From Longimicrobium sp. (GTDB taxonomy: Bacteria > Gemmatimonadota > Gemmatimonadetes > Longimicrobiales > Longimicrobiaceae): a stretch of 64,000 bases of DNA. Location: positions 16,043 to 80,042 of the forward strand of contig DASVTZ010000214.1 of NCBI GenBank assembly GCA_036387335.1, given 5' to 3'. Of this stretch, positions 1 to 64,000 are shown piece after piece (the stretch's first letter is position 1; the number at the start of each line of letters is the position of its first letter). The notes under the pieces were generated by a model that worked only from the letters and a program-made list of their open reading frames with translations, did no database searches and was not told the origin of the DNA. The position numbers and the translations under genes were made by a program.

Positions 1-1677
1 CTCGCCCTGCGCTGCTGGACCGCCGCCTCCGCCGCGCCCGACTCCGTGCTCGCCCACGCCGCCGCGGGGATGGCCGAGGCCGCGCGCCACCGCGACGCCC
101 TCGCGCTCGCGAAGCTGCGCGTCTGCCGCGGCTACGGGCTGGAGGATGCCGGCAAGCCGCTGGAGGCGCTGGCGGACTACGACTTCGGCGTGGCGGAGGG
201 GCGCCGCCTGGGCGCGCGCGACCTGGCCGCCGTGGCCCTCCTGCTGCGCGGGCAGCTCCGCTACTACCGCGGCGACTTCACCCCCGCGCTCGCCGACCTG
301 GACGAAGCCTACCGCACCTTTGCGGCGCTCGGCGACGAGCCGCAGCGGCGCAGCGCCCTCAACTCCATCGCCAACCTCTACGCGGACGGCCGCGTGGCGC
401 AGTACGACCGCGCGCTGGAGTACTACCGCCAGGTCCTCGCCTCCAACCAGCGCGGCGGATCGCGGCGAGGGATCGCGACGGCGCACTTCAACATGGGGAG
501 CACGCTGGAGCGCATGGGCCGCCTGGGCGAGGCGCTGGCCCAGTACCGCCGCGGCCTGGAGATGGACGTCCGCCGCGGCGACTCGGCGGAGGTGGCGGTC
601 GACCGCCGGGCGGTGGGCGTCGTGCTCTACAAGCTGGGCCGCCCCGCCGATGCGCTGGCGGAGCTCGAGCACGTCCGCGCCTACGCCGCGCGCGCCGCCG
701 ACGTGGAGCTCGCGGCCCAGACCCGCCTGTCGCGCGGCGTGGCGCTGCGCATGCTCGGCCGCACCGCCGAGGCGCTGGACGAGCTGGAGCGGGCGCGCGC
801 CCACTTCCAGGCGACGGACAACCGCCGCTTCCTGGAAAAGGTGCACGAGGAGCGCGCCCTGGCCTACGCCGCCCGCGGCGCCTGGCGCGACGCGTACCAG
901 GCCCGCGGCGAGCAGATGGCCCTGCAGCGCGCCCTGGAGGCGGGCGCCAACCAGGAGCAGAGCACCCGGCTGCGCGTGCGCTTCGACGCGGACAAGAAGG
1001 AGGCCGAGAACCGCGCCCTTCTCCGCGAGAACGCGCTGCGCCGCCAGGCGATGGCCGCGGCGGGGCGGGTGCGGCGGCTGCAGGTGGCGGTGCTCGTGCT
1101 GAGCGCGTTCGTCATCGGCGCGCTGGTGCTGCTGGCCGTGCGCCAGGTGGCCGGCGCCCGCCGCCTGCGCGCCATGGCGCTCACGGACGAACTGACCCGC
1201 CTCCCCAACCGCCGCCACCTCCACCTGCTGGCCGACGCCGCCGCGCGCACCGCCCGCTCGCGCGGCACCGCCTTCTCGGTGCTGGCGCTGGACGTGGACC
1301 ACTTCAAGAGCATCAACGACCGCTTCGGCCACGACGCCGGCGACACCGTCCTGCGCCGCGTTGCCGACGCCGCGCGCCGCGCCCTGCGCGAGGGCGACCA
1401 CCTGGGCCGCACCGGCGGCGAGGAGTTCGTCGCGGTCCTCCCCGATGCCCCCGCGTCCGCCGCGCACCCGGTGGCGGAGCGGCTCCGCGCCGCCGTCGAG
1501 CGCACCTCCTACGCGGACGTAGACCCGGCGCTGGTGGTCACGGTGAGCGTGGGGATCGCCGCCTGGGCCCACACGGACCCGGACTTCCACGCCACCTTCC
1601 GCCGCGCCGATGACTCTCTCTACCGCGCCAAAGCCGCCGGCCGCAACCGCGTGGAGCTGGCGCCGTCGGCCGACTGA
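1..1677 (+). CDS. TPR-containing GGDEF diguanylate cyclase, 5' truncated by window edge
   Basis: The reading frame is open from base 1, so the true start lies outside the window. The N-terminal ~330 residues are helical TPR-like repeats (repeated YDRALEYY/LGRxxEAL patterns), followed by a short coiled stretch, one transmembrane helix (around 1083-1150, LVLSAFVIGALVLLAV) and a C-terminal GGDEF domain of ~165 residues. The active-site GGEEF is intact, and an RxxD inhibitory I-site (REGD) sits five residues upstream, so a catalytically competent, product-inhibited diguanylate cyclase making c-di-GMP is expected. Topology suggests a periplasmic TPR sensor and a cytoplasmic catalytic domain. No EAL domain is fused. 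Family assignment is secure; the sensed signal cannot be inferred. Confidence 0.9.
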   Translation, partial: LALRCWTAASAAPDSVLAHAAAGMAEAARHRDALALAKLRVCRGYGLEDAGKPLEALADYDFGVAEGRRLGARDLAAVALLLRGQLRYYRGDFTPALADLDEAYRTFAALGDEPQRRSALNSIANLYADGRVAQYDRALEYYRQVLASNQRGGSRRGIATAHFNMGSTLERMGRLGEALAQYRRGLEMDVRRGDSAEVAVDRRAVGVVLYKLGRPADALAELEHVRAYAARAADVELAAQTRLSRGVALRMLGRTAEALDELERARAHFQATDNRRFLEKVHEERALAYAARGAWRDAYQARGEQMALQRALEAGANQEQSTRLRVRFDADKKEAENRALLRENALRRQAMAAAGRVRRLQVAVLVLSAFVIGALVLLAVRQVAGARRLRAMALTDELTRLPNRRHLHLLADAAARTARSRGTAFSVLALDVDHFKSINDRFGHDAGDTVLRRVADAARRALREGDHLGRTGGEEFVAVLPDAPASAAHPVAERLRAAVERTSYADVDPALVVTVSVGIAAWAHTDPDFHATFRRADDSLYRAKAAGRNRVELAPSAD

Positions 1678-2132
1678 CGCGACGGCGCGCCCGCATCATG
1701 TATCCCGAAGCAACTTGAGTAAAAACGCGTATCGCGCGTGGGGTGCCGGCGCCGCGCCGAAACGTCCGATCGGCACGTTCCCGCCGAGCGTGCGGAAGGC
1801 GGCGGAGTCCGTCAATGAGCGGGTTGATTTCAGGGAAGGTCCGGGGTACGTTGACTGGGTCGTCTCCTCGGGCGGGTGGCTCTCGAGGCGCGACGGTGTG
1901 GAACCCTTCCCGCCGCATTCGCTCCATTGCAGATACGAGGTCGGCCATGATCTCGGGTGCGCCGAACGTCAGCGCCCTCCCGGGCCGGCACGGCCGCGCG
2001 CAGCCATGACCTCCGGTGGCCCGGCGCGAAAGGCGTGAGTAAGCGCACCCGCCGCATCACGCGCACGGCCCCTCCCCCTATTCGCGCCGTTATCATGTAC
2101 GCCACCCACCACATCGGCGCTGTACCGGGCCC
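1678..2132. other. 455-bp intergenic region without recognisable gene
   Basis: Short overlapping frames occur here but none has family character or a credible ribosome-binding site. Composition becomes less GC-biased around 1700-1730. No strong hairpin was seen. It presumably holds the promoter of the biosynthetic island that follows. Confidence 0.5.
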
Positions 2133-3218
2133 GTGGCTCTTCGCGTGAACTCGCCCAAAGCTTCCACGCCGGGCGGCGGCCGATGTGCGTCGTACGCGCA
2201 TCCCGCCGTGCATTCCGAGATGCTGGCCGCACGCGTGGCCCAGCGCCTGGAGGGGCACACGGGACTCCCCGTGGAGCTCATGTCCAGCGGCTCGGCGGCA
2301 CTGGAGTGCGCCCTGCGCGTGCTGGAAGCTCCGCCCGGTGCGCGCGTGCTGGTGCCCAGCGTCGGGTGCGACGCCATCGCCATGAGCGTGCTGAACGCGG
2401 GAGCCACTCCCTCCTTTTACGAGATCGACGCCGAGCTGCGCATGCACCTGGGCCCCGATGCGCGGGACGCGTTCGCCGTGGTGGTGAACTACCCCTTTGG
2501 ATACGTGCCCGAGGGTGGCGAGCCCGCGCGCCTGGAACCGTTGCGGCGCGCCGGGGTTCGAGTGGTAGCCGACTGTGCCCAGGCATTCGGCACGCGTGTG
2601 GACGACCGCCCCGTGGGGAGCCTGGCCGACGTGGCCGTTTACAGCTTCGCCGATGGCAAGCACCTCTCCTGCGGCGAGGGAGGCGCGCTCGCCGCCGCCG
2701 ACCCCGCGCTCCGCGAGCGCGCGTGGAGCTTCGCGCACGCGGCGCGGGTGCGCGGATCGTTCGACCGGGCGGCGTGCGGCCGCAATTTCGCCATGGCGCG
2801 CCCGGTCATGGCCGAGTTGAACCGGTGTCTGGACAGGTGGCCGCGCGACGCGGCGCGGAGGCTGGAGCGCGCCCATCTCGCGCGGGCGAGGCTGCGGGGC
2901 GCCGCGGTGCGGATCGTAGAGCCCGCGAACGACGCCGTGGTGGTGCCGCTCAAGCAGGTGATGCGGCTGGAGGAGCCCACTCCCGCGCACCGGGCCGCTG
3001 TGGCCCGTGTGGCGGCCGAGTTTCGCTTCGTGCAATCGTGGTGGCCGCGAGTGCCGATGGAAAAGAGCTACCTGGGCGGCCGTCACCTGCCCTTCGCCTC
3101 GATCTCCACGTGGCGGGAGAGCGCTTTCACCCTCTCCCTCTCGCCCGCGGTGCCGCGGGACGAGTTCCGCCGTGGGCTCGCCGCGCTCAGCTCTGCCCTT
3201 TCCGGCACTGCCTCCTGA
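2133..3218 (+). CDS. DegT/DnrJ/EryC1/StrS-type PLP-dependent enzyme
   Basis: Fold-type I PLP enzyme of the sugar/cyclitol aminotransferase family. The cofactor-binding Ser/Gly stretch (SSGSAALECAL), the Asp of the pyridine-N contact (VVADCAQAFG) and the Schiff-base lysine context (YSFADGKHLSCGEGGAL) are all visible. At 361 aa it is slightly short for the family, and the C-terminal half is divergent. The start is uncertain: GTG at 2133 gives 361 aa, while ATG at 2219 would remove 29 poorly conserved residues. Its stop overlaps the next ATG (TGATG at 3216-3220), implying translational coupling. It is the first gene of a seven-cistron plus-strand run, likely aminating or dehydrating a sugar-type intermediate; the substrate is unknown. 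Confidence 0.8.
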   Translation: MALRVNSPKASTPGGGRCASYAHPAVHSEMLAARVAQRLEGHTGLPVELMSSGSAALECALRVLEAPPGARVLVPSVGCDAIAMSVLNAGATPSFYEIDAELRMHLGPDARDAFAVVVNYPFGYVPEGGEPARLEPLRRAGVRVVADCAQAFGTRVDDRPVGSLADVAVYSFADGKHLSCGEGGALAAADPALRERAWSFAHAARVRGSFDRAACGRNFAMARPVMAELNRCLDRWPRDAARRLERAHLARARLRGAAVRIVEPANDAVVVPLKQVMRLEEPTPAHRAAVARVAAEFRFVQSWWPRVPMEKSYLGGRHLPFASISTWRESAFTLSLSPAVPRDEFRRGLAALSSALSGTAS

Positions 3219-5122
3219 TGCACGCACCGGCCATCATCCCCGCCGCCGCCTGGGTTCCCCTCGAAGACGCCTGGCGCGCGACGTGGGGGGGTGATCCCAA
3301 GTTCTACGGACTTGCCGTAGCGGCGCTCTTTCGCCTCGGCGTTCCCGCGGGCGCGCTGGTGCTGGGCGCCCCCGGGTGGGACGCGGACACCGCCGAGCGC
3401 GCCGCCGCCGAGGCCATCGCCTGGATCGAATCCGCCGAGGGGAGGCCCGTAGGCGCGGCTGGGCCCGACGGCATCCCGCTCCTCCTGACCGTGCGCTTCG
3501 GCGACAAGTACTCGGATCCGCGCAAGCCGCCCTCCGTCTCGCTGATCGGCGCCGCCGCACCGCGCACCTCCGCCGAGGCCGAGGCGCACCTGCGCGCCTT
3601 TCTGGGCCGCATCGACGCCGCCGGCCAGTACGACGCACTGGCCGCTCTGCCGCCGGCGGCACGCGCGGCGCGCATCGCGGCCCTGGGCTTCGCGCGGCTG
3701 GTGGAGCTGGGGGTCGAACGTCCGCAGGTGCTGCTGCAGCGTGCGGCCGTGACCGTGGATGCGCCCGATAGCGGACACGGAACGGCGTACACGCGGCACC
3801 CCCAGACCGCCGCGGAGATGGACTACGGGCGCTACATGTGGGATGCCACCGGCCACGAGTTCGATGCGCGCTCGGGCGATCCACGCAAGCGCGACCTGTC
3901 CGTGCTGGCCGACGAGCACCCCGCGTCGTACGCGCGCCTCCGCTCGGTGCTGGCGTTCGTGGAGGCGTATTTCCAGGAGATCCGCTTCGTGGAGTTCGGA
4001 CTGGAACGCGGCCGGCTGTACATCTTCCAGGTGACCCCCCGCAAGCGCGCCGAGGGCACGATGCCTTCCATGCGGCGGCTCCCCCCCGTCAGCGGAGAGG
4101 TGAGCGATCCTCCGCCCGCACCCCTTCCCGGCGAGTGGCGGGAGCTGCGGATGGAGGGGCTGGCGGTGCGCGTGGGTGCAGGCGCGGCGGCGGAGGCCAT
4201 ACGAGAGGTGTCCGTGGCGGCGGACCCGCCGGGCGCGGATACGGCGGAAAGCTGGCTGCTCACGCTGGAGGAGGGGACGTGGCCCGCGGATCCGCCGCCG
4301 GGTGGCGTACCCCGGGTGATGGAGCGCAGCGTGCACGGGGTGCACCGGATCGCGTGGAGCGTGGCGCGCGCGCACACGGAGTGGATCGTGGAATCACGCT
4401 GGGGATCGGCGCTCCGCATCGAGCCTGGCACGCGGACGCTGCGGGTGCACGGCCCCGCGCGCGCCGCGGCCGACCTGGCGGCGCACACCGTGGAGGCGCT
4501 CCGGCGGGAATACCTGGAGGCGCACGGCTGGGCCTGTCTCCATGCTGCCTCGGTGGAGATCGCGGGGCGGGCCTGGTTGCTCGTCGGCGACAAGGGCGCG
4601 GGAAAAACCACCCTGCAGCTCGCGCTGCTGGACGCGGGCGCCCGCCTGCTGAGCGCCGATCGCACCTGGGTGGCGGCGGGAGCGGCCGGCCCCGCCGCCC
4701 GGCGCGGGCCGGGAGCGCTCCGCGTTACCGGGCACACGCTGGCCCTGGTTCCCGGCGTCGTCGAGACGGGTGGAGGAAAGCCCTCCGTGGGAAGCGGGAA
4801 GTACACGCTGCCGCTCGCGCGCTTCGCGGCCGCGGGAATGCTTTCCGGGTCCGCGCGGCTCCCGCTGGGCGGATACGTCTTCGTTCGCCGTGGCGAAGGC
4901 GCGGCCGGGTGGCGTGTACGGCCGGCGGCGGCGGACAGCGCCGCCGCGCACCTTATGGCCGGCCCAGCCGACCACCAGCAGCGGTGGCTGCACGCCTGGC
5001 GCTGGTGGGGCGCGGGCTCGCCACCGGCGATCCCCGCGGCTCCCGCGTGGAGCCTGGAGGGTAGCGGCAGCGCCGCCGAGGCCGCGCGCCGGGTAATGGA
5101 CGTGCTGGCCGGGGAGGGGTGA
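3218..5122 (+). CDS. PPDK-like ATP-grasp domain fused to HPr-kinase-like P-loop domain
   Basis: 634 aa starting at the ATG that overlaps the previous stop. Residues ~1-290 resemble the nucleotide-binding half of pyruvate phosphate dikinase: LLLTVRFG near residue 95, GTAYTRHPQTA near 190 and the diagnostic IRFVEFGLERGRLYIFQVTPRKR-type strand near 265. No swivelling phospho-His domain or PEP-binding barrel is present. Residues ~430-634 look like an HprK/serine-kinase-type P-loop ATPase (LLVGDKGAGKTTLQLAL, then SADRTWV). Such HprK-like domains recur in peptide and sugar natural-product clusters. The combination in one chain is unusual. It may act as an ATP-dependent phosphoryl transferase; the partner is unknown. 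It is coupled to both neighbours by TGATG overlaps. Confidence 0.7.
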   Translation: MHAPAIIPAAAWVPLEDAWRATWGGDPKFYGLAVAALFRLGVPAGALVLGAPGWDADTAERAAAEAIAWIESAEGRPVGAAGPDGIPLLLTVRFGDKYSDPRKPPSVSLIGAAAPRTSAEAEAHLRAFLGRIDAAGQYDALAALPPAARAARIAALGFARLVELGVERPQVLLQRAAVTVDAPDSGHGTAYTRHPQTAAEMDYGRYMWDATGHEFDARSGDPRKRDLSVLADEHPASYARLRSVLAFVEAYFQEIRFVEFGLERGRLYIFQVTPRKRAEGTMPSMRRLPPVSGEVSDPPPAPLPGEWRELRMEGLAVRVGAGAAAEAIREVSVAADPPGADTAESWLLTLEEGTWPADPPPGGVPRVMERSVHGVHRIAWSVARAHTEWIVESRWGSALRIEPGTRTLRVHGPARAAADLAAHTVEALRREYLEAHGWACLHAASVEIAGRAWLLVGDKGAGKTTLQLALLDAGARLLSADRTWVAAGAAGPAARRGPGALRVTGHTLALVPGVVETGGGKPSVGSGKYTLPLARFAAAGMLSGSARLPLGGYVFVRRGEGAAGWRVRPAAADSAAAHLMAGPADHQQRWLHAWRWWGAGSPPAIPAAPAWSLEGSGSAAEAARRVMDVLAGEG

Positions 5123-6081
5123 TGTCCGCCCCCTCGGTTCCGAGCCCCGCGCTGGAGCCCGCGGACGCCGTGCGCCGGATGTACGGGCGCACGCTGGAGT
5201 GGTTCCACGCCACGTACGCCACCACCGCCGCCCCGGACCACACGCCGGGAGTGGTCGCCACCACCGCCGCGTGGCCGCTGGCCGGGGCCGAGCGGCTGGT
5301 GTGCGGCGGGCCCTGCCTGGACCACGCGCTTCCCGAAGGCGCGCCCGGAGTGAGCCTTCAGATCGCCGTGGAAACGGCCATCTGGCTGGAATACGCCGCC
5401 CGGACCGGACACCCGCTCTTCCTGTTCGTGATGGGTGGCGCCTCGGCCGAAGGGGAAGATCGCCCCGCGTGGGAGGGGATGCTGCGCGCCTTCCGCGCGT
5501 TCGTCGACGATCTCCGCGCCCACCCTCTCATGGCGGCGCCGCGGGTGCACCTGGAGCCCACCTGGACGCGTGCCGCCGCATGGGCCGCGGCGCGCGCCGA
5601 GCTCTGCGCGGGGGTCGCCACCGCCCGCTACGACACCCTGTACCAACCGGTCCGGCCGCTCGACGCCGTGCGCGGCGAGCCGCTGCCCCGTGAGCTGGAG
5701 CGAGCATACCAGGACAACCTGCTGGCCTATCACCCGGCCATGGTCGCCCGGCTCAGTCCCTGGCCCTTCGAGCGGCTGCAGCACCTGGAGAACCTTCAGC
5801 AGCTTCGCGCCTACGCACTGGCCGCGCGCATCTTTCAGCTCGACGCCGCCGTGAACGCCCACACCAGCTTCCTTCCCATGACTTCCCCGGACGGGTCCAT
5901 TCGGCTCACCCGCGCTCCCGGCGACGCGCGCCTCCCCGCGCGGCTGGGCGCCGCCGTGCTGCGGCGCCAGGCTATGGAAGAGCCCAACCTCCGCGGCTAC
6001 CTGGATGCGCACCTGCCGCCCGCACTGCACGACCTCGTGGTGGAGCGCTTCTCCGCGCGCTTCGCGCCGGGGGTGGCGTGA
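5122..6081 (+). CDS. conserved-looking protein of unknown function in biosynthetic island
   Basis: 319 aa, with the start chosen at the ATG overlapping the upstream stop (TGATG at 5120-5124). I do not recognise the family. It is predicted soluble, with no signal peptide or membrane segment. It has Trp/Tyr-rich patches (TLEWFHATYATT near residue 25, ETAIWLEYAARTGHP near 90) and a C-terminal helical region (RLQHLENLQQLRAYALAARIFQLDAAVNAH). Its stop overlaps the start of the kinase gene downstream (GTGA), so it is co-translated with the pathway and is probably an enzyme or scaffold of it. Confidence 0.6.
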   Translation: MSAPSVPSPALEPADAVRRMYGRTLEWFHATYATTAAPDHTPGVVATTAAWPLAGAERLVCGGPCLDHALPEGAPGVSLQIAVETAIWLEYAARTGHPLFLFVMGGASAEGEDRPAWEGMLRAFRAFVDDLRAHPLMAAPRVHLEPTWTRAAAWAAARAELCAGVATARYDTLYQPVRPLDAVRGEPLPRELERAYQDNLLAYHPAMVARLSPWPFERLQHLENLQQLRAYALAARIFQLDAAVNAHTSFLPMTSPDGSIRLTRAPGDARLPARLGAAVLRRQAMEEPNLRGYLDAHLPPALHDLVVERFSARFAPGVA

Positions 6082-7004
6082 GCGCCTCGGCGGCCCTGCG
6101 CGCGGGGTGGAAGATCGCGGCTTCGCCGCGCTCCGACGACCTGGGGGTCAACAACCGCGTATGGCAGGTGGGGCGGCGGTTCTGGCTACACTGCTACGAC
6201 CCGGACGACCTTCCGTGGCGTGAGCGGCAGGCGCGGCTCGTGGAGGCGCTGGGCCAGGTCGCCGCGCGCGAGGGGGCGGAGCTGCGCGTTCCCCAGACGG
6301 TGCCTCCGCTGGGGGGAGGGCTCTTCCACCGGGACGAGGAGGGCGCCTGGCAGCTCACCCACAACGTCCCCGGCCGCCGGCCCGATCCGCTCCACGGCGC
6401 CGAGTACCCGGCCGTGGCGGGCGGCCTCGCGCGGCTGCACCGGCTCCTGGGGCAGATCGATCCATCGCTGGCACCCGCGCCCACCACGCTCCGGGGCGAC
6501 CTGCAGGCCAACCTGGCGCGCCATCGAGCCGAAAGCGGCGACGCCGCGTTCGCGGCGATGGTGGAGCCCGCGGTCGAGAGGGTGGAGGCGTGGCTCCCGC
6601 GCCTGCTGTCGCTCCCGGTGCAGGTCATCCACGGCGACTTCTCGCACCCCAACCTGAAGCTCGCGGGGCGGGGCGCTGCCGCCGAGCTCACCGGGGTGAT
6701 CGACTTCGAGTTCTGCAGCGCCGATCCGGCGGTGCTCGACCTGGCCACCGTGGTGCTCACCCTCCTCCTCCGCGGCCCCGGCCGCGGTGCCGATGCCCGG
6801 ATCGGCGCGATGCTGGATGCGTACGCCGCCGCGGGGGGGGTGGAGGTCGGGGCCGATGATCTGTGGCCGGCGCTGCTGGCGCGCAAGCTCGACAGCTACT
6901 GGCACCACGGCGAGCGGGCCAGGCGCGATCCGGCGGCGCGCCCGGTCGCCGAGCGCCAGGTGGAGCAGCTACGCCGTCTCCTGGGCTTCCTGGACGCGCG
7001 ATGA
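6078..7004 (+). CDS. aminoglycoside-phosphotransferase-family kinase (APH/choline kinase fold)
   Basis: 308 aa. The catalytic Brenner-type motif HGDFSHPN (near residue 187) and the metal-binding DFE (VIDFEFCSADPAVLDLA, near 213) are intact, so ATP-dependent phosphorylation of a small-molecule hydroxyl group is expected. The N-terminal lobe carries the Asn-rich opening typical of PTH-type kinases (LGVNNRVWQVG). It starts with GTG overlapping the previous stop by four bases and ends overlapping the next ATG (ATGA). In this context it more likely phosphorylates a pathway sugar or cyclitol, or acts in self-protection, than confers general aminoglycoside resistance. Confidence 0.82.
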   Translation: MSASAALRAGWKIAASPRSDDLGVNNRVWQVGRRFWLHCYDPDDLPWRERQARLVEALGQVAAREGAELRVPQTVPPLGGGLFHRDEEGAWQLTHNVPGRRPDPLHGAEYPAVAGGLARLHRLLGQIDPSLAPAPTTLRGDLQANLARHRAESGDAAFAAMVEPAVERVEAWLPRLLSLPVQVIHGDFSHPNLKLAGRGAAAELTGVIDFEFCSADPAVLDLATVVLTLLLRGPGRGADARIGAMLDAYAAAGGVEVGADDLWPALLARKLDSYWHHGERARRDPAARPVAERQVEQLRRLLGFLDAR

Positions 7005-7807
7005 CCTCCGGCGTACGTGTCCGCCGCGCGGAGTGCCGGCCCGAGCGGCTGGACGAGGTGCGGGCCGCGGGCTTCGTCCACGTGGAGTGGGAGTGGTCGT
7101 GGAACGGCGCCGGCTCCAGCCCCGTGCCATCCGCGGGCGAGCTGGCGAGTGCCGCTCGGGCGCTGGCCGGCGCGGGGCTCACCTGCAGCGTGGCCGGCCC
7201 CACGGGGATCTCGGTGGCCGAAAAGGTCGACCCGCTCCGGGCCGTTTCCACCCGGCTCTGGCGCGAGCTGTACCAGGCCGCGGGGGAGCTGGGAGCGCGC
7301 TGGGTGGTGCTGGAGCTGGGCCAGGCGCGGTGCGCACCCGATGAGACGGAGAAGCGCCGCCGGCGGATCGACCTGGCGCGTCCCGCCCTGCACGCCATCC
7401 TCGAAGGCTCGGATGGCGGGCCGCTTCTGCTGGTGGAAAACCAGCGCCGCCTGGATCCCGTGCTGGGGCGGACCTACCTGGGAGACCATGCCGCCGACCT
7501 GGTTCACCTTCTCGACGGCCTCCCCCCCGAGCGCGCCGGGATCATGTTCGATGCCGGCCACCCGCTCATCGGCCAGGACCCCCTGGCCTTCCTCGAAGGC
7601 GTGGATCCCTGGATCCGCGCGGTGGCGCTGCACGCCAACGACGGGGTGCGCGACGAGCACCGCGCACTCGAGCCCGGCGACGTGGACCGGCACCCGGCAT
7701 ACTGGCACGGGCTCGCCCGCCGCGCCGCGGGGCTCCCCGTCGTAGTGGAAATCGACGACCTGGATGCGGCCCGCAGTTGCTGGCACACCTTCTCCCATCT
7801 CCCCTGA
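7001..7807 (+). CDS. sugar phosphate isomerase/epimerase, xylose-isomerase-like TIM barrel
   Basis: 268 aa from the ATG at 7001 that overlaps the preceding TGA. The sequence follows the AP-endonuclease-2/xylose isomerase TIM-barrel pattern: a metal-site Glu in LLVENQRR (near residue 146), Asp/His in MFDAGHPLIG (near 183) and ALHANDGVRDEH (near 210), and a C-terminal VVEIDD strand contributing the last metal ligand. Such enzymes isomerise or epimerise sugars and inositols, or remove water from inosose. Its place between an APH-type kinase and a DegT aminotransferase suits an amino-sugar or aminocyclitol route. The substrate is not deducible. Confidence 0.78.
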   Translation: MTSGVRVRRAECRPERLDEVRAAGFVHVEWEWSWNGAGSSPVPSAGELASAARALAGAGLTCSVAGPTGISVAEKVDPLRAVSTRLWRELYQAAGELGARWVVLELGQARCAPDETEKRRRRIDLARPALHAILEGSDGGPLLLVENQRRLDPVLGRTYLGDHAADLVHLLDGLPPERAGIMFDAGHPLIGQDPLAFLEGVDPWIRAVALHANDGVRDEHRALEPGDVDRHPAYWHGLARRAAGLPVVVEIDDLDAARSCWHTFSHLP

Positions 7808-7822
7808 CCGTCGCCTACGCCC

Positions 7823-9064
7823 ATGATGAACAGCCCTCTCGCCCTTCACGGCGGCGCCCCCGTCCGTCCGACGTACAAGCCCGCCCGCCCGCGGGTTCCA
7901 GCCGAAGCCCGCGACGAAGTCCTGCGCGTACTGGACGACGGCACGCTGGCCCGCTTCTACGGCGGCACCCACGTCCGCGCGCTCGAGGCCGAGTTCGCCG
8001 CCTGGTTCGGGCGCAGCCACGGCGTGGCGGTGAACTCCGGGACGTCGGCGCTCCACGTGGCCTACGTGGCGGCCGGCCTTCCCCCCTTCTCCGAGGTGCT
8101 GGTACCCGCCAACGCGTACATCTCCGCGATCACCGCGCTCATCCAGAGCCACCTGGTGCCGGTGATCGTCGACGTCGATCCGTCGAGCTGGGTGATGGAC
8201 CCCGTCGATGCCCGCCGCAAGCTCACGTCCCGCACCTCGGCCATCGTGCCGGTGCACATGTACGGGCAGCCGTGCCCAATGGACGACCTGCTGGAGCTGG
8301 CGCGGGCACACGGGCTGTGGGTGCTGGAAGATTGCGGGCAGGCTCACGGCGGCATGTGGAACGGGCGCCTGCTGGGGAGCCTGGGCGATGCGGCCGCCTA
8401 CAGCGTGTGCTGCCGCAAGCACGTCACGTCGGGCGAGGGAGGGCTGGTGATCTCGGATTCGGCCGCGCTGGTGGAGCGCGCCCGCAGCCTGGCTCACAAG
8501 GGGAAGGGTGACGGCTGGTTCGAATATCTGGAGATGGGCTTCAGCTACAACATGACCGAGGTGCAGGCGGTGCTGGCCCGCCACGGCCTGCGCGCCCTGG
8601 AACACGAGACGCAGACCCGTCAGAAGTTCGCCGCCGGGATCCGGGCCGCGCTGGATGGGCTCGGCCTGGAGTTCCCCCACCTGGGCGAAGGGTCGGCGCA
8701 CGCATACTTCAAGTTCAACTTCCTCCTCCCGCGTGAGCTCGGCCCCTGGCGCAACGAGATCGTCACGGCGCTGCGGCGCGAGAACGTGGGCGCCGACCCC
8801 GCGCATCCGTACGTGCTGGAGATCGACTGGCTGCGGAACCAGGAGCCGCTTCTCTACTCACAGATTACCGAGGGGCGGCCCTGCTATGCTCGTGAAAGCT
8901 GCCCCACCGCGCTGGATGTGATGGCCCGCCAGGTGGGGCTGGAACTGGGGCCGGGGCTGGACCAGGAAGACATCGAGTACACCATCGCCGCCGTGCGCAA
9001 GGTGATCCCGTGGTACGCCCAGAACCATGCGCGGCTCGGGAGTCCCACGGTCGTCTCCATATGA
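7823..9064 (+). CDS. DegT/DnrJ/EryC1/StrS family aminotransferase
   Basis: 413 aa, a full-length member. Recognisable landmarks are the N-terminal family signature FYGGTHVRALEAEFAAWFG, VNSGTSALHVAY (PLP phosphate site), VPVHMYGQPCPMDDL, the WVLEDCGQAHGG Asp and the Schiff-base lysine in SVCCRKHVTSGEGGLV. The C-terminal dimer-interface residues are present. Two adjacent starts exist (7823 and 7826). There is a 15-bp gap after the isomerase gene. A typical role is transfer of amine from Glu/Gln to a keto-sugar or keto-cyclitol. It is the last plus-strand gene of the island and is followed by a bidirectional hairpin terminator. Confidence 0.9.
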   Translation: MMNSPLALHGGAPVRPTYKPARPRVPAEARDEVLRVLDDGTLARFYGGTHVRALEAEFAAWFGRSHGVAVNSGTSALHVAYVAAGLPPFSEVLVPANAYISAITALIQSHLVPVIVDVDPSSWVMDPVDARRKLTSRTSAIVPVHMYGQPCPMDDLLELARAHGLWVLEDCGQAHGGMWNGRLLGSLGDAAAYSVCCRKHVTSGEGGLVISDSAALVERARSLAHKGKGDGWFEYLEMGFSYNMTEVQAVLARHGLRALEHETQTRQKFAAGIRAALDGLGLEFPHLGEGSAHAYFKFNFLLPRELGPWRNEIVTALRRENVGADPAHPYVLEIDWLRNQEPLLYSQITEGRPCYARESCPTALDVMARQVGLELGPGLDQEDIEYTIAAVRKVIPWYAQNHARLGSPTVVSI

Positions 9065-9094
9065 CGCGCTCCGCGTAAGGCAGCGTCACGCAAA

Positions 9095-9127
9095 CGGAGG
9101 TCCGGGAACCATTCTCCCGGACCTCCG
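9095..9127. terminator. bidirectional hairpin terminator between convergent genes
   Basis: A 13-bp perfect inverted repeat (CGGAGGTCCGGGA and its complement) with a 7-nt loop lies between the convergent aminotransferase and glycosyltransferase genes. There is no strong T-run on either side, as is common in very GC-rich genomes. Confidence 0.7.
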
Positions 9128-9159
9128 TCGCTCCTTGGGTCGTGGCCCCGCCGCACGGC

Positions 9160-10794
9160 TTACACGGCAGGCATCGCCGTAAGGAAGCGCGAGACGATGG
9201 CCGACTGCCCGGTGCACTTGTAGCTGTCGGTCATGCGGGCGCGGAGCGATTCCAGAACGTTGCCGTCTTCCCCGGGGGTGTTGATCATGCGGTGAATCCG
9301 CTCGCCCACCTCCCCGCGATGGTCGCGCAGGATGGCGCGGAGGATGGAGGTCACCCGCTCCAGCCCGTCCGTCTCGGGGAGTCCGGGGGGAACCGCGAAC
9401 TCGTCTCCGAACCCGCTGAAAGCCATGCAGCGCCCGGGTCCCAGCTCGTGGGCGTACTGCTCGCTGATCAGCGCCTGGCTGTAATTCTGCGGCAGCACGA
9501 AGTGCGGGATTTTACCCAGCGCCATCGCCTCCAGCGTAGTGGTGATCCCCGGAGAGGTGAGCACCACGCGGGCGGTGGACAGCCGCTCCACGAACTCGCG
9601 GTGCGGAAGGTGGCCGATGCGGACCCCGGTGCGCGTGCCCAGCCGTCCGCGCAGCCGTGCCGCCAGACGCTGGTTGCAGCAGACGGTGACCTCACCCTCC
9701 CCCACCGACTCCAGCACCTGCCCCACGATGAGGTCGGCGTATTCATCGTACAGCGCGGGATCGACGAACGGATTGGCGCACCCGCCCAGGCTCACCAGTA
9801 CTTGGTCGTCCGGTGCATCCGCTCGCCGCGTAACGTAGTCGGCCGTCGCCTCGATCGGCGCCACCACCTCGATGGGAAGGCGGCTGGACCATTCCCGCAG
9901 CCGGCTCGGCGGCACCAGGTAATCCTGCACGAAGTAGCGGGTCGCGTGCTCGATCCCCGGCGGGGGGCCGGGCCACATCCAGGCCAGGCTGTCCACCATG
10001 TACAGCGGCGTGCGGCGCCCGGCCCAGAAGGGAAGAATGTCCAGGTTGAGCACCGAGAACACGGCCTGATACGCCTCCAGATGCTCCGCGAGCGACGCCA
10101 GCACTTCGGGCCGGTCCACGTCCACGCGATACACCCGGTCGAAGGCCGGCGAGGTGCGCGCGAAATCGTAGTCCAGCCCGGCGCCGAAGCAGTGCAGGGT
10201 GATGCCCGGGCGCCGCCGTTTGATTTCGGCCGCGATCGCCACCGCCTTGGAGATGGGGCCGAAGCCGAACGCCGAGGAGAGGAAGGCGCAGCTCTCGCCC
10301 TGCGCGGCCGCGGGCGCGCGCTCCTCGCGCAGCTCATGCACGGCGGCCAGCAGCGCGTCGTGCAGAGCCGCCTGCGCCGCCACGTCCGTTCGCGCTTCGG
10401 CCGCGGCGGGCACGAAGATGCAGCGGCCCACGGAGGCCAGCCCCGCCAGAAGCGCCGTGGTGTCGCGCCCCCCTTCGGGCACCACGATCACCATCGGCTT
10501 GTCCATGGCGCTTGCCCACCCGAGTTCCAGGTGCACGCCGTAGCTGTCTTCCGCCAACGCCACCACACAGTCGGCGCGCTGCATCTCCAGCATGTCGAAG
10601 GGGGTGCAGACGGAGGCGGCGCGCAGCTTCGCGCCGTACTCCTCCAGACGAAGCGCCAGAAAGACGTCATGCCCCGCGTGCTGCAGGGCCGTGTCGATCC
10701 CTTTGATGAAATGCGCGTATGCCGGTTCGACGGAGGGTACGGGGCCGTCGTGCCGAAGGTACCCGGTGATCGGGCACGCGAAGAAGATCCGCAT
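9160..10794 (-). CDS. nucleoside-deoxyribosyltransferase-like domain fused to GT-B glycosyltransferase
   Basis: 544 aa. Residues ~1-130 match the nucleoside 2-deoxyribosyltransferase/CMP-glycosidase fold: the N-terminal RIFFACPITG strand, ADCVVALAEDSYGVHLELGWASAM with the catalytic Glu in place, and MVIVVPEG. Residues ~160-544 are a MurG/UGT-like GT-B glycosyltransferase with the sugar-nucleotide-binding C-terminal half (VRIGHLPHREFVERLSTARVVLTSPGITTTLEAMALGKIPHFVLPQ). The fused order suggests cleavage or exchange at an N-glycosidic bond coupled to glycosyl transfer, as in nucleoside-antibiotic routes where a CMP hydrolase works next to a glycosyltransferase. That analogy is an inference. It is divergent from the plus-strand island genes and 50 bp downstream of the radical SAM gene on the same strand. 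Confidence 0.78.
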   Translation of the reverse strand: MRIFFACPITGYLRHDGPVPSVEPAYAHFIKGIDTALQHAGHDVFLALRLEEYGAKLRAASVCTPFDMLEMQRADCVVALAEDSYGVHLELGWASAMDKPMVIVVPEGGRDTTALLAGLASVGRCIFVPAAAEARTDVAAQAALHDALLAAVHELREERAPAAAQGESCAFLSSAFGFGPISKAVAIAAEIKRRRPGITLHCFGAGLDYDFARTSPAFDRVYRVDVDRPEVLASLAEHLEAYQAVFSVLNLDILPFWAGRRTPLYMVDSLAWMWPGPPPGIEHATRYFVQDYLVPPSRLREWSSRLPIEVVAPIEATADYVTRRADAPDDQVLVSLGGCANPFVDPALYDEYADLIVGQVLESVGEGEVTVCCNQRLAARLRGRLGTRTGVRIGHLPHREFVERLSTARVVLTSPGITTTLEAMALGKIPHFVLPQNYSQALISEQYAHELGPGRCMAFSGFGDEFAVPPGLPETDGLERVTSILRAILRDHRGEVGERIHRMINTPGEDGNVLESLRARMTDSYKCTGQSAIVSRFLTAMPAV

Positions 10795-10839
10795 TCTGTT
10801 CGTGGGGAGTGGTATGAGACGTGGGGACGTGCAGGGGGG

Positions 10840-11889
10840 CTAAAGCCACTGGGCGTCGGGCCAGCCCGCCGCGGACAGCGCCAGGTCTGCATCGCGGTTG
10901 AAGCGGACGTTGCCGGGCTCGCAGCCGGTGCACACCTGCGAAGCCACCGACGCGAACGCCGCGCGCTCGCCGGCGAAGCCCGGCTCGTTCCAGCTCTCGC
11001 CGAACGGCCGGTCCCACACGCCTTCCAGGCTGAGCGGCCTGCCGCGGCGGTGCGGAAGGCAGTTGCACGCGGTGAGCAGGCCGCGCCGGGCATCGATGTA
11101 GCCCACCACGTCGGGAACGAAGCACCGGGTGTGAGTGGGCAGGCGGCCTCCCGCCGACGCCACGCGGGCGGCGTCGCTGGTGCCGAAGACGTGCGGGCTC
11201 ACGGCGTTCAGCCGCACGCGTGCGCGCTCCAGCCGCGCCTCGATGCGGGGGACGACCGAGGCGGAGAACTCGTGCGCTTCTTCGGCCGTAAGATACAGGC
11301 TCTTCTTGTCTTTGATGGGGATCAGGGTCCAGAAGTCCACGCCGATGCGGTCGAGCAGCGGAACGAATTCGTGGATGTCTCGAAAGGTCTCGGCGGAGAC
11401 GATGGTGTTTACCGTGATGGGCAGGGAGCGGCCGCGGCGCGCGCGTTCCGTGGCGAGAGTCTCGAGCCCCGCGATCGCCGCCGCAAAGAGGCCGGGGGTG
11501 CGGCGCAGTCCGTCGTGGATCTCGGGGCGCGGCGAGTCGAGCGAGCAGGTGAGCGCGGAGAGACCGGCGTCCAGCAGCGGTGCGGCCATCTCGGCCAGAC
11601 GGCTTCCGTTGGTGATGAGGCTCACCCGCAACCCCGCCGCGCGTACCTCGGCCACCGCCTCCAGCAATCCTTCGTGCAGCGTGGGCTCACCGCCGGTAAA
11701 ACGCACCTCCTCGCCGCCCAGCGCCGCCAGCTGCACCGCGAGCGTGCGCACCCGCTCAACCGCCAGCCGGAAAGGATCGCTGGAGTTGGCGAACGGGCAC
11801 ATCCGGCACCCGGCGTTGCACGCCTCCAGGATACGTACGTAGACGATTTTGGGGCTCGTCCGCTGGAATACGGGAAGAGGCGCGTTCAT
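10840..11889 (-). CDS. radical SAM protein with SPASM-like C-terminal cysteines
   Basis: 349 aa from the ATG at 11889, which leaves the canonical N-terminus just before ILEACNAGCRMCPFA; the longer frame to 12099 adds 70 residues without conservation. CxxxCxxC for the SAM-binding 4Fe-4S cluster is intact (near residue 23), followed by the GGEP motif (FTGGEPTLHEGLL). The C-terminus holds further cysteines (RCFVPD, ACNCLPHR, VCTGCEPGN) in a SPASM/twitch-like arrangement that may bind an auxiliary cluster. It lies immediately upstream of the fusion glycosyltransferase gene on the same strand, so it is probably part of the same pathway. Likely chemistry is a radical epimerisation, dehydrogenation or decarboxylation of a sugar or peptide; not resolved. 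Confidence 0.85.
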   Translation of the reverse strand: MNAPLPVFQRTSPKIVYVRILEACNAGCRMCPFANSSDPFRLAVERVRTLAVQLAALGGEEVRFTGGEPTLHEGLLEAVAEVRAAGLRVSLITNGSRLAEMAAPLLDAGLSALTCSLDSPRPEIHDGLRRTPGLFAAAIAGLETLATERARRGRSLPITVNTIVSAETFRDIHEFVPLLDRIGVDFWTLIPIKDKKSLYLTAEEAHEFSASVVPRIEARLERARVRLNAVSPHVFGTSDAARVASAGGRLPTHTRCFVPDVVGYIDARRGLLTACNCLPHRRGRPLSLEGVWDRPFGESWNEPGFAGERAAFASVASQVCTGCEPGNVRFNRDADLALSAAGWPDAQWL

Positions 11890-12214
11890 AAGACGACGTT
11901 TTGGCAGGTTGGCCCACGGGCGGTCGCACTCCAGCAGAAACGCTCTCGGAAAGAATTGCCGAATGTTCTTGTTAGCGCAAGGATGCCGGCCGTGGCCACG
12001 GACCAGAGAAAAACCTCGCGGTCCTCCGCCGCGAGCGCAGCCTGCGTGCTGCCCGCACCGAGGATCTGAGAAGCCAGCAGGGGTCGTGCACCTGTGCACG
12101 ACCCCTGCTTTCGATCCGCGGCAGACCCCTGGAGTAACGCACTTTTAATGTTCGACGTGTGCCCCCTCCGGGTGGCCGCAGAGGCGTCTCAACGTCCAGC
12201 GGGCGCGGAACGGC
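11890..12214. other. 325-bp intergenic region upstream of radical SAM gene
   Basis: Contains the strong palindrome at 12077-12108 and the presumed promoter of the minus-strand radical SAM gene. No gene with family character was recognised. Short frames through it lack conserved features. Confidence 0.5.
12077..12108. terminator. 15-bp perfect palindromic hairpin
   Basis: Perfect inverted repeat GCAGGGGTCGTGCAC/GTGCACGACCCCTGC with 2 nt between the arms. It is followed on the plus strand by TTTC. It lies 107 bp beyond the stop of the minus-strand dacB gene and probably terminates that transcript, or insulates it from the radical SAM promoter. Confidence 0.6.
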
Positions 12215-13708
12215 TCATCGTCGCTCAGCGCCCGTACGCGGGTGGTTGTACACGCGCAGCAGCGCCGCTTCCGCCAGGCGGTCCGCGGCGGCGGCGGAGA
12301 GGGTGTGGTTGTTGACGAGGATGGAGAACACCATGCGCTCGCCAGCGGCGGTGGTGAGGTAGCCGCTCAGGGAGCGCACGCCCGAGAGGGTGCCCGTCTT
12401 GGCGTGCACGTTCCCCGCGAGCGGTGTCCCCTTCATCCGGTTGCGCAGGGTGCCGTCGACGCCGGCGACGGGCATGGCGGCGTAGAAGACGGCGTAGTTG
12501 GGGCTGCGCGTCATCCGCTCCAGCAGCGCCACCAGGTGCTCAGGTGCCACCAGGTTGTAGCGCGACAGGCCGCTGCCGTCCGCCGCGCGGAAGCCGCCGC
12601 GGGGGAGCTGCCACGCGCGCGCCAGCGAATCCTCCACCGCGAGCCCCGCCTGCGCGGTGCCGGCGTTGCGGATGCGGCGGCCCATCGTCTTCAGCAGGAT
12701 CTCGCCGTACTGGTTCTGGCTCGGCTTCAGGAAGGCGGCCAGCACCTCCGGCATCGGCGGGGAGGCGTGGACGAAGAGCGGCGCGGCGGGGCGGCGAGCC
12801 GTGTCGGGGCGCGCGTCGTCGTCCAGCGCGGGGCCGTCCACGCGGATCCCGGCCTCGATCAGCGCCTCTCGCAGCACGTGGGTGAAGAAGAGCGTGTTGT
12901 CGCGCACCGCCACCTCGATCTCCTCCGGCGTGGAGTCGGGCGGGGCGGTGCCGGTGACCACGATGCCGGGGCCGAGCGGGGCGCGCGTCGCGTCCACGTT
13001 GCGGGCGGAGCCGGATGCGCCGGTCGTCGCATTCACGGTGACGGGGAGGTACGCCGTGGCGGGATCGAGGGTGACGACGGCGGGAGCGCCGGGACTCGGG
13101 CCGGGGCCCACGCGCACGGTGACGTACCCCTCGTTGAGCTGCAGCCCACCGATCTCGGCGGAGTACGACGCGTCCAGGTCGTCCCACGCCCAGCCGCGGC
13201 CCAGCGGCACGTCGTCGAAGACGTCGTCGTTGCCCACGACCGCGCCCGCGATGCGTGTGATGCCGCGCGCCCGCAGCGAGTCCGCCCAGGCGCGGAAGAG
13301 GGGGCGTGCGCCGCCGAAGCGCGCGGAAATCGTAGGATCGCCGCTTCCCCGCACCACCAGGCTGCCGGCCAGCACGCCGTCGCGAACGGGGCCCTCGGCC
13401 TCCACCGGGGTGCGGTAGCGGAAGTCCGGCCCCAGCGTCTCCAGCGCGGAGGCGCCGGTCACGATCTTCTGATTGGAGGCGGGGACGAAGAGCTTCTCCG
13501 CGTTGCGGCGGTAGAGCGTCTCGCCCGTCTCCAGCGAGCGGACCATCACGCCCCACTCCGCGCGGGCGAAGAGCGTGTCGCCGAAGATGGAGTCGAGCGC
13601 GACGGCGATCGGCGCGCGGGCGGGGGCCGGGGCGAGCGCGGGGCGTGCGGGAGCGCAGGCGCCCAGCGCGAGCGCCGCGGCGGCGACGAGGGTTCGTTGC
13701 GGGGTCAT
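12215..13708 (-). CDS. dacB: D-alanyl-D-alanine carboxypeptidase/endopeptidase (PBP4-type, peptidase S13)
   Basis: 497 aa starting at the ATG (13708) that overlaps the stop of the GNAT gene (ATGA). It begins with a lipoprotein signal sequence ending in LGAC. All three penicilloyl-serine-transferase motifs are present: SxxK in PASNQKI (near residue 80), SxN in DGSGLSRYN and KTG in HAKTGTLSG. The large insert between motif 1 and motif 2 is typical of class C low-molecular-mass PBPs. It acts in the periplasm, trimming D-Ala from muropeptides and cleaving cross-links. Co-transcribed with the acetyltransferase gene upstream. Confidence 0.92.
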   Translation of the reverse strand: MTPQRTLVAAAALALGACAPARPALAPAPARAPIAVALDSIFGDTLFARAEWGVMVRSLETGETLYRRNAEKLFVPASNQKIVTGASALETLGPDFRYRTPVEAEGPVRDGVLAGSLVVRGSGDPTISARFGGARPLFRAWADSLRARGITRIAGAVVGNDDVFDDVPLGRGWAWDDLDASYSAEIGGLQLNEGYVTVRVGPGPSPGAPAVVTLDPATAYLPVTVNATTGASGSARNVDATRAPLGPGIVVTGTAPPDSTPEEIEVAVRDNTLFFTHVLREALIEAGIRVDGPALDDDARPDTARRPAAPLFVHASPPMPEVLAAFLKPSQNQYGEILLKTMGRRIRNAGTAQAGLAVEDSLARAWQLPRGGFRAADGSGLSRYNLVAPEHLVALLERMTRSPNYAVFYAAMPVAGVDGTLRNRMKGTPLAGNVHAKTGTLSGVRSLSGYLTTAAGERMVFSILVNNHTLSAAAADRLAEAALLRVYNHPRTGAERR

Positions 13709-14385
13709 CGGGCCGGGTAGGGGCGGGCGAGCATGCCGAGGAGGCGCGCCTCGACGGCGGGCCATTCGTCGTCCACGATGCTGTACCACGCGGTGTCGCG
13801 CACGCGGCCGCTCTCGGTGACGCCGTGCTTCCGAAAGATCCCTTCTTCGCGCGCGCCGATGCGGAGCATGGCGTTACGGGAGCGCTCGTTCAGCGCATCC
13901 GTCTTGAGCTCCACGCGCAGGCAGCCGAGCGTCTCGAAGGCGTGGCGGAGCATCAGGAGCTTGGCCTCGGTGTTGGCGGCGGTGCGCTGCCACGGCCGCC
14001 CGATCCACGTCCAGCCGATCTCCACGCGCGGGTGAGGCGGCTCGACGCTGGCGAAGCGCGTGCTCCCGATCACCCGCCCCGTCGCCGCCTCGGTGGTGGC
14101 GAAGGGGAGCGCCGTGCCCGCGTCGCGCATGCGGAGCGCGGCGTCTACGTAGCGCTCCAGGTCGGCCTCGGTGCGTACGGCGTTCCACGTCCAGCGCCAC
14201 AGCTCCTCGTCGCGCGCCACCTCCCAGAGCGCGGGGAGGTGCTCGCGTGTGAGCGGCACCAGGCGGACGTGCGTGCCTTCGAGGGTGACGGGCGCGAGCT
14301 TCACGGGCGGCTCCGAAATGGGGTGCCCGGTGAAAGTAGGTGGAAGCCGCGGGATGGGACAGGCTTCAGCGATCTCGTCGCGCAT
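13705..14385 (-). CDS. GNAT-family N-acetyltransferase (RimJ/RimL-like)
   Basis: 226 aa in the longest frame; conserved sequence begins at LEGTHVRLVPLTREHLPALWEVARDEELW (residue ~35), so a start near 14304 (GTG) is equally plausible. The acetyl-CoA-binding region is seen at IGWTWIGRPWQRTAANTEAKLLMLRHAFE and the C-terminal NERSRNAMLRIGAREEGIFRKH motif is the hallmark of the RimJ/RimL branch. It probably acetylates an N-terminal amine or a small molecule. It overlaps dacB by four bases and forms a two-gene operon with it; a functional link is not obvious. Confidence 0.85.
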   Translation of the reverse strand: MRDEIAEACPIPRLPPTFTGHPISEPPVKLAPVTLEGTHVRLVPLTREHLPALWEVARDEELWRWTWNAVRTEADLERYVDAALRMRDAGTALPFATTEAATGRVIGSTRFASVEPPHPRVEIGWTWIGRPWQRTAANTEAKLLMLRHAFETLGCLRVELKTDALNERSRNAMLRIGAREEGIFRKHGVTESGRVRDTAWYSIVDDEWPAVEARLLGMLARPYPAR

Positions 14386-14433
14386 GGAAGGGCGCGGGGG
14401 AGCGGGCAGGGCCTCCCGCGGTTCTCAGCCCGT

Positions 14434-14467
14434 TGTAACCTTTCGTAGGGTAACTGGCCTACATAGA
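14434..14467 (+). promoter_or_regulatory. candidate ECF-type promoter for sigma/anti-sigma operon
   Basis: TGTAACC at 14434-14440, followed 17 nt later by CCTACA, about 70-100 bp before the sigma gene. A TGTAAC-type -35 is common for ECF sigma autoregulation, so this may be an autoregulated promoter. Only the -35-like half is persuasive. Confidence 0.3.
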
Positions 14468-14533
14468 TGTGGGCCCGGTCTTCTTCGACCCTGGGCCCCA
14501 GCTGAAGCCTCGCCACTCCCTCACCGGCTCCGC

Positions 14534-15025
14534 GTGAACGACTATAGCGATCCTGACCACCTGCGTGATCTGTACGATCGACATTCGTCTTCCGTATACA
14601 GGATTGCGTACCGCCTCACGGGCTCCGCACCCGACGCCGAAGACGTCGTGCAGGACCTCTTCGTCGCTCTGCCGATGGCGTTCCGCGGTTATGAAGAGCG
14701 GGGGAGTATGGGCGGCTGGATCCGCACCGTGGCTACCCGCCTGGCACTCAGGCGCATTCGCCGACGCCGTAACGAGGTACCCATGGAGGCCGCCGCGGAT
14801 GTCGTGGCGCGGGGGTCCGCCGACGGCTGTATCGACGTTCTCGACGTCCAGCGCGCTCTTCAGCTGCTTCCTGAAACGCTCCGTGCCGTGCTGGTGCTCC
14901 GCGAGATCGAGGGCTACTCGCATGCGGAGATCGCGAATGTGCTCGGGATTCGGGCGGGGACTTCCAAGGTGCGCCTTCACCGGGCGCGGGAAGAGATGCG
15001 ACAACTACTCACAGGACCGAAATGA
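14534..15025 (+). CDS. ECF-type RNA polymerase sigma factor
   Basis: 163 aa from the GTG at 14534, the first start before the conserved region-2 sequence (LRDLYDRHSSSVYRIAYRLTGSAPDAEDVVQDLFVALP). Region 4 with its helix-turn-helix is complete (LLPETLRAVLVLREIEGYSHAEIANVLGIRAGTSKVRLHRAREEM). Regions 1.1 and 3 are absent, as expected for group 4 sigma factors. Its stop overlaps the ATG of the zinc-finger anti-sigma gene (ATGA at 15022-15025), the usual arrangement of a sigma factor with its own inhibitor. The regulon is unknown. Confidence 0.93.
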   Translation: MNDYSDPDHLRDLYDRHSSSVYRIAYRLTGSAPDAEDVVQDLFVALPMAFRGYEERGSMGGWIRTVATRLALRRIRRRRNEVPMEAAADVVARGSADGCIDVLDVQRALQLLPETLRAVLVLREIEGYSHAEIANVLGIRAGTSKVRLHRAREEMRQLLTGPK

Positions 15026-17145
15026 ACCGACATCCCAATACGCGGACGCTCAACCTGTACATGGACGGTGAGCTGGGTGCACTCCGGCGCCGGCGGGTAT
15101 CCGAGCACCTCGCGGAGTGCCAGCCATGCCGCGGCAAGATCCAGGCGTGGCGCGCGATCGGTGCGGCACTCCGCGAAGACGCCGTACCCGAGCTTCCACT
15201 GGAGACGCTGGAGCACGTGCGTGCCCGGCGAGCCGCCGGTTCTCGCGTGCTCCTTCCCGCCGCGGTCACGCGCCGCCCGCGGGTCCGCGTGTTCGCCGAC
15301 GCCGCGGCCGCCGCGGCACTGTTGCTCGCCGTGGCCGGCGGGCTCACGACGATGTGGCGCACGCCGGAGCTGGCTGCAGAGGGAAGTCAGCTGCTGCTCG
15401 CTCCCGCCGCGCCACGCCCAGGGCAGGTGGTGAAGGTGGAGTATCGCGCCGCGGGCAAGCTCGCGGGCGAGGAACGGCTCATCCTGCGCGCACGCCTCTT
15501 CCGGTCCGAGCCAAATCCCTACTCGGGGGGGCACGCCACCCTTGCGGTGCTGGCCCGCACCGGGGCGCGGACATACACCGGCTCCTTCCAGATCCCGGAC
15601 TCGGTCGTCTACGCCTCACTCGCGGTAGAAGATCCGAAGGGCGACCTCGTCGACTACGACCCGGCTGCCTGGGAGGTACTTGTCCACGGTGCCGACGGGA
15701 AGCCGCTGGCCGTCGCGCTCGAGCGGAAGGTTGAGGGCACCGGCGAATGGGATTCGAGTATCGCACTACGGACCACCCGTGAGCTGACTCAGCTGTACCC
15801 CGACAGTACCGCCGGGTGGATGAGGCGGTATTCGGCGGAGAAGTCCATGCTGGATCGGGTGAGGGGCGACAGTCTGACCGCCGTGTTCCACGCGAGGTTC
15901 CGGACACTGGAGGCGAAGCGCGCGGAGACGCGGGACGCTCGCGAGCTGGCGCGCTTGGCATTCTTTGCGACGGCACTGCGTGACAGCGCAAGCGAAGCCC
16001 GCTGGAGTGACCGCCTCATCCGCCTGGCGCCCACTTCTCCCGAGGCCGTACAGTGGCGCGTGTTCAACGCGACTTCGAAATACCGGGCGGACCGTGCCGC
16101 GCTGCTCGCGGCGCTGGAAGCACTGTGGACCGAGGCCGGAGGAGTGTCGCCCCAGCTTTACTACACCGGCTTCACCACCGCCCGTGCCTCAGGGGATCCG
16201 GTCGCGATACTGCGCTGGGCACGGCGGTTGGAAGAGTCGATTCCCTCGTTCGCCGGAATGGTCGCACGCATGCTCCCGAACGTTCCTGCCCTCCGGAACG
16301 AGAGAGAGAATCGTCTCCGTGCGCAGATTCGCCGCCAGGACCAGGATCAGAGCGAGTACCGCCTGCTCGGGCACACCCGAACCGACTTTCAGACCGACCG
16401 CGCGCGGACCAAGTCCGCGTTGCTCGGGGACCTCGGCCGCTCCCTCATCGAGTCCGGGCGAGTCGCCCCCGGACTCGATACCCTCTCGCATGCAGCCGCG
16501 ACGGGGTGGGACGTGGGGGTCTTCCGTACGATCGCGAATACGCGTTTCGCGATCGGCGACACCGCCGGAGCGCTGCCGGTTCTGGCGCGGGTGGCGGTGG
16601 ACCCCTCCACGTCGGCTACGTTCGTGGACTCCGTGAAGGTACGCGCCGCACGGCACTTCGACCCGTCGAAGTGGACCGCGCTCGAAGAAGACGCCCGGAG
16701 CGTGCTCGGTGCGTACGTCTGGGCACAGTCCATCAATCGGGGGTTGCGTGCGCCGGTTCGGCTCACGGACTCGTCAGGAACTTCCGTGACGTTCCGCGCC
16801 GAAAACCGGACCCCCACTCTGGTGGCGTTCTGGTCGCGCTACTGCCCTCCGTCCTCGGCGCAGCTGCGGGAGCTTGACCGTGTTTCGAGCACGCTCCAGA
16901 GCAGCGGCATCCGGGTGGTCACCATCACGAAAGACGAGTCGTCGGCGGCGGTGTCCAGTTTCCTGGGGCAGGCCCAGTACCGATTTCCCGCGTTCCTCGA
17001 CCCGGACGGGGATGCCGCGCGCGCCTTCGACAACCAGATCACCCCGCGCTACTTCGTTCTGGACGGTGCTGGCCGGATCCGCTTCGACAACTACTCTCCG
17101 GACGACATCCTACGCCAGGTAGCGGCGCTCCGAAGCCCGCGGTGA
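15022..17145 (+). CDS. zinc-finger anti-sigma domain fused to large periplasmic region with thioredoxin-like domain
   Basis: 707 aa. Residues 1-50 form an HC2/ZAS anti-sigma domain (SEHLAECQPCRG, the H-x3-C-x2-C zinc ligands). A single membrane helix lies near residues 92-112, placing about 590 residues in the periplasm. The middle is a helical, repeat-like region. The C-terminal ~120 residues are TlpA/AhpC-like (LVAFWSRYCPPSSAQLRELDRV, AQYRFPAFLDPDG, ITPRYFVLDGAGRIRF). The redox motif is CPPS rather than CxxC, so only one cysteine remains. It is translationally coupled to the ECF sigma gene. A membrane anti-sigma factor with a thioredoxin-like sensor suggests release of sigma in response to thiol or envelope redox state. 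Confidence 0.82.
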   Translation: MNRHPNTRTLNLYMDGELGALRRRRVSEHLAECQPCRGKIQAWRAIGAALREDAVPELPLETLEHVRARRAAGSRVLLPAAVTRRPRVRVFADAAAAAALLLAVAGGLTTMWRTPELAAEGSQLLLAPAAPRPGQVVKVEYRAAGKLAGEERLILRARLFRSEPNPYSGGHATLAVLARTGARTYTGSFQIPDSVVYASLAVEDPKGDLVDYDPAAWEVLVHGADGKPLAVALERKVEGTGEWDSSIALRTTRELTQLYPDSTAGWMRRYSAEKSMLDRVRGDSLTAVFHARFRTLEAKRAETRDARELARLAFFATALRDSASEARWSDRLIRLAPTSPEAVQWRVFNATSKYRADRAALLAALEALWTEAGGVSPQLYYTGFTTARASGDPVAILRWARRLEESIPSFAGMVARMLPNVPALRNERENRLRAQIRRQDQDQSEYRLLGHTRTDFQTDRARTKSALLGDLGRSLIESGRVAPGLDTLSHAAATGWDVGVFRTIANTRFAIGDTAGALPVLARVAVDPSTSATFVDSVKVRAARHFDPSKWTALEEDARSVLGAYVWAQSINRGLRAPVRLTDSSGTSVTFRAENRTPTLVAFWSRYCPPSSAQLRELDRVSSTLQSSGIRVVTITKDESSAAVSSFLGQAQYRFPAFLDPDGDAARAFDNQITPRYFVLDGAGRIRFDNYSPDDILRQVAALRSPR

Positions 17146-17359
17146 GCTGCGTACGCGGGTGCCGCCTCGGGTCATGCACTCCCGGCCGGCCTTACGCACC
17201 ACCAGCCGGACGGGAGAGGCCCGGCGTCCGAGAGGACTGACGGAGGTCCGTGCTCGATACGCGGCGCGCGGGAGCAGGGTGAACGAGCGCGGGTTTTCGG
17301 CGGGTCGAAGCGTGGGGCTACACGTCTCATCCACCTTCGACGCGCCTGCGCCGGACGCG

Positions 17360-17743
17360 CTACCGCACCTCGCTCATCAGGCCCAGGTGGTTGCCCTCGG
17401 GGTCGCGGACGAAGAACATCCACAGCTCATGGTCCGGCATGCGCGCGATCAGGTGCGGCGCATCCACGGTGTCCGCGCCGGCGGCCTGGAGCGATGCGTA
17501 GGCCGCGTGGATGTCGTCGACCTTGTAGTAGAGGATGGATGCGGGGTGGTCGAACTCCGGCTTCTCGGCCGTGCCCAGCATGAGGCGCAGGCCGCCGCAG
17601 TCGAAGAAGGCGCTGTTGGGGATCTGGAAGAGGAGGCGCAGCCCGAGCACGTTGCGGTAGAACTCCACCGCCCGCTGCACGTCCCGCACGTTGATGGCCA
17701 CCTGTCCGACTCCGGTGATTCCCAGCGATGCGGCGGTGCTCAT
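17360..17743 (-). CDS. VOC-family (glyoxalase/bleomycin-resistance fold) protein
   Basis: 127 aa from the ATG at 17743. It shows the paired beta-alpha-beta-beta-beta units of the vicinal-oxygen-chelate fold: GQVAINVRDVQRAVEFYRNVLGLRLLF and then WMFFVRDPEGNHLGLMSEV, with candidate metal ligands (His in HPASILYYKV, Glu in GNHLGLMSE). It is divergently transcribed from a MarR regulator with an operator-like palindrome between them, so it is likely MarR-controlled. Probable roles are a dioxygenase, an isomerase or a small-molecule-binding resistance protein. Confidence 0.87.
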   Translation of the reverse strand: MSTAASLGITGVGQVAINVRDVQRAVEFYRNVLGLRLLFQIPNSAFFDCGGLRLMLGTAEKPEFDHPASILYYKVDDIHAAYASLQAAGADTVDAPHLIARMPDHELWMFFVRDPEGNHLGLMSEVR

Positions 17744-17794
17744 GGGTGACCTCGCGTTGGAAGTGGATGCTTCACGGATCGTCTTCCTTGAATA

Positions 17795-17811
17795 TTTAGC
17801 CTCGCTAACTA
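17795..17811. promoter_or_regulatory. MarR operator-like palindrome in divergent promoter region
   Basis: TTAGCCTCGCTAA (17796-17808) is a perfect 5-bp inverted repeat with a 3-bp spacer, set in an unusually AT-rich stretch between the VOC and marR genes, 15 bp before the marR start. MarR proteins classically bind such TTAG/CTAA dyads and repress both divergent genes. Confidence 0.65.
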
Positions 17812-17822
17812 AATTGGCAAGG

Positions 17823-18263
17823 ATGACGAATCGACCCCCCACGCCCGAGCACGTCGCCGACCGGCTGCACTCGGCCAGCATCCACCTCCTGCGCCAGCTT
17901 CGCCGGGAGGATGACGCGCTCGGAGTGTCGGCGCCGCTCCTCTCCGCCCTGTCGGTGCTCGTGTTCGGCGGCGCGAAGACGCTGGGGGAGCTGGCGGCGG
18001 CCGAGCAGGTTCAGCCGCCCTCCATGACCCGCACCGTTCGCAAGCTGGAGGAGGCCGGCCTCGCCACCCGCGAGCTCGACCCCCTGGACCGCCGCGTCAC
18101 CTGGCTCTACGCCACCCCCGAGGGCGAGCGCGTGCTGCGCGAGGGCCGCGCGCGCCGTGTGGCCTCCCTCGCCGCGCGGCTGGGCGCGCTGGATGGGGAG
18201 GAGCTGGCGGCGCTGGAGCGTGCGGCGGAGCTGCTGGAGCGGGTGCTGCGCGGCGGCGGGTAA
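17823..18263 (+). CDS. MarR-family transcriptional regulator
   Basis: 146 aa from the ATG at 17823; the longer upstream frame would cross the operator and the VOC start. The winged helix is complete: the recognition helix region AAAEQVQPPSMTRTVRKLEEAGLATR and the wing DPLDRRVTWLYATPEGERVL. Flanking helices provide the dimer interface. It probably represses itself and the divergent VOC gene, responding to a phenolic or otherwise toxic ligand. Confidence 0.92.
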   Translation: MTNRPPTPEHVADRLHSASIHLLRQLRREDDALGVSAPLLSALSVLVFGGAKTLGELAAAEQVQPPSMTRTVRKLEEAGLATRELDPLDRRVTWLYATPEGERVLREGRARRVASLAARLGALDGEELAALERAAELLERVLRGGG

Positions 18264-18283
18264 TACGTTGAGGGTGGAAGAGG

Positions 18284-18317
18284 GCGGGGGTGGCTCCTCA
18301 AGTGGAGCCACCCCCGC
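18284..18317. terminator. bidirectional hairpin terminator
   Basis: A 14-bp perfect stem (GCGGGGGTGGCTCC and complement) with a 6-nt loop lies between marR and the convergent 65-codon gene. Confidence 0.75.
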
Positions 18318-18341
18318 ATCTCTGCGTCTATGCGTCGCGGA

Positions 18342-18539
18342 TCAGCACCCGCCCGCGGCCTTGCCATCCGCGATTACGTCGCGCTTGCCGATGACCTCGG
18401 CCTCGTCAGGATCGGATTCCGCGATCGCCTCGGGCGAGAAGTAGCGGCGGACGCGATCCCGCGCGGCCAGCATGCGCTTGCGGGCACCCTTGTGCACTCC
18501 CCCCGTCGTATCGGCGGCTCGAAATGGGTTCGTGGACAT
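18342..18539 (-). CDS. small 65-aa protein coupled to GNAT-like gene
   Basis: The ATG at 18539 lies one base beyond the stop of the acetyltransferase-like gene, so translational coupling is likely. The product is short, charged and probably helical (GARKRMLAARDRVRRYFSPEAIAESDPDEAEVI), with Cys as its last residue after a GKAAGG tail. No family is recognised. A small modified-peptide substrate of the neighbouring GNAT is possible but purely speculative. The terminator hairpin directly after it supports a real transcript end. Confidence 0.5.
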   Translation of the reverse strand: MSTNPFRAADTTGGVHKGARKRMLAARDRVRRYFSPEAIAESDPDEAEVIGKRDVIADGKAAGGC

Positions 18540-18540
18540 C

Positions 18541-19074
18541 TCAGCTCCAATTGTTCGGGAGGTCCTTCACCAAGTATCGGACCACACCCTCTCGGTGCGC
18601 AAGCGTAAACCCAAGATTGCGGTACAAAGTCTCGACCCCCGGGGCGGGGTTCTCGATACGCACCCGCGGGAGCGAAAGTCCTTCGGCGTAGTACTCCGCC
18701 GCCGCTAGTACGATCCGCGCCACATGCCCCTGGAGCGGGTGCCCGTTCGGGCGGCCTTCCATGTATCTGAGCGTGAGAGCGCCGTGACCGCGGGGCACTG
18801 AGCCGATCGCTAAACCGCAGAGGACCGGCCCATGCCAGAGTGCGCAATGGAAGCTCCGGCGGTCATGCCGACACACCCGGTGCCAGAGCCGACTCCAATC
18901 GAACCCGCCGTACCCGGAGGGATGCCGCCCCTGCCAGGTGGTCGTATACGCGGTAAGAGCCTTTGAGTCGATGCCCGTGATTCTAACGCGGATCGGCGGG
19001 ATCGCGTCGGACGCGTCTTCCTGGGCGAGCGAGTGCGCCAGGGTTCGGACAGCTCCGTAGTCCAGAAATGCCAC
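18541..19074 (-). CDS. GNAT-like acetyltransferase domain protein
   Basis: 177 aa, starting with GTG at 19074. The C-terminal half reads as a GNAT core: LCGLAIGSVPRGHGALTLRYMEG (beta4), GHVARIVLAAAEYYAEGLSLPRVRIENP (helix 3 and beta5) and GVETLYRNLGFTLAHREGVVRYLVKDL (the terminal helix and strand with the common Y-x-x-L-G-F motif). The N-terminal half is divergent, and the glycine-rich acetyl-CoA loop is not obvious, so it may be catalytically weak. Forms a two-gene unit with the 65-aa ORF. Confidence 0.6.
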   Translation of the reverse strand: MAFLDYGAVRTLAHSLAQEDASDAIPPIRVRITGIDSKALTAYTTTWQGRHPSGYGGFDWSRLWHRVCRHDRRSFHCALWHGPVLCGLAIGSVPRGHGALTLRYMEGRPNGHPLQGHVARIVLAAAEYYAEGLSLPRVRIENPAPGVETLYRNLGFTLAHREGVVRYLVKDLPNNWS

Positions 19075-19230
19075 AGGCCGGACGACTCGTGATTCGTTCG
19101 AAGGATCTCATCCCGTTACCAGTACGGGGGCCGGAGCGCGAACGAGTAAAATATCTAACATCAAGCCTGGCCGACATATACAAGCCGCGGAACCGGCGAT
19201 ATTCGTGCGCCGGCTGACGCAAAGCAAGCG

Positions 19231-19261
19231 GGCGCGGTCCCGCGAGTGGCGGGACCGCGCC
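19231..19261. terminator. hairpin terminator
   Basis: A 13-bp perfect inverted repeat (GGCGCGGTCCCGC and complement) with a 5-nt loop, 21 bp beyond the stop of the minus-strand 481-aa gene. Confidence 0.7.
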
Positions 19262-19281
19262 GTTCAGGACTGTCTCGCCGG

Positions 19282-20727
19282 TTACGCGTCAGGCGAGGCG
19301 AAGCGGACGGACGAGAGCGCCTGGCCGAAGGTGTGGGCGTTGAAGGCGCCGTCGGGCTCCTTCTTCACGTCCATGAACCACTGCTCCGGCTCCGTGACCG
19401 GGTGCTTGCGGTGGAGGTTGCGGACGATCGCCACGTAGCCCTCCTTCACCCCGAGCTGGAACCACCCCTCGTCGCCCTTGAACTCGGGGGCGTTGAAGCA
19501 CTGCACGGTGGCGCCCGTGTTCCCCAGCAGCAGGAGCGAACGGATCTCGTCCTCCGCCTCCATGTCGTTGGTGAAGCGGTCGTTCTGGATCAGGACGATG
19601 TCGTTCATCTTCGCGATCCCCTCCGTTTCGCGGAAGGCGATGTGCGGGTTGGTCAGCGTGCCGGAAAGGATGCTGCCGAACCCGAGCGCCAGCGGCCCGA
19701 ACTGCGGAAAGGAGCGGAGCGCCTGGAGCACCGCCTGCAGCGGCTCCAGCCTCTTCAGGAACTGGCTGAGCTCGCCCAGCGGCGACCCCTGCGGCACCAT
19801 CACCAGCGCCGGGCCGGTGAAGTTGTAGTCGGCGAACATCGCCAGCATCCGCGGAATCCCCAGCGACAGCGTGGCAAGCTCCACGGGACCCACGGACGCG
19901 GTGTGGCTCACGCCGGACGCCGAGATCGTCACGTCCGCGAACAGGTACCGCTTGGCGCCCTCCGCCGGCGGCGGGATGGAGCCGTCCTCCTCCTTGAGCC
20001 AGTCGAAGGTGTCCGGCCGCAGCACGATGTCGACGGAGGGCTGGTCCAGCGGACCGTCGATGCGGTACTCGGAGCTGCTCAGCGGCTCCTTCCCCGCCCT
20101 GTCGGCGCACACGCGCCAGCTCACCGACACCTTGAAGGGAACGTCCACGGGCAGGTTCACCACGGTGTCGATGGTGGTGACGATGGTGCCGGTGATGGGG
20201 CCCGCGAGGTCGCCGGTCAGCGCGTGGTCGATGGTGGAGGTGAGCGAGCCGTCCGCCTGCGAAAGGGCGCCCGGCACCCCCTCGATCGCGGAGCGCGGCA
20301 CGAGCCCCAGGTTGATGAGGTTGAAGTTCGGGCCGCTCGGTCCCTGGGGGGGAAGAGCGGGGAGGTTGATGAAGGGAAGCTCCGGCGCGCCCGCGTTCTG
20401 CGGATTCTCCACCCCGGCCCCTTCGAGCAGGGTGTTGGCGAAGAGCATCTCCTTGGAAACCACGCGCGCGTCGAGCGTCTGCGTGAGGCCGCCGGTCAGC
20501 TTCACGTCCGTGAGCGTGGCGCCGAGCCGCACGTTCGTCAGCACGCCGGTAAGCGGAAAGTTCAGCGGCACGGGAAGGTCGCGCGTGAGCACTCCCGATT
20601 CCGGAAGCCCGATCACGCGGATGCCGATCGGCTTGCCGGCCTCCGCGGTGGTGGCGGTGAGCGGCTCCAGCTTCAGCGCCGCCAGCGTAGACTTCACGAC
20701 GTCGTCCAGCAGTCGTACGGTTGCCAT
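19282..20727 (-). CDS. hypothetical 481-aa protein, beta-rich, function unknown
   Basis: The start at the ATG of MATVRLLDDVV (20727) is supported by a GGAGAG ribosome-binding site a few bases upstream; the longer frame to 20958 is discarded. No signal peptide. The first 120 residues hold many repeated LTDVKLTGGLTQTL/LTGVLTNVRLGATL-type beta strands, like lipid-binding or late-embryogenesis (LEA/WHy-type) folds. The C-terminal region carries a helical segment (ELSQFLKRLEPLQAVLQALRSFPQFG) and a final globular part. I do not recognise the family. It stands alone with its own terminator. Confidence 0.6.
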   Translation of the reverse strand: MATVRLLDDVVKSTLAALKLEPLTATTAEAGKPIGIRVIGLPESGVLTRDLPVPLNFPLTGVLTNVRLGATLTDVKLTGGLTQTLDARVVSKEMLFANTLLEGAGVENPQNAGAPELPFINLPALPPQGPSGPNFNLINLGLVPRSAIEGVPGALSQADGSLTSTIDHALTGDLAGPITGTIVTTIDTVVNLPVDVPFKVSVSWRVCADRAGKEPLSSSEYRIDGPLDQPSVDIVLRPDTFDWLKEEDGSIPPPAEGAKRYLFADVTISASGVSHTASVGPVELATLSLGIPRMLAMFADYNFTGPALVMVPQGSPLGELSQFLKRLEPLQAVLQALRSFPQFGPLALGFGSILSGTLTNPHIAFRETEGIAKMNDIVLIQNDRFTNDMEAEDEIRSLLLLGNTGATVQCFNAPEFKGDEGWFQLGVKEGYVAIVRNLHRKHPVTEPEQWFMDVKKEPDGAFNAHTFGQALSSVRFASPDA

Positions 20728-21034
20728 CGTTTCTCTCTCTCCAGACTGTGCGTGATCTCTGCCTGCCCCGTAAAATGGGCCATGTCGTGCCATCGCCCCA
20801 TGGCAGCGCCGGTGCCAGCCCGGCCACGCCACGCCAGCATCCACGCAAAGCCTATTTTTACAACAGTTAACGCGCGCAGACACTCGCCTGTGCGCACTGT
20901 AAACTTTGTACCCACCGCGCCACAACCTGGGGCGCCACGGCCTCACGCATCCCCCCACACACTCCTATTCCGCCCGTGTTCCCTGGCGTAACCAGATCTT
21001 AACCGCGCGTCTTCTGAGGAAATCCACACACGAA
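20728..21034. other. intergenic region with AT-richer upstream segment
   Basis: About 300 bp between two minus-strand genes. AT-rich patches at 20850-20915 (runs around TATTTTTACAA and AACTTTGTA) are the best candidates for the promoter of the 481-aa gene. No gene or repeat was recognised. Confidence 0.4.
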
Positions 21035-21068
21035 AATGCACGGAGAAAAGGATCTTTCTCCGTGCATT
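21035..21068 (-). terminator. intrinsic terminator with T-run on minus strand
   Basis: AATGCACGGAGAAA pairs perfectly with TTTCTCCGTGCATT across a 6-nt loop. On the minus strand the stem is followed by TTTTCG, so it terminates the 62-codon gene upstream of it. Confidence 0.8.
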
Positions 21069-21109
21069 CGATCAGAGCGCTAACGATGTCGAGGCTCGTT
21101 CCTCTCTCG

Positions 21110-21298
21110 TCATCCTCGAGGTTTGACTACCCCGTTTCGAGTGGTGATCTCCACCCGATCCACGCGAGCGGCGAGGCGGCCCTCGTGATGCTCCACCGCC
21201 TCTTCCAGTGCTCTGATCAACATCTCGCCAAAGCCGTTTTTCTTCTTCTTCACGAACTCTCCTCTGTCACCAGTTCCCTCATCCGGCGCTTGACTCAC
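21110..21298 (-). CDS. small 62-aa hypothetical protein
   Basis: GTG start at 21298. The product has a Lys-rich segment (FVKKKKNGFGEML), an amphipathic helix (LIRALEEAVEHHEGRLAARVDRVE) and a short tail. It is followed within 42 bp by a convincing intrinsic terminator on the same strand, which argues that it is a real gene. No family recognised; it may be a small regulator or antitoxin-like protein. Confidence 0.5.
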   Translation of the reverse strand: MSQAPDEGTGDRGEFVKKKKNGFGEMLIRALEEAVEHHEGRLAARVDRVEITTRNGVVKPRG

Positions 21299-21726
21299 GC
21301 TTGATCATACCCGGGCTTACGGGCAAGGCAAGTGGCGAACCTCCACTCACGCCGTGCCAGCAGGGGGAACTGCAAATCATAGACAGCCCTCCTGCTGTTC
21401 TCTCTGTGTCTCTGTGTCTCTGTGTCTCTGTGTCTCTGTGTCTCTGTGTCTCTGTGTGAGCCATGCAGTTGCAGTTCTCCGCGGCCTCCGCGCCTCCGCG
21501 TGAGGCCGCTTTTTGTCCACCCCGGAAATATTCACATACACGTCCACATTGCCGCTCAACAGCGGACGCATTGAGCCAGGGCGTTGCACCGCAAGTGATT
21601 GCACGGGCCACAGATGTGTTCACTCTGTACCCATTGCGCGCTGAGCCTTGATGCGGCTTTTCTTCGGTTTTAGTCTTGCAATACCCGGTCGCGTCCGGAC
21701 AGTCCACCCTCGCTCCCGGATGAGCC
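21299..21726. repeat. intergenic dispersed repeat with TCTCTGTG microsatellite
   Basis: At 21404-21457 the octamer TCTCTGTG is repeated about seven times, then comes TGTGAGCCATGCAGTTGC (shared with 42018-42035) and a GC-rich palindromic arm ending in CTCCGCGTGAGG. This is one of five copies of the same family in the window (also near 40310-40400, 41893-42060, 56233-56342, 61430-61560). No gene is recognised in this 428-bp stretch; the imuA promoter should lie near its right end. Confidence 0.75.
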
Positions 21727-22419
21727 ATGTCGGCACAGGTCGCCGCGCTGCGGCGCACACTGGAGGAACGCTTTCCCGGCGCCATGCCGGTGGCGTTCCG
21801 CACCGCACGGGCGGTGGCGACGGGGTGGACGGCGCTGGACGCGGCGCTCCCCGGAGGCGGCCTCCCGCGCGGAAGGCTCTCCGTGTGGAACGGGCCGGGC
21901 GCCACGGCCGTGCTGCGCGGAGTGTGCGCCGCCGCCCTGGAGCGGGGGGAGCGCGCCGCGTGGGTCGACGCCGCGCGCACCACGAGTGGCGAGGCGGAGT
22001 GGGGCGGGATCTCGCTGGTGAGGACGGAGAAGCCCGCCGACGCCCTCCTCTGCGCCGAAGAGCTCCTGCGGTGCGGGGGCTTCGGGGTGGTGGTGCTGGC
22101 CGGCGCCGCCACCGCCGGCACCGACCGCGTGCGGCTGGTGCACGTGGCCCGCGAGGGCGGCGCCGCCTTCGTCGAAGCGGGGTCGGGCGACGGGTGGATG
22201 GCGGCGGTCAAGGTGTCGTCGTGGGTCCCCCCCGGCGGAGTGCGCTGGCGGCGAGATGGGCTGGGGGAGGCGGTGGAGGTGGATGCGGTGGGAGTGCGCT
22301 TGCGCGCGACCGCGCTCGGCTGGAGCCGGGACGCGGAGGTGGAGCTGCCCGTGGCTGCGCGTGACGTTCGTCTGTCTCTGGAGCCCGGCCTGGGAGACCG
22401 CCGGGGCGCCGCTCGCTGA
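21727..22419 (+). CDS. imuA: ImuA-like RecA-fold protein of mutagenic polymerase cassette
   Basis: 230 aa. It resembles the ImuA/SulA-RecA-like family: an N-terminal LDAALPGGGLPRGRLSVWNGPGATAVLRG (a degenerate P-loop), AAWVDAARTTS (Walker-B-like strand position) and a core of alternating strands. Position directly before imuB and dnaE2 is diagnostic. ImuA helps ImuB and DnaE2 work as an error-prone translesion synthesis complex in bacteria lacking Pol V. The canonical GKT of the P-loop is not preserved, so ATP hydrolysis is doubtful. The imuB start lies inside its 3' end. No clear LexA box was identified upstream. Confidence 0.8.
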   Translation: MSAQVAALRRTLEERFPGAMPVAFRTARAVATGWTALDAALPGGGLPRGRLSVWNGPGATAVLRGVCAAALERGERAAWVDAARTTSGEAEWGGISLVRTEKPADALLCAEELLRCGGFGVVVLAGAATAGTDRVRLVHVAREGGAAFVEAGSGDGWMAAVKVSSWVPPGGVRWRRDGLGEAVEVDAVGVRLRATALGWSRDAEVELPVAARDVRLSLEPGLGDRRGAAR

Positions 22420-23644
22420 AGTGGGGGCTTCGCTGATGGAGGCCGCCCCGCGCGTGGCGGTGGGGGCCGGTGTGGTGTGGGCCGACGGCCGCGGGCTGGA
22501 TGCCGCCGCGCTGGCGGCGTCGCTGCTGGCGCGCGCCGGCGCGCTGGGGGTGGGAGCACGGGCAGGGGTGGCCGGCGTTCCCGTGGCCGCCGAGGCCGCC
22601 GCCCGCCACGGCGGCGATCCCGTGACCGCGGTGCGAGCCGGGTGCGAGCGCGACTTCCTGGCCGCCATGGGGCTGGACGTGCTGGACCCCGACCCGCGCA
22701 CGCGCGCGCTGCTGCAGGGCGCGGGGATCCGCCGCTGCGGCGACCTGGCCGCCCTTCCGCGCGAGGCGGCGGAGGTGCGCTTCGGCGCGGAGGGCGCGCG
22801 GCTCTGGCGCCTGTCGCGCGGCGACGATCCGCGCCTCCTCTTCCGCCCCATCCCCGCGGAGGCGCCGCACGCGGCCATCGACTTCCTGGACTACGCCATC
22901 ACCGACGCGGCGCGGCTGGCCTTCGCCGCGCACGGGGCGCTGGCCAGCGTGTGCGCCACGTTGAAAGAGCGAGGCGAGCGGGCGCGGCGCATGGTGCTGG
23001 AGCTCCCCCTCTCGGGCGGGGGCACGGTGACGCGCGTCCTGCGCACCGCGCGCCCCACGGCCGAGCGCGACGAGTGGTCCGCCCGCGTGCGCGGCGAGCT
23101 GGAGAATCTCGCCCTTCCCGACGCGGCGGTGGGCGTCTCGCTACGCGTGGAGGGGCAGGAGCCGGCGTCGGCCACGCAGGGCGACCTCTTCGACCGCGGC
23201 TTCGCCACCGCCGCGCCGGTGGAGGAGACGGTGGCGCGGCTGGCCGACGCGCACGGCGCCCTGCTGGTGGCGCCCGACGTCTGCGCGCACCCGCTGGCGG
23301 ACGCGCGCACGGCGTGGCGCCCCCTGGCCCCCGAGGAGGTCTCGGCTACGCGCGCCGCCCCCGCTCTCGCCGGCCTCACGCTGCAGCTGCTCCCGCAGCC
23401 GCGCCCAGTGCGGGTGGAGGCTCGCCCGCGCCGCGACCACGCCTTCCCCGCCCGCCTGCGCGACGGCGGCGTCTGGTGCACCGTGGCCGAGGCCGCGGGC
23501 CCGGACCGCGTCTCCGGCGGGCACACGGGCGAGCGCCCCTTTGCGCGCGAGTACTTCCGCTGCGCCACGGACGACGGCCGGCTGGTATGGCTGTTCCGCG
23601 ACGCGCTGGAGGAGGGATGGTTTCTGCACGGGTGGTGGGACTGA
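22361..23644 (+). CDS. imuB: ImuB, non-catalytic Y-family polymerase homologue
   Basis: 427 aa from the GTG at 22361 (VTFVCLWSPAW, the usual ImuB N-terminus), overlapping imuA by 59 bp. It retains the Y-family architecture (helix-hairpin-helix near LLQGAGIRRCGDLAALPREAAEVRFG, little-finger region after ~250) but lacks the catalytic Asp/Glu triad of Pol IV, as known for ImuB, which acts as the hub binding the beta clamp, ImuA and DnaE2. It is shorter than many family members (about 500 aa). Its stop overlaps an ATG (TGATG at 23642-23646) that opens the dnaE2 frame. Confidence 0.85.
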   Translation: MTFVCLWSPAWETAGAPLAEVGASLMEAAPRVAVGAGVVWADGRGLDAAALAASLLARAGALGVGARAGVAGVPVAAEAAARHGGDPVTAVRAGCERDFLAAMGLDVLDPDPRTRALLQGAGIRRCGDLAALPREAAEVRFGAEGARLWRLSRGDDPRLLFRPIPAEAPHAAIDFLDYAITDAARLAFAAHGALASVCATLKERGERARRMVLELPLSGGGTVTRVLRTARPTAERDEWSARVRGELENLALPDAAVGVSLRVEGQEPASATQGDLFDRGFATAAPVEETVARLADAHGALLVAPDVCAHPLADARTAWRPLAPEEVSATRAAPALAGLTLQLLPQPRPVRVEARPRRDHAFPARLRDGGVWCTVAEAAGPDRVSGGHTGERPFAREYFRCATDDGRLVWLFRDALEEGWFLHGWWD

Positions 23645-23823
23645 TGGGGAATGGGGAAATGGGGAATGGGGAATGGGGGGGCCTGGCTTCCGGTGCGGTG
23701 GTGCGTGGCGGGCTCACCCTGCTGCCGCCGTCGCCCGACGGCGAGGCCGGCGCACCGGCGCGGATCCATGCGCGCGGTGCCGTTCAACCATTCCCCATTC
23801 CCCATTCCCCATTCCCCAATTAT
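23645..23823. repeat. inverted GGGGAAT-type repeat between imuB and dnaE2
   Basis: A G-rich array of GGGGAATG-like units (23645-23680) is mirrored by CCCCATTC-like units (23790-23821), forming a long imperfect inverted repeat around ~110 bp. The dnaE2 reading frame stays open through it, so translation from the ATG at 23644 would add a 60-residue low-complexity leader. Confidence 0.75.
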
Positions 23824-26800
23824 GTGGAGCTTCGCGCCCGCTCCGCCTTCTCCTTCGGCGACGGAGCCGTGGCGCCCGAGACGCTCGCCGAACGCGCGGC
23901 GGAGCTGGGGTTCGAGGCGCTCGCGCTGTGCGATGCGGCGGACCTGGGGGGGATCATCCGCTTCGCGCTGGCGGCGAAGACGGGGGGGGTCAGGCCCATC
24001 GCCGGGGCGGAGCTGCGGGTGGATGGACATCCCGTGGGGCTGCTGGCTCGGGATGAAGTTGGCTTCCGCAACCTTTCGGCGCTCGTGTCGCACGCGCGGC
24101 TGGAGAACGGGAGGGGGGAGGCGGGCGTGTCGTTCGACGTGCTGGCGGAGCGGTCGGAGGGGGTGCACGTGCTCACCGGCCCGGCATCGGGGCCGATCGG
24201 AGCGCGCATCCTGGAGCAGCGGCCGGAAGAGGCGCGCTACGAGCTGGCGCGCTGGCGCGGCGTCTTTGGAGAGAGGCTGGCGGTGGAGGTGCAGCGCCAC
24301 CACGTCTCCGGGGCGGAGGGGGCGCTGGTGGACGCGCTCATCGAGACGGCGGAGAGGGCGGGGGTGCCGTGGGTGGTCACCAACGAGCCACGCTACCTGG
24401 ATGCGGAGGGGCGCCGCGTGCACGACCTGCAGACAGCGCTGCGCCATGGGGTGGACTACGACACCGCGCTCCGCCGCGGGCTCCTCCTTCCAAACGGCGA
24501 GTGGCGGCTCAAGGGGCCGGCCGAGATGGCGCTGCTCTGGCAGGGGCGCGAGGCCGGGCTGGAGGAGAGCGCGCGCATCGCCGAACAGTGCACCTTCGAC
24601 ATGCGCTGGCTGCGCCCTCCCCTTCCCCGTTTCGACCTGCCGGAGGGGCACACGGACGACTCGTTTCTGGCTGAGAAGGTGCTGGAGGGCGCCATCGAGC
24701 GCTGGGGCGGGATCGACGAGAAGCAGCAGCGGCAGATCGAGCACGAGCTGCGCGTCATCGAGAAGCTGGGCTTCTCCGGCTTCTTCCTCATCATGTGGGA
24801 CGCGGTCCGCTTCGCGCGCCGGCGCGGCATCCTGTGCCAGGGGCGGGGGAGCGCGGCCAACTCCGCCGTGGCGTACTGCCTGTCCATCACCGCGGTCGAT
24901 CCCGTGCGCCACGGCCTCCTCTTCGAGCGCTTCCTGAGCGAGGCGCGCGCGGACGGCGGCACCGAGGCGCCCGACATCGACGTCGACTTCGAGGCCGACC
25001 GGCGCGAGGAGGTGCTCAACTACGTCTATGAGAAGTACAGCCGCCAGCACGCCGCCATTACCGCGGTCACGCAGATGTACTCCGCGCCCACCGCCATCCA
25101 GGACATGATGCGCGCCCTGGGCTACCCCGCCGAGCAGGCCTTCCGGCTCAGCAAGCGGCTGCACTGGGCCGGCCCCGCCGAGGGCGCCGAAGCGCTGGCC
25201 GGCGAGCTGGGGCAGGAGCAGGGCTTCGACGCGGCCTCACCCAGGGGACGCGCGCTGATCGCGGCGGTGCGCGCGGTGGAAGGATTGCCGCGCATGCGGT
25301 CGACCCATCCCGGGGGCTTCGTGCTCTCCTCCCGGCCGCTGGGGGAGGCGCTCGCCATCGAGCGCACCACCATGGGGCGCACCATCCTGCAGTTCGACAA
25401 GGACGACCTGGACGCGGCGGGAGTCCCCAAGTTCGACTTCCTGGGGCTCGGCGGGCTCACGGCGGTGCGGATCGCCTTCGACCAGATCGAGCGCCGCACC
25501 GGCGTGCGCCCCCTGATGTACGACCTGCCGCAGGACGATCCCGAGACGTTCCGGATGATCTCGGCAGGCGACACGCTGGGGACCTTCCAGATCGAGAGCC
25601 GCGCGCAGATCCAGAGCATCGTGCAGACGCGGCCGGAGCGGATCTACGACATCGTGGTGCAGGTGGCGCTGATCCGCCCGGGGCCCATCGTGGCGCACTT
25701 CGTAAAGCCGTACACCCGCCGCCGCCGCGGCATCGAGGAGGTCACCTTTCCGCACCCCGACCTGGAGCCGATCCTCGCGCGCACGCAGGGGATCCCCATC
25801 TTCCAGGAGCAGGCGATGGCGATCTCCATGGCGCTGGGCGGCTACACGGCGATGGAGGCCGACGAGCTGCGCCGCACCATGGGCAACTCGCGTAAGGCGG
25901 CGAAGCTGCGCGTGCAGATCGAACGGCTGCGCGAGCGGATGAAGGAGCGCGGGATCGACGCGGAGGTGGCGGAGCGCATCACCGAGGACATGCGCATCTT
26001 CGCCAACTACGGCTTTCCGGAGAGCCACGCCTGGTCGTTCGGGCTGATCGCCTACGCCACGGCGTACCTCAAGGCGCACCACCCGGCCGAGTTCCTGGTG
26101 GGGCTCCTGAACGCGCAGCCGATGGGCTTCTACTCCCCCGCCACGCTGGTGCACGACGCCATGCGCCACGGCGTGGAGGTGCGCGCCCCCTGCCTGCGCG
26201 ACGGCGACTGGGACGCGACGCTGGAGGAGACCGCCGACCCCGCCAGGCCCGCCGTCCGCGTGGGCTGGCGGCAGATCCGCGGGATGGGGGCGAAGGCGCG
26301 CGAGGCGCTGCGGGAAGCGCGCGCGGAGGGTCCTTTCCGCTCCATCGAGGACCTGGTGCGCCGCACCGGCTTCGGCCGCGCGGACGCTCTGCACCTGGCG
26401 CGCGCGGGGGCGCTGGAGGCGTGGGAGCCCGGCCGCCACGCCGCCGCCTGGGAGGCCCTGCGCGCCGCCGCGGACACGCTCCCGCTCGCCCCGGCCCACC
26501 GCCTCCCCTTCCGCGCTCGGGAGCTGGAAGGATCGGAGCGCATCTTCCTGGACTACCTGGCCACGGGCGTCAGCGTGGCCGGCCACCCGGTGCAGCACCT
26601 GCGCCCGCGCCTCAACCGCATCGGCGCCCACTCCAGCGCCGACCTGCACCGCGCCCGCCCGGGGACGCACGTGCTGGTGGCGGGGCTGGTGGTGGCGCGG
26701 CAGCACCCCTCCACCTCCAAGGGCACGGTGTTCGTGCTGCTGGAGGACGAGTGGGGCTTCATCAACGTGATCGTCCCCCCCGCGCTCTTCCTGGAGCACA

Positions 26801-26940
26801 AGGAGGTGGTGAAGCACTCCCCCTTTCTCCTGGTGGAGGGGAAGTTCGAGCAGCAGGGCCCGGTGCTCAACGTCGTCGGCCGCCGCTTCAAGCGCATGGA
26901 GGCAGGGGCGCTGGCGCACACGTCGCACGATTTTCGGTGA
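23824..26940 (+). CDS. dnaE2: error-prone DNA polymerase III alpha subunit DnaE2
   Basis: 1038 aa from the GTG at 23824, which places the N-terminus exactly where family members begin (VELRARSAFSFGDGA); an ATG at 23644 in the same frame is coupled to imuB but runs through a repeat. A PHP domain covers residues 1-~270. The polymerase palm carries the catalytic acidic motif PDIDVDF (near residue 380), with GRGSAANS upstream of it. Helix-hairpin-helix (RSIEDLVRRTGFGRADALHLARAGALEAWEPG) and OB-fold segments follow at the C-terminus. DnaE2 performs mutagenic translesion synthesis after DNA damage together with ImuA and ImuB, and this three-gene order is the classic cassette. Confidence 0.95.
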   Translation: MELRARSAFSFGDGAVAPETLAERAAELGFEALALCDAADLGGIIRFALAAKTGGVRPIAGAELRVDGHPVGLLARDEVGFRNLSALVSHARLENGRGEAGVSFDVLAERSEGVHVLTGPASGPIGARILEQRPEEARYELARWRGVFGERLAVEVQRHHVSGAEGALVDALIETAERAGVPWVVTNEPRYLDAEGRRVHDLQTALRHGVDYDTALRRGLLLPNGEWRLKGPAEMALLWQGREAGLEESARIAEQCTFDMRWLRPPLPRFDLPEGHTDDSFLAEKVLEGAIERWGGIDEKQQRQIEHELRVIEKLGFSGFFLIMWDAVRFARRRGILCQGRGSAANSAVAYCLSITAVDPVRHGLLFERFLSEARADGGTEAPDIDVDFEADRREEVLNYVYEKYSRQHAAITAVTQMYSAPTAIQDMMRALGYPAEQAFRLSKRLHWAGPAEGAEALAGELGQEQGFDAASPRGRALIAAVRAVEGLPRMRSTHPGGFVLSSRPLGEALAIERTTMGRTILQFDKDDLDAAGVPKFDFLGLGGLTAVRIAFDQIERRTGVRPLMYDLPQDDPETFRMISAGDTLGTFQIESRAQIQSIVQTRPERIYDIVVQVALIRPGPIVAHFVKPYTRRRRGIEEVTFPHPDLEPILARTQGIPIFQEQAMAISMALGGYTAMEADELRRTMGNSRKAAKLRVQIERLRERMKERGIDAEVAERITEDMRIFANYGFPESHAWSFGLIAYATAYLKAHHPAEFLVGLLNAQPMGFYSPATLVHDAMRHGVEVRAPCLRDGDWDATLEETADPARPAVRVGWRQIRGMGAKAREALREARAEGPFRSIEDLVRRTGFGRADALHLARAGALEAWEPGRHAAAWEALRAAADTLPLAPAHRLPFRARELEGSERIFLDYLATGVSVAGHPVQHLRPRLNRIGAHSSADLHRARPGTHVLVAGLVVARQHPSTSKGTVFVLLEDEWGFINVIVPPALFLEHKEVVKHSPFLLVEGKFEQQGPVLNVVGRRFKRMEAGALAHTSHDFR

Positions 26941-26972
26941 GCCCCCACCCCCAGCGTCGCTCCGCGACGCAT

Positions 26973-27004
26973 CCCCCTCCCCCAAAACTGCCTGGGGGAG
27001 GGGG
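26973..27004 (+). terminator. hairpin terminator of imuA-imuB-dnaE2
   Basis: CCCCCTCCCCCA pairs with TGGGGGAGGGGG across an 8-nt loop, 33 bp after the dnaE2 stop. Confidence 0.7.
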
Positions 27005-27036
27005 AGGGCGCGAAGATCTTGCACCACGCACGGGTC

Positions 27037-27138
27037 CCGTAGGGGCGCGATTTATCGCGCCCGTGCCCGACGCTGCTCCGCCGCCCGCCCGCTCACCCCG
27101 ATGCCGTAGGGGCGGCCCCGCGTGGCCGCCCGTGCCTG
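27037..27138. repeat. two copies of a GTAGGGGCG palindromic repeat
   Basis: CCGTAGGGGCGCGATTTATC with its closing arm GCGCCCGTGCCCG (27037-27069), and CCGTAGGGGCGGCCCCGCG with GGCCGCCCGTGCCTG (27104-27138), are two variants of one short REP-like palindromic unit, 35 bp apart. Confidence 0.7.
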
Positions 27139-27749
27139 CCCCGTCTCCGACGCCCGCTCAGGCATCCCCAGCCCTGCGCTATCCCCTTGAAAAACGCGCC
27201 TTTCGCGGTCCTCCTCCAGGGGTGGAAACGTCAAAGTTTTCCACAGCTCGCCGCGGCTGGAAATCGTTGGATTTCCGGCACTTTCGAGCCCTCCCCGCTG
27301 TGATCGGCGGCACCCTCATCCGAGCACCCTCGACACCCGTAGTTCCTCCCCCGCTCAAATGCGGCCGGGGCGACGAGTGCGCAGCTTCTGAATACGAGTG
27401 GATCTGCGACGAATGCGTACCTCTGCCCTGCACAACGACTTACGCCTGCCGCGCTCTCATTGCGCCGCGCCCCGTATCCGGGTAGCAGCAGGTACGTGGC
27501 AGTGTTTCCTGATGCGAATTCGGAGCGGCGGGAAATGGCTGCACACCCCGGAAGAGTAGGAGCGGCGCGGGTTTTCGCCGGGTTGCGGTGCAGGACCGAA
27601 GATCCGGAGTTATCCACAGCGTTGTGGAGAAAAGTTGGAGCCATTCGGCCTAAGTCTATGTACCGTATCCACTGAACCGCGCGGCCCCTGGATTGCCGTG
27701 CGACGACGCACAGAGTTCGTCCAACGCACCCGCACGCCTGGAGCCCGCG

Positions 27750-28679
27750 ATGACCCGCCCCGACCCCTCCACTACGACGATGCGCGTGGCCGTCACCGGC
27801 TCCTCGGGCCTGATCGGGGGAGCGCTGGTGGAGCGGCTCCGGCGCGACGGCCACCACGTCGTCCGCCTGGTACGCCGCCCACCCCGCGCCGCGGACGAGG
27901 TGCGCTGGGACCCCGAGTCCCATTCGGTGGACGCGGCGGCGCTGGACGGACTGGACGCGGTGGTGCACCTCGCGGGCGAGAACGTCGCGGGGCGCTGGAC
28001 GGACGAGAAGAAGCGCGCCATCCGCCGCAGCCGCATCGACTCCACCCGGCTGCTGGCGGACGCACTCGCCCGCCGCGCCCACCCGCCGCGCGTGCTGGTG
28101 TGCGCGTCGGCCGTCGGCTTCTACGGCAACCGCCGCGGCGACGAGGTGCTGCACGAGGGGAGTGGAGCCGGGAGCGACTTCCTGGCCGGCGTGGTGCGCG
28201 AGTGGGAGGAGGCCTCCGGACCCGCCACCCGCGCCGCGATCCGCGTGATGAACCTGCGCTTCGGGGTGGTCCTCAGCGCGCGCGGCGGGGCGCTCGCCAA
28301 GATGCTCCTCCCCTTCCGCATGGGTGCCGGCGGGCGCATCGGGAGCGGGCGGCAGTGGATGAGCTGGATCTCGCTCGAGGACGCGGTGGAGGTGACGGTG
28401 CGCGCCATCACGGACGACGCGCTACGCGGCCCGGTGAACGCCGTCGCGGGCGCCGCCACGAACGCCGACTTCACGCGGGCACTGGCGCGCGCGCTGCACC
28501 GCCCCGCCATCATCCCCGTGCCCCCCCTCGCGCTCAAGCTGGTCTACGGCAGCGAGATGGTGGATGGCACCCTCCTCGCCAGCCAGCGCGCCGAGCCTCG
28601 CCGCCTCCTGGAGGCCGGCCACCGCTTCCATCACCCTGCGCTCTCCGATGCCATCCGCGCGGCGCTGGCGAAGGGCTAA
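27750..28679 (+). CDS. TIGR01777-family NAD(P)-dependent SDR epimerase-like protein
   Basis: 309 aa from the ATG at 27750, preceded by GGAG at a good distance; an internal ATG at 27780 would begin directly at MRVAVTGSSGLIGGAL. Rossmann motif TGSSGLIG is intact. DAVVHLAGENVAGRWTDEKKRAIRRSRIDSTRLL is the signature of the YfcH/TIGR01777 branch of extended SDRs, as is the C-terminal NAVAGAATNADFTRALARALHRPAIIPVPP. The catalytic Tyr region is AVGFYGNRRGDE. The physiological substrate of this family is poorly defined. Confidence 0.9.
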   Translation: MTRPDPSTTTMRVAVTGSSGLIGGALVERLRRDGHHVVRLVRRPPRAADEVRWDPESHSVDAAALDGLDAVVHLAGENVAGRWTDEKKRAIRRSRIDSTRLLADALARRAHPPRVLVCASAVGFYGNRRGDEVLHEGSGAGSDFLAGVVREWEEASGPATRAAIRVMNLRFGVVLSARGGALAKMLLPFRMGAGGRIGSGRQWMSWISLEDAVEVTVRAITDDALRGPVNAVAGAATNADFTRALARALHRPAIIPVPPLALKLVYGSEMVDGTLLASQRAEPRRLLEAGHRFHHPALSDAIRAALAKG

Positions 28680-28696
28680 GCCCGGGAGCCTCTGCG

Positions 28697-29041
28697 TCAG
28701 AGCTCCACAGTTCCAGATACGAACGAGCCGCCGAGATCTTCGAACTGGTTGATCCGGACGGACCCTTCGGGGAAGCGCGCGGTGATCTCCAGATCGCCTC
28801 CCATGGCACGCAGGTATCGGCGCAGCGAGCTCACGTACATGTCCGTGCGGCGCTCCATCTTGGAAACGCCCGCCTGGTTCGTGCCTAGCACCTGCGCCAG
28901 CGCTTCCTGCGACAATCGCCGCGCCTGACGCAGCTCGTGCAGCGGCATCTCTCGAAGCATATCGGCGGTTTTGCGGGCTGCCTGCTCGAGCGTCTCTGAG
29001 TCGGCTCCCGCGCGAATCTCGCTCCACTTCTTTCGTCCCAT
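28697..29041 (-). CDS. higA: XRE/HigA-type antitoxin with helix-turn-helix
   Basis: 114 aa. Helix-turn-helix spans residues ~55-80 (LHELRQARRLSQEALAQVLGTNQAGVSKMERRTDMYVSSLRRYLRAMGGDLEITARF), the pattern of antitoxins in HigBA/RelE-XRE modules. Its start overlaps the stop of the toxin gene by one base (CATCA on the plus strand), with the toxin first as usual for HigBA. It should bind and neutralise the toxin and repress the operon. Confidence 0.88.
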   Translation of the reverse strand: MGRKKWSEIRAGADSETLEQAARKTADMLREMPLHELRQARRLSQEALAQVLGTNQAGVSKMERRTDMYVSSLRRYLRAMGGDLEITARFPEGSVRINQFEDLGGSFVSGTVEL

Positions 29042-29400
29042 CAGATCAATCCCTCTCGTTGAAGCAGTATGAGGTGTACATCATAAAGATCATCCGCCAG
29101 CGGCACGTAGGTGTCGTCCCATCGGTCATCACCCGTCTTGTCGCCGCCCAGCAGGAGGATGGCGGCCCGTCGGGGATCGAAGGCGTACAGCACCCGGTAC
29201 GGCCTGCCCGCGTGCTGAATCCGAAGCTCGCGCATGTGCGAGTGCCTCGATCCTCGGATCCCCGAGGTATGGGGAAAGCCGAGGTACGGGCCTCTCGACT
29301 CCAGCAGGTCGACGCTCGCGACCACATCCTCCTTCTCCGCCGGACTCAGCGCCTCGAACCAGGCAGCGAACTCGTCCGTACCCTCGATCTCCCATGCCAT
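29041..29400 (-). CDS. higB: RelE/HigB-like toxin (Gp49 family)
   Basis: 119 aa from the ATG at 29400. Sequence pattern of phage-derived Gp49/HigB-like proteins: WEIEGTDEFAAWFEALSPAEKEDVVASVDLLESRGPYLGFPHTSGIRGSRHSHMRELRIQHAGRPYRVLYAFDPRR. Conserved basic and aromatic residues (R near 60, Y near 76, R near 86) suit a ribosome-dependent mRNA interferase. First gene of the toxin-antitoxin operon. Confidence 0.88.
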   Translation of the reverse strand: MAWEIEGTDEFAAWFEALSPAEKEDVVASVDLLESRGPYLGFPHTSGIRGSRHSHMRELRIQHAGRPYRVLYAFDPRRAAILLLGGDKTGDDRWDDTYVPLADDLYDVHLILLQREGLI

Positions 29401-29661
29401 GGAAGGAATGTACCAGATCGACCGCATTCCGTCAATGGAATTGATACGTACAGCACGGAGGCCGAGGTCCGCGCATCCGTGGCTGAACGGCGTCATGCGG
29501 TAACACCGCTCCACCAAACACGTTGCCGTGTGTTGTCCCGGATACCAAGAATGCAACTTTGTCAAACGTTTGTGCATACCTCTTGCCTCAAAGGCCGCGC
29601 CCCAACGTCGGGGCCGCCCGGATGCGGCGGCCCCAGGGTTCACTGAGCGGTAGGAGGAAAG

Positions 29662-30270
29662 ATGGGCAACGCGAAGATGCAGTTCCGTGGTCTGGCGGCG
29701 TGTGGGCTGGTGATGGTGACGGCGGCGTGCGCCACGACGGCGGAGATGGGGGCGTCGGCAGGGGCGGGCGGGGCGTCGGTGAACGCGTCGGCCACGGTGA
29801 TGACGGACGCGAACGTGGCGGCCGTGGCGCACGCGGCCAACATGGACGAGATCCAGACGAGCCAGGTGGCGCTCCGTCGCTCGCAGAACGCGCAGGTCCG
29901 CGAGTTCGCGCAGATGATGATCACGGAGCACACCGCGGTCGACCAGCAGATGATGCAGATGCTGCAGGCCAAGAACATGACCCCGCAGCCGAACGCCGCC
30001 GCGCAGGCCGCCATGCAGGCGACCCAGGCCACGCTCGCCAACCTGAACCAGCGCAGCGGGATGGACTTCGACCGCGCCTACATGATGCACCAGGTGCAGG
30101 CGCACCGCTGGACGCTCACCTCGCTCGACCAGTCGCTGATCCCCTCGACCCGCGACCCCGAGATGAAGGGGTTCCTGAGCACGCGCGTCCGGCCGGCCGT
30201 GGCGATGCACCTGGAGTCGGCGCAGCGCATCAACGCGTCGGTCGGCGGCTCCGCGAGCACCGGCAACTGA
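29662..30270 (+). CDS. DUF4142 family lipoprotein
   Basis: 202 aa with a strong AGGAGG ribosome-binding site. Lipoprotein signal peptide with lipobox TAAC (near residue 22). The mature protein is an all-helical DUF4142 domain (ferritin-like/DUF305-like bundle): ANMDEIQTSQVALRRSQNAQVREFAQMMITEHTAVDQQMMQML and AYMMHQVQAHRWTLTSLDQSL. His/Met-rich helices raise the possibility of metal binding. Likely outer-membrane or periplasmic; function in the family is not established. Followed by a hairpin terminator. Confidence 0.88.
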   Translation: MGNAKMQFRGLAACGLVMVTAACATTAEMGASAGAGGASVNASATVMTDANVAAVAHAANMDEIQTSQVALRRSQNAQVREFAQMMITEHTAVDQQMMQMLQAKNMTPQPNAAAQAAMQATQATLANLNQRSGMDFDRAYMMHQVQAHRWTLTSLDQSLIPSTRDPEMKGFLSTRVRPAVAMHLESAQRINASVGGSASTGN

Positions 30271-30291
30271 GGTAGCACGCAGGGCCGGAAA

Positions 30292-30334
30292 AAAGAAGCG
30301 GGGCACGCCGATGATGGCGCGCCCCGCTCTTCTT
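30292..30334. terminator. bidirectional hairpin terminator
   Basis: AAGAAGCGGGGC pairs with GCCCCGCTCTTCTT (one 2-nt bulge) between the DUF4142 gene and the convergent 93-aa gene. Confidence 0.7.
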
Positions 30335-30355
30335 CATGTATCCAGCACGAGCTCT

Positions 30356-30637
30356 CTACTGCGACGGGAGCTGTTCCATCTCGTCGGAGCGCGGCGGGCG
30401 GGTGGAGCCGCCGCGCTGCAGGGTGCACACGAGGGTGGTCACCTCGTCGAGAAGCTCGGGGGAAAGACGGGGGTAGAAGCTGCGCGCGAGCTCTTCGATC
30501 TCCACCGGCGTGGAGCCGGGGCGAGCCGCGCTGCGCACGGCCAGCACCCGCGAGTCGCGGATGGCGCGGGCCGTCTGTTCGGTGCGCCGCTTTCTGGCAG
30601 CGGCCATCTCTGAGGCCAGATCCACAACGTCGGACAT
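30356..30637 (-). CDS. small hypothetical protein, 93 aa
   Basis: The start at 30637 (MSDVVDLASEMAAARKRR) is preferred to the longer frame because of an upstream GGAGGGT ribosome-binding site. Predicted soluble, helical and basic in the N-terminal half (ARKRRTEQTARAIRDSRVLAVRSAARPG), then a second helical unit (VEIEELARSFYPRLSPELLDEVTTLVCTLQRGG). No family recognised. Confidence 0.5.
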   Translation of the reverse strand: MSDVVDLASEMAAARKRRTEQTARAIRDSRVLAVRSAARPGSTPVEIEELARSFYPRLSPELLDEVTTLVCTLQRGGSTRPPRSDEMEQLPSQ

Positions 30638-30759
30638 CGGCAACCCTCCGGGATAAAGTGTGAGGGCAGGGCTCACCCTGCGCACTTGTGCTGAGGCAAT
30701 ATAACCCATTCAGCGCATAAGTGTGCAGTTTATCTGGAAATCTCCGCAGGAACGTGCGA

Positions 30760-31347
30760 TCAGCGCTCGCCGTCGCGTATCCACTTCTCCATCGTGGGCG
30801 GCTGAAAGCGGGCCATCGCGTCGAGGAGCGTGGCGGGTTCGGTGGCCTCCAGCACCAGCCCGCGGTGCGCCTCGCGGACGAACCCCTCGCGCACGGCGTG
30901 ATCGAAAAGAGCGAGGAGCGCGTCGAAGTAGCCATCGACGTTGAGGACGCCGCACGGGCGCGCGTGGATGCCGAGCTGCGACCAGGTCAGCGCCTCGCAC
31001 AGCTCGTCGAGGGTGCCGTAGCCGCCGGGGAGCGCCACGAACCCATCGGAGAGGTCCACCATCAGCGCCTTGCGCTCGTGCATGGTGCCGGTGACGTGGA
31101 GGGTGGTGAGCCCCTGGTGTCCCACCTCGCGCTCCATCAGCGCGCGCGGAATCACGCCCGTCACCTCGCCGCCCGCGGCGAGTACCGCATCGGCGACCTC
31201 GCCCATCAGCCCAACCTTTCCTCCGCCGTACACCAGCCCGATCCCCCGCTCCGCCAGCAGCCGCCCCATGGCGCGCGCCGCCTCCGCGTACACCGGCCGC
31301 GTCCCCGGGCTCGACCCGCAGAACACGCACACGCGTTTCATCTCCAT
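30760..31347 (-). CDS. LOG-family protein (cytokinin riboside-monophosphate phosphoribohydrolase type)
   Basis: 195 aa from the ATG at 31347. Carries the family hallmark PGGYGTLDEL (near residue 110), the nucleotide-binding GGGKVGLMG (near 42) and the N-terminal VCVFCGSSPG. These proteins hydrolyse nucleoside 5'-monophosphates to base and ribose 5-phosphate; the old label lysine decarboxylase is incorrect for the family. Next to a dispersed repeat. Confidence 0.92.
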   Translation of the reverse strand: MEMKRVCVFCGSSPGTRPVYAEAARAMGRLLAERGIGLVYGGGKVGLMGEVADAVLAAGGEVTGVIPRALMEREVGHQGLTTLHVTGTMHERKALMVDLSDGFVALPGGYGTLDELCEALTWSQLGIHARPCGVLNVDGYFDALLALFDHAVREGFVREAHRGLVLEATEPATLLDAMARFQPPTMEKWIRDGER

Positions 31348-31373
31348 CGGTACGATTTCCTGGTGGCGGGTGG

Positions 31374-31528
31374 CGAGTAAACTCGCGGCTACAACAGCAC
31401 AAAGTCCGCCTGCGCGGACTCGCAGTCCAGTGCCCGTGTGCACGAGCCGGCTTCAGCCGCCTTCGCGTGGTTCCAGCCGGGGGATTTATCCCCCGGCGGC
31501 CACGCCCCCGGATCTCGGCGCCGAGGGC
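31374..31528. repeat. dispersed palindromic repeat, copy 1 (GCGAGT-AACTCGC family)
   Basis: GCGAGTAAACTCGC, ACAACAGCACAAAGTCCGCC, GCGGACTCGC, GAGCCGGCTTCAGCCG and CCAGCCGGGGGATTTATC plus CCCCCGG follow in the same order as in the copy at 34917-35170. Each block is itself a short palindrome. The 3' end of the neighbouring minus-strand helix-hairpin-helix gene runs into the repeat. Confidence 0.8.
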
Positions 31529-31833
31529 CCGTCACCGGCCTTTCGCGTGAACGCCGGGCCGCCATCCTTCCAGCTCCACCAGCGGAGGAGCTCCGGATCG
31601 TGGCGCTCCTCGGTGGCGAAGTAGACGGCGCACCGAAATACGTACAGCATGCACCGGTCGACGTGCATCCCCTGTTCGCGGCAGAGGTCGTCGTAGAGGG
31701 TCTGCGGATCGCGGCCGCGCAGCTCCTCCACGCGGCGGAAGCCCAGGCGCCACAGGTCGTCCGCGATGGTGGGGCCGACGCCCGGAATGCGGCGCAGATC
31801 GCGAAGCGCGGCGGCCTTTGGAGAAGCGTTCAT
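31486..31833 (-). CDS. helix-hairpin-helix pathogenicity-locus (Cdd1-like) protein
   Basis: 115 aa from the ATG at 31833. Core DLRRIPGVGPTIADDLWRLGFRRVEELRGRDPQTLYDDLCREQGMHVDRCMLYVFRCAVYFATE matches the Cdd1/pathogenicity-locus family of small HhH proteins with a conserved Cys-rich second half (C near 48, 60 and 67). Probably DNA-binding. The last ~20 residues (after WSWKDGGPAFTRKAG) are encoded by a dispersed repeat and are probably not native to the family. Confidence 0.85.
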   Translation of the reverse strand: MNASPKAAALRDLRRIPGVGPTIADDLWRLGFRRVEELRGRDPQTLYDDLCREQGMHVDRCMLYVFRCAVYFATEERHDPELLRWWSWKDGGPAFTRKAGDGPSAPRSGGVAAGG

Positions 31834-32258
31834 CGGGATTCGTGTGCGGGGAGTGCAACCTTTCGGGGCGTTCTCACGTCCAAAAGATCGGGAGTGGATG
31901 CGCGGAGCGAAACCCGGGGGGGAATCGTCCCGTAGCCATCTTTCGTGAAGTGGTACGAAGCTCACCAACCCTTAATCCTTTTGCCGCAACACGGTGAAGG
32001 AAGGGAAGGTACCATACGACGAGCACCGGGCGGAATTCGAGAACGCCGACGCTACCCCCACCTCTCGCTTAATCGCGTCCTCCGGGTGGGCACGGCTGAG
32101 AACCCAGACCACGGGCTCGGGAAGTACACGATGGGGGGAAATGGGCGATGAAGCCCGTCGGCCGAGAGGCCGGCGGGCTTCTCGCTTTGGAACAGAAGTG
32201 CGTGAGTGCGTGAGTGCGCAGGTGCGTTTGGATCCAGCGCACTCTCGCACTAACGCAC
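31834..32258. other. 425-bp intergenic region with terminator and GTGCGTGA-type repeats
   Basis: Contains an AT-richer part (31960-32070), a hairpin at 32151-32180 and, at 32205-32270, tandem octamers of the GTGCGTGA/CACTAACG type arranged as an inverted pair, a family also seen at 51396-51432 and 51668-51726. No gene recognised. Confidence 0.65.
32151..32180. terminator. hairpin terminator downstream of nhaA
   Basis: AAGCCCGTCGGCC pairs with GGCCGGCGGGCTT (one G-T pair) across a GAGA loop, followed by CTCGCTTT on the plus strand and about 80 bp beyond the nhaA stop on the minus strand. Confidence 0.65.
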
Positions 32259-33611
32259 TCACGCACTTTCCGGCTTCGCGGCCCGGCGCAACATCGCCCA
32301 CCCGACCGCGCCAGCCAGAATCGACGCGGTGAAGATGCCGATCTTGGCCTCGGCGACGAGGGCGCCGGGGGGGAACGCGAGGGCGGAGATGAAGAGCGAC
32401 ATCGTGAAGCCGATCCCGCCCAGCCAGCTCACCGCGTGGATGGAGCGCCAGGTGACGCCGCGCGGAAGCGCCGCCATCCGCGTGCGGACGGCGAGCCAGG
32501 CGAAGAGGGTGATGCCGATCGGCTTCCCCAGCACCAGGCCCACGATCACGCCCAGCGTCACCGGGTGCGTGAAGGCGGCGCCCAGGTTCCCCTCCAGGCG
32601 GATGCCGGCGTTGGCCAGGGCGAAGATGGGGATGATGGCGAAGGCGACCCAGTGGTGGAGCGTGTCCTCCATCCGCTGAAGCGTCGACTGTGCCTGGATG
32701 CACGTCGTCTCCAGGTCCTGGATGATGGCCTGCTGGCGGTCGCTGGTGAGGATGCGCTTCCCCTCCTCGCCGGTGTCGTCGAAGGCGTCCAGCAGGCGGC
32801 GGCCGCGGTCCAGGAACTCGTGCGTGTCGATGCGGGTGCGCACCGGGACGGTCATCGCCACCAGCACGCCGGCCACCGTGGCGTGCACGCCGGACTTGAG
32901 GAAGGCCAGCCAGACCAGCACCCCCACCAGCGTGTAGGTGATGGGAAGGCGCGCGCCCATCCGGTTGAGCAGCGCGAGCACGCCCAACAGCAGCGCGCCG
33001 ATCCCGAGCGCGCTCCACACGATCTGCTCCGTGTAGAAGAGGGCGATCACCAGCACGGCGCCCAGATCGTCCACGATGGCGAGCGCGGTCAGGAACACCT
33101 TGAGCGCGAGCGGCGTGCGCGGCCCCAGCAGCGCCAGCACGCCCAGCGCGAAGGCGATGTCGGTGGCCATCGGGATCCCCCACCCCGCCGCACCCTCACC
33201 GCGCGCGTTGAACAGGGCGTAGAGGATCGCCGGCACCACCATTCCGCCCAGCGCCGCCGCGGCGGGTAGGGCGGCGCGCTGCATCGACGCCAGCTCCCCC
33301 GCCAGCACCTCGCGCTTGATCTCCAAGCCCACCAGGAAGAAGAACACGGCCATCAGGCCGTCGTTGATCCAGTGGTGCAGCGAGTAGGTCAGGCCGAACC
33401 CGGGCACGCCCACGGTGAGCGGCGTCTCCCACAGGTGCTCGTACGATGCGCCCCACGGCGAGTTGGCCCACGCCAGCGCCGCGATCGTGCTCACGATCAG
33501 CACGATCCCGCCCGCCGACGCGGTGCTGAAGAAGTCCTGGAACGGCGAAAGGAGCCGCTCGATGGGCGTGGGGCGCTGGGGGGGCAGCGCGAAGGTCTGC
33601 TTCACGTCCAT
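32259..33611 (-). CDS. nhaA: NhaA Na+/H+ antiporter
   Basis: 450 aa with about 11-12 membrane helices. Family signatures include GGIVLIVSTIAALAWANSPW (TM1), HHWINDGLMAVFFFLVGLEIKRE (TM2 and pH-sensor loop), GWGIPMATDIAFALGVLALLG, the paired aspartates of the transport site in ALAIVDDLGAVLVIALFYT, and SWLGGIGFTMSLFI near the end. Electrogenic Na+/H+ exchange for sodium and alkaline pH tolerance is expected. A ~60-residue cytosolic loop near the middle (DTHEFLDRGRRLLDAFDDTGEEGKRIL) is longer than in E. coli NhaA. Confidence 0.96.
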   Translation of the reverse strand: MDVKQTFALPPQRPTPIERLLSPFQDFFSTASAGGIVLIVSTIAALAWANSPWGASYEHLWETPLTVGVPGFGLTYSLHHWINDGLMAVFFFLVGLEIKREVLAGELASMQRAALPAAAALGGMVVPAILYALFNARGEGAAGWGIPMATDIAFALGVLALLGPRTPLALKVFLTALAIVDDLGAVLVIALFYTEQIVWSALGIGALLLGVLALLNRMGARLPITYTLVGVLVWLAFLKSGVHATVAGVLVAMTVPVRTRIDTHEFLDRGRRLLDAFDDTGEEGKRILTSDRQQAIIQDLETTCIQAQSTLQRMEDTLHHWVAFAIIPIFALANAGIRLEGNLGAAFTHPVTLGVIVGLVLGKPIGITLFAWLAVRTRMAALPRGVTWRSIHAVSWLGGIGFTMSLFISALAFPPGALVAEAKIGIFTASILAGAVGWAMLRRAAKPESA

Positions 33612-33737
33612 GGGCGCGTCGTCTCGGTTCGGATGTACCGGCCCGGCGCCGGCCCGAACAAGCTAACCCCGACCCCCCCATCCAGAGAACGATTGCAGCT
33701 TCGAGTCAGCGGTTTACCCGAAACGGGGAAACGTGCC

Positions 33738-34046
33738 TCAAATCCTCTCCCCGGAACGCAGCCTCGCGGAGAGCTCCGCGACGTCCAGGGTGGCGCCGTC
33801 CGGATCGGGACCGGAGTAGCGCGCCACCAGCTTCTCGAACACGGACGCGACCTGCCCCGCATCCACCGAGTGCGCAACGAACGTCTGCACGGCGTGCTGA
33901 AACGGCGTATCCTGCTCGTCGTTGAGGAGCGCGGTCGCCAGGTAGAGGAGGATCCTGGCGTGCTCCTCCACCGAGAGGCCGGCCTTCTCCGCATCCTCCC
34001 GCAGCGCCTCGCCGAGCTGGGGCGGCAGTTCCAGCGTAATCCGCAT
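33738..34046 (-). CDS. small protein with antitoxin-like N-terminus, 102 aa
   Basis: The start at 34046 (MRITLELPPQLGEALREDAEKAGLSVEEHARILLYLATALL) fits a ribbon-helix-helix or AbrB-like antitoxin N-terminus: one strand, then two helices. The second half (DTPFQHAVQTFVAHSVDAGQVASVFEKLVARY) is helical. No toxin gene is adjacent. The longer frame to 34130 adds 28 residues without features. Could be an orphan antitoxin or unrelated regulator. Confidence 0.55.
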   Translation of the reverse strand: MRITLELPPQLGEALREDAEKAGLSVEEHARILLYLATALLNDEQDTPFQHAVQTFVAHSVDAGQVASVFEKLVARYSGPDPDGATLDVAELSARLRSGERI

Positions 34047-34158
34047 CTCTTGCGTCTCAGGCTTCTGGTTCACTCGAGCGGTCGTGGATGATCCGCCGTA
34101 CGACGCGACAACCTGGCGCGGGCTCTGCACGAATCCCGCCCGCGCGGTTCTCCCAACG

Positions 34159-34196
34159 GCGCAGAGGCGCGGAGGATGATCTCCGCGCCTCTGCGC
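34159..34196. terminator. 16-bp hairpin terminator
   Basis: GCGCAGAGGCGCGGAG pairs perfectly with its complement across GATGAT, 16 bp beyond the stop of the M23 peptidase gene on the minus strand. Confidence 0.75.
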
Positions 34197-34212
34197 TTCG
34201 TGGGATGGTGGG

Positions 34213-34800
34213 TCAGCGTCCTTCGCGCGAGCGCGCGGCGACGCCGGCCAGCATGGGGTACGGGTTGACGTTCTCCCCCTGCCACCAGCGGCGCGGGTCG
34301 TCCAGGCGCGACACGCTGAAGTGCAGGTGGAAGTTCCCGCGCCCCGCGTTCCCGGTGTCGCCCACGTACGCGATCACCTGGCCCCTGACGATGGGGAGCC
34401 CCTCGCGCAGCCCGGCGGCGTAGCGCTGCAGGTGGGCGTAGTAGTAGAGCGTCCGCCCATCGCTGGCCAGCTGGTAGACGGTGACGCCGCCCAGCCCGCC
34501 CGTGCGCAGCTTGAAGATGGTGCCGTCGCCGGCGGCGAGCACGGGGGTGCCTTCGGCGGCCATGATGTCGATGGCGTTGTGCACGCGCCCGCCGGAGCGC
34601 GGCGACTCGTAGCTGTCGCGAAGCTGCTCCGGCCGGATGCCGCGCACCGGAATCGCCAGCGACGCACCCGGCGCGACGTACGCATGCGCCCTCGGTCCGT
34701 CAGGCTCGGAGTTGCCCATGCAGGCGGTGCCAAACAGCGCGGCGGCCACGACGGCGGCGCGGCGCAGGCGCCCCGGGAGGGGCCTGTAAATGGGATACAT
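34213..34800 (-). CDS. M23-family peptidoglycan endopeptidase lipoprotein
   Basis: 195 aa. Lipobox FGTAC near residue 26. The LytM zinc site is complete: HNAIDIMA (His and Asp ligands, near 74) and HLHFSV (near 158), with an additional His in YYYAHLQRY. Likely a periplasmic murein DD-endopeptidase or an activator of amidases, anchored to the outer membrane. Stands alone between terminator and repeat. Confidence 0.9.
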   Translation of the reverse strand: MYPIYRPLPGRLRRAAVVAAALFGTACMGNSEPDGPRAHAYVAPGASLAIPVRGIRPEQLRDSYESPRSGGRVHNAIDIMAAEGTPVLAAGDGTIFKLRTGGLGGVTVYQLASDGRTLYYYAHLQRYAAGLREGLPIVRGQVIAYVGDTGNAGRGNFHLHFSVSRLDDPRRWWQGENVNPYPMLAGVAARSREGR

Positions 34801-35180
34801 GATGCGGCGGGGACGGGGTCCGTCGGAGAGTCCGGGCGAGGTGCCTGGGGGGAAGAGTCTATACGGTGCGCTTTTACGGCGCTCAGCGCAAGGGGAACGT
34901 TAAGGGAGTTTGAGCAGGCGAGTGAACTCGCAGCAACAACAGCACAAAGTCCGCCTTCGCGGACTCGCGGGCGAGATCTCGACGCGTCCCGCGTTCCTCC
35001 AGCCGGCTTCAGCCGGCTTCGCGTCGTTCCAGCCGGGGGATTCATCCCCCGGCGCTGGGCGCCGATGCTCGCTGCGGCGCACCAACCCCGCCGCCCCAAC
35101 CTGCGAAGGCAGGTTTCCCGCGGTTGTTGCAGCGGTTTCAACCGCCGGCCCCCATCCGGCCCACCTAACCTGACCACCCC
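34801..35180. repeat. intergenic region filled by dispersed palindromic repeat, copy 2
   Basis: From 34917 to about 35170 the blocks GCGAGTGAACTCGC, ACAACAGCACAAAGTCCGCC, TTCGCGGACTCGC, CCAGCCGGCTTCAGCC, CCGGGGGATTCATCCCCCGG and CTGCGAAGGCAGG plus GTTTCAACCGCC occur in the same order as in the copy at 31374-31528, with one extra module. 34801-34916 shows nothing recognisable apart from the presumed M23 promoter. Confidence 0.8.
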
Positions 35181-35927
35181 TCACGGCAAACCCCACCCCC
35201 TGCGCAACCGCCGGTACTCGGCCTCCGGAAGCTGCACCAGCACCGGCCGCTTCCGCGGATCCAGCCAGCGGAGGATGCGGCGGACGTCCTCTTCTGCGAA
35301 GGCGGTGCAGCCGACGGTGGGGGCGCCGGGGCGCGAGCGGATGTGGATGAAGATGCACGAGCCCCGCCCCGCCACCGCCGGCCCCGTGTTGTGATCCACC
35401 CACACGCCCCAGCGGTACAGCCCGTCCGTACGCCGCATCTCCTCGTGGCTCGTCCAGTCCGGCGTGACGGTGTCGCGGTCCACGCGCTGGTTGTAGAAGC
35501 GGGAGGCGGAGTCGTCCACGCACTCGATGCTCGGGTCGCTGGCGTGGTAGGGGAGGCGGACCCAGCGCGCCGAATCCGCCGGGGCGTACCCGAAGGCGGA
35601 GCTCAGCCGGAATACCCCCGCCGGCGCTTTCCCATCCCCCTCGCGCTTCACGGGCCCGGCGCCCTGGTCCGCAGGGGCGTGCAGCCCCGTGCCCCATCCC
35701 AGCCCCGCGCGTCCAACCGACGCGCTCATCGCCGCCCCCACCTGCGCCCATGGCGAGGTCGGAGTGCGCCGCGCGAAGAGCCGCACGCGTGCCGTCGTCG
35801 CATCCCACCCTTCGGTCGTGGAGACGACCGCCTGCAGCGGCGGCTCGGAGCCCTGCGCGTGCACTGTGGCCGCGGGGAGCGCCGCGGCGGCGAGCACGGC
35901 GGCGAGGCGGATGCGGATCGAGAGCAT
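35181..35927 (-). CDS. secreted L,D-transpeptidase (YkuD-like) domain protein
   Basis: 248 aa with a signal peptide cleaved near AAALPAATVHAQG. The YkuD/ErfK signature region is SCIFIHIRSRPGAPTVGCTAFAEEDVRRIL: the His and the active-site Cys are in place, with TVGC instead of the usual SxGC. Upstream KREGDGKAPAGVFRLSSAFGYAP matches the family's GDgkTPeGvF motif. It probably cross-links peptidoglycan or attaches proteins in the periplasm, or is a related enzyme with altered specificity. Confidence 0.85.
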   Translation of the reverse strand: MLSIRIRLAAVLAAAALPAATVHAQGSEPPLQAVVSTTEGWDATTARVRLFARRTPTSPWAQVGAAMSASVGRAGLGWGTGLHAPADQGAGPVKREGDGKAPAGVFRLSSAFGYAPADSARWVRLPYHASDPSIECVDDSASRFYNQRVDRDTVTPDWTSHEEMRRTDGLYRWGVWVDHNTGPAVAGRGSCIFIHIRSRPGAPTVGCTAFAEEDVRRILRWLDPRKRPVLVQLPEAEYRRLRRGWGLP

Positions 35928-36084
35928 ACGGTGCCTGTGGTTCAGGGGAGCGGGGGACGCTGGATGTTACCCCGGCCGAGCCTGCGCGGGCAACCCGGGA
36001 GAGTACGCCATCTGTTTGCAAAACCGCACACCGTGGCTATCTTCCCGACATTCTTCCGCAGCCAACCGCCGCCCCAGTGCCTTC

Positions 36085-36807
36085 ATGACTATCCGCCTTC
36101 CCCGCCCCGCCGTCCTGGCCGCCGCCCTCCTCGCGCTCACCTCCGCCGCCGCCAGCGCACAGGCGCCCATCGCCACCCGCGTGCCCGGGCAGCGCTGCGA
36201 GACCGTGCCGGACAGCGTGCGCGGCCCCACGCCCGGGCAGCTCAACGAAAGCCGGCAGCTCCGCGCGCAGCTGGTGGAGATCGGGCGGCGCAACGGCGTC
36301 ACCGAGCCGCAGGGGCTGCTCCTGGTGGACGTGGACAGCACGCGCAAAGGAGTGCTCCTCTTCATGCACTCCAACTACCCGGAGCCGGGGGTGGCGCAGG
36401 TCACCGCGGCGGTCGACAAGTACATGGAGTCGCTCCCGCGCGGGCGCGGGTACCAGGCGCTGATCCGCGTCGATGGCGAGTACCCCGCGATCCTTCCCGG
36501 GCGCCAGCACTGCCGCCCGGTGCTGCTGAACGAGCAGGATCGCATCGACATGATCGGGCAGGCGGTGCTGAACCACCCCGAGCGCGGCAAGCTCCCGGCG
36601 CCGGTCACGCGCCAGGCGGTGGTCCTCCTCGTCGCGAACCGCGAGGGCGGCGTGTCGCTGGCGGTGGTCGCGCGCTCCTCGGGCGACGAGTACCTGGATC
36701 GCGCGGCCGAGGAGATCGGGCGCAGGCTGCAGTTCGCGCCGGCGACGCTGGACGGCGTTCCCTTCGATGCGCGCTTCCGCTTCCCGGTGGGCTTCCATAT
36801 CCAGTAG
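36085..36807 (+). CDS. secreted protein with TonB C-terminal-like domain
   Basis: 240 aa from the ATG at 36085, followed by a classical signal peptide (LAAALLALTSAAASAQA). The last ~90 residues read like a TonB_C/energy-transducer domain (VLLVANREGGVSLAVVARSSGDEYLDRAAEEIGRRLQFAPATLDGVPFDARFRFPVGFHI). There is no N-terminal membrane anchor, so it is unlikely to be a real energy transducer; such stand-alone domains are frequent in this type of genome. Confidence 0.75.
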   Translation: MTIRLPRPAVLAAALLALTSAAASAQAPIATRVPGQRCETVPDSVRGPTPGQLNESRQLRAQLVEIGRRNGVTEPQGLLLVDVDSTRKGVLLFMHSNYPEPGVAQVTAAVDKYMESLPRGRGYQALIRVDGEYPAILPGRQHCRPVLLNEQDRIDMIGQAVLNHPERGKLPAPVTRQAVVLLVANREGGVSLAVVARSSGDEYLDRAAEEIGRRLQFAPATLDGVPFDARFRFPVGFHIQ

Positions 36808-36879
36808 CGCGCTGGCGCGGGTCCGGCCGGGGGAGTAGCTTTCCGCGCTTCCCGCACACCGCACCCGCTCGTACGCACG

Positions 36880-37506
36880 ATGGAACTGCTGCCGCTGCTG
36901 ACCGCCGTAAGCCTGGGCTTCCTGCACGCGCTGGAGCCCGACCACATGGCCGCGGTCACCACCTTCGTCTCCCGCCGCCCGCGACCGCGCGAGGCGGTGG
37001 GCTTCGGGCTGCGCTGGGGTCTGGGCCACTCCGCGGCGATCCTGGTGGCGGGCTCCGCGCTGATCGCGCTGGGCATCCGCGTGCCGCAGGGCGTGGTCAA
37101 TGGCCTCGAGTTCGGCGTTGGGACGATGCTCCTCGCGCTCGGCGTCTGGCTCCTGTGGAGCGTCGCCCACGGCGAGGCGCACGCGCTGGCCGAGGGCGAA
37201 GACGATCCGCATCCGCACCGCCACGGAAGCCTGTGGGTGGGGATGGCGCACGGCCTGGCAGGCACCGCACCGCTCGTGGCGCTGATCACCGTCACCGTCA
37301 GCAGCTCGCCCTGGGTGGCGGGGATGCACCTCTTCTTCTTCGGCGTGGGGACCACGGCGGGGATGGGGCTGTACGCCGCGGTGGCCGGCGCCGTCTTCCA
37401 TCGCGCGCGCCACCGCATCCCCGCACTGGGCGGCACGCTGCGCACCCTCACCGCGCTCGGAAGCGCCGTGCTGGGAATTTTCTGGATGGCCAACGCGATC
37501 GGATGA
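36880..37506 (+). CDS. NicO/HoxN-type nickel-cobalt (or UreH-like) transporter
   Basis: 208 aa with five to six predicted membrane helices. The defining H-x4-DH motif is in TM1 (LHALEPDHMAAVTTF), and a second conserved segment is GLRWGLGHSAAILVAGSAL. A His-rich cytosolic or periplasmic loop (EDDPHPHRHGS) could capture metal. Related proteins move Ni2+ or Co2+; the UreH-like subgroup is possible. No urease or hydrogenase gene lies nearby. Confidence 0.82.
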   Translation: MELLPLLTAVSLGFLHALEPDHMAAVTTFVSRRPRPREAVGFGLRWGLGHSAAILVAGSALIALGIRVPQGVVNGLEFGVGTMLLALGVWLLWSVAHGEAHALAEGEDDPHPHRHGSLWVGMAHGLAGTAPLVALITVTVSSSPWVAGMHLFFFGVGTTAGMGLYAAVAGAVFHRARHRIPALGGTLRTLTALGSAVLGIFWMANAIG

Positions 37507-37560
37507 GGAACAGGGGACGTTGATCCCTGATCCCTAAATCCTATTCCCTACTTGGAGCAC

Positions 37561-37830
37561 ATGATGACGGACGGCAGCGAAGCGGCGAACAACGAGGCGG
37601 CGGTCACGATCCTGGCCCGGCACAACGGGCCGTTCGTGGTGGAAGGTCCCTTTCGCTTGATCGATGCGGATGGCAACGAGTTCCCGGTGGTGGCGGGCAA
37701 AAAGGTATCGCTCTGCCGCTGCGGCGCCTCCACACGCAAGCCGTTCTGCGACGGCACGCACAGCAATATCGGCTTCGACGCCGCGGAACGCGCCGTGCGC
37801 GAGCTGGAGGAAGGAAAGGAGCAGGGTTGA
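37561..37830 (+). CDS. CDGSH-type 2Fe-2S protein
   Basis: 89 aa; the ATG at 37561 has GGAG at the right distance. The single CDGSH motif is complete (CRCGASTRKPFCDGTH, three Cys and one His ligand to a 2Fe-2S cluster). The short N-terminal part resembles the partner strand of mitoNEET-like proteins. It is predicted to be a small redox or iron-sulfur transfer protein, co-directional with the rhodanese gene 48 bp downstream, which suggests a shared role in sulfur or persulfide chemistry. Confidence 0.92.
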   Translation: MMTDGSEAANNEAAVTILARHNGPFVVEGPFRLIDADGNEFPVVAGKKVSLCRCGASTRKPFCDGTHSNIGFDAAERAVRELEEGKEQG

Positions 37831-37878
37831 TGCGGCCCTGATCCGCATCTCCCGATTTGCCCGTACAACCGAGGAACC

Positions 37879-38751
37879 ATGCCCGACTCCACCCCGATCG
37901 ACCAACGCGGCTACGCGCACCCCGACGCGCTCGTCTCCACCGAGTGGGTGGCCGCGCACCTGGATGACCCCTCCGTGCGCCTCGTGGAGTCCGACGAGGA
38001 CGTGCTGCTCTACGAGGTCGGCCACATTCCGGGCGCCGTCAAGATCGACTGGCACACCGACCTCCAGCACCCGCTGAACCGCGACTACCTGGACGAGGAA
38101 AGCTTCGCCCGCCTGATGCGCGAGCGCGGCATCTCGCCGGAGACGACGGTGATCTTCTACGGCGACAAGAACAACTGGTGGGCCACCTACGCCCTCTGGG
38201 TCTTTCGCCTCTTCGGCCACGACCGCGTCAAGGTGATGGACGGCGGCCGCAAGAAGTGGGAGGACGAGGGCCGCCCCATGACCACCGACGCGCCGCCGTA
38301 TCCCCCGTCCGAGTACCCCCTGCCGAAGCGCGACGACGAGCGCATCCGCGCCTTTCGCGAGGACGTGCTCCAGCACATCGGGCAGCGCGGCCAGCTCGTG
38401 GACGTCCGCTCGCCCGAGGAGTTCAGCGGCGAGAAGCTGCACATGCCGGACTACCCGCAGGAAGGAGCCATGCGCGGCGGCCACATTCCGGGCGCGAAGA
38501 GCATGCCCTGGGCGCGCGCCGTGAACCCCGACACGGGCGAGTTCCGCTCCGCCGGCGAGCTGCGCGCGCTCTACCAGGAGCAGCTCGGCCTCGACCCCGC
38601 CCAGCCGACCATCGCGTACTGCCGCATCGGCGAGCGCTCGTCGCACACCTGGTTCGCCCTCACGTACCTGCTCGGCTTCCCCAACGTCCGCAACTACGAC
38701 GGCTCGTGGACGGAGTGGGGCAACTCGGTGCGCCTTCCCATCGAGAAGTAA
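37879..38751 (+). CDS. thiosulfate/3-mercaptopyruvate sulfurtransferase (two rhodanese domains)
   Basis: 290 aa with a GAGGAA ribosome-binding site. Two rhodanese domains: an inactive N-terminal one ([40 protein letters not shown]) and a C-terminal one with the active-site loop CRIGERS ([20 protein letters not shown]), typical of thiosulfate sulfurtransferases. Cytoplasmic, no signal peptide. Transfers sulfane sulfur to cyanide or thiols. Follows the CDGSH gene and ends in a hairpin terminator. Confidence 0.93.
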
Positions 38752-38772
38752 GCGGCGGACACGAACTCTCGA

Positions 38773-38801
38773 AGGGCCGGTACGAGACATGTACCGGCCC
38801 T
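38773..38801 (+). terminator. hairpin terminator after sulfurtransferase gene
   Basis: AGGGCCGGTAC pairs perfectly with GTACCGGCCCT across a 7-nt loop, 22 bp after the stop, followed by TGGATTGTTTC. Confidence 0.75.
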
Positions 38802-38949
38802 GGATTGTTTCATCGCGTCGTCCAGAATGAGCCTTTCTCTTGACACAATCCCCGGGGGATGAAATCATTCCTGACGTACCGCTTGATCCCTACCCGCCTG
38901 ACCTGCTCTCCAGAAAACCTCCTTGTGTCGCATAAGCGACCCACACCGC

Positions 38950-38985
38950 TTTTCGGCGGCGTGGCGCTTTTTTTCTGGTGCGCTC
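38950..38985 (+). terminator. second intrinsic terminator-like hairpin with T7 run
   Basis: CCACACCGC and GGCGGCGTGG form an imperfect stem followed by CGCTTTTTTTCTGG, the best T-run of the window on this strand. It precedes the DUF4344 gene by about 50 bp and may be an attenuator in its leader or a second stop for upstream transcription. Confidence 0.5.
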
Positions 38986-39032
38986 CCGCTCGCAACTCGT
39001 TCTATCCCACGCCTTCGCAGAGTCAAACGCCC

Positions 39033-40214
39033 ATGAACGCACGCAGTCGTACGAGCATCCTGATCTTCTTAACCGCCGTGCTTGCTGGAGCGGCACCGTC
39101 CTCTGCCGTAGGCCAGCGGGGCTTCACCGTAGCCATCCGCCCGCCGGTCCAGAATCCCCAGAAACACACACGTTACCAGCAGTGGCTGCAGCAGAGCCAA
39201 ATGCTTCAGCAACTCGCACGGAGCGTCAATCAAGGCTTCAACATTCCGCAGCAGGCTTATATCACGGGCGCAGAGTGCGGACAGGAGAACGCCTTCTGGC
39301 AACCCGAACAGCGCGTTGTCGTGATCTGCTATGAAATGATCGACGCGATATTCAAGGAATTCCAAAACGACGGGCTCACGCCGGAGCAGTTCGGGACTGC
39401 AGTCGCGTCTAGCACGATCTTCATCGTCATGCACGAGGTCGGGCATGCGCTGGTCGATCTGCTAGACTTGCCGGTGACGGGCAGAGAGGAGGATGTGGTC
39501 GACCAGTTCGCCACCATCGCGCTGGCGCAGGACAGCCCTGAGCTCGCGCTCTGGGCAGCCGTGTTCTGGCGTACGAAGAACGATCTCGGAGACATAGGCG
39601 TATTTCGAGCCGACCCGACACCGTTCGACGATGAGCACAGCTTCGATATGCAGCGCTTCTACAACGTGCTCTGCTGGACTTACGGCAAGGACCCGCAGAA
39701 CCGTGGTCAGATCCTTTCAGAGCTACCGCAGGGACGTGCCGCACGTTGCCCCGGCGAGTACCAGCGGATGGCCAGCTCGTGGGACCGCATCCTGGCTCCT
39801 CATCAACGTGGCGCCACCACCCTTCCGCCTCCTCCCCGTGCGCCGAGGGTCGCGAACGTGGGTGGCACATGGGACATCGTGGAGCAGATCGGATCGCTCA
39901 CGTCGGATTTCTACTGCGAAAGCCGCATCCAGATGAACGTCCAGCAGTTGACGCAGGTGTTCACCGCGCCATACCGACAGACTGGGCGGTGCACCATCAA
40001 CGGACAGCAGATCGATAATCCGGGAAACGGCGAAATCGAGCGTGGCACTGTGGACGCCAACGGAATGCGCTTCCAGATGGAGACCTGCAATTACGCAGGG
40101 GTTCTCCAGGCCGGGAGCCCTAATGTAATCGTCGGGAATCTTGCCTGCGCAGTCAATCAGGAAGACGGCACGACACGGACTGTGAATGGAGTCTGGCGCG
40201 CAACTAGACGATAA
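39033..40214 (+). CDS. secreted DUF4344-type metallopeptidase
   Basis: 393 aa from the ATG at 39033 with signal peptide ending near SSAVGQ. Zinc-metallopeptidase signature HEVGH with a downstream acidic ligand (IFIVMHEVGHALVDLLDLPVTGREEDVVDQFATIAL) is the hallmark of DUF4344. The C-terminal ~130 residues (VGGTWDIVEQIGSLTSDFYCESRIQMNVQQL) are a lipocalin-like beta domain. GC is clearly lower than in neighbouring genes and codon use is less biased, a hint of recent acquisition. Followed by a hairpin terminator. Confidence 0.82.
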   Translation: MNARSRTSILIFLTAVLAGAAPSSAVGQRGFTVAIRPPVQNPQKHTRYQQWLQQSQMLQQLARSVNQGFNIPQQAYITGAECGQENAFWQPEQRVVVICYEMIDAIFKEFQNDGLTPEQFGTAVASSTIFIVMHEVGHALVDLLDLPVTGREEDVVDQFATIALAQDSPELALWAAVFWRTKNDLGDIGVFRADPTPFDDEHSFDMQRFYNVLCWTYGKDPQNRGQILSELPQGRAARCPGEYQRMASSWDRILAPHQRGATTLPPPPRAPRVANVGGTWDIVEQIGSLTSDFYCESRIQMNVQQLTQVFTAPYRQTGRCTINGQQIDNPGNGEIERGTVDANGMRFQMETCNYAGVLQAGSPNVIVGNLACAVNQEDGTTRTVNGVWRATRR

Positions 40215-40249
40215 TCTGGTACGCCCGCCACACATGCGGGATGAACAAC

Positions 40250-40288
40250 GAAGAGGCACGGTGGGGATGGCGCTCCCCGTGCCTCTTC
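40250..40288 (+). terminator. hairpin terminator
   Basis: GAAGAGGCACGG pairs with CCGTGCCTCTTC over a 15-nt loop, 36 bp after the DUF4344 gene stop. Confidence 0.7.
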
Positions 40289-40309
40289 ATGAACGGCTAA
40301 CGGAGCCAC

Positions 40310-40400
40310 CGAGAGACCCCAAAGGTTTTCTCTGTGGCTTTCCGTTTGTTCTGTGTTCTTTGTGTGAGGCCGTTTTGCTTGAGCTTGGACGATACGGAAG
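40310..40400. repeat. partial copy of TCTCTGTG-type dispersed repeat
   Basis: Short half-copy (AAGGTTTTCTCTGTGGCTTT, then TGTGTTCTTTGTGTGAGGCC) of the family also found at 21299, 41893, 56233 and 61430. Confidence 0.6.
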
Positions 40401-40449
40401 CTACCGTGCGACGATCGCCGATTGCGGTTTCCTATATCCGGGCTCCCCC

Positions 40450-41883
40450 ATGCGCCGCACGACGCTCTTCGCCCTGCTCGCCTGCGCGGTTGGATGGCAC
40501 CCGCTCAGCGCCCAGCTCGCGCTCACGCACGCGAACGTGGTGGACGTGGAGCGCGGGGTGGTGCTCGCGGACCGCACGGTGCTGATCTCGGGGAACCGCA
40601 TCGTGGCGGTAGGCACCGGCGTGCGCGTGCCGGGCGGCGCGCGGGTGCGGGACGCGCGGGGGAAGTACGTGATCCCGGGATTGTGGGACATGCACGTGCA
40701 CACCTCGCGCGAGGGGCGGGCGCGCCACTTCTGGCCGCTCTTCCTGGCGAACGGCGTCACGGGCGTGCGCGAGATGGGGAGCTACCTCGACACGCTCCAG
40801 TACTGGCGTGCGGAGGCTCGGCGGCCGGGGAGCGGAGCGCCGCGCATCATCTGGTCCAGCCCCATGCTCGACGGCGTGCCGACCTCGTGGGTGCACGGCT
40901 ACGGCGTTCCCGATGCGGCGCGGGCGCGCGTCGTCGTGGACACGATGCAGCGGCTCGGCTTCGACTTCCTCAAGGTCTACGACCGCCTCACGCGCGACGC
41001 GTACTTCGCCATCGCGGCGCAGGCGAAGCGGCGCGGGATCCCCTTCGCCGGGCACGTGCCGCGCGCGGTCACCGCCATCGAAGCGAGCGATGCGGGGCAG
41101 CGCAGCATCGAGCACGTGCTCGACGCACTGCACCTCGCCTGCACGCCGCGCGGCACCGAGTTGCTGACGGATTTCACCAGGGCGCGCGAGTCGCTCGGGC
41201 CCGCCGCGGACTCCACCCGGGCGGCGCTCCGGCGGCTTCAGTCCGCTGTCGTTCAGGGGCCGGTGGAGGACGCGTGCCGGCCCCTCTTCGCGCGGATGGT
41301 GGCGAACGGCACCTGGATGACGCCCACGCTCACCGTGACGCACGGCCAGGTGCCGCCCGAAGCGCTCATCGCCGACCCCCGCCTGCGCTTCGTGCCCCCC
41401 GCCCTGGCCGCGCGCTGGCGCAGCTCCGCCACCTCCGCCAACCCGGAGGAGGTCCGCCTGGAGCGCCGCCTGGAGGCGAACGCGTGGAGGCTGGTGGGCC
41501 TGGCGCATCGCGCGGGAGTGGGCATCCTCGCCGGCACGGACGCGAGCGATGAGGCGTACGTCTTCGCCGGGTCGGGGGTGCACGACGAGCTCGCCCTCTT
41601 GGTCGGCGCCGGGCTCTCGCCGCTGGATGCGCTCCGGACCGCCACCCTGAACCCCGCCCGCTACCTCGGCGCCCTGGACTCGCTCGGCACCGTCGCGCCC
41701 GGCAGGCTGGCCGACCTCGTCATCCTGGACGCCAACCCGCTGGCCGACATCCGCAACACCACGCGCATACACGCCGTCGTCGCGAACGGCCGCCTGATCG
41801 CCGCAGCCGAGCGCGCCCGCCTCCTCGCCCGCGCCGCCGCCGAAGCCGCCCGCGCCGGCACCGCCCCGCCCGCGCGCCGCTGA
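40450..41883 (+). CDS. secreted amidohydrolase
   Basis: 477 aa from the ATG at 40450. Signal peptide to about residue 22 (GWHPLSAQ). Metal-dependent amidohydrolase (TIM-barrel) motifs are all present: HxH in WDMHVHTS, the carboxylated-lysine position FLKVYD, His in FAGHVPRAV and RSIEHVLD, and the catalytic Asp in LAGTDASDE. The C-terminal composite beta domain follows (PGRLADLVILDANPLADIRNTTRI). Similar to periplasmic imidazolonepropionase/prolidase-like hydrolases found in many copies in such genomes. Substrate not predictable. Confidence 0.92.
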   Translation: MRRTTLFALLACAVGWHPLSAQLALTHANVVDVERGVVLADRTVLISGNRIVAVGTGVRVPGGARVRDARGKYVIPGLWDMHVHTSREGRARHFWPLFLANGVTGVREMGSYLDTLQYWRAEARRPGSGAPRIIWSSPMLDGVPTSWVHGYGVPDAARARVVVDTMQRLGFDFLKVYDRLTRDAYFAIAAQAKRRGIPFAGHVPRAVTAIEASDAGQRSIEHVLDALHLACTPRGTELLTDFTRARESLGPAADSTRAALRRLQSAVVQGPVEDACRPLFARMVANGTWMTPTLTVTHGQVPPEALIADPRLRFVPPALAARWRSSATSANPEEVRLERRLEANAWRLVGLAHRAGVGILAGTDASDEAYVFAGSGVHDELALLVGAGLSPLDALRTATLNPARYLGALDSLGTVAPGRLADLVILDANPLADIRNTTRIHAVVANGRLIAAAERARLLARAAAEAARAGTAPPARR

Positions 41884-41892
41884 CCCGCTTAT

Positions 41893-42060
41893 CTCACGCA
41901 GAGGCGCAGAGACGCAGGGGGAGAACAACAGAGAAAAGCCTCACACAGAGAACACAGAAGGAACTGAAAGCCACAGAGAAAATCTTTTGCGGTTCTCTCT
42001 GTGTTTCTGTGTCTCTGTGTGAGCCATGCAGTTGCGGTTCTCTCCCGCGTCTCTGCGCGA
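41893..42060. repeat. dispersed inverted repeat (CACAGAG/TCTCTGTG family)
   Basis: Left arm CTCACGCAGAGGCGCAGAGA, right arm CTCTGTGTGAGCCATGCAG and TCTCTGCGCGA. The two arms face each other across ~80 bp. It shares TGTGAGCCATGCAGTTGC with the copy at 21458. Confidence 0.75.
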
Positions 42061-42066
42061 ACGGTA

Positions 42067-42744
42067 TCACCTGCCGCGCACGCGCTCCAGCAGCCACCCG
42101 CGGCGACGGCGGCTGACGGGGATCACGATGCCGCTGACCAGGGTAACGTCCGCGGCGCCGATGCGGCGGATGCGGTCCAGGTGCACCAGCGCGCCGCGGT
42201 GCACGCGCACCAGGCGGGTTCCCGCCAGGCGCGCCTCGATGGAGGCGAGCGCCTCGCGCAGCAGGTAGCTGCGTCCGTGCGCGTGGATGCGCGCGTAGTA
42301 GTCGTCCGCCTCGATCCACTCCACTTCGTCCACGCGGATCACTACCTGCCCCCGCGCGCCGGGAACCAGGAAGTGGTCCGCCGCGGGGAGGCGGCGGCGG
42401 GCGCGGCGAAGCGCTTCCTCGAACCGCTCCTCGCGCACCGGCTTCACCAGGTAATCCACCGCCTCTACGTCGAAGGCCTCCAGCGCGAACTCGCCGTACG
42501 CGGTCAGAAAGACGACGGCGGGCGGCGCGTCCGCGCCCAGTGCGCGCATCACCGCGAAGCCGTCCAGCTCCGGCATCTGGACGTCCAGGAAGAGGAGATC
42601 CGGACGGAGCGCGCGGATGGCCTCCAGCGCGGAGCGTCCGTCGCCGCACTCGCCCACGATCTCCACGTCCGTGTGCGGCGCCAGGAGCTGGTGGAGGCCG
42701 CGGCGCGCCAGCGGCTCGTCGTCCACCACCAGGGCGCGGATCAC
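42067..42744 (-). CDS. LytTR-family response regulator
   Basis: 225 aa from the GTG at 42744, which overlaps the stop of the kinase gene (GTGA). Receiver domain residues are in place: acidic pair in VVDDEPLAR, phospho-acceptor Asp in LLFLDVQMPELDG, Thr in VVFLTAYGEF and Lys in VDYLVKPV. The C-terminal LytTR DNA-binding domain is complete (VEWIEADDYYARIHAHGRSYLLREALASIEARL ... LVRVHRGALVHLDRIRRI). Works with the LytS-type kinase encoded upstream. Confidence 0.95.
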   Translation of the reverse strand: MIRALVVDDEPLARRGLHQLLAPHTDVEIVGECGDGRSALEAIRALRPDLLFLDVQMPELDGFAVMRALGADAPPAVVFLTAYGEFALEAFDVEAVDYLVKPVREERFEEALRRARRRLPAADHFLVPGARGQVVIRVDEVEWIEADDYYARIHAHGRSYLLREALASIEARLAGTRLVRVHRGALVHLDRIRRIGAADVTLVSGIVIPVSRRRRGWLLERVRGR

Positions 42745-43829
42745 GGCGCCCGCCGCGGAAGGCGGAGGCGCGCCTCCGTGCCGCCGCCCAGCACGGGCGC
42801 CACCTCCAGCGACGCGGCGCCGCGATACAGCTCGCGCAGCCGCGCGGCCGTGTTCCCCAGCCCGATCCCCGGCTCCATCCGCCCGCCCGGGAGCCCCGCG
42901 CCGTCGTCGCGTACCGTCAGCTCGATCATCCCATCCTCCACCCGCGCCGCCAGATCGATGGTGCCGCCCGCGGCCAGCGGCGCGAGCCCGTGGCGCAGCG
43001 CGTTCTCCACCAGCGGCTGCAGCACGAAGGCGGGGACCGGCGTGTCCATCGCCTCCGGCGGGAGCCGCTCCACCACGCGCAACCGGTCGCCGAAGCGCAC
43101 CTTTTCGATCTCCAGGTAGCCGCGCACGAAGGAGAGCTCGCGCTCCAGCGTCACGAACTGCCCGGCGTCGTTCTCCAGCACTTCGCGCAGGAGCCCGCCC
43201 AGCAGGGTGAGCATGCGGGCCACCTGGCGCGACTCGCCGTCGCGCGCCAGCACCGTGATGGCGTTCAGCGTGTTGAAGAGGAAGTGGGGATGGAGCTGCA
43301 TGCGCAGGGCGCCCAGGCGGGCCTCCGCGAGCTGCGCGCTCAGCTGTCCCGCCTCGTCCCTGCGCCGCTGCGCCTCCGCGTGGTGCTCGTACGCGTGCGC
43401 CACGCCCAGGAGCCCGAAGTAGGTGAGCGTGGTGAGCGGAAGCGACGACACGTACCAGCGCCAGAACATCCCGCCGGGCGGGTAAGGCATGGGCGTGGGG
43501 CTGAACGCGCGCATGGCCGCGGTGGCGACCCCCGCGTACACCGCCGCCACCACCAGCGAGACGGCGAGGTGCAGCGGCAGCGTCGTGGCGAGCGAAGCGC
43601 GCCGCACGGGGAGCCGACGCGCCAGCGCGAAGGCGAGTGGCGTGGCGAACGCGTACACGAACCACGCGGGCGACTGCGTGGCCACCGCGCGCCACGCCGC
43701 GAACGGGCGCCCGGCCAGGCGCGAAAAGGTGTACGTCTCCAGCGCCGCCAGCAGCGCCGGCACCGCCCACACCGCCAGCACCAGCGGCCAGCGAAGGCGC
43801 ACCCGCGCGTGGTCCTCCGGCAGTGCCAT
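42741..43829 (-). CDS. LytS/YehU-type sensor histidine kinase
   Basis: 362 aa from the ATG at 43829. Four predicted membrane helices in the first ~150 residues, then a coiled region (EHHAEAQRRRDEAGQLSAQLAEARLGALRMQ) leading into the His_kinase domain with the phospho-acceptor motif LHPHFLFNTLN and the ATP-binding N-box LQPLVENALRHGLAPL and G-boxes (DDGAGLP, GIGLGNTAARL). The four-base overlap with the LytTR regulator marks a two-component pair. The sensed signal is unknown. Confidence 0.94.
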   Translation of the reverse strand: MALPEDHARVRLRWPLVLAVWAVPALLAALETYTFSRLAGRPFAAWRAVATQSPAWFVYAFATPLAFALARRLPVRRASLATTLPLHLAVSLVVAAVYAGVATAAMRAFSPTPMPYPPGGMFWRWYVSSLPLTTLTYFGLLGVAHAYEHHAEAQRRRDEAGQLSAQLAEARLGALRMQLHPHFLFNTLNAITVLARDGESRQVARMLTLLGGLLREVLENDAGQFVTLERELSFVRGYLEIEKVRFGDRLRVVERLPPEAMDTPVPAFVLQPLVENALRHGLAPLAAGGTIDLAARVEDGMIELTVRDDGAGLPGGRMEPGIGLGNTAARLRELYRGAASLEVAPVLGGGTEARLRLPRRAP

Positions 43830-44044
43830 GGAGCTCCTGAGTGCCGAGTGCCAGGTGGATTGGGACGGATGCACGTTACCCCGGCGCGCGGTCGCGAGGC
43901 AAGGCGCGACGGGCGGCCGCGCGGGCCGTTCGCTGCACGGGCGCGGCCGGTGGCTGCAACGACGTTGCGGGGCCCGGATGGGGCCGGTAGCGTGGGGCAC
44001 GGGAGCCGGTTCCCCGCCTGCCTCACGAACTCCGAAACCAGCCG

Positions 44045-45499
44045 ATGCACACACGACGAATCCACCTCGCGGCGCTCGCCGCGCTCCTCCTGGCACCGCC
44101 GGCGTCCAGCGCCCAGGCGCGCGCCTCCGTCCCCGCGCTCGACACCGCCATCGCGCGGATGGGCGGCGCGGAGCGGCTGGCGGCCGTGCAACGCGTGCGC
44201 CTGGAGATGGTCACGCAGTGGCAGCGCACCACCTTGGCCGAGGGACCATACGGCGACGCACCCTCGTACGAGCTGAACACGGAGCTCCGCGACTACACGC
44301 GCGCCGCGTGGCGCAACACCCGGCGCTCGTACGGCGGCGGCGCGTGGCGCGAGATCGTGGACGTGGTGCTCGACAGCGTCGCCATCCGCCACCTTCCCGC
44401 GGGGTTCCCCTCCCCCTCCGCGCCCGGCGGATGGGCGCCGCTCAACGTGGCGTACGTGGACGAGCGCCATGAGCTGTTCGCCTTTGCCCCCGAGCGGCTT
44501 CTCCTGGCGCTGCGCGGCGCCCCCGATCTCCGCGCGCTGCGGGACACGGTGGCGGCGGGCGTCCGCTACGCCCGCGTGGCCGGCACGGTGGACCGCTTCC
44601 GCGCCACCCTCCTGGTGCGCCGCGGCGACGGCTTTCCCGCCTCCGTCCACTTCGCCGCGAGCGCGCCCAACGACTTCGGCCTGGTGCCGTGGGGGCGGAT
44701 GGAAGTGGCGATCCACTACTCCGCCTGGCGCCCGCAGGAGGGCCTCGTCTACCCCTTCCAGTGGGACGTGGCGCGGGTCGGGCGCCCATACAAGCGGATG
44801 TCGATCCTTGGGGCGCGCTTCAACCCCGAGGCGTCGCCGGACTCCTTCGCCGTGAGCGACTCGCTGCGTGCCGCCTACCTGGCGACCGCGCGCCGCCCCA
44901 TGCACGACCTCCCGCTCGCCTCCGCGAAGCGGGTGGGAACGCGCTTCGCCACCTTCGCCACCTTTGGCGCCCCCGCCGGCGCGGTGAAGGTGGGCGGCCA
45001 GTGGCTCCTCCTGGAAGCCGGGCAGGCGCCGCTCAGCGCCGAGCGCGCGACGCAATGGCTCGCCGGCGCCGACCCGGGGAGCCGCGTGGGCGGCGCGATC
45101 CTCACCCTCACGGCGCCCGGCAACGGCGGCGTGGCGCACCTCGCGCGGGAGCGGGTCCCGGTGTACCTGGCCCCAGGCGCCCTCCCCTTCGTCGCCGCGA
45201 TGCTGCGCGGCCACGGCGTCGCCTCCGCCCCGCCCGCGCCCGTCCGGAGCGCCCGCTGGCTCACCCTGGCCGGCGACTCCGTGTGGATGGAGCCCATCGA
45301 CCTACCCGACGCGCCGGGAGCCATGCTGGTCTACCTCCCCTCGCTGGAGTGGGTGTACTCCGGCACGATGTCGAACCCCATCCACCGCGGCCTCGTCCTG
45401 GCGCGCGTCTGCGGCCGCGGCTGGGCGGTGACGCGTGCGGGCACGCCTTCGCCCGCGTTCGAAGCGCCCACGCGCGGCAGCCTCTGCTCGGCGCGGTAG
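44045..45499 (+). CDS. secreted protein with degenerate metallo-beta-lactamase-like region
   Basis: 484 aa with signal peptide (LAALAALLLAPPASSAQA). The first ~260 residues are a beta-rich domain of lipoprotein-carrier type. Residues ~295-470 follow the strand order of MBL-fold hydrolases (VKVGGQWLLLEAGQAPLSAERATQWLAGADPG ... GGAILTLTAPGNGGVAHLARERVPVYLAPGALPFVAAML). The place where HxHxDH should be reads TAPGNGGVAHL, so the metal site is lost. Likely a pseudo-enzyme or binding protein; that reading is an inference from spacing. Confidence 0.6.
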   Translation: MHTRRIHLAALAALLLAPPASSAQARASVPALDTAIARMGGAERLAAVQRVRLEMVTQWQRTTLAEGPYGDAPSYELNTELRDYTRAAWRNTRRSYGGGAWREIVDVVLDSVAIRHLPAGFPSPSAPGGWAPLNVAYVDERHELFAFAPERLLLALRGAPDLRALRDTVAAGVRYARVAGTVDRFRATLLVRRGDGFPASVHFAASAPNDFGLVPWGRMEVAIHYSAWRPQEGLVYPFQWDVARVGRPYKRMSILGARFNPEASPDSFAVSDSLRAAYLATARRPMHDLPLASAKRVGTRFATFATFGAPAGAVKVGGQWLLLEAGQAPLSAERATQWLAGADPGSRVGGAILTLTAPGNGGVAHLARERVPVYLAPGALPFVAAMLRGHGVASAPPAPVRSARWLTLAGDSVWMEPIDLPDAPGAMLVYLPSLEWVYSGTMSNPIHRGLVLARVCGRGWAVTRAGTPSPAFEAPTRGSLCSAR

Positions 45500-45670
45500 C
45501 GGCAAGCATGTCGGTGGACATTGGACACAACAAGATTGCAAATGGCGACCAGTTGACGTACAGTGCCTCGGGACTCGGATCTCTTCCGGCCATGGAGCGA
45601 GGTGCGCCCGGTAGCGTTCACCCCCCTCGATGCTCTGAGTGCCTTACTCCTGCAAGAAGGTGGGCAACAG

Positions 45671-47086
45671 ATGCGTCATTCTTTCAAAGTGATCATGGTC
45701 GCCGTGCTCGTGGCCGGCGCCTGCCGCGAGAGCCTCATCGACGCCAGGCCCGAGCCCGGGATCCGCTTCACCGCGGGGGTGGGGAGCACCGACACGATCC
45801 AGGCGACCCCCGTCCAGGCTCTCAACGTCCGGGTGAACGAGGCGGATGGCAAGCCTGCCCGGGGAGCGGTCGTGCGCTTCGAGGCGGTGCTCTCCGCCGT
45901 GAGCTCGCTGCCCTCCATGACTGTGGGAACGCTCGCCTCCGCCCCGCTGATGGAGACGGCGGTCGACACCACGGACGCCAGCGGCGTAGCGTCCATCCTC
46001 GTGCGGTTCGGCATCATCGCCGGCCCGGGAAAGATCACCGTCACCGTTCCGGCGCTCGGCTTCCAGGACACCGCGCGCTACACCGTCACCCCCGGCGCGG
46101 CGGTGCGGACACACGTCACACCACGGGACACGGCGGTCTACCTCGACGGATCGGTCACCCTGCACGCAATGGTCATCGACCGCATCGGCAACTGGCGCCT
46201 GGAGGTACCCACGCTCAGCAGTCCGGAGGGAGTGTCGGTCTTGGGACACACGGTCAGATCCTCCAGCTTCGGGCGGCACGTGGTGCGCGCCGCGTTCCCG
46301 GGCATCACGGGGGACAGCGTGTACGTCACGGTGCTCCCGCGGGGGCGCCTGGCCGCCGTCCGCGGCTACATGGGCAACACGCTGGTGATGATGGATCTCG
46401 ACGGCAGCAACCGGGTCGCCGTACCGCTGCGAGGCCCGATCTCGGGCATCGACTGGGCGCCCGACGGCAGGGTAGTGGCCGGCGTGGCGAACTCGATCGG
46501 CTCGGCCAACGTGCTCGAGGCGGTCTCCCCGGCAGGGCAGTCTTCCACGTTCCTGAGCGGCTCGCTGGCCACGGAGGGCGAGGACTACCCCGTCTTCTCC
46601 GCGGATGGGAGGTCGGTGTTTTTCGGCGGGCATGCAAACAACCGCCAGACGACGCTATGGAGAGCTAATTCGAACGGCACGGAAAGCCAGTCGTCGTCGT
46701 TAAGCCTGCGCTTCGACTGGGGCTTCAGCTATGGCCCTTCGCCGGACGGCACGAAGCTGGTGCACTCCGGCTTCCTCTACGACCTGCAGACGCGAACCGT
46801 TACCTGGCTGGATACGCCCGCCGAAAGCTGGCGCTGGTCTCCCCTCGGGGACCTGATCGCCTACAACAGCTTCTCCCTTCTGGGCGTGATCAGGCCCGAC
46901 GGCACCGGGCGCCGCGTCTTGTCCAGCACCTACACCGGCTCCACGGACCGAAGCGTCGACTGGTCCGGTGACGGCAAGTATCTCGTGATCCGCTCGGGAA
47001 CCGCGCTGGAGCTGTTCGAGGTAGCGTCCGGCAAACGGGCCATGTTGCCGTTCACCACCGACTTCACCCAGGCCGTGCTGAAGTAG
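45671..47086 (+). CDS. lipoprotein with Ig-like domain and TolB/WD40-type beta-propeller
   Basis: 471 aa from the ATG at 45671 (the frame opens earlier at 45563 but lacks a signal peptide there). Lipobox VAGAC near residue 16. Residues ~45-215 hold two Big/Ig-like folds (VNEADGKPARGAVVRFEAVLS; TTDASGVASILVRFG). Residues ~225-471 are TolB-like propeller blades (VMMDLDGSNRVAVPL, IDWAPDGRVVAGV, PVFSADGRSVFFGG, FSYGPSPDGTKLVHSGFL, VDWSGDGKYLVIRSG). Surface-attached binding protein of unknown ligand. Followed by a strong hairpin. Confidence 0.82.
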   Translation: MRHSFKVIMVAVLVAGACRESLIDARPEPGIRFTAGVGSTDTIQATPVQALNVRVNEADGKPARGAVVRFEAVLSAVSSLPSMTVGTLASAPLMETAVDTTDASGVASILVRFGIIAGPGKITVTVPALGFQDTARYTVTPGAAVRTHVTPRDTAVYLDGSVTLHAMVIDRIGNWRLEVPTLSSPEGVSVLGHTVRSSSFGRHVVRAAFPGITGDSVYVTVLPRGRLAAVRGYMGNTLVMMDLDGSNRVAVPLRGPISGIDWAPDGRVVAGVANSIGSANVLEAVSPAGQSSTFLSGSLATEGEDYPVFSADGRSVFFGGHANNRQTTLWRANSNGTESQSSSLSLRFDWGFSYGPSPDGTKLVHSGFLYDLQTRTVTWLDTPAESWRWSPLGDLIAYNSFSLLGVIRPDGTGRRVLSSTYTGSTDRSVDWSGDGKYLVIRSGTALELFEVASGKRAMLPFTTDFTQAVLK

Positions 47087-47110
47087 GCGTCCCGCTTCAG
47101 CATACGGCAT

Positions 47111-47147
47111 GACGGGCCCGCACCTCTCCGGATGGTGCGGGCCCGTC
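47111..47147. terminator. 14-bp hairpin terminator
   Basis: GACGGGCCCGCACC pairs perfectly with GGTGCGGGCCCGTC over a 9-nt loop, 24 bp after the propeller lipoprotein gene. Confidence 0.75.
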
Positions 47148-47160
47148 GCGGTTCTACAGT

Positions 47161-47245
47161 TCACGCCGCCGCCCGGGCCTCGCCCAGCCGCACGCGCAGC
47201 AGCAGGTCGTGCAGCGCGGCCCGCGTCGCAAGCGAAGCCGTCTCC
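47161..47245 (-). pseudogene. 85-bp duplicate of the 3' end of the nucleotidyltransferase gene at 50598
   Basis: This segment is nearly identical (about four mismatches in 85 bp) to 50598-50682, which encodes the last 27 codons and stop of the second nucleotidyltransferase. In frame it still reads ETASLATRAALHDLLLRVRL plus GEARAAA and a stop. The similarity ends abruptly at TCTCC. It is a truncated duplicate left over from a recombination or deletion event. Confidence 0.85.
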
Positions 47246-47315
47246 AGACTACGACGCAGCCGAGCACGCCGCCCCGCCGCTGAGGCGCTCGTTCCGTTCG
47301 CACTGGAGCCAGAGC

Positions 47316-48581
47316 CTACTCGGTCTGGCCGGAGACGCGGACCGGCAGCAAGCTGCATCTCAGCTCGCCTCCGCGACAGAGCGGCACGCTGCCGGCCGGC
47401 ACCCCGAGCTGGCTCTCCTCGTTTATCCCCCAGCAGTAGACCACTCCGTCACTGCGCACTCCGCAGGTAAACCCAACCCCGACGTCGACCTGCTTCCAGC
47501 TCGATCCGCCCGCCACCGGCAAGGGGACGGCGCTGCAGTATGCGCGATCGGCCCCGCAGCCGGCGCTCGCGGCCTCCGTGCCGAGCTGCCCACCGTCCCG
47601 GGTACCCCAGCAGTACGCCGCCCCTTCGGCAGTGAGCCCACAGGTGTTGCTGAATCCGGGGCTCAGCGACGCGAACCGGTGTCCGGCGGCGACGGCGCGA
47701 ATGGGAGCACGCTGCGTCAAGGTATCTCCGACCCCCAGGATTCCCATGGTGTTCCGCCCCCAGCAGTACGACTCACCCGTGGTCGCCACCGCGCAGGCGT
47801 GATCCGCGCCGGCCGAGATCGATGTGAACCGCCTTTCACCCTGGACGGCGGCCGGCACAATCGCGCACGGTGTGCCGGAGAAGCATCGGGCGCTTGGCTC
47901 GGATCCGAGCTGTCCCGTCAGATTCGTTCCCCAGCAGTACGCCCTGCCGTCGGTCGCCACCCCGCAGGTAAACTGTTCCCCGGCCTCCAGGGAGCGGAAC
48001 CGTAGCTCCCCGGCCACACGCGCGGGCTCCAGGCGGTCCAAGCGTGTGCCGTCGCCGAGCTGGCCGTCCGCGTTGCGCCCCCAGCAGAAGGCGGCGCCGT
48101 CCCTGTCCAGGGCGCAACTGTGCGTGAGTCCTGCCGTGACCGACGTGTAGCTGTTGTCTCCGCGCACACGCACCGGCACGTCCGAACCGTCGCCCGATCC
48201 GTTGCCGAGCTGCCCAGCGCCGATGTCGCCGCCTGCGCCCCAGCAGCGCAGGGATCCATCCACCGCGAGACCACAGGTGTGATAGTAACCGGCGGCGAGG
48301 CGTGTGAAGCGCGGCGCGTCTTTTACGGGAACCATGCTCGCTTGTTCGTCCAACCCACCGTTGCCGAGCTGCCCCTGCTTTCCGCGTCCCCAGCAATACG
48401 CACGCCCACTCTCCGTCAGCCCGCACGCATGCCGCGCTCCGGCAACCACCTGGGCGAACGGCTCGGCGACCGCTTCCGGGCTGAGCGCGTTGTCGCAGCC
48501 GCCCGCCAGCAGGAACACGAGCACACCAAGGCTCCTGTGCGTCTTACTGCGCGGCCGGGGTGCTGCATTTGCGCAAACCAT
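47316..48581 (-). CDS. RCC1-repeat (chromosome-condensation-regulator-like) lipoprotein
   Basis: 421 aa with a lipobox (LLAGGC) near residue 29. About seven repeats of the form F-x-x-L-x-A-G-x-x-H-(T/A)-C-G-L-x-x-x-G-x-x-Y-C-W-G-x-N-x-x-G-Q-L-G build an RCC1-type seven-bladed propeller; every blade carries a Cys pair (HACGL...AYCWG), so interblade disulfides are likely in the periplasm or on the surface. Such proteins are abundant in Gemmatimonadota and myxobacteria; function unknown. It lies between the duplicated 85-bp fragments. Confidence 0.9.
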   Translation of the reverse strand: MVCANAAPRPRSKTHRSLGVLVFLLAGGCDNALSPEAVAEPFAQVVAGARHACGLTESGRAYCWGRGKQGQLGNGGLDEQASMVPVKDAPRFTRLAAGYYHTCGLAVDGSLRCWGAGGDIGAGQLGNGSGDGSDVPVRVRGDNSYTSVTAGLTHSCALDRDGAAFCWGRNADGQLGDGTRLDRLEPARVAGELRFRSLEAGEQFTCGVATDGRAYCWGTNLTGQLGSEPSARCFSGTPCAIVPAAVQGERRFTSISAGADHACAVATTGESYCWGRNTMGILGVGDTLTQRAPIRAVAAGHRFASLSPGFSNTCGLTAEGAAYCWGTRDGGQLGTEAASAGCGADRAYCSAVPLPVAGGSSWKQVDVGVGFTCGVRSDGVVYCWGINEESQLGVPAGSVPLCRGGELRCSLLPVRVSGQTE

Positions 48582-48704
48582 CGAACACCTCTTTGCTTTT
48601 CTGGCTCACCTGAAACGGGCGGCGCTTTCCGCATACGCCAGGTGAGCACACCCTTCATCCGTCCACCCCGGTTTTCGGCGTGGGCCGGTACGATGTTCAT
48701 GTTC

Positions 48705-50444
48705 TCACAACGGGCACGTGGGACAGGCCTCGTCTGGATTGGAGGATGTCACGCTTATGCGAGCATGCCTGTAGATGCTCTGCCCGTCTGACCCGTCTCG
48801 TACGATCAGCGAGAGCGCATAGTACTCGGTTCGTCCGGCGCTCGGGCAAAGCCTCATGGTGGTGGACGTTCCCGTGCTGCCACTGCTCCACTGGTAGGTG
48901 ATGGGGCCGTCGCCGCCGTAATGGACAGCTCCATACGTTTTGTTAATGCACTGAGACAGCTTGTAGCTGAACTGACAGCGATCGTTGAAGCAACCCGCCA
49001 TGTTCACCTCGTACAGCCCGCCCAGCGCCTTCATCGCGTTCGGATAGCCGTACCCCGTGAAGCTGTCCCACCCAGGCCCCGAGTCCTCGTTCACCACGTC
49101 GGTCGCTGCCCAGATCATCCGGTCACGGACCTCGAAGTTACGCATCCCCGGATAGCGCGAACGAATGAGCGTGGCAATTCCGGACACCAATGTGGATGCG
49201 TTCGAAGCTCCACCCGTGGTGCCCCACGGGCCCCCGTCGATCGAGTGATGCCCGGTGGTACTGTGACCCACCGGAGCCGAGAGGGCGACTTCCGGGCCCG
49301 CCCAGCTCTCCGGAATCTTCCGCTTCGTGTTCAGGTCCAGGCCGGTAACCGCGATGACCCGTGGGTGCTGCGCCGGGAAGGCGACCCCCCAGATGTACCC
49401 GTACGGGCAGGTGGTTCCCGCCGCGGCTACGAACAACACATCGTAATTGTCGTAGAGGAAGTAGATGTTGTCGCTGACGCCGTCGTACCAGTTGTCCGCG
49501 CGCAGCGCCATGTTGACGACACGCGCCCCCTGCTCACGTACGGAGATGTCCAGCGCCCGGTTGATCCGCCACATGTCCACGGATATGTAGCCGTTGCCAT
49601 GCCGTACACTGATGGCCCGCGCCCCGTACGCGACGCCCACGGTGTTCGTCCCGTTGCGCGGCGCCGCCAGGGCACCCATCTGGTGCGTCCCATGGGAATT
49701 GTCGTCCTGGCCGGTAATCACCCGGTTCTCGACGTCAAAGGGAGTGACACCCGCCAGCTCCGGCTGGAATACGTCGATCCCGGTGTCGACCAGCGAAACC
49801 GTGACGCCACTCCCGGTGCTCCGCAGCCAGGCACTCGGAATCGCCATGGCATCGAACACCAGCGGAACGGAATCGCCTCCGAGAGGACGCGCACCGTAGA
49901 TCGGTGAGCTGCTGCTTCCGTCAGATGTGCCGCAAGAAGACATCAGAGAGGGACCGCCCACTCCGATCGCGCTGCCGCCCTCCAGATAGTACGGATTTAG
50001 ATACACGGCCGGCTCTACGTAGTCTGAGAACGGCCAGCGCTGAAGCCGGGCGAGCGCCGCTGGAGTGAGAGGCCTGACTCGAACCATCGGCAGATACTCG
50101 CTCACCTCGACGACGCGCATCTCCGGATCATGGCGGAGTGATTCCAGCGCATGCTCCCAGACCGCATCGGGTACGACCCGCTTGCCTTCGATCATGCCCC
50201 GCCGGGAGCCCGGCTCTTTGACGCCTACCGTGACGGTAGTGTCAGCCTGAACGATGTAGCCCCAGAGACTTTCCGCCGAAGCACGAACCCACTTCCCTTT
50301 CCGCGCCAGACTATCTCCGGCTTCCAAGGATTGAGCGGCCCGGCCCGGCGCACCCGCGCTGGGGCTGACGAGCGCCGCAGGATCGTCGCACCCGGCAGCC
50401 GCGATGACAAGCACCAAACCGCTGAGGTAAAGCCGAATCTTCAC
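48705..50444 (-). CDS. subtilisin-like S8 serine protease lipoprotein
   Basis: 579 aa from the GTG at 50444. Lipoprotein signal with AAAGC near residue 19. A ~150-residue propeptide-like region precedes the catalytic domain. Catalytic Asp in VSLVDTGIDV, His in DDNSHGTHQMG, the oxyanion Asn region (NMALRADNWYDG) and Ser in GGASNASTLVSG, a variant of GTSMA. C-terminal ~100 residues are an Ig-like/PKD-type domain with several Cys (CFNDRCQFSYKLSQC). Surface-exposed secreted protease; substrate unknown. Confidence 0.9.
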   Translation of the reverse strand: MKIRLYLSGLVLVIAAAGCDDPAALVSPSAGAPGRAAQSLEAGDSLARKGKWVRASAESLWGYIVQADTTVTVGVKEPGSRRGMIEGKRVVPDAVWEHALESLRHDPEMRVVEVSEYLPMVRVRPLTPAALARLQRWPFSDYVEPAVYLNPYYLEGGSAIGVGGPSLMSSCGTSDGSSSSPIYGARPLGGDSVPLVFDAMAIPSAWLRSTGSGVTVSLVDTGIDVFQPELAGVTPFDVENRVITGQDDNSHGTHQMGALAAPRNGTNTVGVAYGARAISVRHGNGYISVDMWRINRALDISVREQGARVVNMALRADNWYDGVSDNIYFLYDNYDVLFVAAAGTTCPYGYIWGVAFPAQHPRVIAVTGLDLNTKRKIPESWAGPEVALSAPVGHSTTGHHSIDGGPWGTTGGASNASTLVSGIATLIRSRYPGMRNFEVRDRMIWAATDVVNEDSGPGWDSFTGYGYPNAMKALGGLYEVNMAGCFNDRCQFSYKLSQCINKTYGAVHYGGDGPITYQWSSGSTGTSTTMRLCPSAGRTEYYALSLIVRDGSDGQSIYRHARISVTSSNPDEACPTCPL

Positions 50445-50551
50445 CGTATAAACTCTTGTCTGAGGGGAAAACTCTTAGAACGACTTATGGCGGGAATCAG
50501 GTTATGAAACTTAGCGAAATCTTGCTAAAGCGCCAAGGGGGCCAAAACTAA

Positions 50552-50581
50552 AGGCACGGAGAAAGACGCTTCTCCGTGCCT
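50552..50581 (-). terminator. intrinsic terminator of the Ro60-RtcB operon
   Basis: AGGCACGGAGAA pairs perfectly with TTCTCCGTGCCT across a 6-nt loop. On the minus strand it is followed by TTAGTTTTGG, 17 bp after the stop of the last nucleotidyltransferase gene. Confidence 0.85.
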
Positions 50582-50597
50582 CCGGTGTTCGGTCCCT

Positions 50598-51377
50598 TCA
50601 CGCCGCCGCCCGGACCTCGCCCAGCCGCACGCGCAGCAGCAGGTCGTGCAGCGCGGCCCGCGTCGCCGGCGAAGCCGTCTCCGGCAGGCGGCTGAGCTCG
50701 GCGGCATCGGCGAGGGCGCGGCACAGGCGGAGGAACTCCACACGGTGGAATACCGCGTCCGCATCGCCGAGTACCGACTGCTCAGCACCGGCCGTCTTGC
50801 GGTGGATCAGCTCGTCGATGTACGGCAGCCTCATTTCCCTGTTGCACGCGTAAAGGGAGGCGACCACATCGCCGCTCCGCATCATCCGGATGCCGGTGAG
50901 GAGTACGCGGTACACGTAGAGGAGGGGCTTCACGCGGCGCGGCTCCTCCTTCTCCCACAGCCGCCACTGGTTGTGCGCGAAGCCCAGGTAGTGCCGCACG
51001 CAGCGGCGGGTGATGCAGCCGCGCGCGATCTCCTTGAGCTCCTCGTGCTCGGGCGTGGTGTGCACCACGAGCGGCGAGTAGAGCTGCTCCAGCACGTAGC
51101 CGTTGTCGCGCAGCAGGAGCGCAAAGAACTTGCGCGCGTCGTGGGTCACCAGGTCCACCTCCGCGCCGCCGCGGACGTGGCTGCGCTTCACCGTGTCCTC
51201 GCCCTCCTCCAGCCCCGCCACGGCGGCCAGCGGCAGCACGTGGCACCCGCGCAGATCCCAGTCCGAATCGCCGGACGGGAAGCCGTAGAGGTGCGCGCCG
51301 CTCACCGTGGCGAACAGGAGGGGATAGGGGTGCGCGGCGGTCTCGGCGCGCAGGGGTTCGTTCTTTATCATCAGCAT
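50598..51377 (-). CDS. Pol-beta-superfamily nucleotidyltransferase (YcgL/COG3541-like), second copy
   Basis: 259 aa. The nucleotidyltransferase core is complete: SGAHLYGFPSGDSDWDLRG (the h-G-S/A-x-x-x-G ... D-x-D motif of metal-binding aspartates, near residue 27) and the third acidic strand AEVDLVTHDARKFFALLL. The following helices (YVLEQLYSPLVVHT ... ITRRCVRHYLGFAHNQWRLWEKEEPRRVKPLLYVYRVLLTGI) are characteristic of COG3541. Members of this group are recurrent neighbours of RtcB and may add or remove nucleotides at RNA ends. Last gene of the operon; its 3' end is duplicated at 47161. A 339-bp repeat-filled gap separates it from its paralogue. Confidence 0.88.
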   Translation of the reverse strand: MLMIKNEPLRAETAAHPYPLLFATVSGAHLYGFPSGDSDWDLRGCHVLPLAAVAGLEEGEDTVKRSHVRGGAEVDLVTHDARKFFALLLRDNGYVLEQLYSPLVVHTTPEHEELKEIARGCITRRCVRHYLGFAHNQWRLWEKEEPRRVKPLLYVYRVLLTGIRMMRSGDVVASLYACNREMRLPYIDELIHRKTAGAEQSVLGDADAVFHRVEFLRLCRALADAAELSRLPETASPATRAALHDLLLRVRLGEVRAAA

Positions 51378-51716
51378 GGGTCACCGCCTTTGGTGCGTTA
51401 GTGCGTTAATGCGTTAGTGCGTTGGGGTTTGTGCCCCCCCGTTCTATGTCATCCTGAGAGCGAGCCGCCGTCACGATCAGCCGCAGTGCGCTCCTCACTC
51501 CCTGCGGCGAGCGAAGGATCTAGCCGGCGAAGCGTGAGGACCGAGGGTCGTCACAGGCCCCTCGCCACGCGCAGTAGATCCTTCGCTACGCGCCACAGAT
51601 TGGTGATTGGGAGAGGGCAGGGCGGCGCGTCGCTCAGGATGACAAAAAGTGCCGTTCCTCCTGTCCCCGAAGCGCACTCACGCACTCACGCACTAACGCA
51701 CTCACGCACTAACGCA
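51378..51716. repeat. MITE-like element flanked by GTGCGTTA tandem repeats
   Basis: Three layers. Tandem GTGCGTTA-type octamers at 51396-51432 are mirrored by CACTAACG/CACTCACG octamers at 51668-51726. Inside lies a 198-bp unit (51447-51644) with terminal inverted repeats TGTCATCCTGAG-AGCGA and TCGCTCAGGATGACA. Inside that, GCGAAGGATCTA (51511) faces TAGATCCTTCGC (51575). The TCATCCTGAG/GCGAAGGATCTA unit is widespread in unrelated bacteria. It splits the two nucleotidyltransferase genes. Confidence 0.85.
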
Positions 51717-52655
51717 CTAACGCACTTCCGTCCCCACCGCACTGCGCCGGGCACGGATCAGGTATCCGTTCGCCCACGCGTAGTCGGGGCGATCCGGGAG
51801 GCGCGTGGATGCGAGCGCGGCGTCGAACTCGCGGTGGAGCGCGAGCCTCCATTCGTTCACTTCGTCCCACGGCGCCGCGCCCGATTTGATGCCCAGGAGC
51901 GCGGCCCGGTTCTCCTCCACCCGAACCGGGACGTGGCCGTCGCGCAGGGCCGTGATGCCGCTGATCAGCAGGCGCACCAGGTGCATGGCGTGCTTCCACC
52001 TGGGCGCGCCCGTGTTGCGGACGTCCTGCTCCAGCTTGCGGAACTGCGACATCACGTAGCCGTTGTACGTCTGGTAGACGATCTTCGACAGGAAGCGCCC
52101 CCGCTCGCGCAGCAGCTCCTCCGCCAGCGGCGCCGCGTGCTCGACGCGCGGGGAGTAGAGCACTTCCAGGATGTTGGGGTTCGCCTTGAGCGCGAGCCCC
52201 AGGAACTTCCCCACCTCCCAGTAGCACTCCTCCGTCGCCACGTTCTCCAGCTGCTCCGGCACGCCGTAAAGCGACCAGTGAAGCTCGGCCGGGGGCAGGT
52301 ACACGCCGCGCCGGTCCACGTCCGACTCCTCGTCGTCCAGCCCGTACGCGCGCGAGCCCACCACCACGCGCAGCATCACGTGCTCGTCTAGCGAGTGGTC
52401 GCGCAGCACGCCGCCCAGCTCCGCCAGCGTCTCCGCCTGCAGGTGCTTGCGGATGGTGAGCTCCGTCCTGGGAAGCGACAGCTCCGTCCCGTCCACCAGG
52501 CGCACGCGGTAGGCGTGCGTGTGGTCCGTGGGCGCGCCCACCACCTTGCCCACGGAGCCCGCCGGCGCCAGCGGCCGGCCCGCGCCCGTGGCCGCCGCCC
52601 GCCGCAGCACCACTTGCGTGCCCACGGGAAGGATCAGGTTCAGGTTGTACGTCAT
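51717..52655 (-). CDS. Pol-beta-superfamily nucleotidyltransferase, first copy
   Basis: 312 aa. A ~95-residue N-terminal extension with an SH3-like strand pattern (PVGTQVVLRRAAATGAGRPLAPAGSVGKVVG ... YRVRLVDGTELSLPRTEL) precedes the nucleotidyltransferase core: RVVVGSRAYGLDDEESDVDRRGVYLPP with the GS and DxD-type acids intact. Downstream helices (ECYWEVGKFLGLALKANPNILEVLYSPRVEHAAPLAEELL, YVMSQFRKLEQDV) match the paralogue at 50598, so the two arose by duplication. The N-terminal domain could bind RNA. Located between RtcB/unknown protein and the MITE-like insert, on the same strand as the whole operon. Confidence 0.88.
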   Translation of the reverse strand: MTYNLNLILPVGTQVVLRRAAATGAGRPLAPAGSVGKVVGAPTDHTHAYRVRLVDGTELSLPRTELTIRKHLQAETLAELGGVLRDHSLDEHVMLRVVVGSRAYGLDDEESDVDRRGVYLPPAELHWSLYGVPEQLENVATEECYWEVGKFLGLALKANPNILEVLYSPRVEHAAPLAEELLRERGRFLSKIVYQTYNGYVMSQFRKLEQDVRNTGAPRWKHAMHLVRLLISGITALRDGHVPVRVEENRAALLGIKSGAAPWDEVNEWRLALHREFDAALASTRLPDRPDYAWANGYLIRARRSAVGTEVR

Positions 52656-52742
52656 CGTATGCCCATCCCGGGGGCGTGCCGCGCGGGCACGCCCCTCAGT
52701 GTGTTGTCAGGTTGTCGAGCGGGATAGGCGAAGCAGGAGGAG

Positions 52743-53549
52743 TCAGCGGCGAAGAATTAGCCTCCACCACGGCGGGCGCGGCTCCGCGTTTTCAAAGCAG
52801 ACCCGGCCCGTGAGCCAGAATGAACCCCTCACTATCCCGCCTTCGACCAGCTCGCCGCTGATCAGACATGGCTCCGCCACCACGTCGATCTCTCCACCCC
52901 ACGTGCGCACGCGCGCCCAGCGGAATGGGTTTCCGGTCGCCGGGTTGATGCGCAGCTCCGCCGCCAGCACGCGGCCGGAGAGCATCGCCTCCGGAGCCGG
53001 CACGGTGGCCTCTCCACCATCGGGAGCGAACAACCCGGTGGGGAGGAGGGATTCCGAAGCGTACTTCAGCTGGCCCGTCTGGCTGGCCATGTACTCCTCT
53101 TCGTTCGCGAACGCGCTCAGCTCGAACGCGAATGCCGCCACCTGCACCGGCGCGATCCGTGGCAGCCGCACCCGATCGTGCAGCGCGAAGTCCGGCGCGT
53201 CGATCGCGAAGGTGGTCGATCCCGATTCCGCGTCGTGGCTCGTCGGCTCCGGCCACACCTGGTACATCCCGTCCAGGGCGGAGAACGCCGGGTCACGAAA
53301 ACGGCGCGACACACCGGCACGGATCGTCGTGTCGCCCGCGAAATGGGGGTTCATCCCCACGACCTGGTTCGCGGTGACCTGCGCCCAGAGCTCGACGCCG
53401 GCCCCCGGTGACCAGCGCCGGTACTCGCCGCCGCCGGGGAGCGCGATCCGCTCACCCGCTTCAGCCACCATCAGCGAGTGCGCGGAGAACTGCTCCCTGG
53501 TTTCGATATCGAAGCCAAGTGCGGCGAACAGGTTTGCCATGTCTCTCAT
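52743..53549 (-). CDS. unknown 268-aa protein of the Ro60-RtcB operon
   Basis: The start at 53549 (MRDMANLFAALGFDIETREQFSAHSL) lies 17 bp after the rtcB stop; a second ATG at 53540 is possible. The frame extends further upstream into rtcB without features. Predicted soluble, mixed alpha/beta with many strands and Trp residues (GVELWAQVTANQVVGMNPHF, MYQVWPEP, ATGNPFRWARVRTWGGEIDVVAE, FWLTGRVCFENAEPRPPWWRLILRR). No family recognised. Its fixed place between RtcB and the nucleotidyltransferases makes it a candidate RNA-repair accessory factor. Confidence 0.65.
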   Translation of the reverse strand: MRDMANLFAALGFDIETREQFSAHSLMVAEAGERIALPGGGEYRRWSPGAGVELWAQVTANQVVGMNPHFAGDTTIRAGVSRRFRDPAFSALDGMYQVWPEPTSHDAESGSTTFAIDAPDFALHDRVRLPRIAPVQVAAFAFELSAFANEEEYMASQTGQLKYASESLLPTGLFAPDGGEATVPAPEAMLSGRVLAAELRINPATGNPFRWARVRTWGGEIDVVAEPCLISGELVEGGIVRGSFWLTGRVCFENAEPRPPWWRLILRR

Positions 53550-53566
53550 CGATGTGGGACCCGACC

Positions 53567-56218
53567 TCAGTCCTTGTACGGATCCACCTCCCCCGCGCCG
53601 GCCATCGCGACGATCAGCGGGCGCAGCGTGTGCCGCACCTGGATCGTGTCGCCCTGCGCCGCGAGCACCCTGGGAAGGCGGCGGTACGCCTGCGGCGCCT
53701 CGTCCAGCCCGCCGCCGCGCAGAATCACCCCGCGCTTCCCCAGCCACTGCTGCAGCATCTCCTGAGAGATGCGGCCGGGGCTCAGCACCTTGCCGCGCCG
53801 GTTGCGCTTCCCCGCCGCGGCCGTGCGGCTCATCACCCGCCCCGCTCCGTGCACGGTGGAGAAGAGGGACTCCCGCTGCGCCAGCGCCGTCTCCTCGTCC
53901 GGCGGCGCGGCGTTCCCCTCCAGGATCACCGCGTCGTCGCCCATCGAGCCGCCCACGAAGCCCTTCTGCCCCGGGAACGCCGGCGTGGCGCCCTTGCGGA
54001 TCACCACGTACTCAGTAGGCTCTCCCACCATAGAAACGTGGGTTTCCTTCCATCCGAAATTATGATGGTTGTGCACTAATTCCAGCTCCTTCCCGCCAAG
54101 GAGCGACACCACCTTGCGCGCCACCCACTCGCGCCCGGCATACGCGTACTCGCCGGCGAGCTGCATGAGTTGCCAGTAGTCGTGCCCCAGCGGCTGGTTG
54201 ATGTCCAGAAGCACCTCCTTCTCCGCGGCCCGCTCGCCCCACATCCCGCCCTGCGACAGTGACAGGTAGGCGCTGGCGATGGTGTGCCCCAACCCGCGGC
54301 TCCCGAAGTGCACCCCCACCCACACCGCTCCGCTCTCGTCCGCGAAGACATCCACGTAATGGTTGCCGGAGCCAACCGTTCCTAGCTGCCGACGCGCCTT
54401 GTCCTGAAGCGTCTCGCGGTAGCCGCCGGTGTTGGGCACCGCGTACCACGCCGGGTCCAGGAAGAGCGGGTGGTCGACGGGAGCGTCGTCCGCGTTGTTC
54501 TTTCGCCCGATCCCGAACGAGATCGTCGACGCGATCTCGTCCGCGAGGTTGTTGGCCAGGTTGTTCTGCGCCAGCCGGTGCGGATTCCGCTCGATCTCCT
54601 CCAGCGACACGTTGCGCGTGATGTCCTCCACGCGTAAGTCCGTGCGAATGGCCGCGTTGCCGCAGTTGTGCACCACGACGCCGGATGCGAGGAAGCAGTG
54701 CGCCGGATCGCCCGTCACCACGTCGTAGACGAGCGAAGTTCCGCCCGGCTCCACGCGGGACACCGGCACCCAGCAGACCTCACCGTCCGCCTGCGGATCC
54801 AGCGCCTCGCCGGGCAAGCGGCGCGACCGGCCGCGGTCGTCGTAGAACGAGTGGTACGCGAAGCCGGGCGACACGCCGAACCGCTCCGACACGTCCGCGA
54901 CCGCCGTCCGCCACGGAACGCCCTGGCCGCGCAGCGCACGCGCCTCCTCCTTGGCCGCGTCCCGATTCGCGGCGTACGCCAGGCCCTGCAGCGCGACACT
55001 CGCCGCCGTTGCCGCGGCTACGCGCTTTTCCACGGAGCGGCAGAACCCCACGTCGCGCATGAACCGGAGCTGCTCGGCCTGGCCGCCCAGGATCTGGAGC
55101 ACGGAGATCACCCGATCCCCACGCGCCGGCCCGCTGGGCGCCACCGACACCCCGAAATCCAGCGACCGCAGGAGACCCGCGATGAAGTCGATGGCGTGCG
55201 TGTGCCGGCCGGACTGCTTCAACTCCAGGTTCGGCACTGTGCCGGTGCGATGCACTCGTGGCGTCATCATCTCCGCGCTCGCGAAGGCGGAGAGGAAGTG
55301 CCCACGGGCCCACGCGGGCATCCGCATCAGCCACGGCATCGGCTCCGCGGCCCAGTCCTTCTTCCCGACTGGCGATCCGAGGCCCGCGAACAGCGCGTGG
55401 AGCGCGGTGGAGCCGACGTACATGTTGATCTCCTCGCGCCACCCTTCCTTGCGACGGCGCCGATGCTCGCGAGGCTCGAAGCCGAGGCGCCGGAAGTCGG
55501 CGCGCAGGTCCTCCGCGTCCTCGTCGTTGAAGACGTAGAGCGAGACCCGCTTTCCATCCTTGCTGAGGTGCCCGTCGCCGCTCGCGTAGCCGAGCAGCCG
55601 GAGGAGCGCGGGGAGCCGGTCGTCCGTGGCGCGGAGCGGAAGGAGCCCGCGCTCCTCCAGCTCAGCACGTGAGCGCTCGTTGGGAACCTCGAACGTGACG
55701 TCGCACGCGGGCTCCTCATACGGGAGCCCCACGTAGGGCGTGCAGGCGATCGAGTCGTCCGGGCCGAGCTGGTCCGCACGCTTCCACCCCGCACGGGTCA
55801 GGATCTCGTGGTCGGGCGTCGCGCGGATCTCTCGGCCGTTCCCCAGCGTGATCGCCAGCACGTCGCGCTCCCCGCGCGGCACCGCGCCGAAGTGGGGCGA
55901 GACGGGGCGCACCGAGGCTCCGTCCCAGCACACGACGGCGTCCGCGTCAGTGACCTCCTCGATCGGCTTCGTGAAGCCGTCCGCGGTGATTACCGGCGTT
56001 CCGGCGGCGAGGCACGCGATGTCGAAGCCCACGCCCACCACCGACACCTTGTCGCGGTACGCGGCCACCCCGCCGATCGGCATCGTGAAGCCCACGTGAC
56101 CGTCCGCCAGGAGCGCCGCGCGCTCGGCACGCCCCGCCACGTCTGTGAGCTGGCGGATGGTCCCCTCCTCGTGCTCGCCGAACATGACGGCGTTGGTCCC
56201 TACCTTCTTCGTCAGCAT
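53567..56218 (-). CDS. rtcB: RNA-splicing ligase RtcB interrupted by a 450-aa intein
   Basis: 883-aa precursor. Exteins are residues 1-68 and 519-883 (433 aa after splicing). The Mn2+/GTP site is complete in the exteins: VGFDIA/CGNAAIRTDL (Asp and Cys ligands), SGNHYVDVF, HFGSRGLGH, HNHHNFGWKETH and the guanylylated His in STVHGAGRVMSR. RtcB joins 2',3'-cyclic phosphate ends to 5'-OH ends in RNA. The intein sits directly before the catalytic Cys, which also serves as the obligatory +1 nucleophile of splicing, so no active ligase exists before excision. Sits downstream of the Ro60 and 105-aa genes; a dispersed repeat lies in its leader. No archease (RtcB activator) gene is nearby. Confidence 0.95.
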   Translation of the reverse strand: MLTKKVGTNAVMFGEHEEGTIRQLTDVAGRAERAALLADGHVGFTMPIGGVAAYRDKVSVVGVGFDIACLAAGTPVITADGFTKPIEEVTDADAVVCWDGASVRPVSPHFGAVPRGERDVLAITLGNGREIRATPDHEILTRAGWKRADQLGPDDSIACTPYVGLPYEEPACDVTFEVPNERSRAELEERGLLPLRATDDRLPALLRLLGYASGDGHLSKDGKRVSLYVFNDEDAEDLRADFRRLGFEPREHRRRRKEGWREEINMYVGSTALHALFAGLGSPVGKKDWAAEPMPWLMRMPAWARGHFLSAFASAEMMTPRVHRTGTVPNLELKQSGRHTHAIDFIAGLLRSLDFGVSVAPSGPARGDRVISVLQILGGQAEQLRFMRDVGFCRSVEKRVAAATAASVALQGLAYAANRDAAKEEARALRGQGVPWRTAVADVSERFGVSPGFAYHSFYDDRGRSRRLPGEALDPQADGEVCWVPVSRVEPGGTSLVYDVVTGDPAHCFLASGVVVHNCGNAAIRTDLRVEDITRNVSLEEIERNPHRLAQNNLANNLADEIASTISFGIGRKNNADDAPVDHPLFLDPAWYAVPNTGGYRETLQDKARRQLGTVGSGNHYVDVFADESGAVWVGVHFGSRGLGHTIASAYLSLSQGGMWGERAAEKEVLLDINQPLGHDYWQLMQLAGEYAYAGREWVARKVVSLLGGKELELVHNHHNFGWKETHVSMVGEPTEYVVIRKGATPAFPGQKGFVGGSMGDDAVILEGNAAPPDEETALAQRESLFSTVHGAGRVMSRTAAAGKRNRRGKVLSPGRISQEMLQQWLGKRGVILRGGGLDEAPQAYRRLPRVLAAQGDTIQVRHTLRPLIVAMAGAGEVDPYKD
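54665..56014 (-). mobile_element. intein with LAGLIDADG homing endonuclease in RtcB
   Basis: Residues 69-518 of the precursor. N-terminal splicing block CLAAGTPVITADG (Cys1), block B RATPDHEILTRAG with the TxxH motif, a dodecapeptide (DOD/LAGLIDADG) endonuclease with two candidate motifs (LLRLLGYASGDGHL and HFLSAFASAEM), block F VYDVVTGDPAHCFLASG and C-terminal VVVHN followed by Cys+1. All splicing residues are intact. In the second endonuclease motif Glu replaces the usual Asp. A size of 450 aa is typical of a full intein. Archaeal RtcB (Pyrococcus) carries an intein at the same cysteine. Confidence 0.93.
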
Positions 56219-56232
56219 CGTAGTTCTCTCAG

Positions 56233-56342
56233 AGAGACTTGAACTGCCGTCTCACACAGAGACGCAGGGGACAGACAAGGCACAGAAAACCTACTCCTTC
56301 TTCTTGCCGTTCCCCTGTGTGGCTCTGTGTGACGGGGCAGTT
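56233..56342. repeat. MITE-like inverted repeat inside the operon
   Basis: AACTGCCGTCTCACACAGAG at the left and CTCTGTGTGACGGGGCAGTT at the right are near-perfect terminal inverted repeats around ~70 bp. It belongs to the CACAGAG/TCTCTGTG family and lies between the 105-aa gene and rtcB. Confidence 0.8.
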
Positions 56343-56347
56343 GTTCA

Positions 56348-56665
56348 CTAGTCGTCCTCGTCCCACCGCCGGTCGGCCTTCTGCTCGCGGCGCAGGGCGC
56401 GGTTGAAGGTGCGGTCGCCGGCGCGCTGCAGCTCGGTGGACTCGCAGATGGCATCCACCGCGCGCGCGAGCACCCAGGCGCGAGCACCGTGCCGGTCCAC
56501 GAACTTGAGCCAGCGCGGCCGCCAGAACCGTCCCAGCTTGCGCCCCAGCTCCCGCGCCGTCTCCGGCGACACGTAGTAGCTGTCGAACCGGGTCGTGACC
56601 ACGAAGTAGTCCCCCGCGGGGAGCTCCTCCTCCGGTCTCTCCTGTCTTTCTCGCGTATGGTTCAT
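56348..56665 (-). CDS. unknown 105-aa protein between Ro60 and RtcB genes
   Basis: Small, charged protein: an N-terminal beta part (GDYFVVTTRFDSYYVSPETARELGRKLGRFWRPRWLKFVDRHGARAWVLARAVDAICESTEL) and a basic/acidic helical tail (RAGDRTFNRALRREQKADRRWDEDD). Aromatic and Arg-rich composition (YYVS, FWRPRW) would suit RNA binding. No family recognised. 83 bp downstream of the Ro60 stop on the same strand; a dispersed repeat separates it from rtcB. Confidence 0.65.
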   Translation of the reverse strand: MNHTRERQERPEEELPAGDYFVVTTRFDSYYVSPETARELGRKLGRFWRPRWLKFVDRHGARAWVLARAVDAICESTELQRAGDRTFNRALRREQKADRRWDEDD

Positions 56666-56748
56666 CGTGCGTTTCGGTAAGGCGGGGACGAGCCTCGTCC
56701 CCGCCCGGTTCGGTGGCTCCGGCGCGGGGGGACGGCCGGGGCCGCCCT

Positions 56749-58392
56749 CTAGCGCGCGAAGTCCGCGATCAGCTGCGGCGTGGCGGCGTCGAAGCCCACC
56801 ACGTCCAGCATTCCGGCATCCTCGGGGTCCGCGATGGTGAACCCGTTGGACGCCATCCCCACGACCACCAGCTTCGCGGGGATCCCCGTGCGCTCCCGGT
56901 ACCGGCGGAGCGCCTGCGACGGGTGGATGTCACCCGCCCACGTCTCGTTGTCCGTGTAGACCACGAACAGGTCGACGTCCCACCTCCGGTCCGCCGCCTC
57001 CAGCATGGGAAGCGCGCAGTCCGTCCCCCCGAAGCTGAGGGAAGACACCTGCCGGACCACGTCGTCCAGCCGCTGCCGGGGCGAGATCGCGAGCGGGGTG
57101 ATCCCGCTGGGGAAGCCGTCGTGCATCGAGCGCGACCGCCCCGCCGTGAAAGCGGTGAAGAAGTGCCGCGGCTCGGTAGCCGCCGTCACCAGCGCCATCG
57201 CGGCCGACGCCTCGCGGCAGCTCAGCCCCTCCAGCCCGTGCACGTTCGCCGTCATGGAGCCGGACACGTCCAGCGCCAGCATCACGCGGCGCCCCGAGGG
57301 CTCCACCCCCGCGAAGGCCAGGTAGAAGGCCGCGTCCAGCGCGTCCACCACCTGCGCCACCGGCGTCCACGTCCCCTTTCCGCGCACCCCGCGCCCGGAC
57401 GAGTACGTCCGCAGCGCGGAGAGGACCTGCACCGGGTGCACCCGCGCCCTGCGCAGCGCCTCGCCGTCCGCCAGCCGCGCGGCGACGGCGGCGGAGGCAT
57501 CGCTCCCGGGCGCCAGGACGCCCACGCGGGTGAGCGTCGCCAGGTTGCGGACCAGCGCGGTGAGCGGCATCTCCTCCAGGAGCGCCTCCCACACCACCGC
57601 GTGCTGAAGGAGCGGCGTGGGCACCATCTCCCGCGTGAGCCGCGCATCGCGGACGATGGCCGCGGCGCGCGCGGGGTCGATCTCCGCGTCATCGTGCAGC
57701 GCGTCGACGGCGCGGACCTGCGCCAGCGCGCCGGAGGGCTGCCCCTCCTCCAGCGCCCCGCCGGTGACGGTGCGGCGGAATAGCGCCCGCTGCTCGTCGC
57801 TGCGGGGGACCGGGTGCGCCAGCCGCAGGGCGTCGCGGTGCGACCACCCGTCGCGCTGGGGGTACTTCAGGAGCTGGTGCGCCAGGTCGCGCTCGGGCCG
57901 GCCGGTGTACCACGCCGCCACCGCGCGCCGCACCCCGCGCCCCCACCCGCGGAACCCGCCCACGAACTGGAGGAAGTGGAAGAGGTGCGTCCCCGTCCGC
58001 GCCACCCGCGGCAGCGCCTCCAGCGCGACGGCCCGCGTGACCGCGTCCCCCATCCCCGCCGCCATCGCCAGGGCGAAGAGCGCGGGGTCGTTCTTCGGCG
58101 CGCGCCCGCCGGCGCTCACCTCCACGATGCGCCGCACCACGCGGGGCCCATCCTCCGCGATGCACTCGGCCACGGCGCCGGCGTTGTCGACGGTGAGCTC
58201 GCGCTCGCCGACGTAGTAGGTCCCGCCCTCGGTTCCCAGCACGAGGAACCGGTCGAGCCGGCTCCAGCGGTCCAGGGCCCAGGCGTACCCGCCGGCCGAG
58301 TTGGGCACCTGCGCCGATCCGGGGATCGGCTCGGACTGCCGCGTGACCAGCGCCCGGAGGCGGGTGGCCACGTAACGCGTGAAGTCCAGCAT
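56749..58392 (-). CDS. rsr: Ro60/Rsr homologue (TROVE domain plus vWA domain)
   Basis: 547 aa; the start at 58392 has a perfect AGGAGG ribosome-binding site. Residues ~25-340 are the TROVE HEAT-repeat ring: NSAGGYAWALDRWSRLDRFLVLGTEGGTYYVGEREL, VSAGGRAPKNDPALFALAMAAG, VARTGTHLFHFLQFVGGFRGWGRGVRRAVAAWY and QLLKYPQRDGWSHRDALRLAHPVP are near-diagnostic. Residues ~365-547 are a von Willebrand A domain with intact MIDAS (LDVSGSM, GGTDCALPM, VVYTDNETW). Ro60 rings bind misfolded RNA ends in the central hole and Y RNA on the outer rim. The tRNA/Y-like RNA array lies 170 bp upstream and rtcB downstream, so it is the core of an RNA surveillance and repair operon. Confidence 0.96.
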   Translation of the reverse strand: MLDFTRYVATRLRALVTRQSEPIPGSAQVPNSAGGYAWALDRWSRLDRFLVLGTEGGTYYVGERELTVDNAGAVAECIAEDGPRVVRRIVEVSAGGRAPKNDPALFALAMAAGMGDAVTRAVALEALPRVARTGTHLFHFLQFVGGFRGWGRGVRRAVAAWYTGRPERDLAHQLLKYPQRDGWSHRDALRLAHPVPRSDEQRALFRRTVTGGALEEGQPSGALAQVRAVDALHDDAEIDPARAAAIVRDARLTREMVPTPLLQHAVVWEALLEEMPLTALVRNLATLTRVGVLAPGSDASAAVAARLADGEALRRARVHPVQVLSALRTYSSGRGVRGKGTWTPVAQVVDALDAAFYLAFAGVEPSGRRVMLALDVSGSMTANVHGLEGLSCREASAAMALVTAATEPRHFFTAFTAGRSRSMHDGFPSGITPLAISPRQRLDDVVRQVSSLSFGGTDCALPMLEAADRRWDVDLFVVYTDNETWAGDIHPSQALRRYRERTGIPAKLVVVGMASNGFTIADPEDAGMLDVVGFDAATPQLIADFAR

Positions 58393-58560
58393 GTTCGCCT
58401 CCTTTCTCGTTGGAGGTGGATGCGCCGTGCGCCCGGGTGGCGCTTCGGCGGTGGCCCGCGGCGCGGACGAATGTCTCCGTTCGGTTGAGTGGACCGGAGT
58501 CCACCGCCTGGCATGCGGTAATCGAACGGATGCGGCCCACGCCGCGGGCCTGTCTGATGC

Positions 58561-58674
58561 TGCCGGGATGCAGTTACGGGATTCGAACCCTGGCCGACCA
58601 GGTAACCCTCGTCCATCGGCCCATCCGGGGACGGGCAAGGGAGCGGAAGAGGGAATGACCGCTGCACCCCGGCA
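58561..58674 (-). ncRNA. Y-like RNA 1, aberrant tRNA-like RNA nearest the Ro60 gene
   Basis: Closing stem of 13 bp (TGCCGGGGTGCAG with CTGCATCCCGGCA, one G-U pair). It contains a T-loop sequence (GGGTTCGAATCCC) and, 5' of it, the shared motif GGGCCGATGGACGAGGG. The motif's CGAT and helix elements are preceded by a 6-bp hairpin (GCCCGT/ATGGGC) and answered by CCCTC...TCC with an internal loop, the same architecture as in the three tRNA-like RNAs upstream. No D arm and only a 3-bp T stem can be drawn, so it is not a decodable tRNA. A short hairpin CCTGG-TCGG-CCAGG lies just before the T loop. Confidence 0.65.
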
Positions 58675-58808
58675 TCATGCGCGAGCACTCGTGAGGCGCG
58701 GACGAAGTGCGCCGATCGGCCCCGGTTCGCATGTCCGGGTCCTTGAGAGGGTCGGCGATAACCGACACGGCATCGGCCCGCGTCCCACGGGTGTTCGTTC
58801 CGTCAAAA
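58675..58808 (-). ncRNA. structured spacer with two more GGGCCGAT motifs
   Basis: Minus strand carries GGGCCGAT at 58779-58772 and 58722-58715. The first is preceded by a CCCG/CGGG hairpin and followed by GTCGG-TTATCG-CCGAC. The second is preceded by a CCCGG/CCGGG hairpin and enclosed by GCCGA/TCGGC. No acceptor or T arm can be drawn. It could be one or two further Y-like RNAs or decayed copies. Confidence 0.4.
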
Positions 58809-58937
58809 TGGGCCTGGCGGGATTCGAACCCGCGACCTCTTCCGTTTCCAAGGGATAACCCTTGCACATCGGCCCGGCCGAAGCCGGACGAGTGGCGTGA
58901 AGGGCATAAGTGCTCTACCAGGCTGAGCTACAGGCCC
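58809..58937 (-). ncRNA. chimeric tRNA/Y-like RNA 2
   Basis: Acceptor stem GGGCCTG/CAGGCCC (7 bp, perfect), D arm GCTC/GAGC with loop AGCCTGGTA, T arm GCGGG-TTCGAAT-CCCGC and a 5-nt variable loop AGGTC are canonical. Between A26 and the variable loop there are 72 nt instead of 17. The inserted part folds as CCCTT-CAC / GTG-(bulged C)-AAGGG, an asymmetric loop (GCCACTC against CGAT) and a GTCCGG/CCGGGC hairpin, and contains GGGCCGATGTGCAAGGG. The remaining anticodon-stem pairing (CTTAT/GGAAG) is poor. Discriminator A; no CCA encoded. Standard tRNA finders would call a tRNA with an intron here. Confidence 0.75.
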
Positions 58938-58999
58938 ACCGCTGCGCCGTCCGTACCACTCCCCGCGCGCCCCGCAGCCGGGCACGTGAGGCCTTCCTA

Positions 59000-59125
59000 T
59001 GGAGACCCGGCGGGACTCGAACCCGCAACCTCCGAGGCCGTTGAGCCTCGGCCGCCGGCCCGCGCGTGGCGGGCAAAGTGTTGGCGAGGCAGCTCGGTGC
59101 TCTGTCCCGTTGAGCTACGGGCTCC
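59000..59125 (-). ncRNA. chimeric tRNA/Y-like RNA 3 (tRNA-Arg-like frame)
   Basis: Acceptor GGAGCCCG/CGGGTCTCC with one bulged T, D arm GCTC-AACGGGACA-GAGC, T arm GCGGG-TTCGAGT-CCCGC, anticodon stem CCGAG/CTCGG and variable loop AGGTT are canonical. The anticodon loop is 56 nt instead of 7; if its ends are joined after U33 the loop would be CTACGGC (anticodon ACG). The insert holds GCCTC-GCC / GGC-(bulged C)-GAGGC, an asymmetric loop and the GCCCGC/GCGGGC hairpin, with the motif GGGCCGGCGGCCGAGGC. Confidence 0.75.
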
Positions 59126-59188
59126 ATCCACTGCGCCGTCTTTGCCGCCCTCCGCGCCGCCCCGCAGCCGGGCGGCGTGGAACCTGGA

Positions 59189-59319
59189 TGGGAAGCCCGG
59201 TGGGAATCGAACCCACGACCTCCGGATTAGCGATGAACCTCCACCTGCGGCCCGCGAGCGGACGAGGAATCGGCGGAAGTAAGAGTCCGGCGCTCCGGCC
59301 ACTGAGCTACAGACTTCCC
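59189..59319 (-). ncRNA. chimeric tRNA/Y-like RNA 4 (tRNA-Ser-like anticodon frame)
   Basis: Stem GGGAAGTCTG/CGGGCTTCCC (10 bp with wobbles; 7 bp plus a templated CCA-like end is the alternative), D arm GCTC-AGTGGCCG-GAGC, T arm GTGGG-TTCGATT-CCCAC, perfect anticodon stem CCGGA/TCCGG and variable loop AGGTC. The anticodon loop is 59 nt; joining its ends after U33 gives CTGCTAA (anticodon GCU). A real tRNA-Ser would have a long variable arm, which is absent, so decoding is unlikely. The insert carries GGGCCGCAGGTGGAGGT, with helix, asymmetric loop and GTCCGC/GCGGGC hairpin as in the other copies. Confidence 0.75.
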
Positions 59320-59325
59320 GGCAGG

Positions 59326-59399
59326 GGTGGCCAGTGGGGCTCGAACCCACAACCCTCGGGCCCACGACCCGATGCTCCGCCAGTTGAGCTATGGCCACC
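59326..59399 (-). tRNA. tRNA-His(GTG)-like gene with C33, first RNA of the array
   Basis: 74 nt, no insert. Acceptor GGTGGCC/GGCCACC, D arm GCTC/GAGC, anticodon stem TCGGG/CCCGA, loop TCGTGGG with anticodon GTG, T arm GTGGG-TTCGAGC-CCCAC, discriminator C73 as required for His. Two oddities: position 33 is C instead of the near-invariant U, and base -1 is T instead of G. It may be a divergent tRNA-His or, given its neighbours, a tRNA mimic without the Y insert. Confidence 0.75.
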
Positions 59400-59415
59400 A
59401 TGATGTGCTCGGGTT

Positions 59416-59491
59416 GGGCCGGCGGAAGCGATCCGCCTTCGCCCGGGGGTCGCGTTTGTCCCCGGGGTGGGGCATCACGCCCCGCCGGCCC
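59416..59491 (-). other. 76-nt stem-bounded structured segment upstream of the array
   Basis: GGGCCGGCGG (59491-59482, minus strand) pairs perfectly with CCGCCGGCCC (59425-59416), 10 bp. Inside are further complementary C/G runs (CCCCGGGG, CCCCCGGG). The 5' half starts with the same GGGCCGGCGG as RNA 3. No T loop is visible. Could be another small RNA of the operon or a processing element. Confidence 0.4.
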
Positions 59492-59553
59492 GTCACTCCA
59501 GTCGCTGCTCGTTCAATTCATCCACCTCCTGGTCACGTGGTTCCTGAATGCAG

Positions 59554-59589
59554 GTCGCCCCGCCCGGCAAGGTGCGCGGGCGGGGCGAC
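59554..59589. other. 13-bp perfect inverted repeat in operon leader
   Basis: GTCGCCCCGCCCG pairs perfectly with CGGGCGGGGCGAC across a 10-nt loop. No T-run on either strand, so a terminator is doubtful; an RNA-processing or regulatory hairpin is possible. Confidence 0.5.
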
Positions 59590-59621
59590 GTGGACTCGCT
59601 CCCTGTGAAGCTCCGGAGTGG

Positions 59622-59951
59622 CTACGCGCCTCTGGCGCCGCCCCCGGGACCTCCCGCGCTGCAATGTTCGCGACCGAATCGATCGCTTCCTTCCGCCTTC
59701 GTCATTTTCAGACCCCGCGACCCGCCGCGAATCGCGTACGGATGCACCTCGCCCCCCGCGCGATGGGCACACGCCGCCCACGCGAAACCCCGCGGCTGCG
59801 CCGGGGCCGGATTGCTGGTGAGGTGGAGGAGCTGGGTCATCGAAGGCTTTCTTCCTTTTCCGTATCGTTCGCGCCAGACGTGCGCACTCAGGTTGCTGAA
59901 AACAAAAATCGCGCCGCCGATGTCCCTGCCGAGCTGCGCCATGCGCTGCAT
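59622..59951 (-). CDS. possible 109-aa leader ORF, no known family
   Basis: ATG at 59951 with GGGAG upstream, about 70 nt after the predicted transcription start. The product (starting MQRMAQLGRDIGGAIFVFSN) resembles no family I know and becomes low-complexity Gly/Ala at its end. It may be a real small protein of the operon or a chance frame in a 5' leader. The stretch 59400-60050 otherwise holds only the two hairpins listed and the promoter. Confidence 0.25.
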   Translation of the reverse strand: MQRMAQLGRDIGGAIFVFSNLSAHVWRERYGKGRKPSMTQLLHLTSNPAPAQPRGFAWAACAHRAGGEVHPYAIRGGSRGLKMTKAEGSDRFGREHCSAGGPGGGARGA

Positions 59952-60026
59952 CGTCGGCTCCCTGCCCGCCGCGACGGCGAGCTCGGAGCCAGGGTGACAT
60001 CGGGACGCGACTCCCGTGAGACGCAG

Positions 60027-60055
60027 AGTGTAAACGGGCACTCGCGGGTTGTCAA
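60027..60055 (-). promoter_or_regulatory. near-consensus sigma-70 promoter driving the tRNA/Ro60/RtcB operon
   Basis: On the minus strand TTGACA (60055-60050) is followed after exactly 17 bp by TACACT (60032-60027). This is the best sigma-70-type promoter seen in the window and points towards the RNA array, with no stronger hairpin with a T-run until 50552. The -35 overlaps the end of the pseudogene upstream. No sigma-54 (GG-N10-GC) site, as found before E. coli rtcBA, was seen. Confidence 0.7.
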
Positions 60056-60803
60056 CCCCCTTCATCGCCATTCCGAACCTGTTCTCGTACACGGTGCGCG
60101 CATTCGCGAATGGCGATGTCCAGCGTCTCCTGGATGCTTTCCTCCCGAACCGGATGAAGCAGCCGAAGGGGGAACATCGAGACGACGGGGACGCGCAGAC
60201 CCCGCTCGAGAGCCTGGCCGACGAACCCGGGGCTCAATCCTGGATCGATCTCCAGCACGTCGTCGACGAGCGCCGCGATGCGCCGCCGCACGGTCACCGG
60301 GTCCTGCCCGCCCTCGGGATGCCGGGCGATCGCATCCAGATCGATGAAGTCGCGGGGCTCGAAACGGTCGCAGATCGCGTGCAGCTTTCCCGCGCCGAGA
60401 TCGCGGAACGAGGCGATCCGCGGGCCTTCCTCGCTCGGTTCCAGCGGTGCAAGCCGAAACGGTGAACTGCGCGCGACGTCCAGCCGAACGGAGCCTGCGT
60501 TCTCACCCCGCGAGTGCACGACGAAGCGAGCGAAGCCCTGCGTGGCCGGCCCGCCGGGTCGCAGGTCGAGGCCGGCGGCGCGCAGCGGTTCACGCAGCGC
60601 AGCCCCGAAGTCGCGGGCATCCATGTGGGGGTCGCCAAGAAGTCGAGATCCTCGGACTCCCGGTGCTTCAGGTGGTACGCCGCGAGCGCGGTTCCGCCCT
60701 CCAGCCGAAGACCGATTTCGCCATACGCCTCTTCGGTCTGCGCGACGACCCGCATCATCTTGAGGTGGAGATCGCTTACGACGCGACGATCCGCCTTCAG
60801 CAC
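60052..60803 (-). pseudogene. AbiEii/AbiGii-like nucleotidyltransferase, frameshifted
   Basis: The N-terminal part is encoded in one frame from 60803 (VVAQTEEAYGEIGLRLEGGTALAAYHLKHRESEDLDFL, the GG-T-A-L ... DLDF nucleotidyltransferase signature of AbiEii). It then continues in another frame (from GDPHMDARDFGAALREPLRAAGL at about 60636 to 60052), with the usual C-terminal helices (FRDLGAGKLHAICDRFEPRDFIDLDAIA). One missing base near 60636-60642 explains the break. Overlaps the DUF6922-like gene upstream. Toxin-type nucleotidyltransferase of an AbiE-like module, now inactive unless the frameshift is programmed or a sequencing error. Confidence 0.8.
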
Positions 60804-61054
60804 CCTCCCTCCGCCTCCGCCGGGCGGCGGAGCTCTTCGAGGACGACGCCCCAGAACCGCCGTGAGTGCTCGGGGATGACGAGGGTGGGGAGCAGCCGTT
60901 CGAGAGTGTCCTGCCGCACGAGCTTGGTGACCGCGTCCGAGCCGCCCTGCGTCAGCACGCGGGCGAGCACGACCGGGTTCTCCGGATCGATGATGGCATC
61001 CGGAACCGCATCCCAGAACAGCTCCGGAAAGTCGCCGTAGCGGTAGCTCTTCAT
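60797..61054 (-). CDS. DUF6922-like partner of the AbiEii-type nucleotidyltransferase
   Basis: 85 aa from the ATG at 61054, overlapping the vapC remnant stop by ATGA. Compact sequence MKSYRYGDFPELFWDAVPD followed by VVLARVLTQGGSDAVTKLV and RRFWGVVLEELR is typical of the small proteins encoded just before AbiEii-like nucleotidyltransferases. Likely antitoxin or DNA-binding partner. Intact although its partner gene is frameshifted. Confidence 0.7.
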   Translation of the reverse strand: MKSYRYGDFPELFWDAVPDAIIDPENPVVLARVLTQGGSDAVTKLVRQDTLERLLPTLVIPEHSRRFWGVVLEELRRPAEAEGGC

Positions 61055-61107
61055 GCTGAGGGCTCGTTCAGTGCTTCCTTAGTACCTCGGGACGTGTTGA
61101 CGACCAT
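61051..61107 (-). pseudogene. 18-codon remnant of vapC toxin gene
   Basis: Directly after vapB, the short frame MVVNTSRGTKEALNEPSA keeps the start of a PIN-domain VapC (MVVDTS...LNEPxA) but has Asn for the first catalytic Asp, an internal gap and an immediate stop that overlaps the next start (ATGA). The rest of vapC is gone and DUF6922/AbiEii genes follow instead. Confidence 0.6.
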
Positions 61108-61110
61108 CGG

Positions 61111-61353
61111 CTAGCGAGGAAGCCCGTACTCGTCGTAGCCGAGAATCTCATCCGCCGAGCGCGGATCGAGGACAGGCAGCGCATGAATCATCTCCTGAAG
61201 ACGCTCGACGGAGGCGATCATCTGCGCGTGATCGGCAGCCCTCCGTACGCCCTCGAGTCGCTCACGCAACGCCTCCGTCAGCGATTCGCCGGTGGCATCG
61301 GCAAGTAGATGCGCGAGGCGCTCGGTTTCCGGGTTCTTGATGTTGAGTGCCAT
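61111..61353 (-). CDS. vapB: VapB-type antitoxin (Rv0623-like), orphan
   Basis: 80 aa from the ATG at 61353. MALNIKNPETERLAHLLADATGESLTEALRERLEGVRRA is the classic N-terminus of the Rv0623/PSK-type VapB antitoxins, with a C-terminal toxin-wrapping tail ADEILGYDEYGLPR. Its toxin gene is reduced to an 18-codon stub, so it is an orphan that could still act as a DNA-binding repressor or as an anti-toxin for other VapC proteins. Confidence 0.88.
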   Translation of the reverse strand: MALNIKNPETERLAHLLADATGESLTEALRERLEGVRRAADHAQMIASVERLQEMIHALPVLDPRSADEILGYDEYGLPR

Positions 61354-61429
61354 GGTCCGTTTCCGTGAGCGGGATGGTGGAATTGTACCTGATGTTCGAC
61401 CCGCGAACAACGGTAAACCAACGGCTGGT

Positions 61430-61562
61430 CTCACGCGGAGGCGCGGAGACGCGGAAGAGAACAGCAAGAAGGGTTTTCTCGGTGGCTTGCAGTTCTCTCT
61501 CTGTTCTCTGTGTGAGCTTTTCCTTGCCGTTCCTCTGCGTCTCCGCGTCTCCGCGTGAGGCA
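61430..61562. repeat. dispersed inverted repeat (CTCACGCGGAGGCGCGGAGA family)
   Basis: Left arm CTCACGCGGAGGCGCGGAGA (from 61430), right arm TCTCCGCGTCTCCGCGTGAG (to 61559), with CTCTCTGTTCTCTGTGTGAG between. Same family as 21299, 41893 and 56233. Lies between vapB and the PIG-L gene in divergent orientation. Confidence 0.75.
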
Positions 61563-61643
61563 AGCGGTTCAGGAGTCCGCGGATCGAGGAAGTTGACGCC
61601 GGGGGCACTTGTGCGCGCCCGCACGACGCCTACCTTCAAAACC

Positions 61644-64000
61644 ATGCGTACTCGCACCTTCGCCGCCGTGCTGGCGGCCATATCGATGCTCTGCGCGAGC
61701 GTGGAGCAAGCCGCGGCCCAGCCCGCGGAGTACGGCGGTGCGGCGGGGCTGGGGCTCTCGCTGCGCAGGCTGGGCGTCGCCAAGCGCGTGCTGATGGTGG
61801 GCGCCCACCCCGACGACGAAGACACGCAGCTCCTTGCCACGCTCGCGCTGGAGCAGGGCGCGGACGTGGCGTACCTGTCGCTCACGCGCGGCGAGGGGGG
61901 GCAGAACGGCATCGGCCCCGAGCTGCACGAGGCGCTGGGGCTGCTGCGCACCGAGGAGCTGCTCGCCGCCCGCCGGGTGGACGGCGCGCGGCAGTTCTTC
62001 ACCCGCGCCTACGACTTCGGCTTCTCCAAGAACGCCGAGGAGACGCTCCGCCACTGGCCGCGCGAGGAGGTGCTGCGCGACGTGGTGTACGTGGTGCGCC
62101 GCTTCCGCCCAGACGTCATCATCCCCGTCTTCAGCGGCACCCCGCGCGACGGCCACGGTCACCACCAGGTCTCCGGCATCATGGCGCGCGAGGCCTTCGC
62201 CGCCGCGGCCGATCCGGCGCGCTTTCCGGAGCAGATCGCGGCCGGCCTGCGCCCACACCAGGCCGCCAAGCTGTACCAGTCGCTGCGCGGCGATTCCACG
62301 AACGCCACGGTGCGCCTGGCCATCGGCAACCTGGACCCGCTGATCGGCCGCTCGCCGTTCCAGCTGGCCATGGCGAGCCGCTCGCGCCACCGCTCGCAGG
62401 ACATGGGGCGGCCGGAGACGGCGGGGCCGCGCTGGGGCTACCTGCGGCGCATCGAACCCGCGGCCACGGGACCGGAGCGGTCGATGTGGGAGGGGATCGA
62501 CACCACGGTGGCCGGTGAGAACCGCGCCCTTACGAGCTACGAGAGGCTCCTCCTCGGCACGCGTGTCGCGCTGAACCCGGGCACGATCGATCCCGGCTCC
62601 ACCGGCGATCCCGTGGTGGGGCTGCTCGCATCCGCGCTCCAGGCGCTCCGCACGAGCGGCGCATCCACCGAGCCGGATGGATTCCGCCGCGCCGGGGAAT
62701 TGCGCGACGTAGAGGATGCCCTCGCGCGCGCCGCCGGCCTGGTGCTGGACGGCGTCGCCGACGATGCGCGACTGGTGCCTGGGCAGACGTTCACGCTCGA
62801 CCTCTCGCTCTGGAACGGCGGGCGCGAGCGCGTGACGGTCGCGGAGCTGCAGCCGCGTCTTCCCGCGGGGTGGACGGCGGAGGCGGCGGCGCCGTTGCCT
62901 TCCGCGCCGCTGGAGGCGGGCGCCATCCTGACGCGCCGCTTCCGGGTGAGCATTCCGGCCGACGCCGCGGTCACCGAGCCGTACTTCCTGCGCCGCCCGC
63001 GCCAGGGCGACTTCTACACCTGGCCCGCCCACGATTCCGCCGCATCCGAGCCGTTCGACGCCGATCCGGTGCGCGTGTCGGCCCGCGTGACGGTGGCGGG
63101 CGCCGGGCTCGCGATGGAGCGCGAGGCCACCTTCCGCGAAGTCGACCTGCGCCAGGGCGAGCTGCGCCGTCCGGTGATGGTCGTCCCCGCCGTCTCGGTG
63201 CGGACGGAGCGCGCGGTGCGCATCCTCCCGCTCTCCGGCGAGCACAGCTTCCGGCTGCGCGTGGACCTGGCGAGCGAGGCGCCCGGCGGCATCGGCGGGA
63301 CGCTGCGGCTGGAGCTGCCGGCGGGATGGACGGCGCAGCCCGCCTCGCTCCCGGTGACCTTTGCCGCCCCGGGCGAGGTGAAGGAGGCCGAGTTCACCGT
63401 GCGCGCCCCCGCCGCCCTCCGCGCCGGCGACTACCCGATGTCCGCCGTCTTCCAGGCCGCGGACGGGCGCCGCTTCGCCCGCGCGGTGCAGATGGTGGAC
63501 TATCCACACGTCCGCGCGCGGCCGCTGTACTCGGACGCGTCCACGCTGGTGCGCGCCTTCGACGTGCGCGTCCCGGCTGGGCTGCGGGTGGGCTACATCG
63601 AAGGCGCTGGGGAGGAAGGCCCCGGCGTCCTTGCGCAGCTCGGCATCGTTCCCACGCTGCTGGACGAGGACGCGCTGGGCGGCGGCGACCTGAGCCGCTT
63701 CGACGTGATCGTCGCCGGGAGCCGGGCCTACGAGGTGCGTCCAGACCTCGCCCGCCACAACGCCCGCCTGCTGGACTGGGTGAGGAGCGGCGGCACATTA
63801 GTTGTTCAATACAACAAATACGAGCTGGTCGAGGGCAACTTCGCCCCCTACCCGCTCACCATGGACCGCCCGCACGGACGCGTGACCGACGAGAACGCAC
63901 CGGTTCGCCTGCTGGAGCCCTCGCACCCGGTGTTCACCACGCCCAACCGCATCACCGACGCGGACTTCGCTGGGTGGCAGCAGGAGCGCGGCCTGTACTT
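61644..64000 (+). CDS. secreted PIG-L/LmbE-family deacetylase, 3' end beyond window
   Basis: 785 codons in the window from the ATG at 61644, with no stop before the window edge. Signal peptide to about residue 28 (EQAAAQPAE). The PIG-L/LmbE zinc site is complete: MVGAHPDDED (near residue 53) and GTPRDGHGHHQVSG (near 170). Residues ~380-610 are NEW3/Ig-like beta domains (GEVKEAEFTVRAPAALRAGDYPMSAVFQA). From ~640 a GATase1/ThuA-like domain begins (VGYIEGAGEEGPGVLAQLGIVPTLLDEDAL ... LLDWVRSGGTLVVQYN). Deacetylates an N-acetyl sugar or related molecule outside the cytoplasm. Large PIG-L fusions of this type are common in Gemmatimonadota and Bacteroidota. Confidence 0.92.
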   Translation, partial: MRTRTFAAVLAAISMLCASVEQAAAQPAEYGGAAGLGLSLRRLGVAKRVLMVGAHPDDEDTQLLATLALEQGADVAYLSLTRGEGGQNGIGPELHEALGLLRTEELLAARRVDGARQFFTRAYDFGFSKNAEETLRHWPREEVLRDVVYVVRRFRPDVIIPVFSGTPRDGHGHHQVSGIMAREAFAAAADPARFPEQIAAGLRPHQAAKLYQSLRGDSTNATVRLAIGNLDPLIGRSPFQLAMASRSRHRSQDMGRPETAGPRWGYLRRIEPAATGPERSMWEGIDTTVAGENRALTSYERLLLGTRVALNPGTIDPGSTGDPVVGLLASALQALRTSGASTEPDGFRRAGELRDVEDALARAAGLVLDGVADDARLVPGQTFTLDLSLWNGGRERVTVAELQPRLPAGWTAEAAAPLPSAPLEAGAILTRRFRVSIPADAAVTEPYFLRRPRQGDFYTWPAHDSAASEPFDADPVRVSARVTVAGAGLAMEREATFREVDLRQGELRRPVMVVPAVSVRTERAVRILPLSGEHSFRLRVDLASEAPGGIGGTLRLELPAGWTAQPASLPVTFAAPGEVKEAEFTVRAPAALRAGDYPMSAVFQAADGRRFARAVQMVDYPHVRARPLYSDASTLVRAFDVRVPAGLRVGYIEGAGEEGPGVLAQLGIVPTLLDEDALGGGDLSRFDVIVAGSRAYEVRPDLARHNARLLDWVRSGGTLVVQYNKYELVEGNFAPYPLTMDRPHGRVTDENAPVRLLEPSHPVFTTPNRITDADFAGWQQERGLY

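What the first reader, a model, noticed from the sequence alone, without database searches (positions are those of the whole stretch)
58561..59399. Array of chimeric RNAs: tRNA bodies with a Y-RNA-like stem in place of the anticodon loop
Three consecutive minus-strand RNAs (59189-59319, 59000-59125, 58809-58937) have canonical acceptor, D, T and variable segments, but the 7-nt anticodon loop is 56-62 nt long. A fourth, aberrant RNA (58561-58674) has the same insert. All four inserts share an ungapped 17-nt block, GGGCCGNNGKNNRAGGN, and fold alike: outer helix with a bulged base, 3-bp helix, asymmetric loop (7-8 nt against CGAT/CGGC/CGCA) and a 6-bp hairpin. The next gene is Ro60. Known Y RNAs bind Ro60 through a stem with helix, CGA-containing asymmetric loop and helix (as I recall, human Y1 starts with GGCUGGUCCGAAGGUAGUGAG), and bacterial YrlA RNAs mimic tRNA. 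Here the same modules appear joined in a different topology: the Y stem is circularly permuted onto the tRNA anticodon arm. I know of no description of such RNAs.
Basis: partly seen in the sequence, partly recalled or inferred. Interest (0 to 1): 0.95.

Follow-up and report, generated by a model that had tools for sequence, protein, structure and literature searches.

The report
Ro60 RNAs in true tRNA order
Beside the gene for the RNA-binding protein Ro60, this bacterium and bacteria of several other phyla carry tRNA-shaped RNA genes whose anticodon loop is replaced by a hairpin predicted to bind Ro60; the parts match those of the known bacterial Y RNA YrlA but are joined in the order of a real tRNA, so one molecular tool exists in two circularly permuted forms, likely serving tRNA repair or quality control.

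Summary
Three minus-strand units (59191-59317, 59001-59125, 58808-58938) score as tRNAs in Rfam but hold a 44-48-nt hairpin in the anticodon arm whose strands match the Ro60-binding stem of bacterial Y RNAs. Rfam's YrlA model matches across neighbouring units, from one insert to the next, because YrlA is a circular permutation of such a unit. A model of 21 units from 11 genomes, run on 395 genomes of the phylum, lists 24 chimeras (96-125 bits) in 14 genomes, then ordinary tRNAs (67 bits or less). Twelve of the 14 hold Ro60, one a likely Ro60 remnant, one ends at a contig edge. The same order recurs beside Ro60 in Myxococcota, Ca. Brocadia, Armatimonadota, viral contigs and, by eye, Picosynechococcus plasmids; 27 of 28 base pairs show compensatory change. 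Actinomycetota and Methylobacteriaceae loci with a callable order have YrlA order; the order changed at least five times on a quick Ro60 tree. Ordinary tRNAs exist elsewhere and no tRNA-splicing endonuclease was found, so introns are unlikely. The fourth RNA is a D-armless type; two plain Y hairpins precede Ro60. Expression, binding and function are untested.

The parts
59191..59317 (-). Type I chimera a: tRNA body (acceptor with G-1:C73, D arm, T arm) with Y hairpin in the anticodon arm
   Evidence: Rfam tRNA 51.7 bits; R1 104.3 bits
59237..59280 (-). Y hairpin of chimera a
59001..59125 (-). Type I chimera b
   Evidence: Rfam tRNA 40.7 bits; R1 107.9 bits
59045..59090 (-). Y hairpin of chimera b
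58808..58938 (-). Type I chimera c
   Evidence: Rfam tRNA 52.1 bits; R1 108.8 bits
58858..58905 (-). Y hairpin of chimera c
58561..58674 (-).
   Evidence: R1 31.1 bits; sequence; relatives by eye
58684..58793 (-). plain Y-type hairpin RNA, strands in ordinary Y order
   Evidence: fold -51.8 kcal/mol for 58682-58794; similar hairpins in G251, G180, G311
58453..58550 (-). second plain Y-type hairpin RNA
   Evidence: fold -61.9 kcal/mol for 58445-58551
59324..59398 (-). tRNA-His(GTG)-like gene at the head of the array, C33 instead of U33; a second, higher-scoring tRNA-His lies elsewhere in the genome
56749..58392 (-). Ro60 (TROVE + vWA), 547 aa
   Evidence: PDB relatives 2nvo, 1yvp
56348..56665 (-). 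conserved 105-aa protein after Ro60, no Pfam match
53567..56218 (-). RtcB RNA ligase with intein
51717..52655 (-). RlaP (RNA repair pathway DNA polymerase beta family)
50598..51377 (-). second RlaP
60027..60055 (-). sigma-70-like promoter pattern TTGACA-17-TACACT upstream of the array
   Evidence: such a pattern starts 38-40 nt before the leader in all 12 loci that have the leader
59899..60015 (-). leader GGGAGTCGCGTCCCGATG, predicted to pair with a terminator-like stem ending in a T run

Best explanation
The array encodes RNAs with a tRNA body whose anticodon loop is replaced by a Y-RNA stem predicted to bind the Ro60 encoded next to them; they are the unpermuted counterparts of the bacterial Y RNA YrlA. 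Shown: the parts, their order, their covariation, their tie to Ro60, and the presence of matching parts in permuted order in other bacteria. Inferred: the array is transcribed, the acceptor ends would be trimmed like those of a tRNA, Ro60 would hold the inserted stem, and the free tRNA-like elbow and acceptor would dock the Ro60 particle to tRNA-handling enzymes (RtcB and RlaP of the same locus, or PNPase as in the known Ro60/Y RNA/PNPase machine), steering damaged tRNAs to repair or decay. Also inferred: tandem arrays with interchangeable acceptor stems give a route from one order to the other, since cutting in the Y loops instead of at the acceptor ends would turn such an array into YrlA RNAs.
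For: tRNA order: acceptor strands pair within each unit, 57 of 57 counted units with at least 6 of 7 pairs, all 8 acceptor pairs with compensatory change. Y identity: Rfam YrlA matches that begin and end in successive inserts (37.7 and 36.9 bits, E 2.7e-6 and 4.6e-6, cut-off 69; others); the insert's 3' strand profile is found before the T arm in 59 of 82 YrlA-order units at 1% or less of shuffles, mean 9.6 bits against 0.4 at the wrong place; the shorter 5' strand in 30 of 82 at 5% or less. Tie to Ro60: 12 of the 14 genomes with a listed chimera among 395 hold Ro60; G080 keeps a match to Ro60 residues 1-37 and, weakly, 536-545 and no TROVE match; in G361 the units lie at a contig end. Ro60 residues aligned to Xenopus K170, R174 and H187 are kept (their role in Y RNA binding is recalled). 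Spread: 14 of 80 genome loci and 13 of 80 viral loci with Ro60 (and by eye). Ordinary tRNAs elsewhere. RtcB follows Ro60 in 11 of 21 Gemmatimonadota loci held, several of them truncated.
Against: No expression or binding data. 3 of 15 Ro60 genomes of the phylum lack a listed chimera (G071 and G170 with type II RNAs by eye, G229 with neither seen). In the window the acceptor strands of a with b and of b with c also pair 7 of 7, wobbles counted, and b's own stem only 6 of 7, so processing of this one array as YrlA is not excluded by pairing. Single-sequence folds give the cloverleaf for c but not for a and b. In one search only 8 candidates per genome were scored, with strict filters, and the list was cut; the tRNA search of the own genome did not list unit c. 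Helix 2 was placed for best pairing. RtcB gave no match in chimera loci L073, L075 and L076 despite 7.5-9.3 kb of downstream DNA, RlaP matched in only L068, L080 and L083 of the Gemmatimonadota loci, and of the 164 other loci searched 4 gave an RtcB match.
Confidence: 0.8

Rival explanations
1. Intron-containing tRNA genes: the insert is cut out by an endonuclease and the halves are joined by RtcB of the same locus.
For: RtcB lies in the operon; inserts sit at the anticodon loop; ARAGORN offers anticodons after splicing.
Against: No PF01974 splicing endonuclease match in the genome, which is 95.65% complete, while 4 of 14 control genomes, all archaea, ring. 53 ordinary tRNAs in 20 fetched regions cover all amino acids but Ile and include Lys CTT/TTT, Arg, Gly GCC and His. 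The insert keeps a Ro60-type motif and covaries, and goes with Ro60 rather than RtcB: L126, L171 and L177 hold chimeras and gave no RtcB match in the stretch held.
Confidence: 0.05
2. A tandem array of ordinary YrlA RNAs read in the wrong register: real ends lie in the Y loops and the acceptor is closed by the 62-65-nt spacers.
For: Rfam YrlA matches across units; cross-unit acceptor pairing 7 of 7 for a-b and b-c, 7 against 6 own pairs for b; some spacers elsewhere are short (0, 7, 7, 12 nt).
Against: In L076 the only T arm that my pattern found in 4.9 kb before Ro60 belongs to its one unit, so this register does not exist there; 27 of 40 loci had one unit above the call's threshold, though weaker second units exist in some. 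The Y loop is 0-8 nt in most units (16-51 in four) while spacers reach 419 nt; YrlA acceptor loops seen in Rfam alignments are a few nt.
Confidence: 0.08
3. Decoys for anticodon nucleases: tRNA-shaped baits without an anticodon, held by Ro60, spare the real tRNAs.
For: The cutting site is replaced; the locus holds RNA repair genes; array tRNAs often lack U33 (53 of 234 in 13 Myxococcota Ro60 loci, 0 of 53 and 0 of 29 in two housekeeping sets). A competitive-inhibitor role is raised for YrlA by Hughes et al. 2020 (PMC7790460, passages read).
Against: No nuclease was looked for in these hosts; a bait lacking the anticodon loop may not be recognised; in the Polyangium array only 1 of 26 tRNAs lacks U33. 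This rival concerns function and can be true together with the best explanation.
Confidence: 0.15
4. Decaying tRNA genes hit by a hairpin element, without function.
For: In G361 one unit has lost its insert and part of the D arm (sequence).
Against: Compensatory changes in 27 of 28 pairs across phyla point to selection.
Confidence: 0.02

Closest known systems
YrlA, bacterial Y RNA (Rfam RF02553)
   Same: Ro60-type stem, D arm, T arm and acceptor-like stem; gene next to Ro60
   Different: YrlA runs Y strand - T arm - closed acceptor - D arm - Y strand (Rfam model); here acceptor - D arm - closed Y hairpin - T arm - acceptor. That bacterial Y RNA 6CU1 is a circular permutation of tRNA is stated in PMC11472068 (passages read).
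Vertebrate and Deinococcus-type Y RNAs
   Same: lower stem with helix, bulged base and loop at the Ro60 site (description of the vertebrate stem in PMC4726728, passages read)
   Different: no tRNA body like this one; the plain Y hairpins at 58684-58793 and 58453-58550 are closer to these
tRNA (RF00005)
   Same: acceptor, D and T arms, above gathering score
   Different: no 7-nt anticodon loop; an eighth acceptor pair in most units
rsr-yrlBA-rtcBA RNA repair operon of Salmonella (PMC7790460, passages read)
   Same: Ro60, Y RNA and RtcB together
   Different: RlaP genes and unpermuted RNAs here; RtcA and RtcR were not searched for
Permuted tRNA genes of algae and archaea (recalled)
   Same: circular permutation of a tRNA gene
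   Different: there the product is a normal decoding tRNA

Membership tests
YrlA (RF02553) | Ro60-binding Y stem motif | tested here: met
   (sequence and structure; binding untested)
YrlA (RF02553) | tRNA-like D, T and acceptor module | tested here: met
YrlA (RF02553) | order Y - T arm - closed acceptor - D arm - Y within one RNA | tested here: not met
   for the window's array alone pairing does not decide
YrlA (RF02553) | Rfam gathering score 69 | tested here: not met
   best 37.7 bits, across two units; YrlA-order RNAs of a Gordonia phage and Nonomuraea also scored under 69 (42.2, 51.0)
YrlA (RF02553) | bound by Rsr/Ro60 in cells | not testable with these tools
   needs pull-down
tRNA | acceptor, D and T arms | tested here: met
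tRNA | 7-nt anticodon loop with U33 | tested here: not met
tRNA | aminoacylation and decoding | not testable with these tools
   isoacceptors present elsewhere
tRNA with spliced intron | splicing endonuclease in the genome | tested here: not met
   no PF01974 match in a 95.65% complete genome, controls ring
tRNA with spliced intron | RtcB ligase present | tested here: met
Ro60 (Rsr) | TROVE and vWA domains, alignment to solved Ro60 | tested here: met
RNA repair operon | RtcB next to Ro60 | tested here: met
   RtcB and two RlaP
RNA repair operon | RtcA and the regulator RtcR | not tested
   no search made for them

The most novel reading that the evidence does not exclude
Ro60, unpermuted tRNA-Y chimeras and arrays of extra tRNAs form one system against tRNA damage: the extra tRNAs, often with C33 in place of U33, stand in for cut tRNAs, while the chimeras carry Ro60 to broken ones; and YrlA arose repeatedly from such arrays by a shift of the processing register, a natural case of circular permutation of an RNA caught with its intermediates.
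Probability: 0.25. Interest if true: 0.92.

Novelty: new variant of a known kind. Interest (0 to 1): 0.8.

Why it matters
It shows one Ro60-linked tRNA mimic in two circularly permuted gene orders across several phyla, with tandem arrays that could bridge them, so the origin of YrlA becomes testable. The known tRNA mimicry of YrlA could be a derived form of an RNA that keeps the whole tRNA frame, with a free acceptor end that YrlA lacks. A laboratory cyanobacterium (Picosynechococcus PCC 7002) carries candidate genes of this kind next to its Ro60, which makes expression and binding tests simple.

Tried and rejected
Introns: rejected as the leading reading. YrlA register: weighed and kept as a minor rival. 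Order calls by regular expression alone were unsafe: L206 and L214 type I calls were dropped by eye (no Y motif; two neighbouring tRNAs), L135's type I call is an overlap of two YrlA units, L208 and L237 YrlA calls come from short spacers between type I units; L236 was added by its R1 score. R1 scores of about 27-67 bits in Actinomycetota and Methylobacteriaceae are overlaps of tandem YrlA or ordinary tRNAs and were not counted; 65-72 bits is a grey zone, and the Picosynechococcus units (51-58 bits) rest on reading the R1 alignments of L126 by eye. MAFFT misplaced helix 2 in A1 (81% paired); it was re-derived by choosing the best-pairing place, so that step is not independent. Three pattern matches that joined ordinary tRNAs were dropped and one unit was added by hand before A1. 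An anticodon-like CTGNTAA loop is in 7 of 58 units: left unexplained. Literature: the main bacterial Y RNA papers are not held, so prior description in them cannot be excluded; the listings of searches showed no paper on tRNA-order Y RNAs, and passages of five papers were read.

Full report
What is there. The window's genome is likely a Longimicrobium-like member of the Gemmatimonadota: its Ro60 is 97% identical to a protein that a source names TROVE domain-containing protein of Longimicrobium sp.. On the minus strand between a tRNA-His gene (59324-59398) and Ro60 (56749-58392) lie three units that Rfam scores as tRNAs above its cut-off (40.7, 51.7, 52.1 bits against 29) although 53-66 nt are left out of the anticodon region. 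Each has an acceptor stem (7, 6 and 7 of 7 pairs in a, b, c) with one more possible pair at -1:73, a D arm, a T arm and, in place of the anticodon loop, a hairpin of 44-48 nt (59237-59280, 59045-59090, 58858-58905). The fourth RNA (58561-58674) has the hairpin and a T arm, no D arm, and a 13-bp closing stem. Next to it are two plain hairpins whose strands carry the same motif in ordinary Y RNA order (58684-58793, 58453-58550).

What the insert is. Rfam's YrlA model gives sub-threshold matches that begin in the 3' half of one insert, run through the T arm and the spacer, take the next unit's D arm and end in the 5' half of the next insert (37.7 and 36.9 bits, E 2.7e-6 and 4.6e-6, cut-off 69). 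This is what a circular permutation of the unit would give. YrlA-order RNAs, seen by Rfam in a Gordonia phage, Nonomuraea and, in part, a mycobacteriophage and Bosea and by pattern in many Actinomycetota, carry the insert's 3' strand before the T arm: 59 of 82 such units at 1% or less of shuffles, mean 9.6 bits against 0.4 in the wrong place. The other, 11-nt strand is weaker: 30 of 82 at 5% or less.

Covariation. Twenty-one units from 11 genomes give 95.1% paired cells for 28 pairs, 65 doubly changed cells against 23.4 in shuffles, and 38-53% paired when partners are slid. The model R1 built from them, used on 41 chosen sources, gave 58 matches at E 1e-12 or better; on that model-fitted alignment 96.5% of cells pair and 27 of 28 pairs have compensatory change, 315 doubly changed cells against 82.2. 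Helix 2 is the weakest at 90.6%.

Tie to Ro60. Ro60 is in 15 of 395 genomes of the phylum at E 1e-10. R1 in the same number lists 24 matches of 96-125 bits in 14 genomes, then drops to 66.7 bits and below, ordinary tRNAs of about 75 nt (only 8 candidates per genome were scored, with strict filters, and the list is cut). Twelve of the 14 hold Ro60; in G243 the unit and Ro60 are on two contigs, each near a contig end. G361's units are at a contig end and no TROVE was found in it. G080 has no TROVE match but, behind its units, a match to Ro60 residues 1-37 (E 4e-9) and a weak one to 536-545 (E 2.8), which looks like an internal deletion. Three Ro60 genomes have no listed chimera: G071 and G170 have type II RNAs by eye, G229 none seen.

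Beyond the phylum. Of 380 genome relatives of Ro60 and 207 viral ones the best 80 each were kept. After the order classifier, R1 scores and inspection of the calls that disagreed, I count type I in 14 of 80 genome loci (11 Myxococcota, those titled Deltaproteobacteria included, as the tree's taxonomy labels them; 1 Ca. Brocadia, 1 Armatimonadota, 1 Gemmatimonadota), YrlA order in 42 and neither in 24; and type I in 13 of 80 viral loci (two of them, L245 and L248, with equal scores and positions), YrlA order in 29, neither in 38. Picosynechococcus plasmids, PCC 7002 included, carry two candidate units each of 51-58 bits with the same order, read by eye in L126, and a third with the hairpin turned the other way. 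On a quick tree of 112 Ro60 proteins with a called order (114 chosen, 2 not extracted) the order needs 11 changes, at least 5 forced by well-supported branches, against 31.9 in shuffles: it is inherited but has switched several times.

Rivals. A tRNA search of the own genome lists 57 matches, three of them in the window, unit c not among them; ARAGORN reads 53 tRNAs in the 20 regions fetched, all amino acids but Ile, so the array is hardly needed for decoding. No splicing endonuclease was found. Acceptor strands pair within the unit in 57 of 57 cases with at least 6 of 7 pairs; with the next unit the mean is 5.5 of 7 over 17 neighbouring pairs, and in the window both neighbour pairs reach 7 of 7 with wobbles. 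So for this array alone the register is not proved by pairing. For the family it is: in L076 the one T arm found in 4.9 kb before Ro60 is that of its one unit, and 27 of 40 loci had one unit above the threshold, though weaker second units exist in some. Single-sequence folding shows the expected cloverleaf for unit c only.

Mechanism. Ro60 and its RNA are likely an adaptor: the stem holds Ro60, the tRNA-like part is free. The neighbours RtcB and two RlaP genes point to RNA repair; RtcB follows Ro60 in 11 of 21 Gemmatimonadota loci held, but not in L073, L075 or L076, and RlaP was matched in three. For YrlA a review describes tethering of PNPase and modification by tRNA enzymes (PMC8394870, passages read), and Hughes et al. 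raise a competitive inhibitor of an anticodon nuclease (PMC7790460, passages read). PMC7824862 (passages read) speaks of TROVE proteins as a platform for RNA repair with a tRNA-like partner. In 13 Myxococcota loci Ro60 sits among 4-26 tRNA genes; 53 of their 234 tRNAs have no U33, nearly all C33, against 0 of 53 in this genome's and 0 of 29 in Polyangium's other tRNAs; in the Polyangium array itself it is 1 of 26.

Verdict. A new variant of a known kind: YrlA-type, Ro60-linked tRNA mimics in native tRNA order. Whether an earlier paper describes them cannot be settled here, because the main bacterial Y RNA papers are not in the library.

Noticed in passing
window 59899-60055: Sigma-70-like promoter pattern and an 18-nt leader GGGAGTCGCGTCCCGATG identical in 12 of 14 Gemmatimonadota Ro60 loci with enough upstream DNA (not G075, G159); in the window it is predicted to pair with a terminator-like stem. 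A CGCGACYCCC stretch, complementary or nearly so to the leader, lies further down in 12 of the 14 (not G311, G379b). Looks like an attenuator or riboregulator of the array.
   Followed up: partly
L177, L181, L185, L188, L191, L194, L195, L197, L202, L203, L206, L207, L208: Ro60 of Myxococcota lies among 4-26 tRNA genes in the stretch held; Polyangium sp. 6x1 has 71 tRNA matches, 27 on the array contig.
   Followed up: partly
same loci and window 59324-59398: tRNAs of Ro60 loci often lack U33: 53 of 234 in Myxococcota, 7 of 17 at Gemmatimonadota Ro60 loci (all tRNA-His), 0 of 82 in two housekeeping sets.
   Followed up: partly
L075, about 400 to 270 nt before Ro60: An RNA with Y strand, T arm, closed hairpin and second Y strand, no D arm: YrlA order at a locus that also has a type I unit.
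   Followed up: partly
L126:5788-5912, L289:3788-3912: A tRNA body with the Y hairpin inserted in the opposite sense.
   Followed up: no
window 58561-58674 and relatives in G180, G032, G346, G159, G170, G071: D-armless type II RNAs with a long closing stem, a T arm and the Y insert, compared by eye.
   Followed up: partly
L120:10137-10287: Ro60 of G080 seems reduced to its two ends by an internal deletion while the RNAs remain.
   Followed up: partly
window 53567-56218: RtcB carries an intein; matches over the full intein-bearing length also in L068, L077, L078, L189.
   Followed up: no
window 56348-56665: A 105-aa protein without Pfam match follows Ro60 in 11 Gemmatimonadota loci, this one included.
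   Followed up: no
7 of 58 type I units, e.g. L075:3583-3709: A CTGNTAA stretch like an anticodon loop with U33 sits 3' of the Y hairpin.
   Followed up: partly
window 60294-60803: ORF with a short AbiEii match (26.8 bits) upstream of the array.
   Followed up: no
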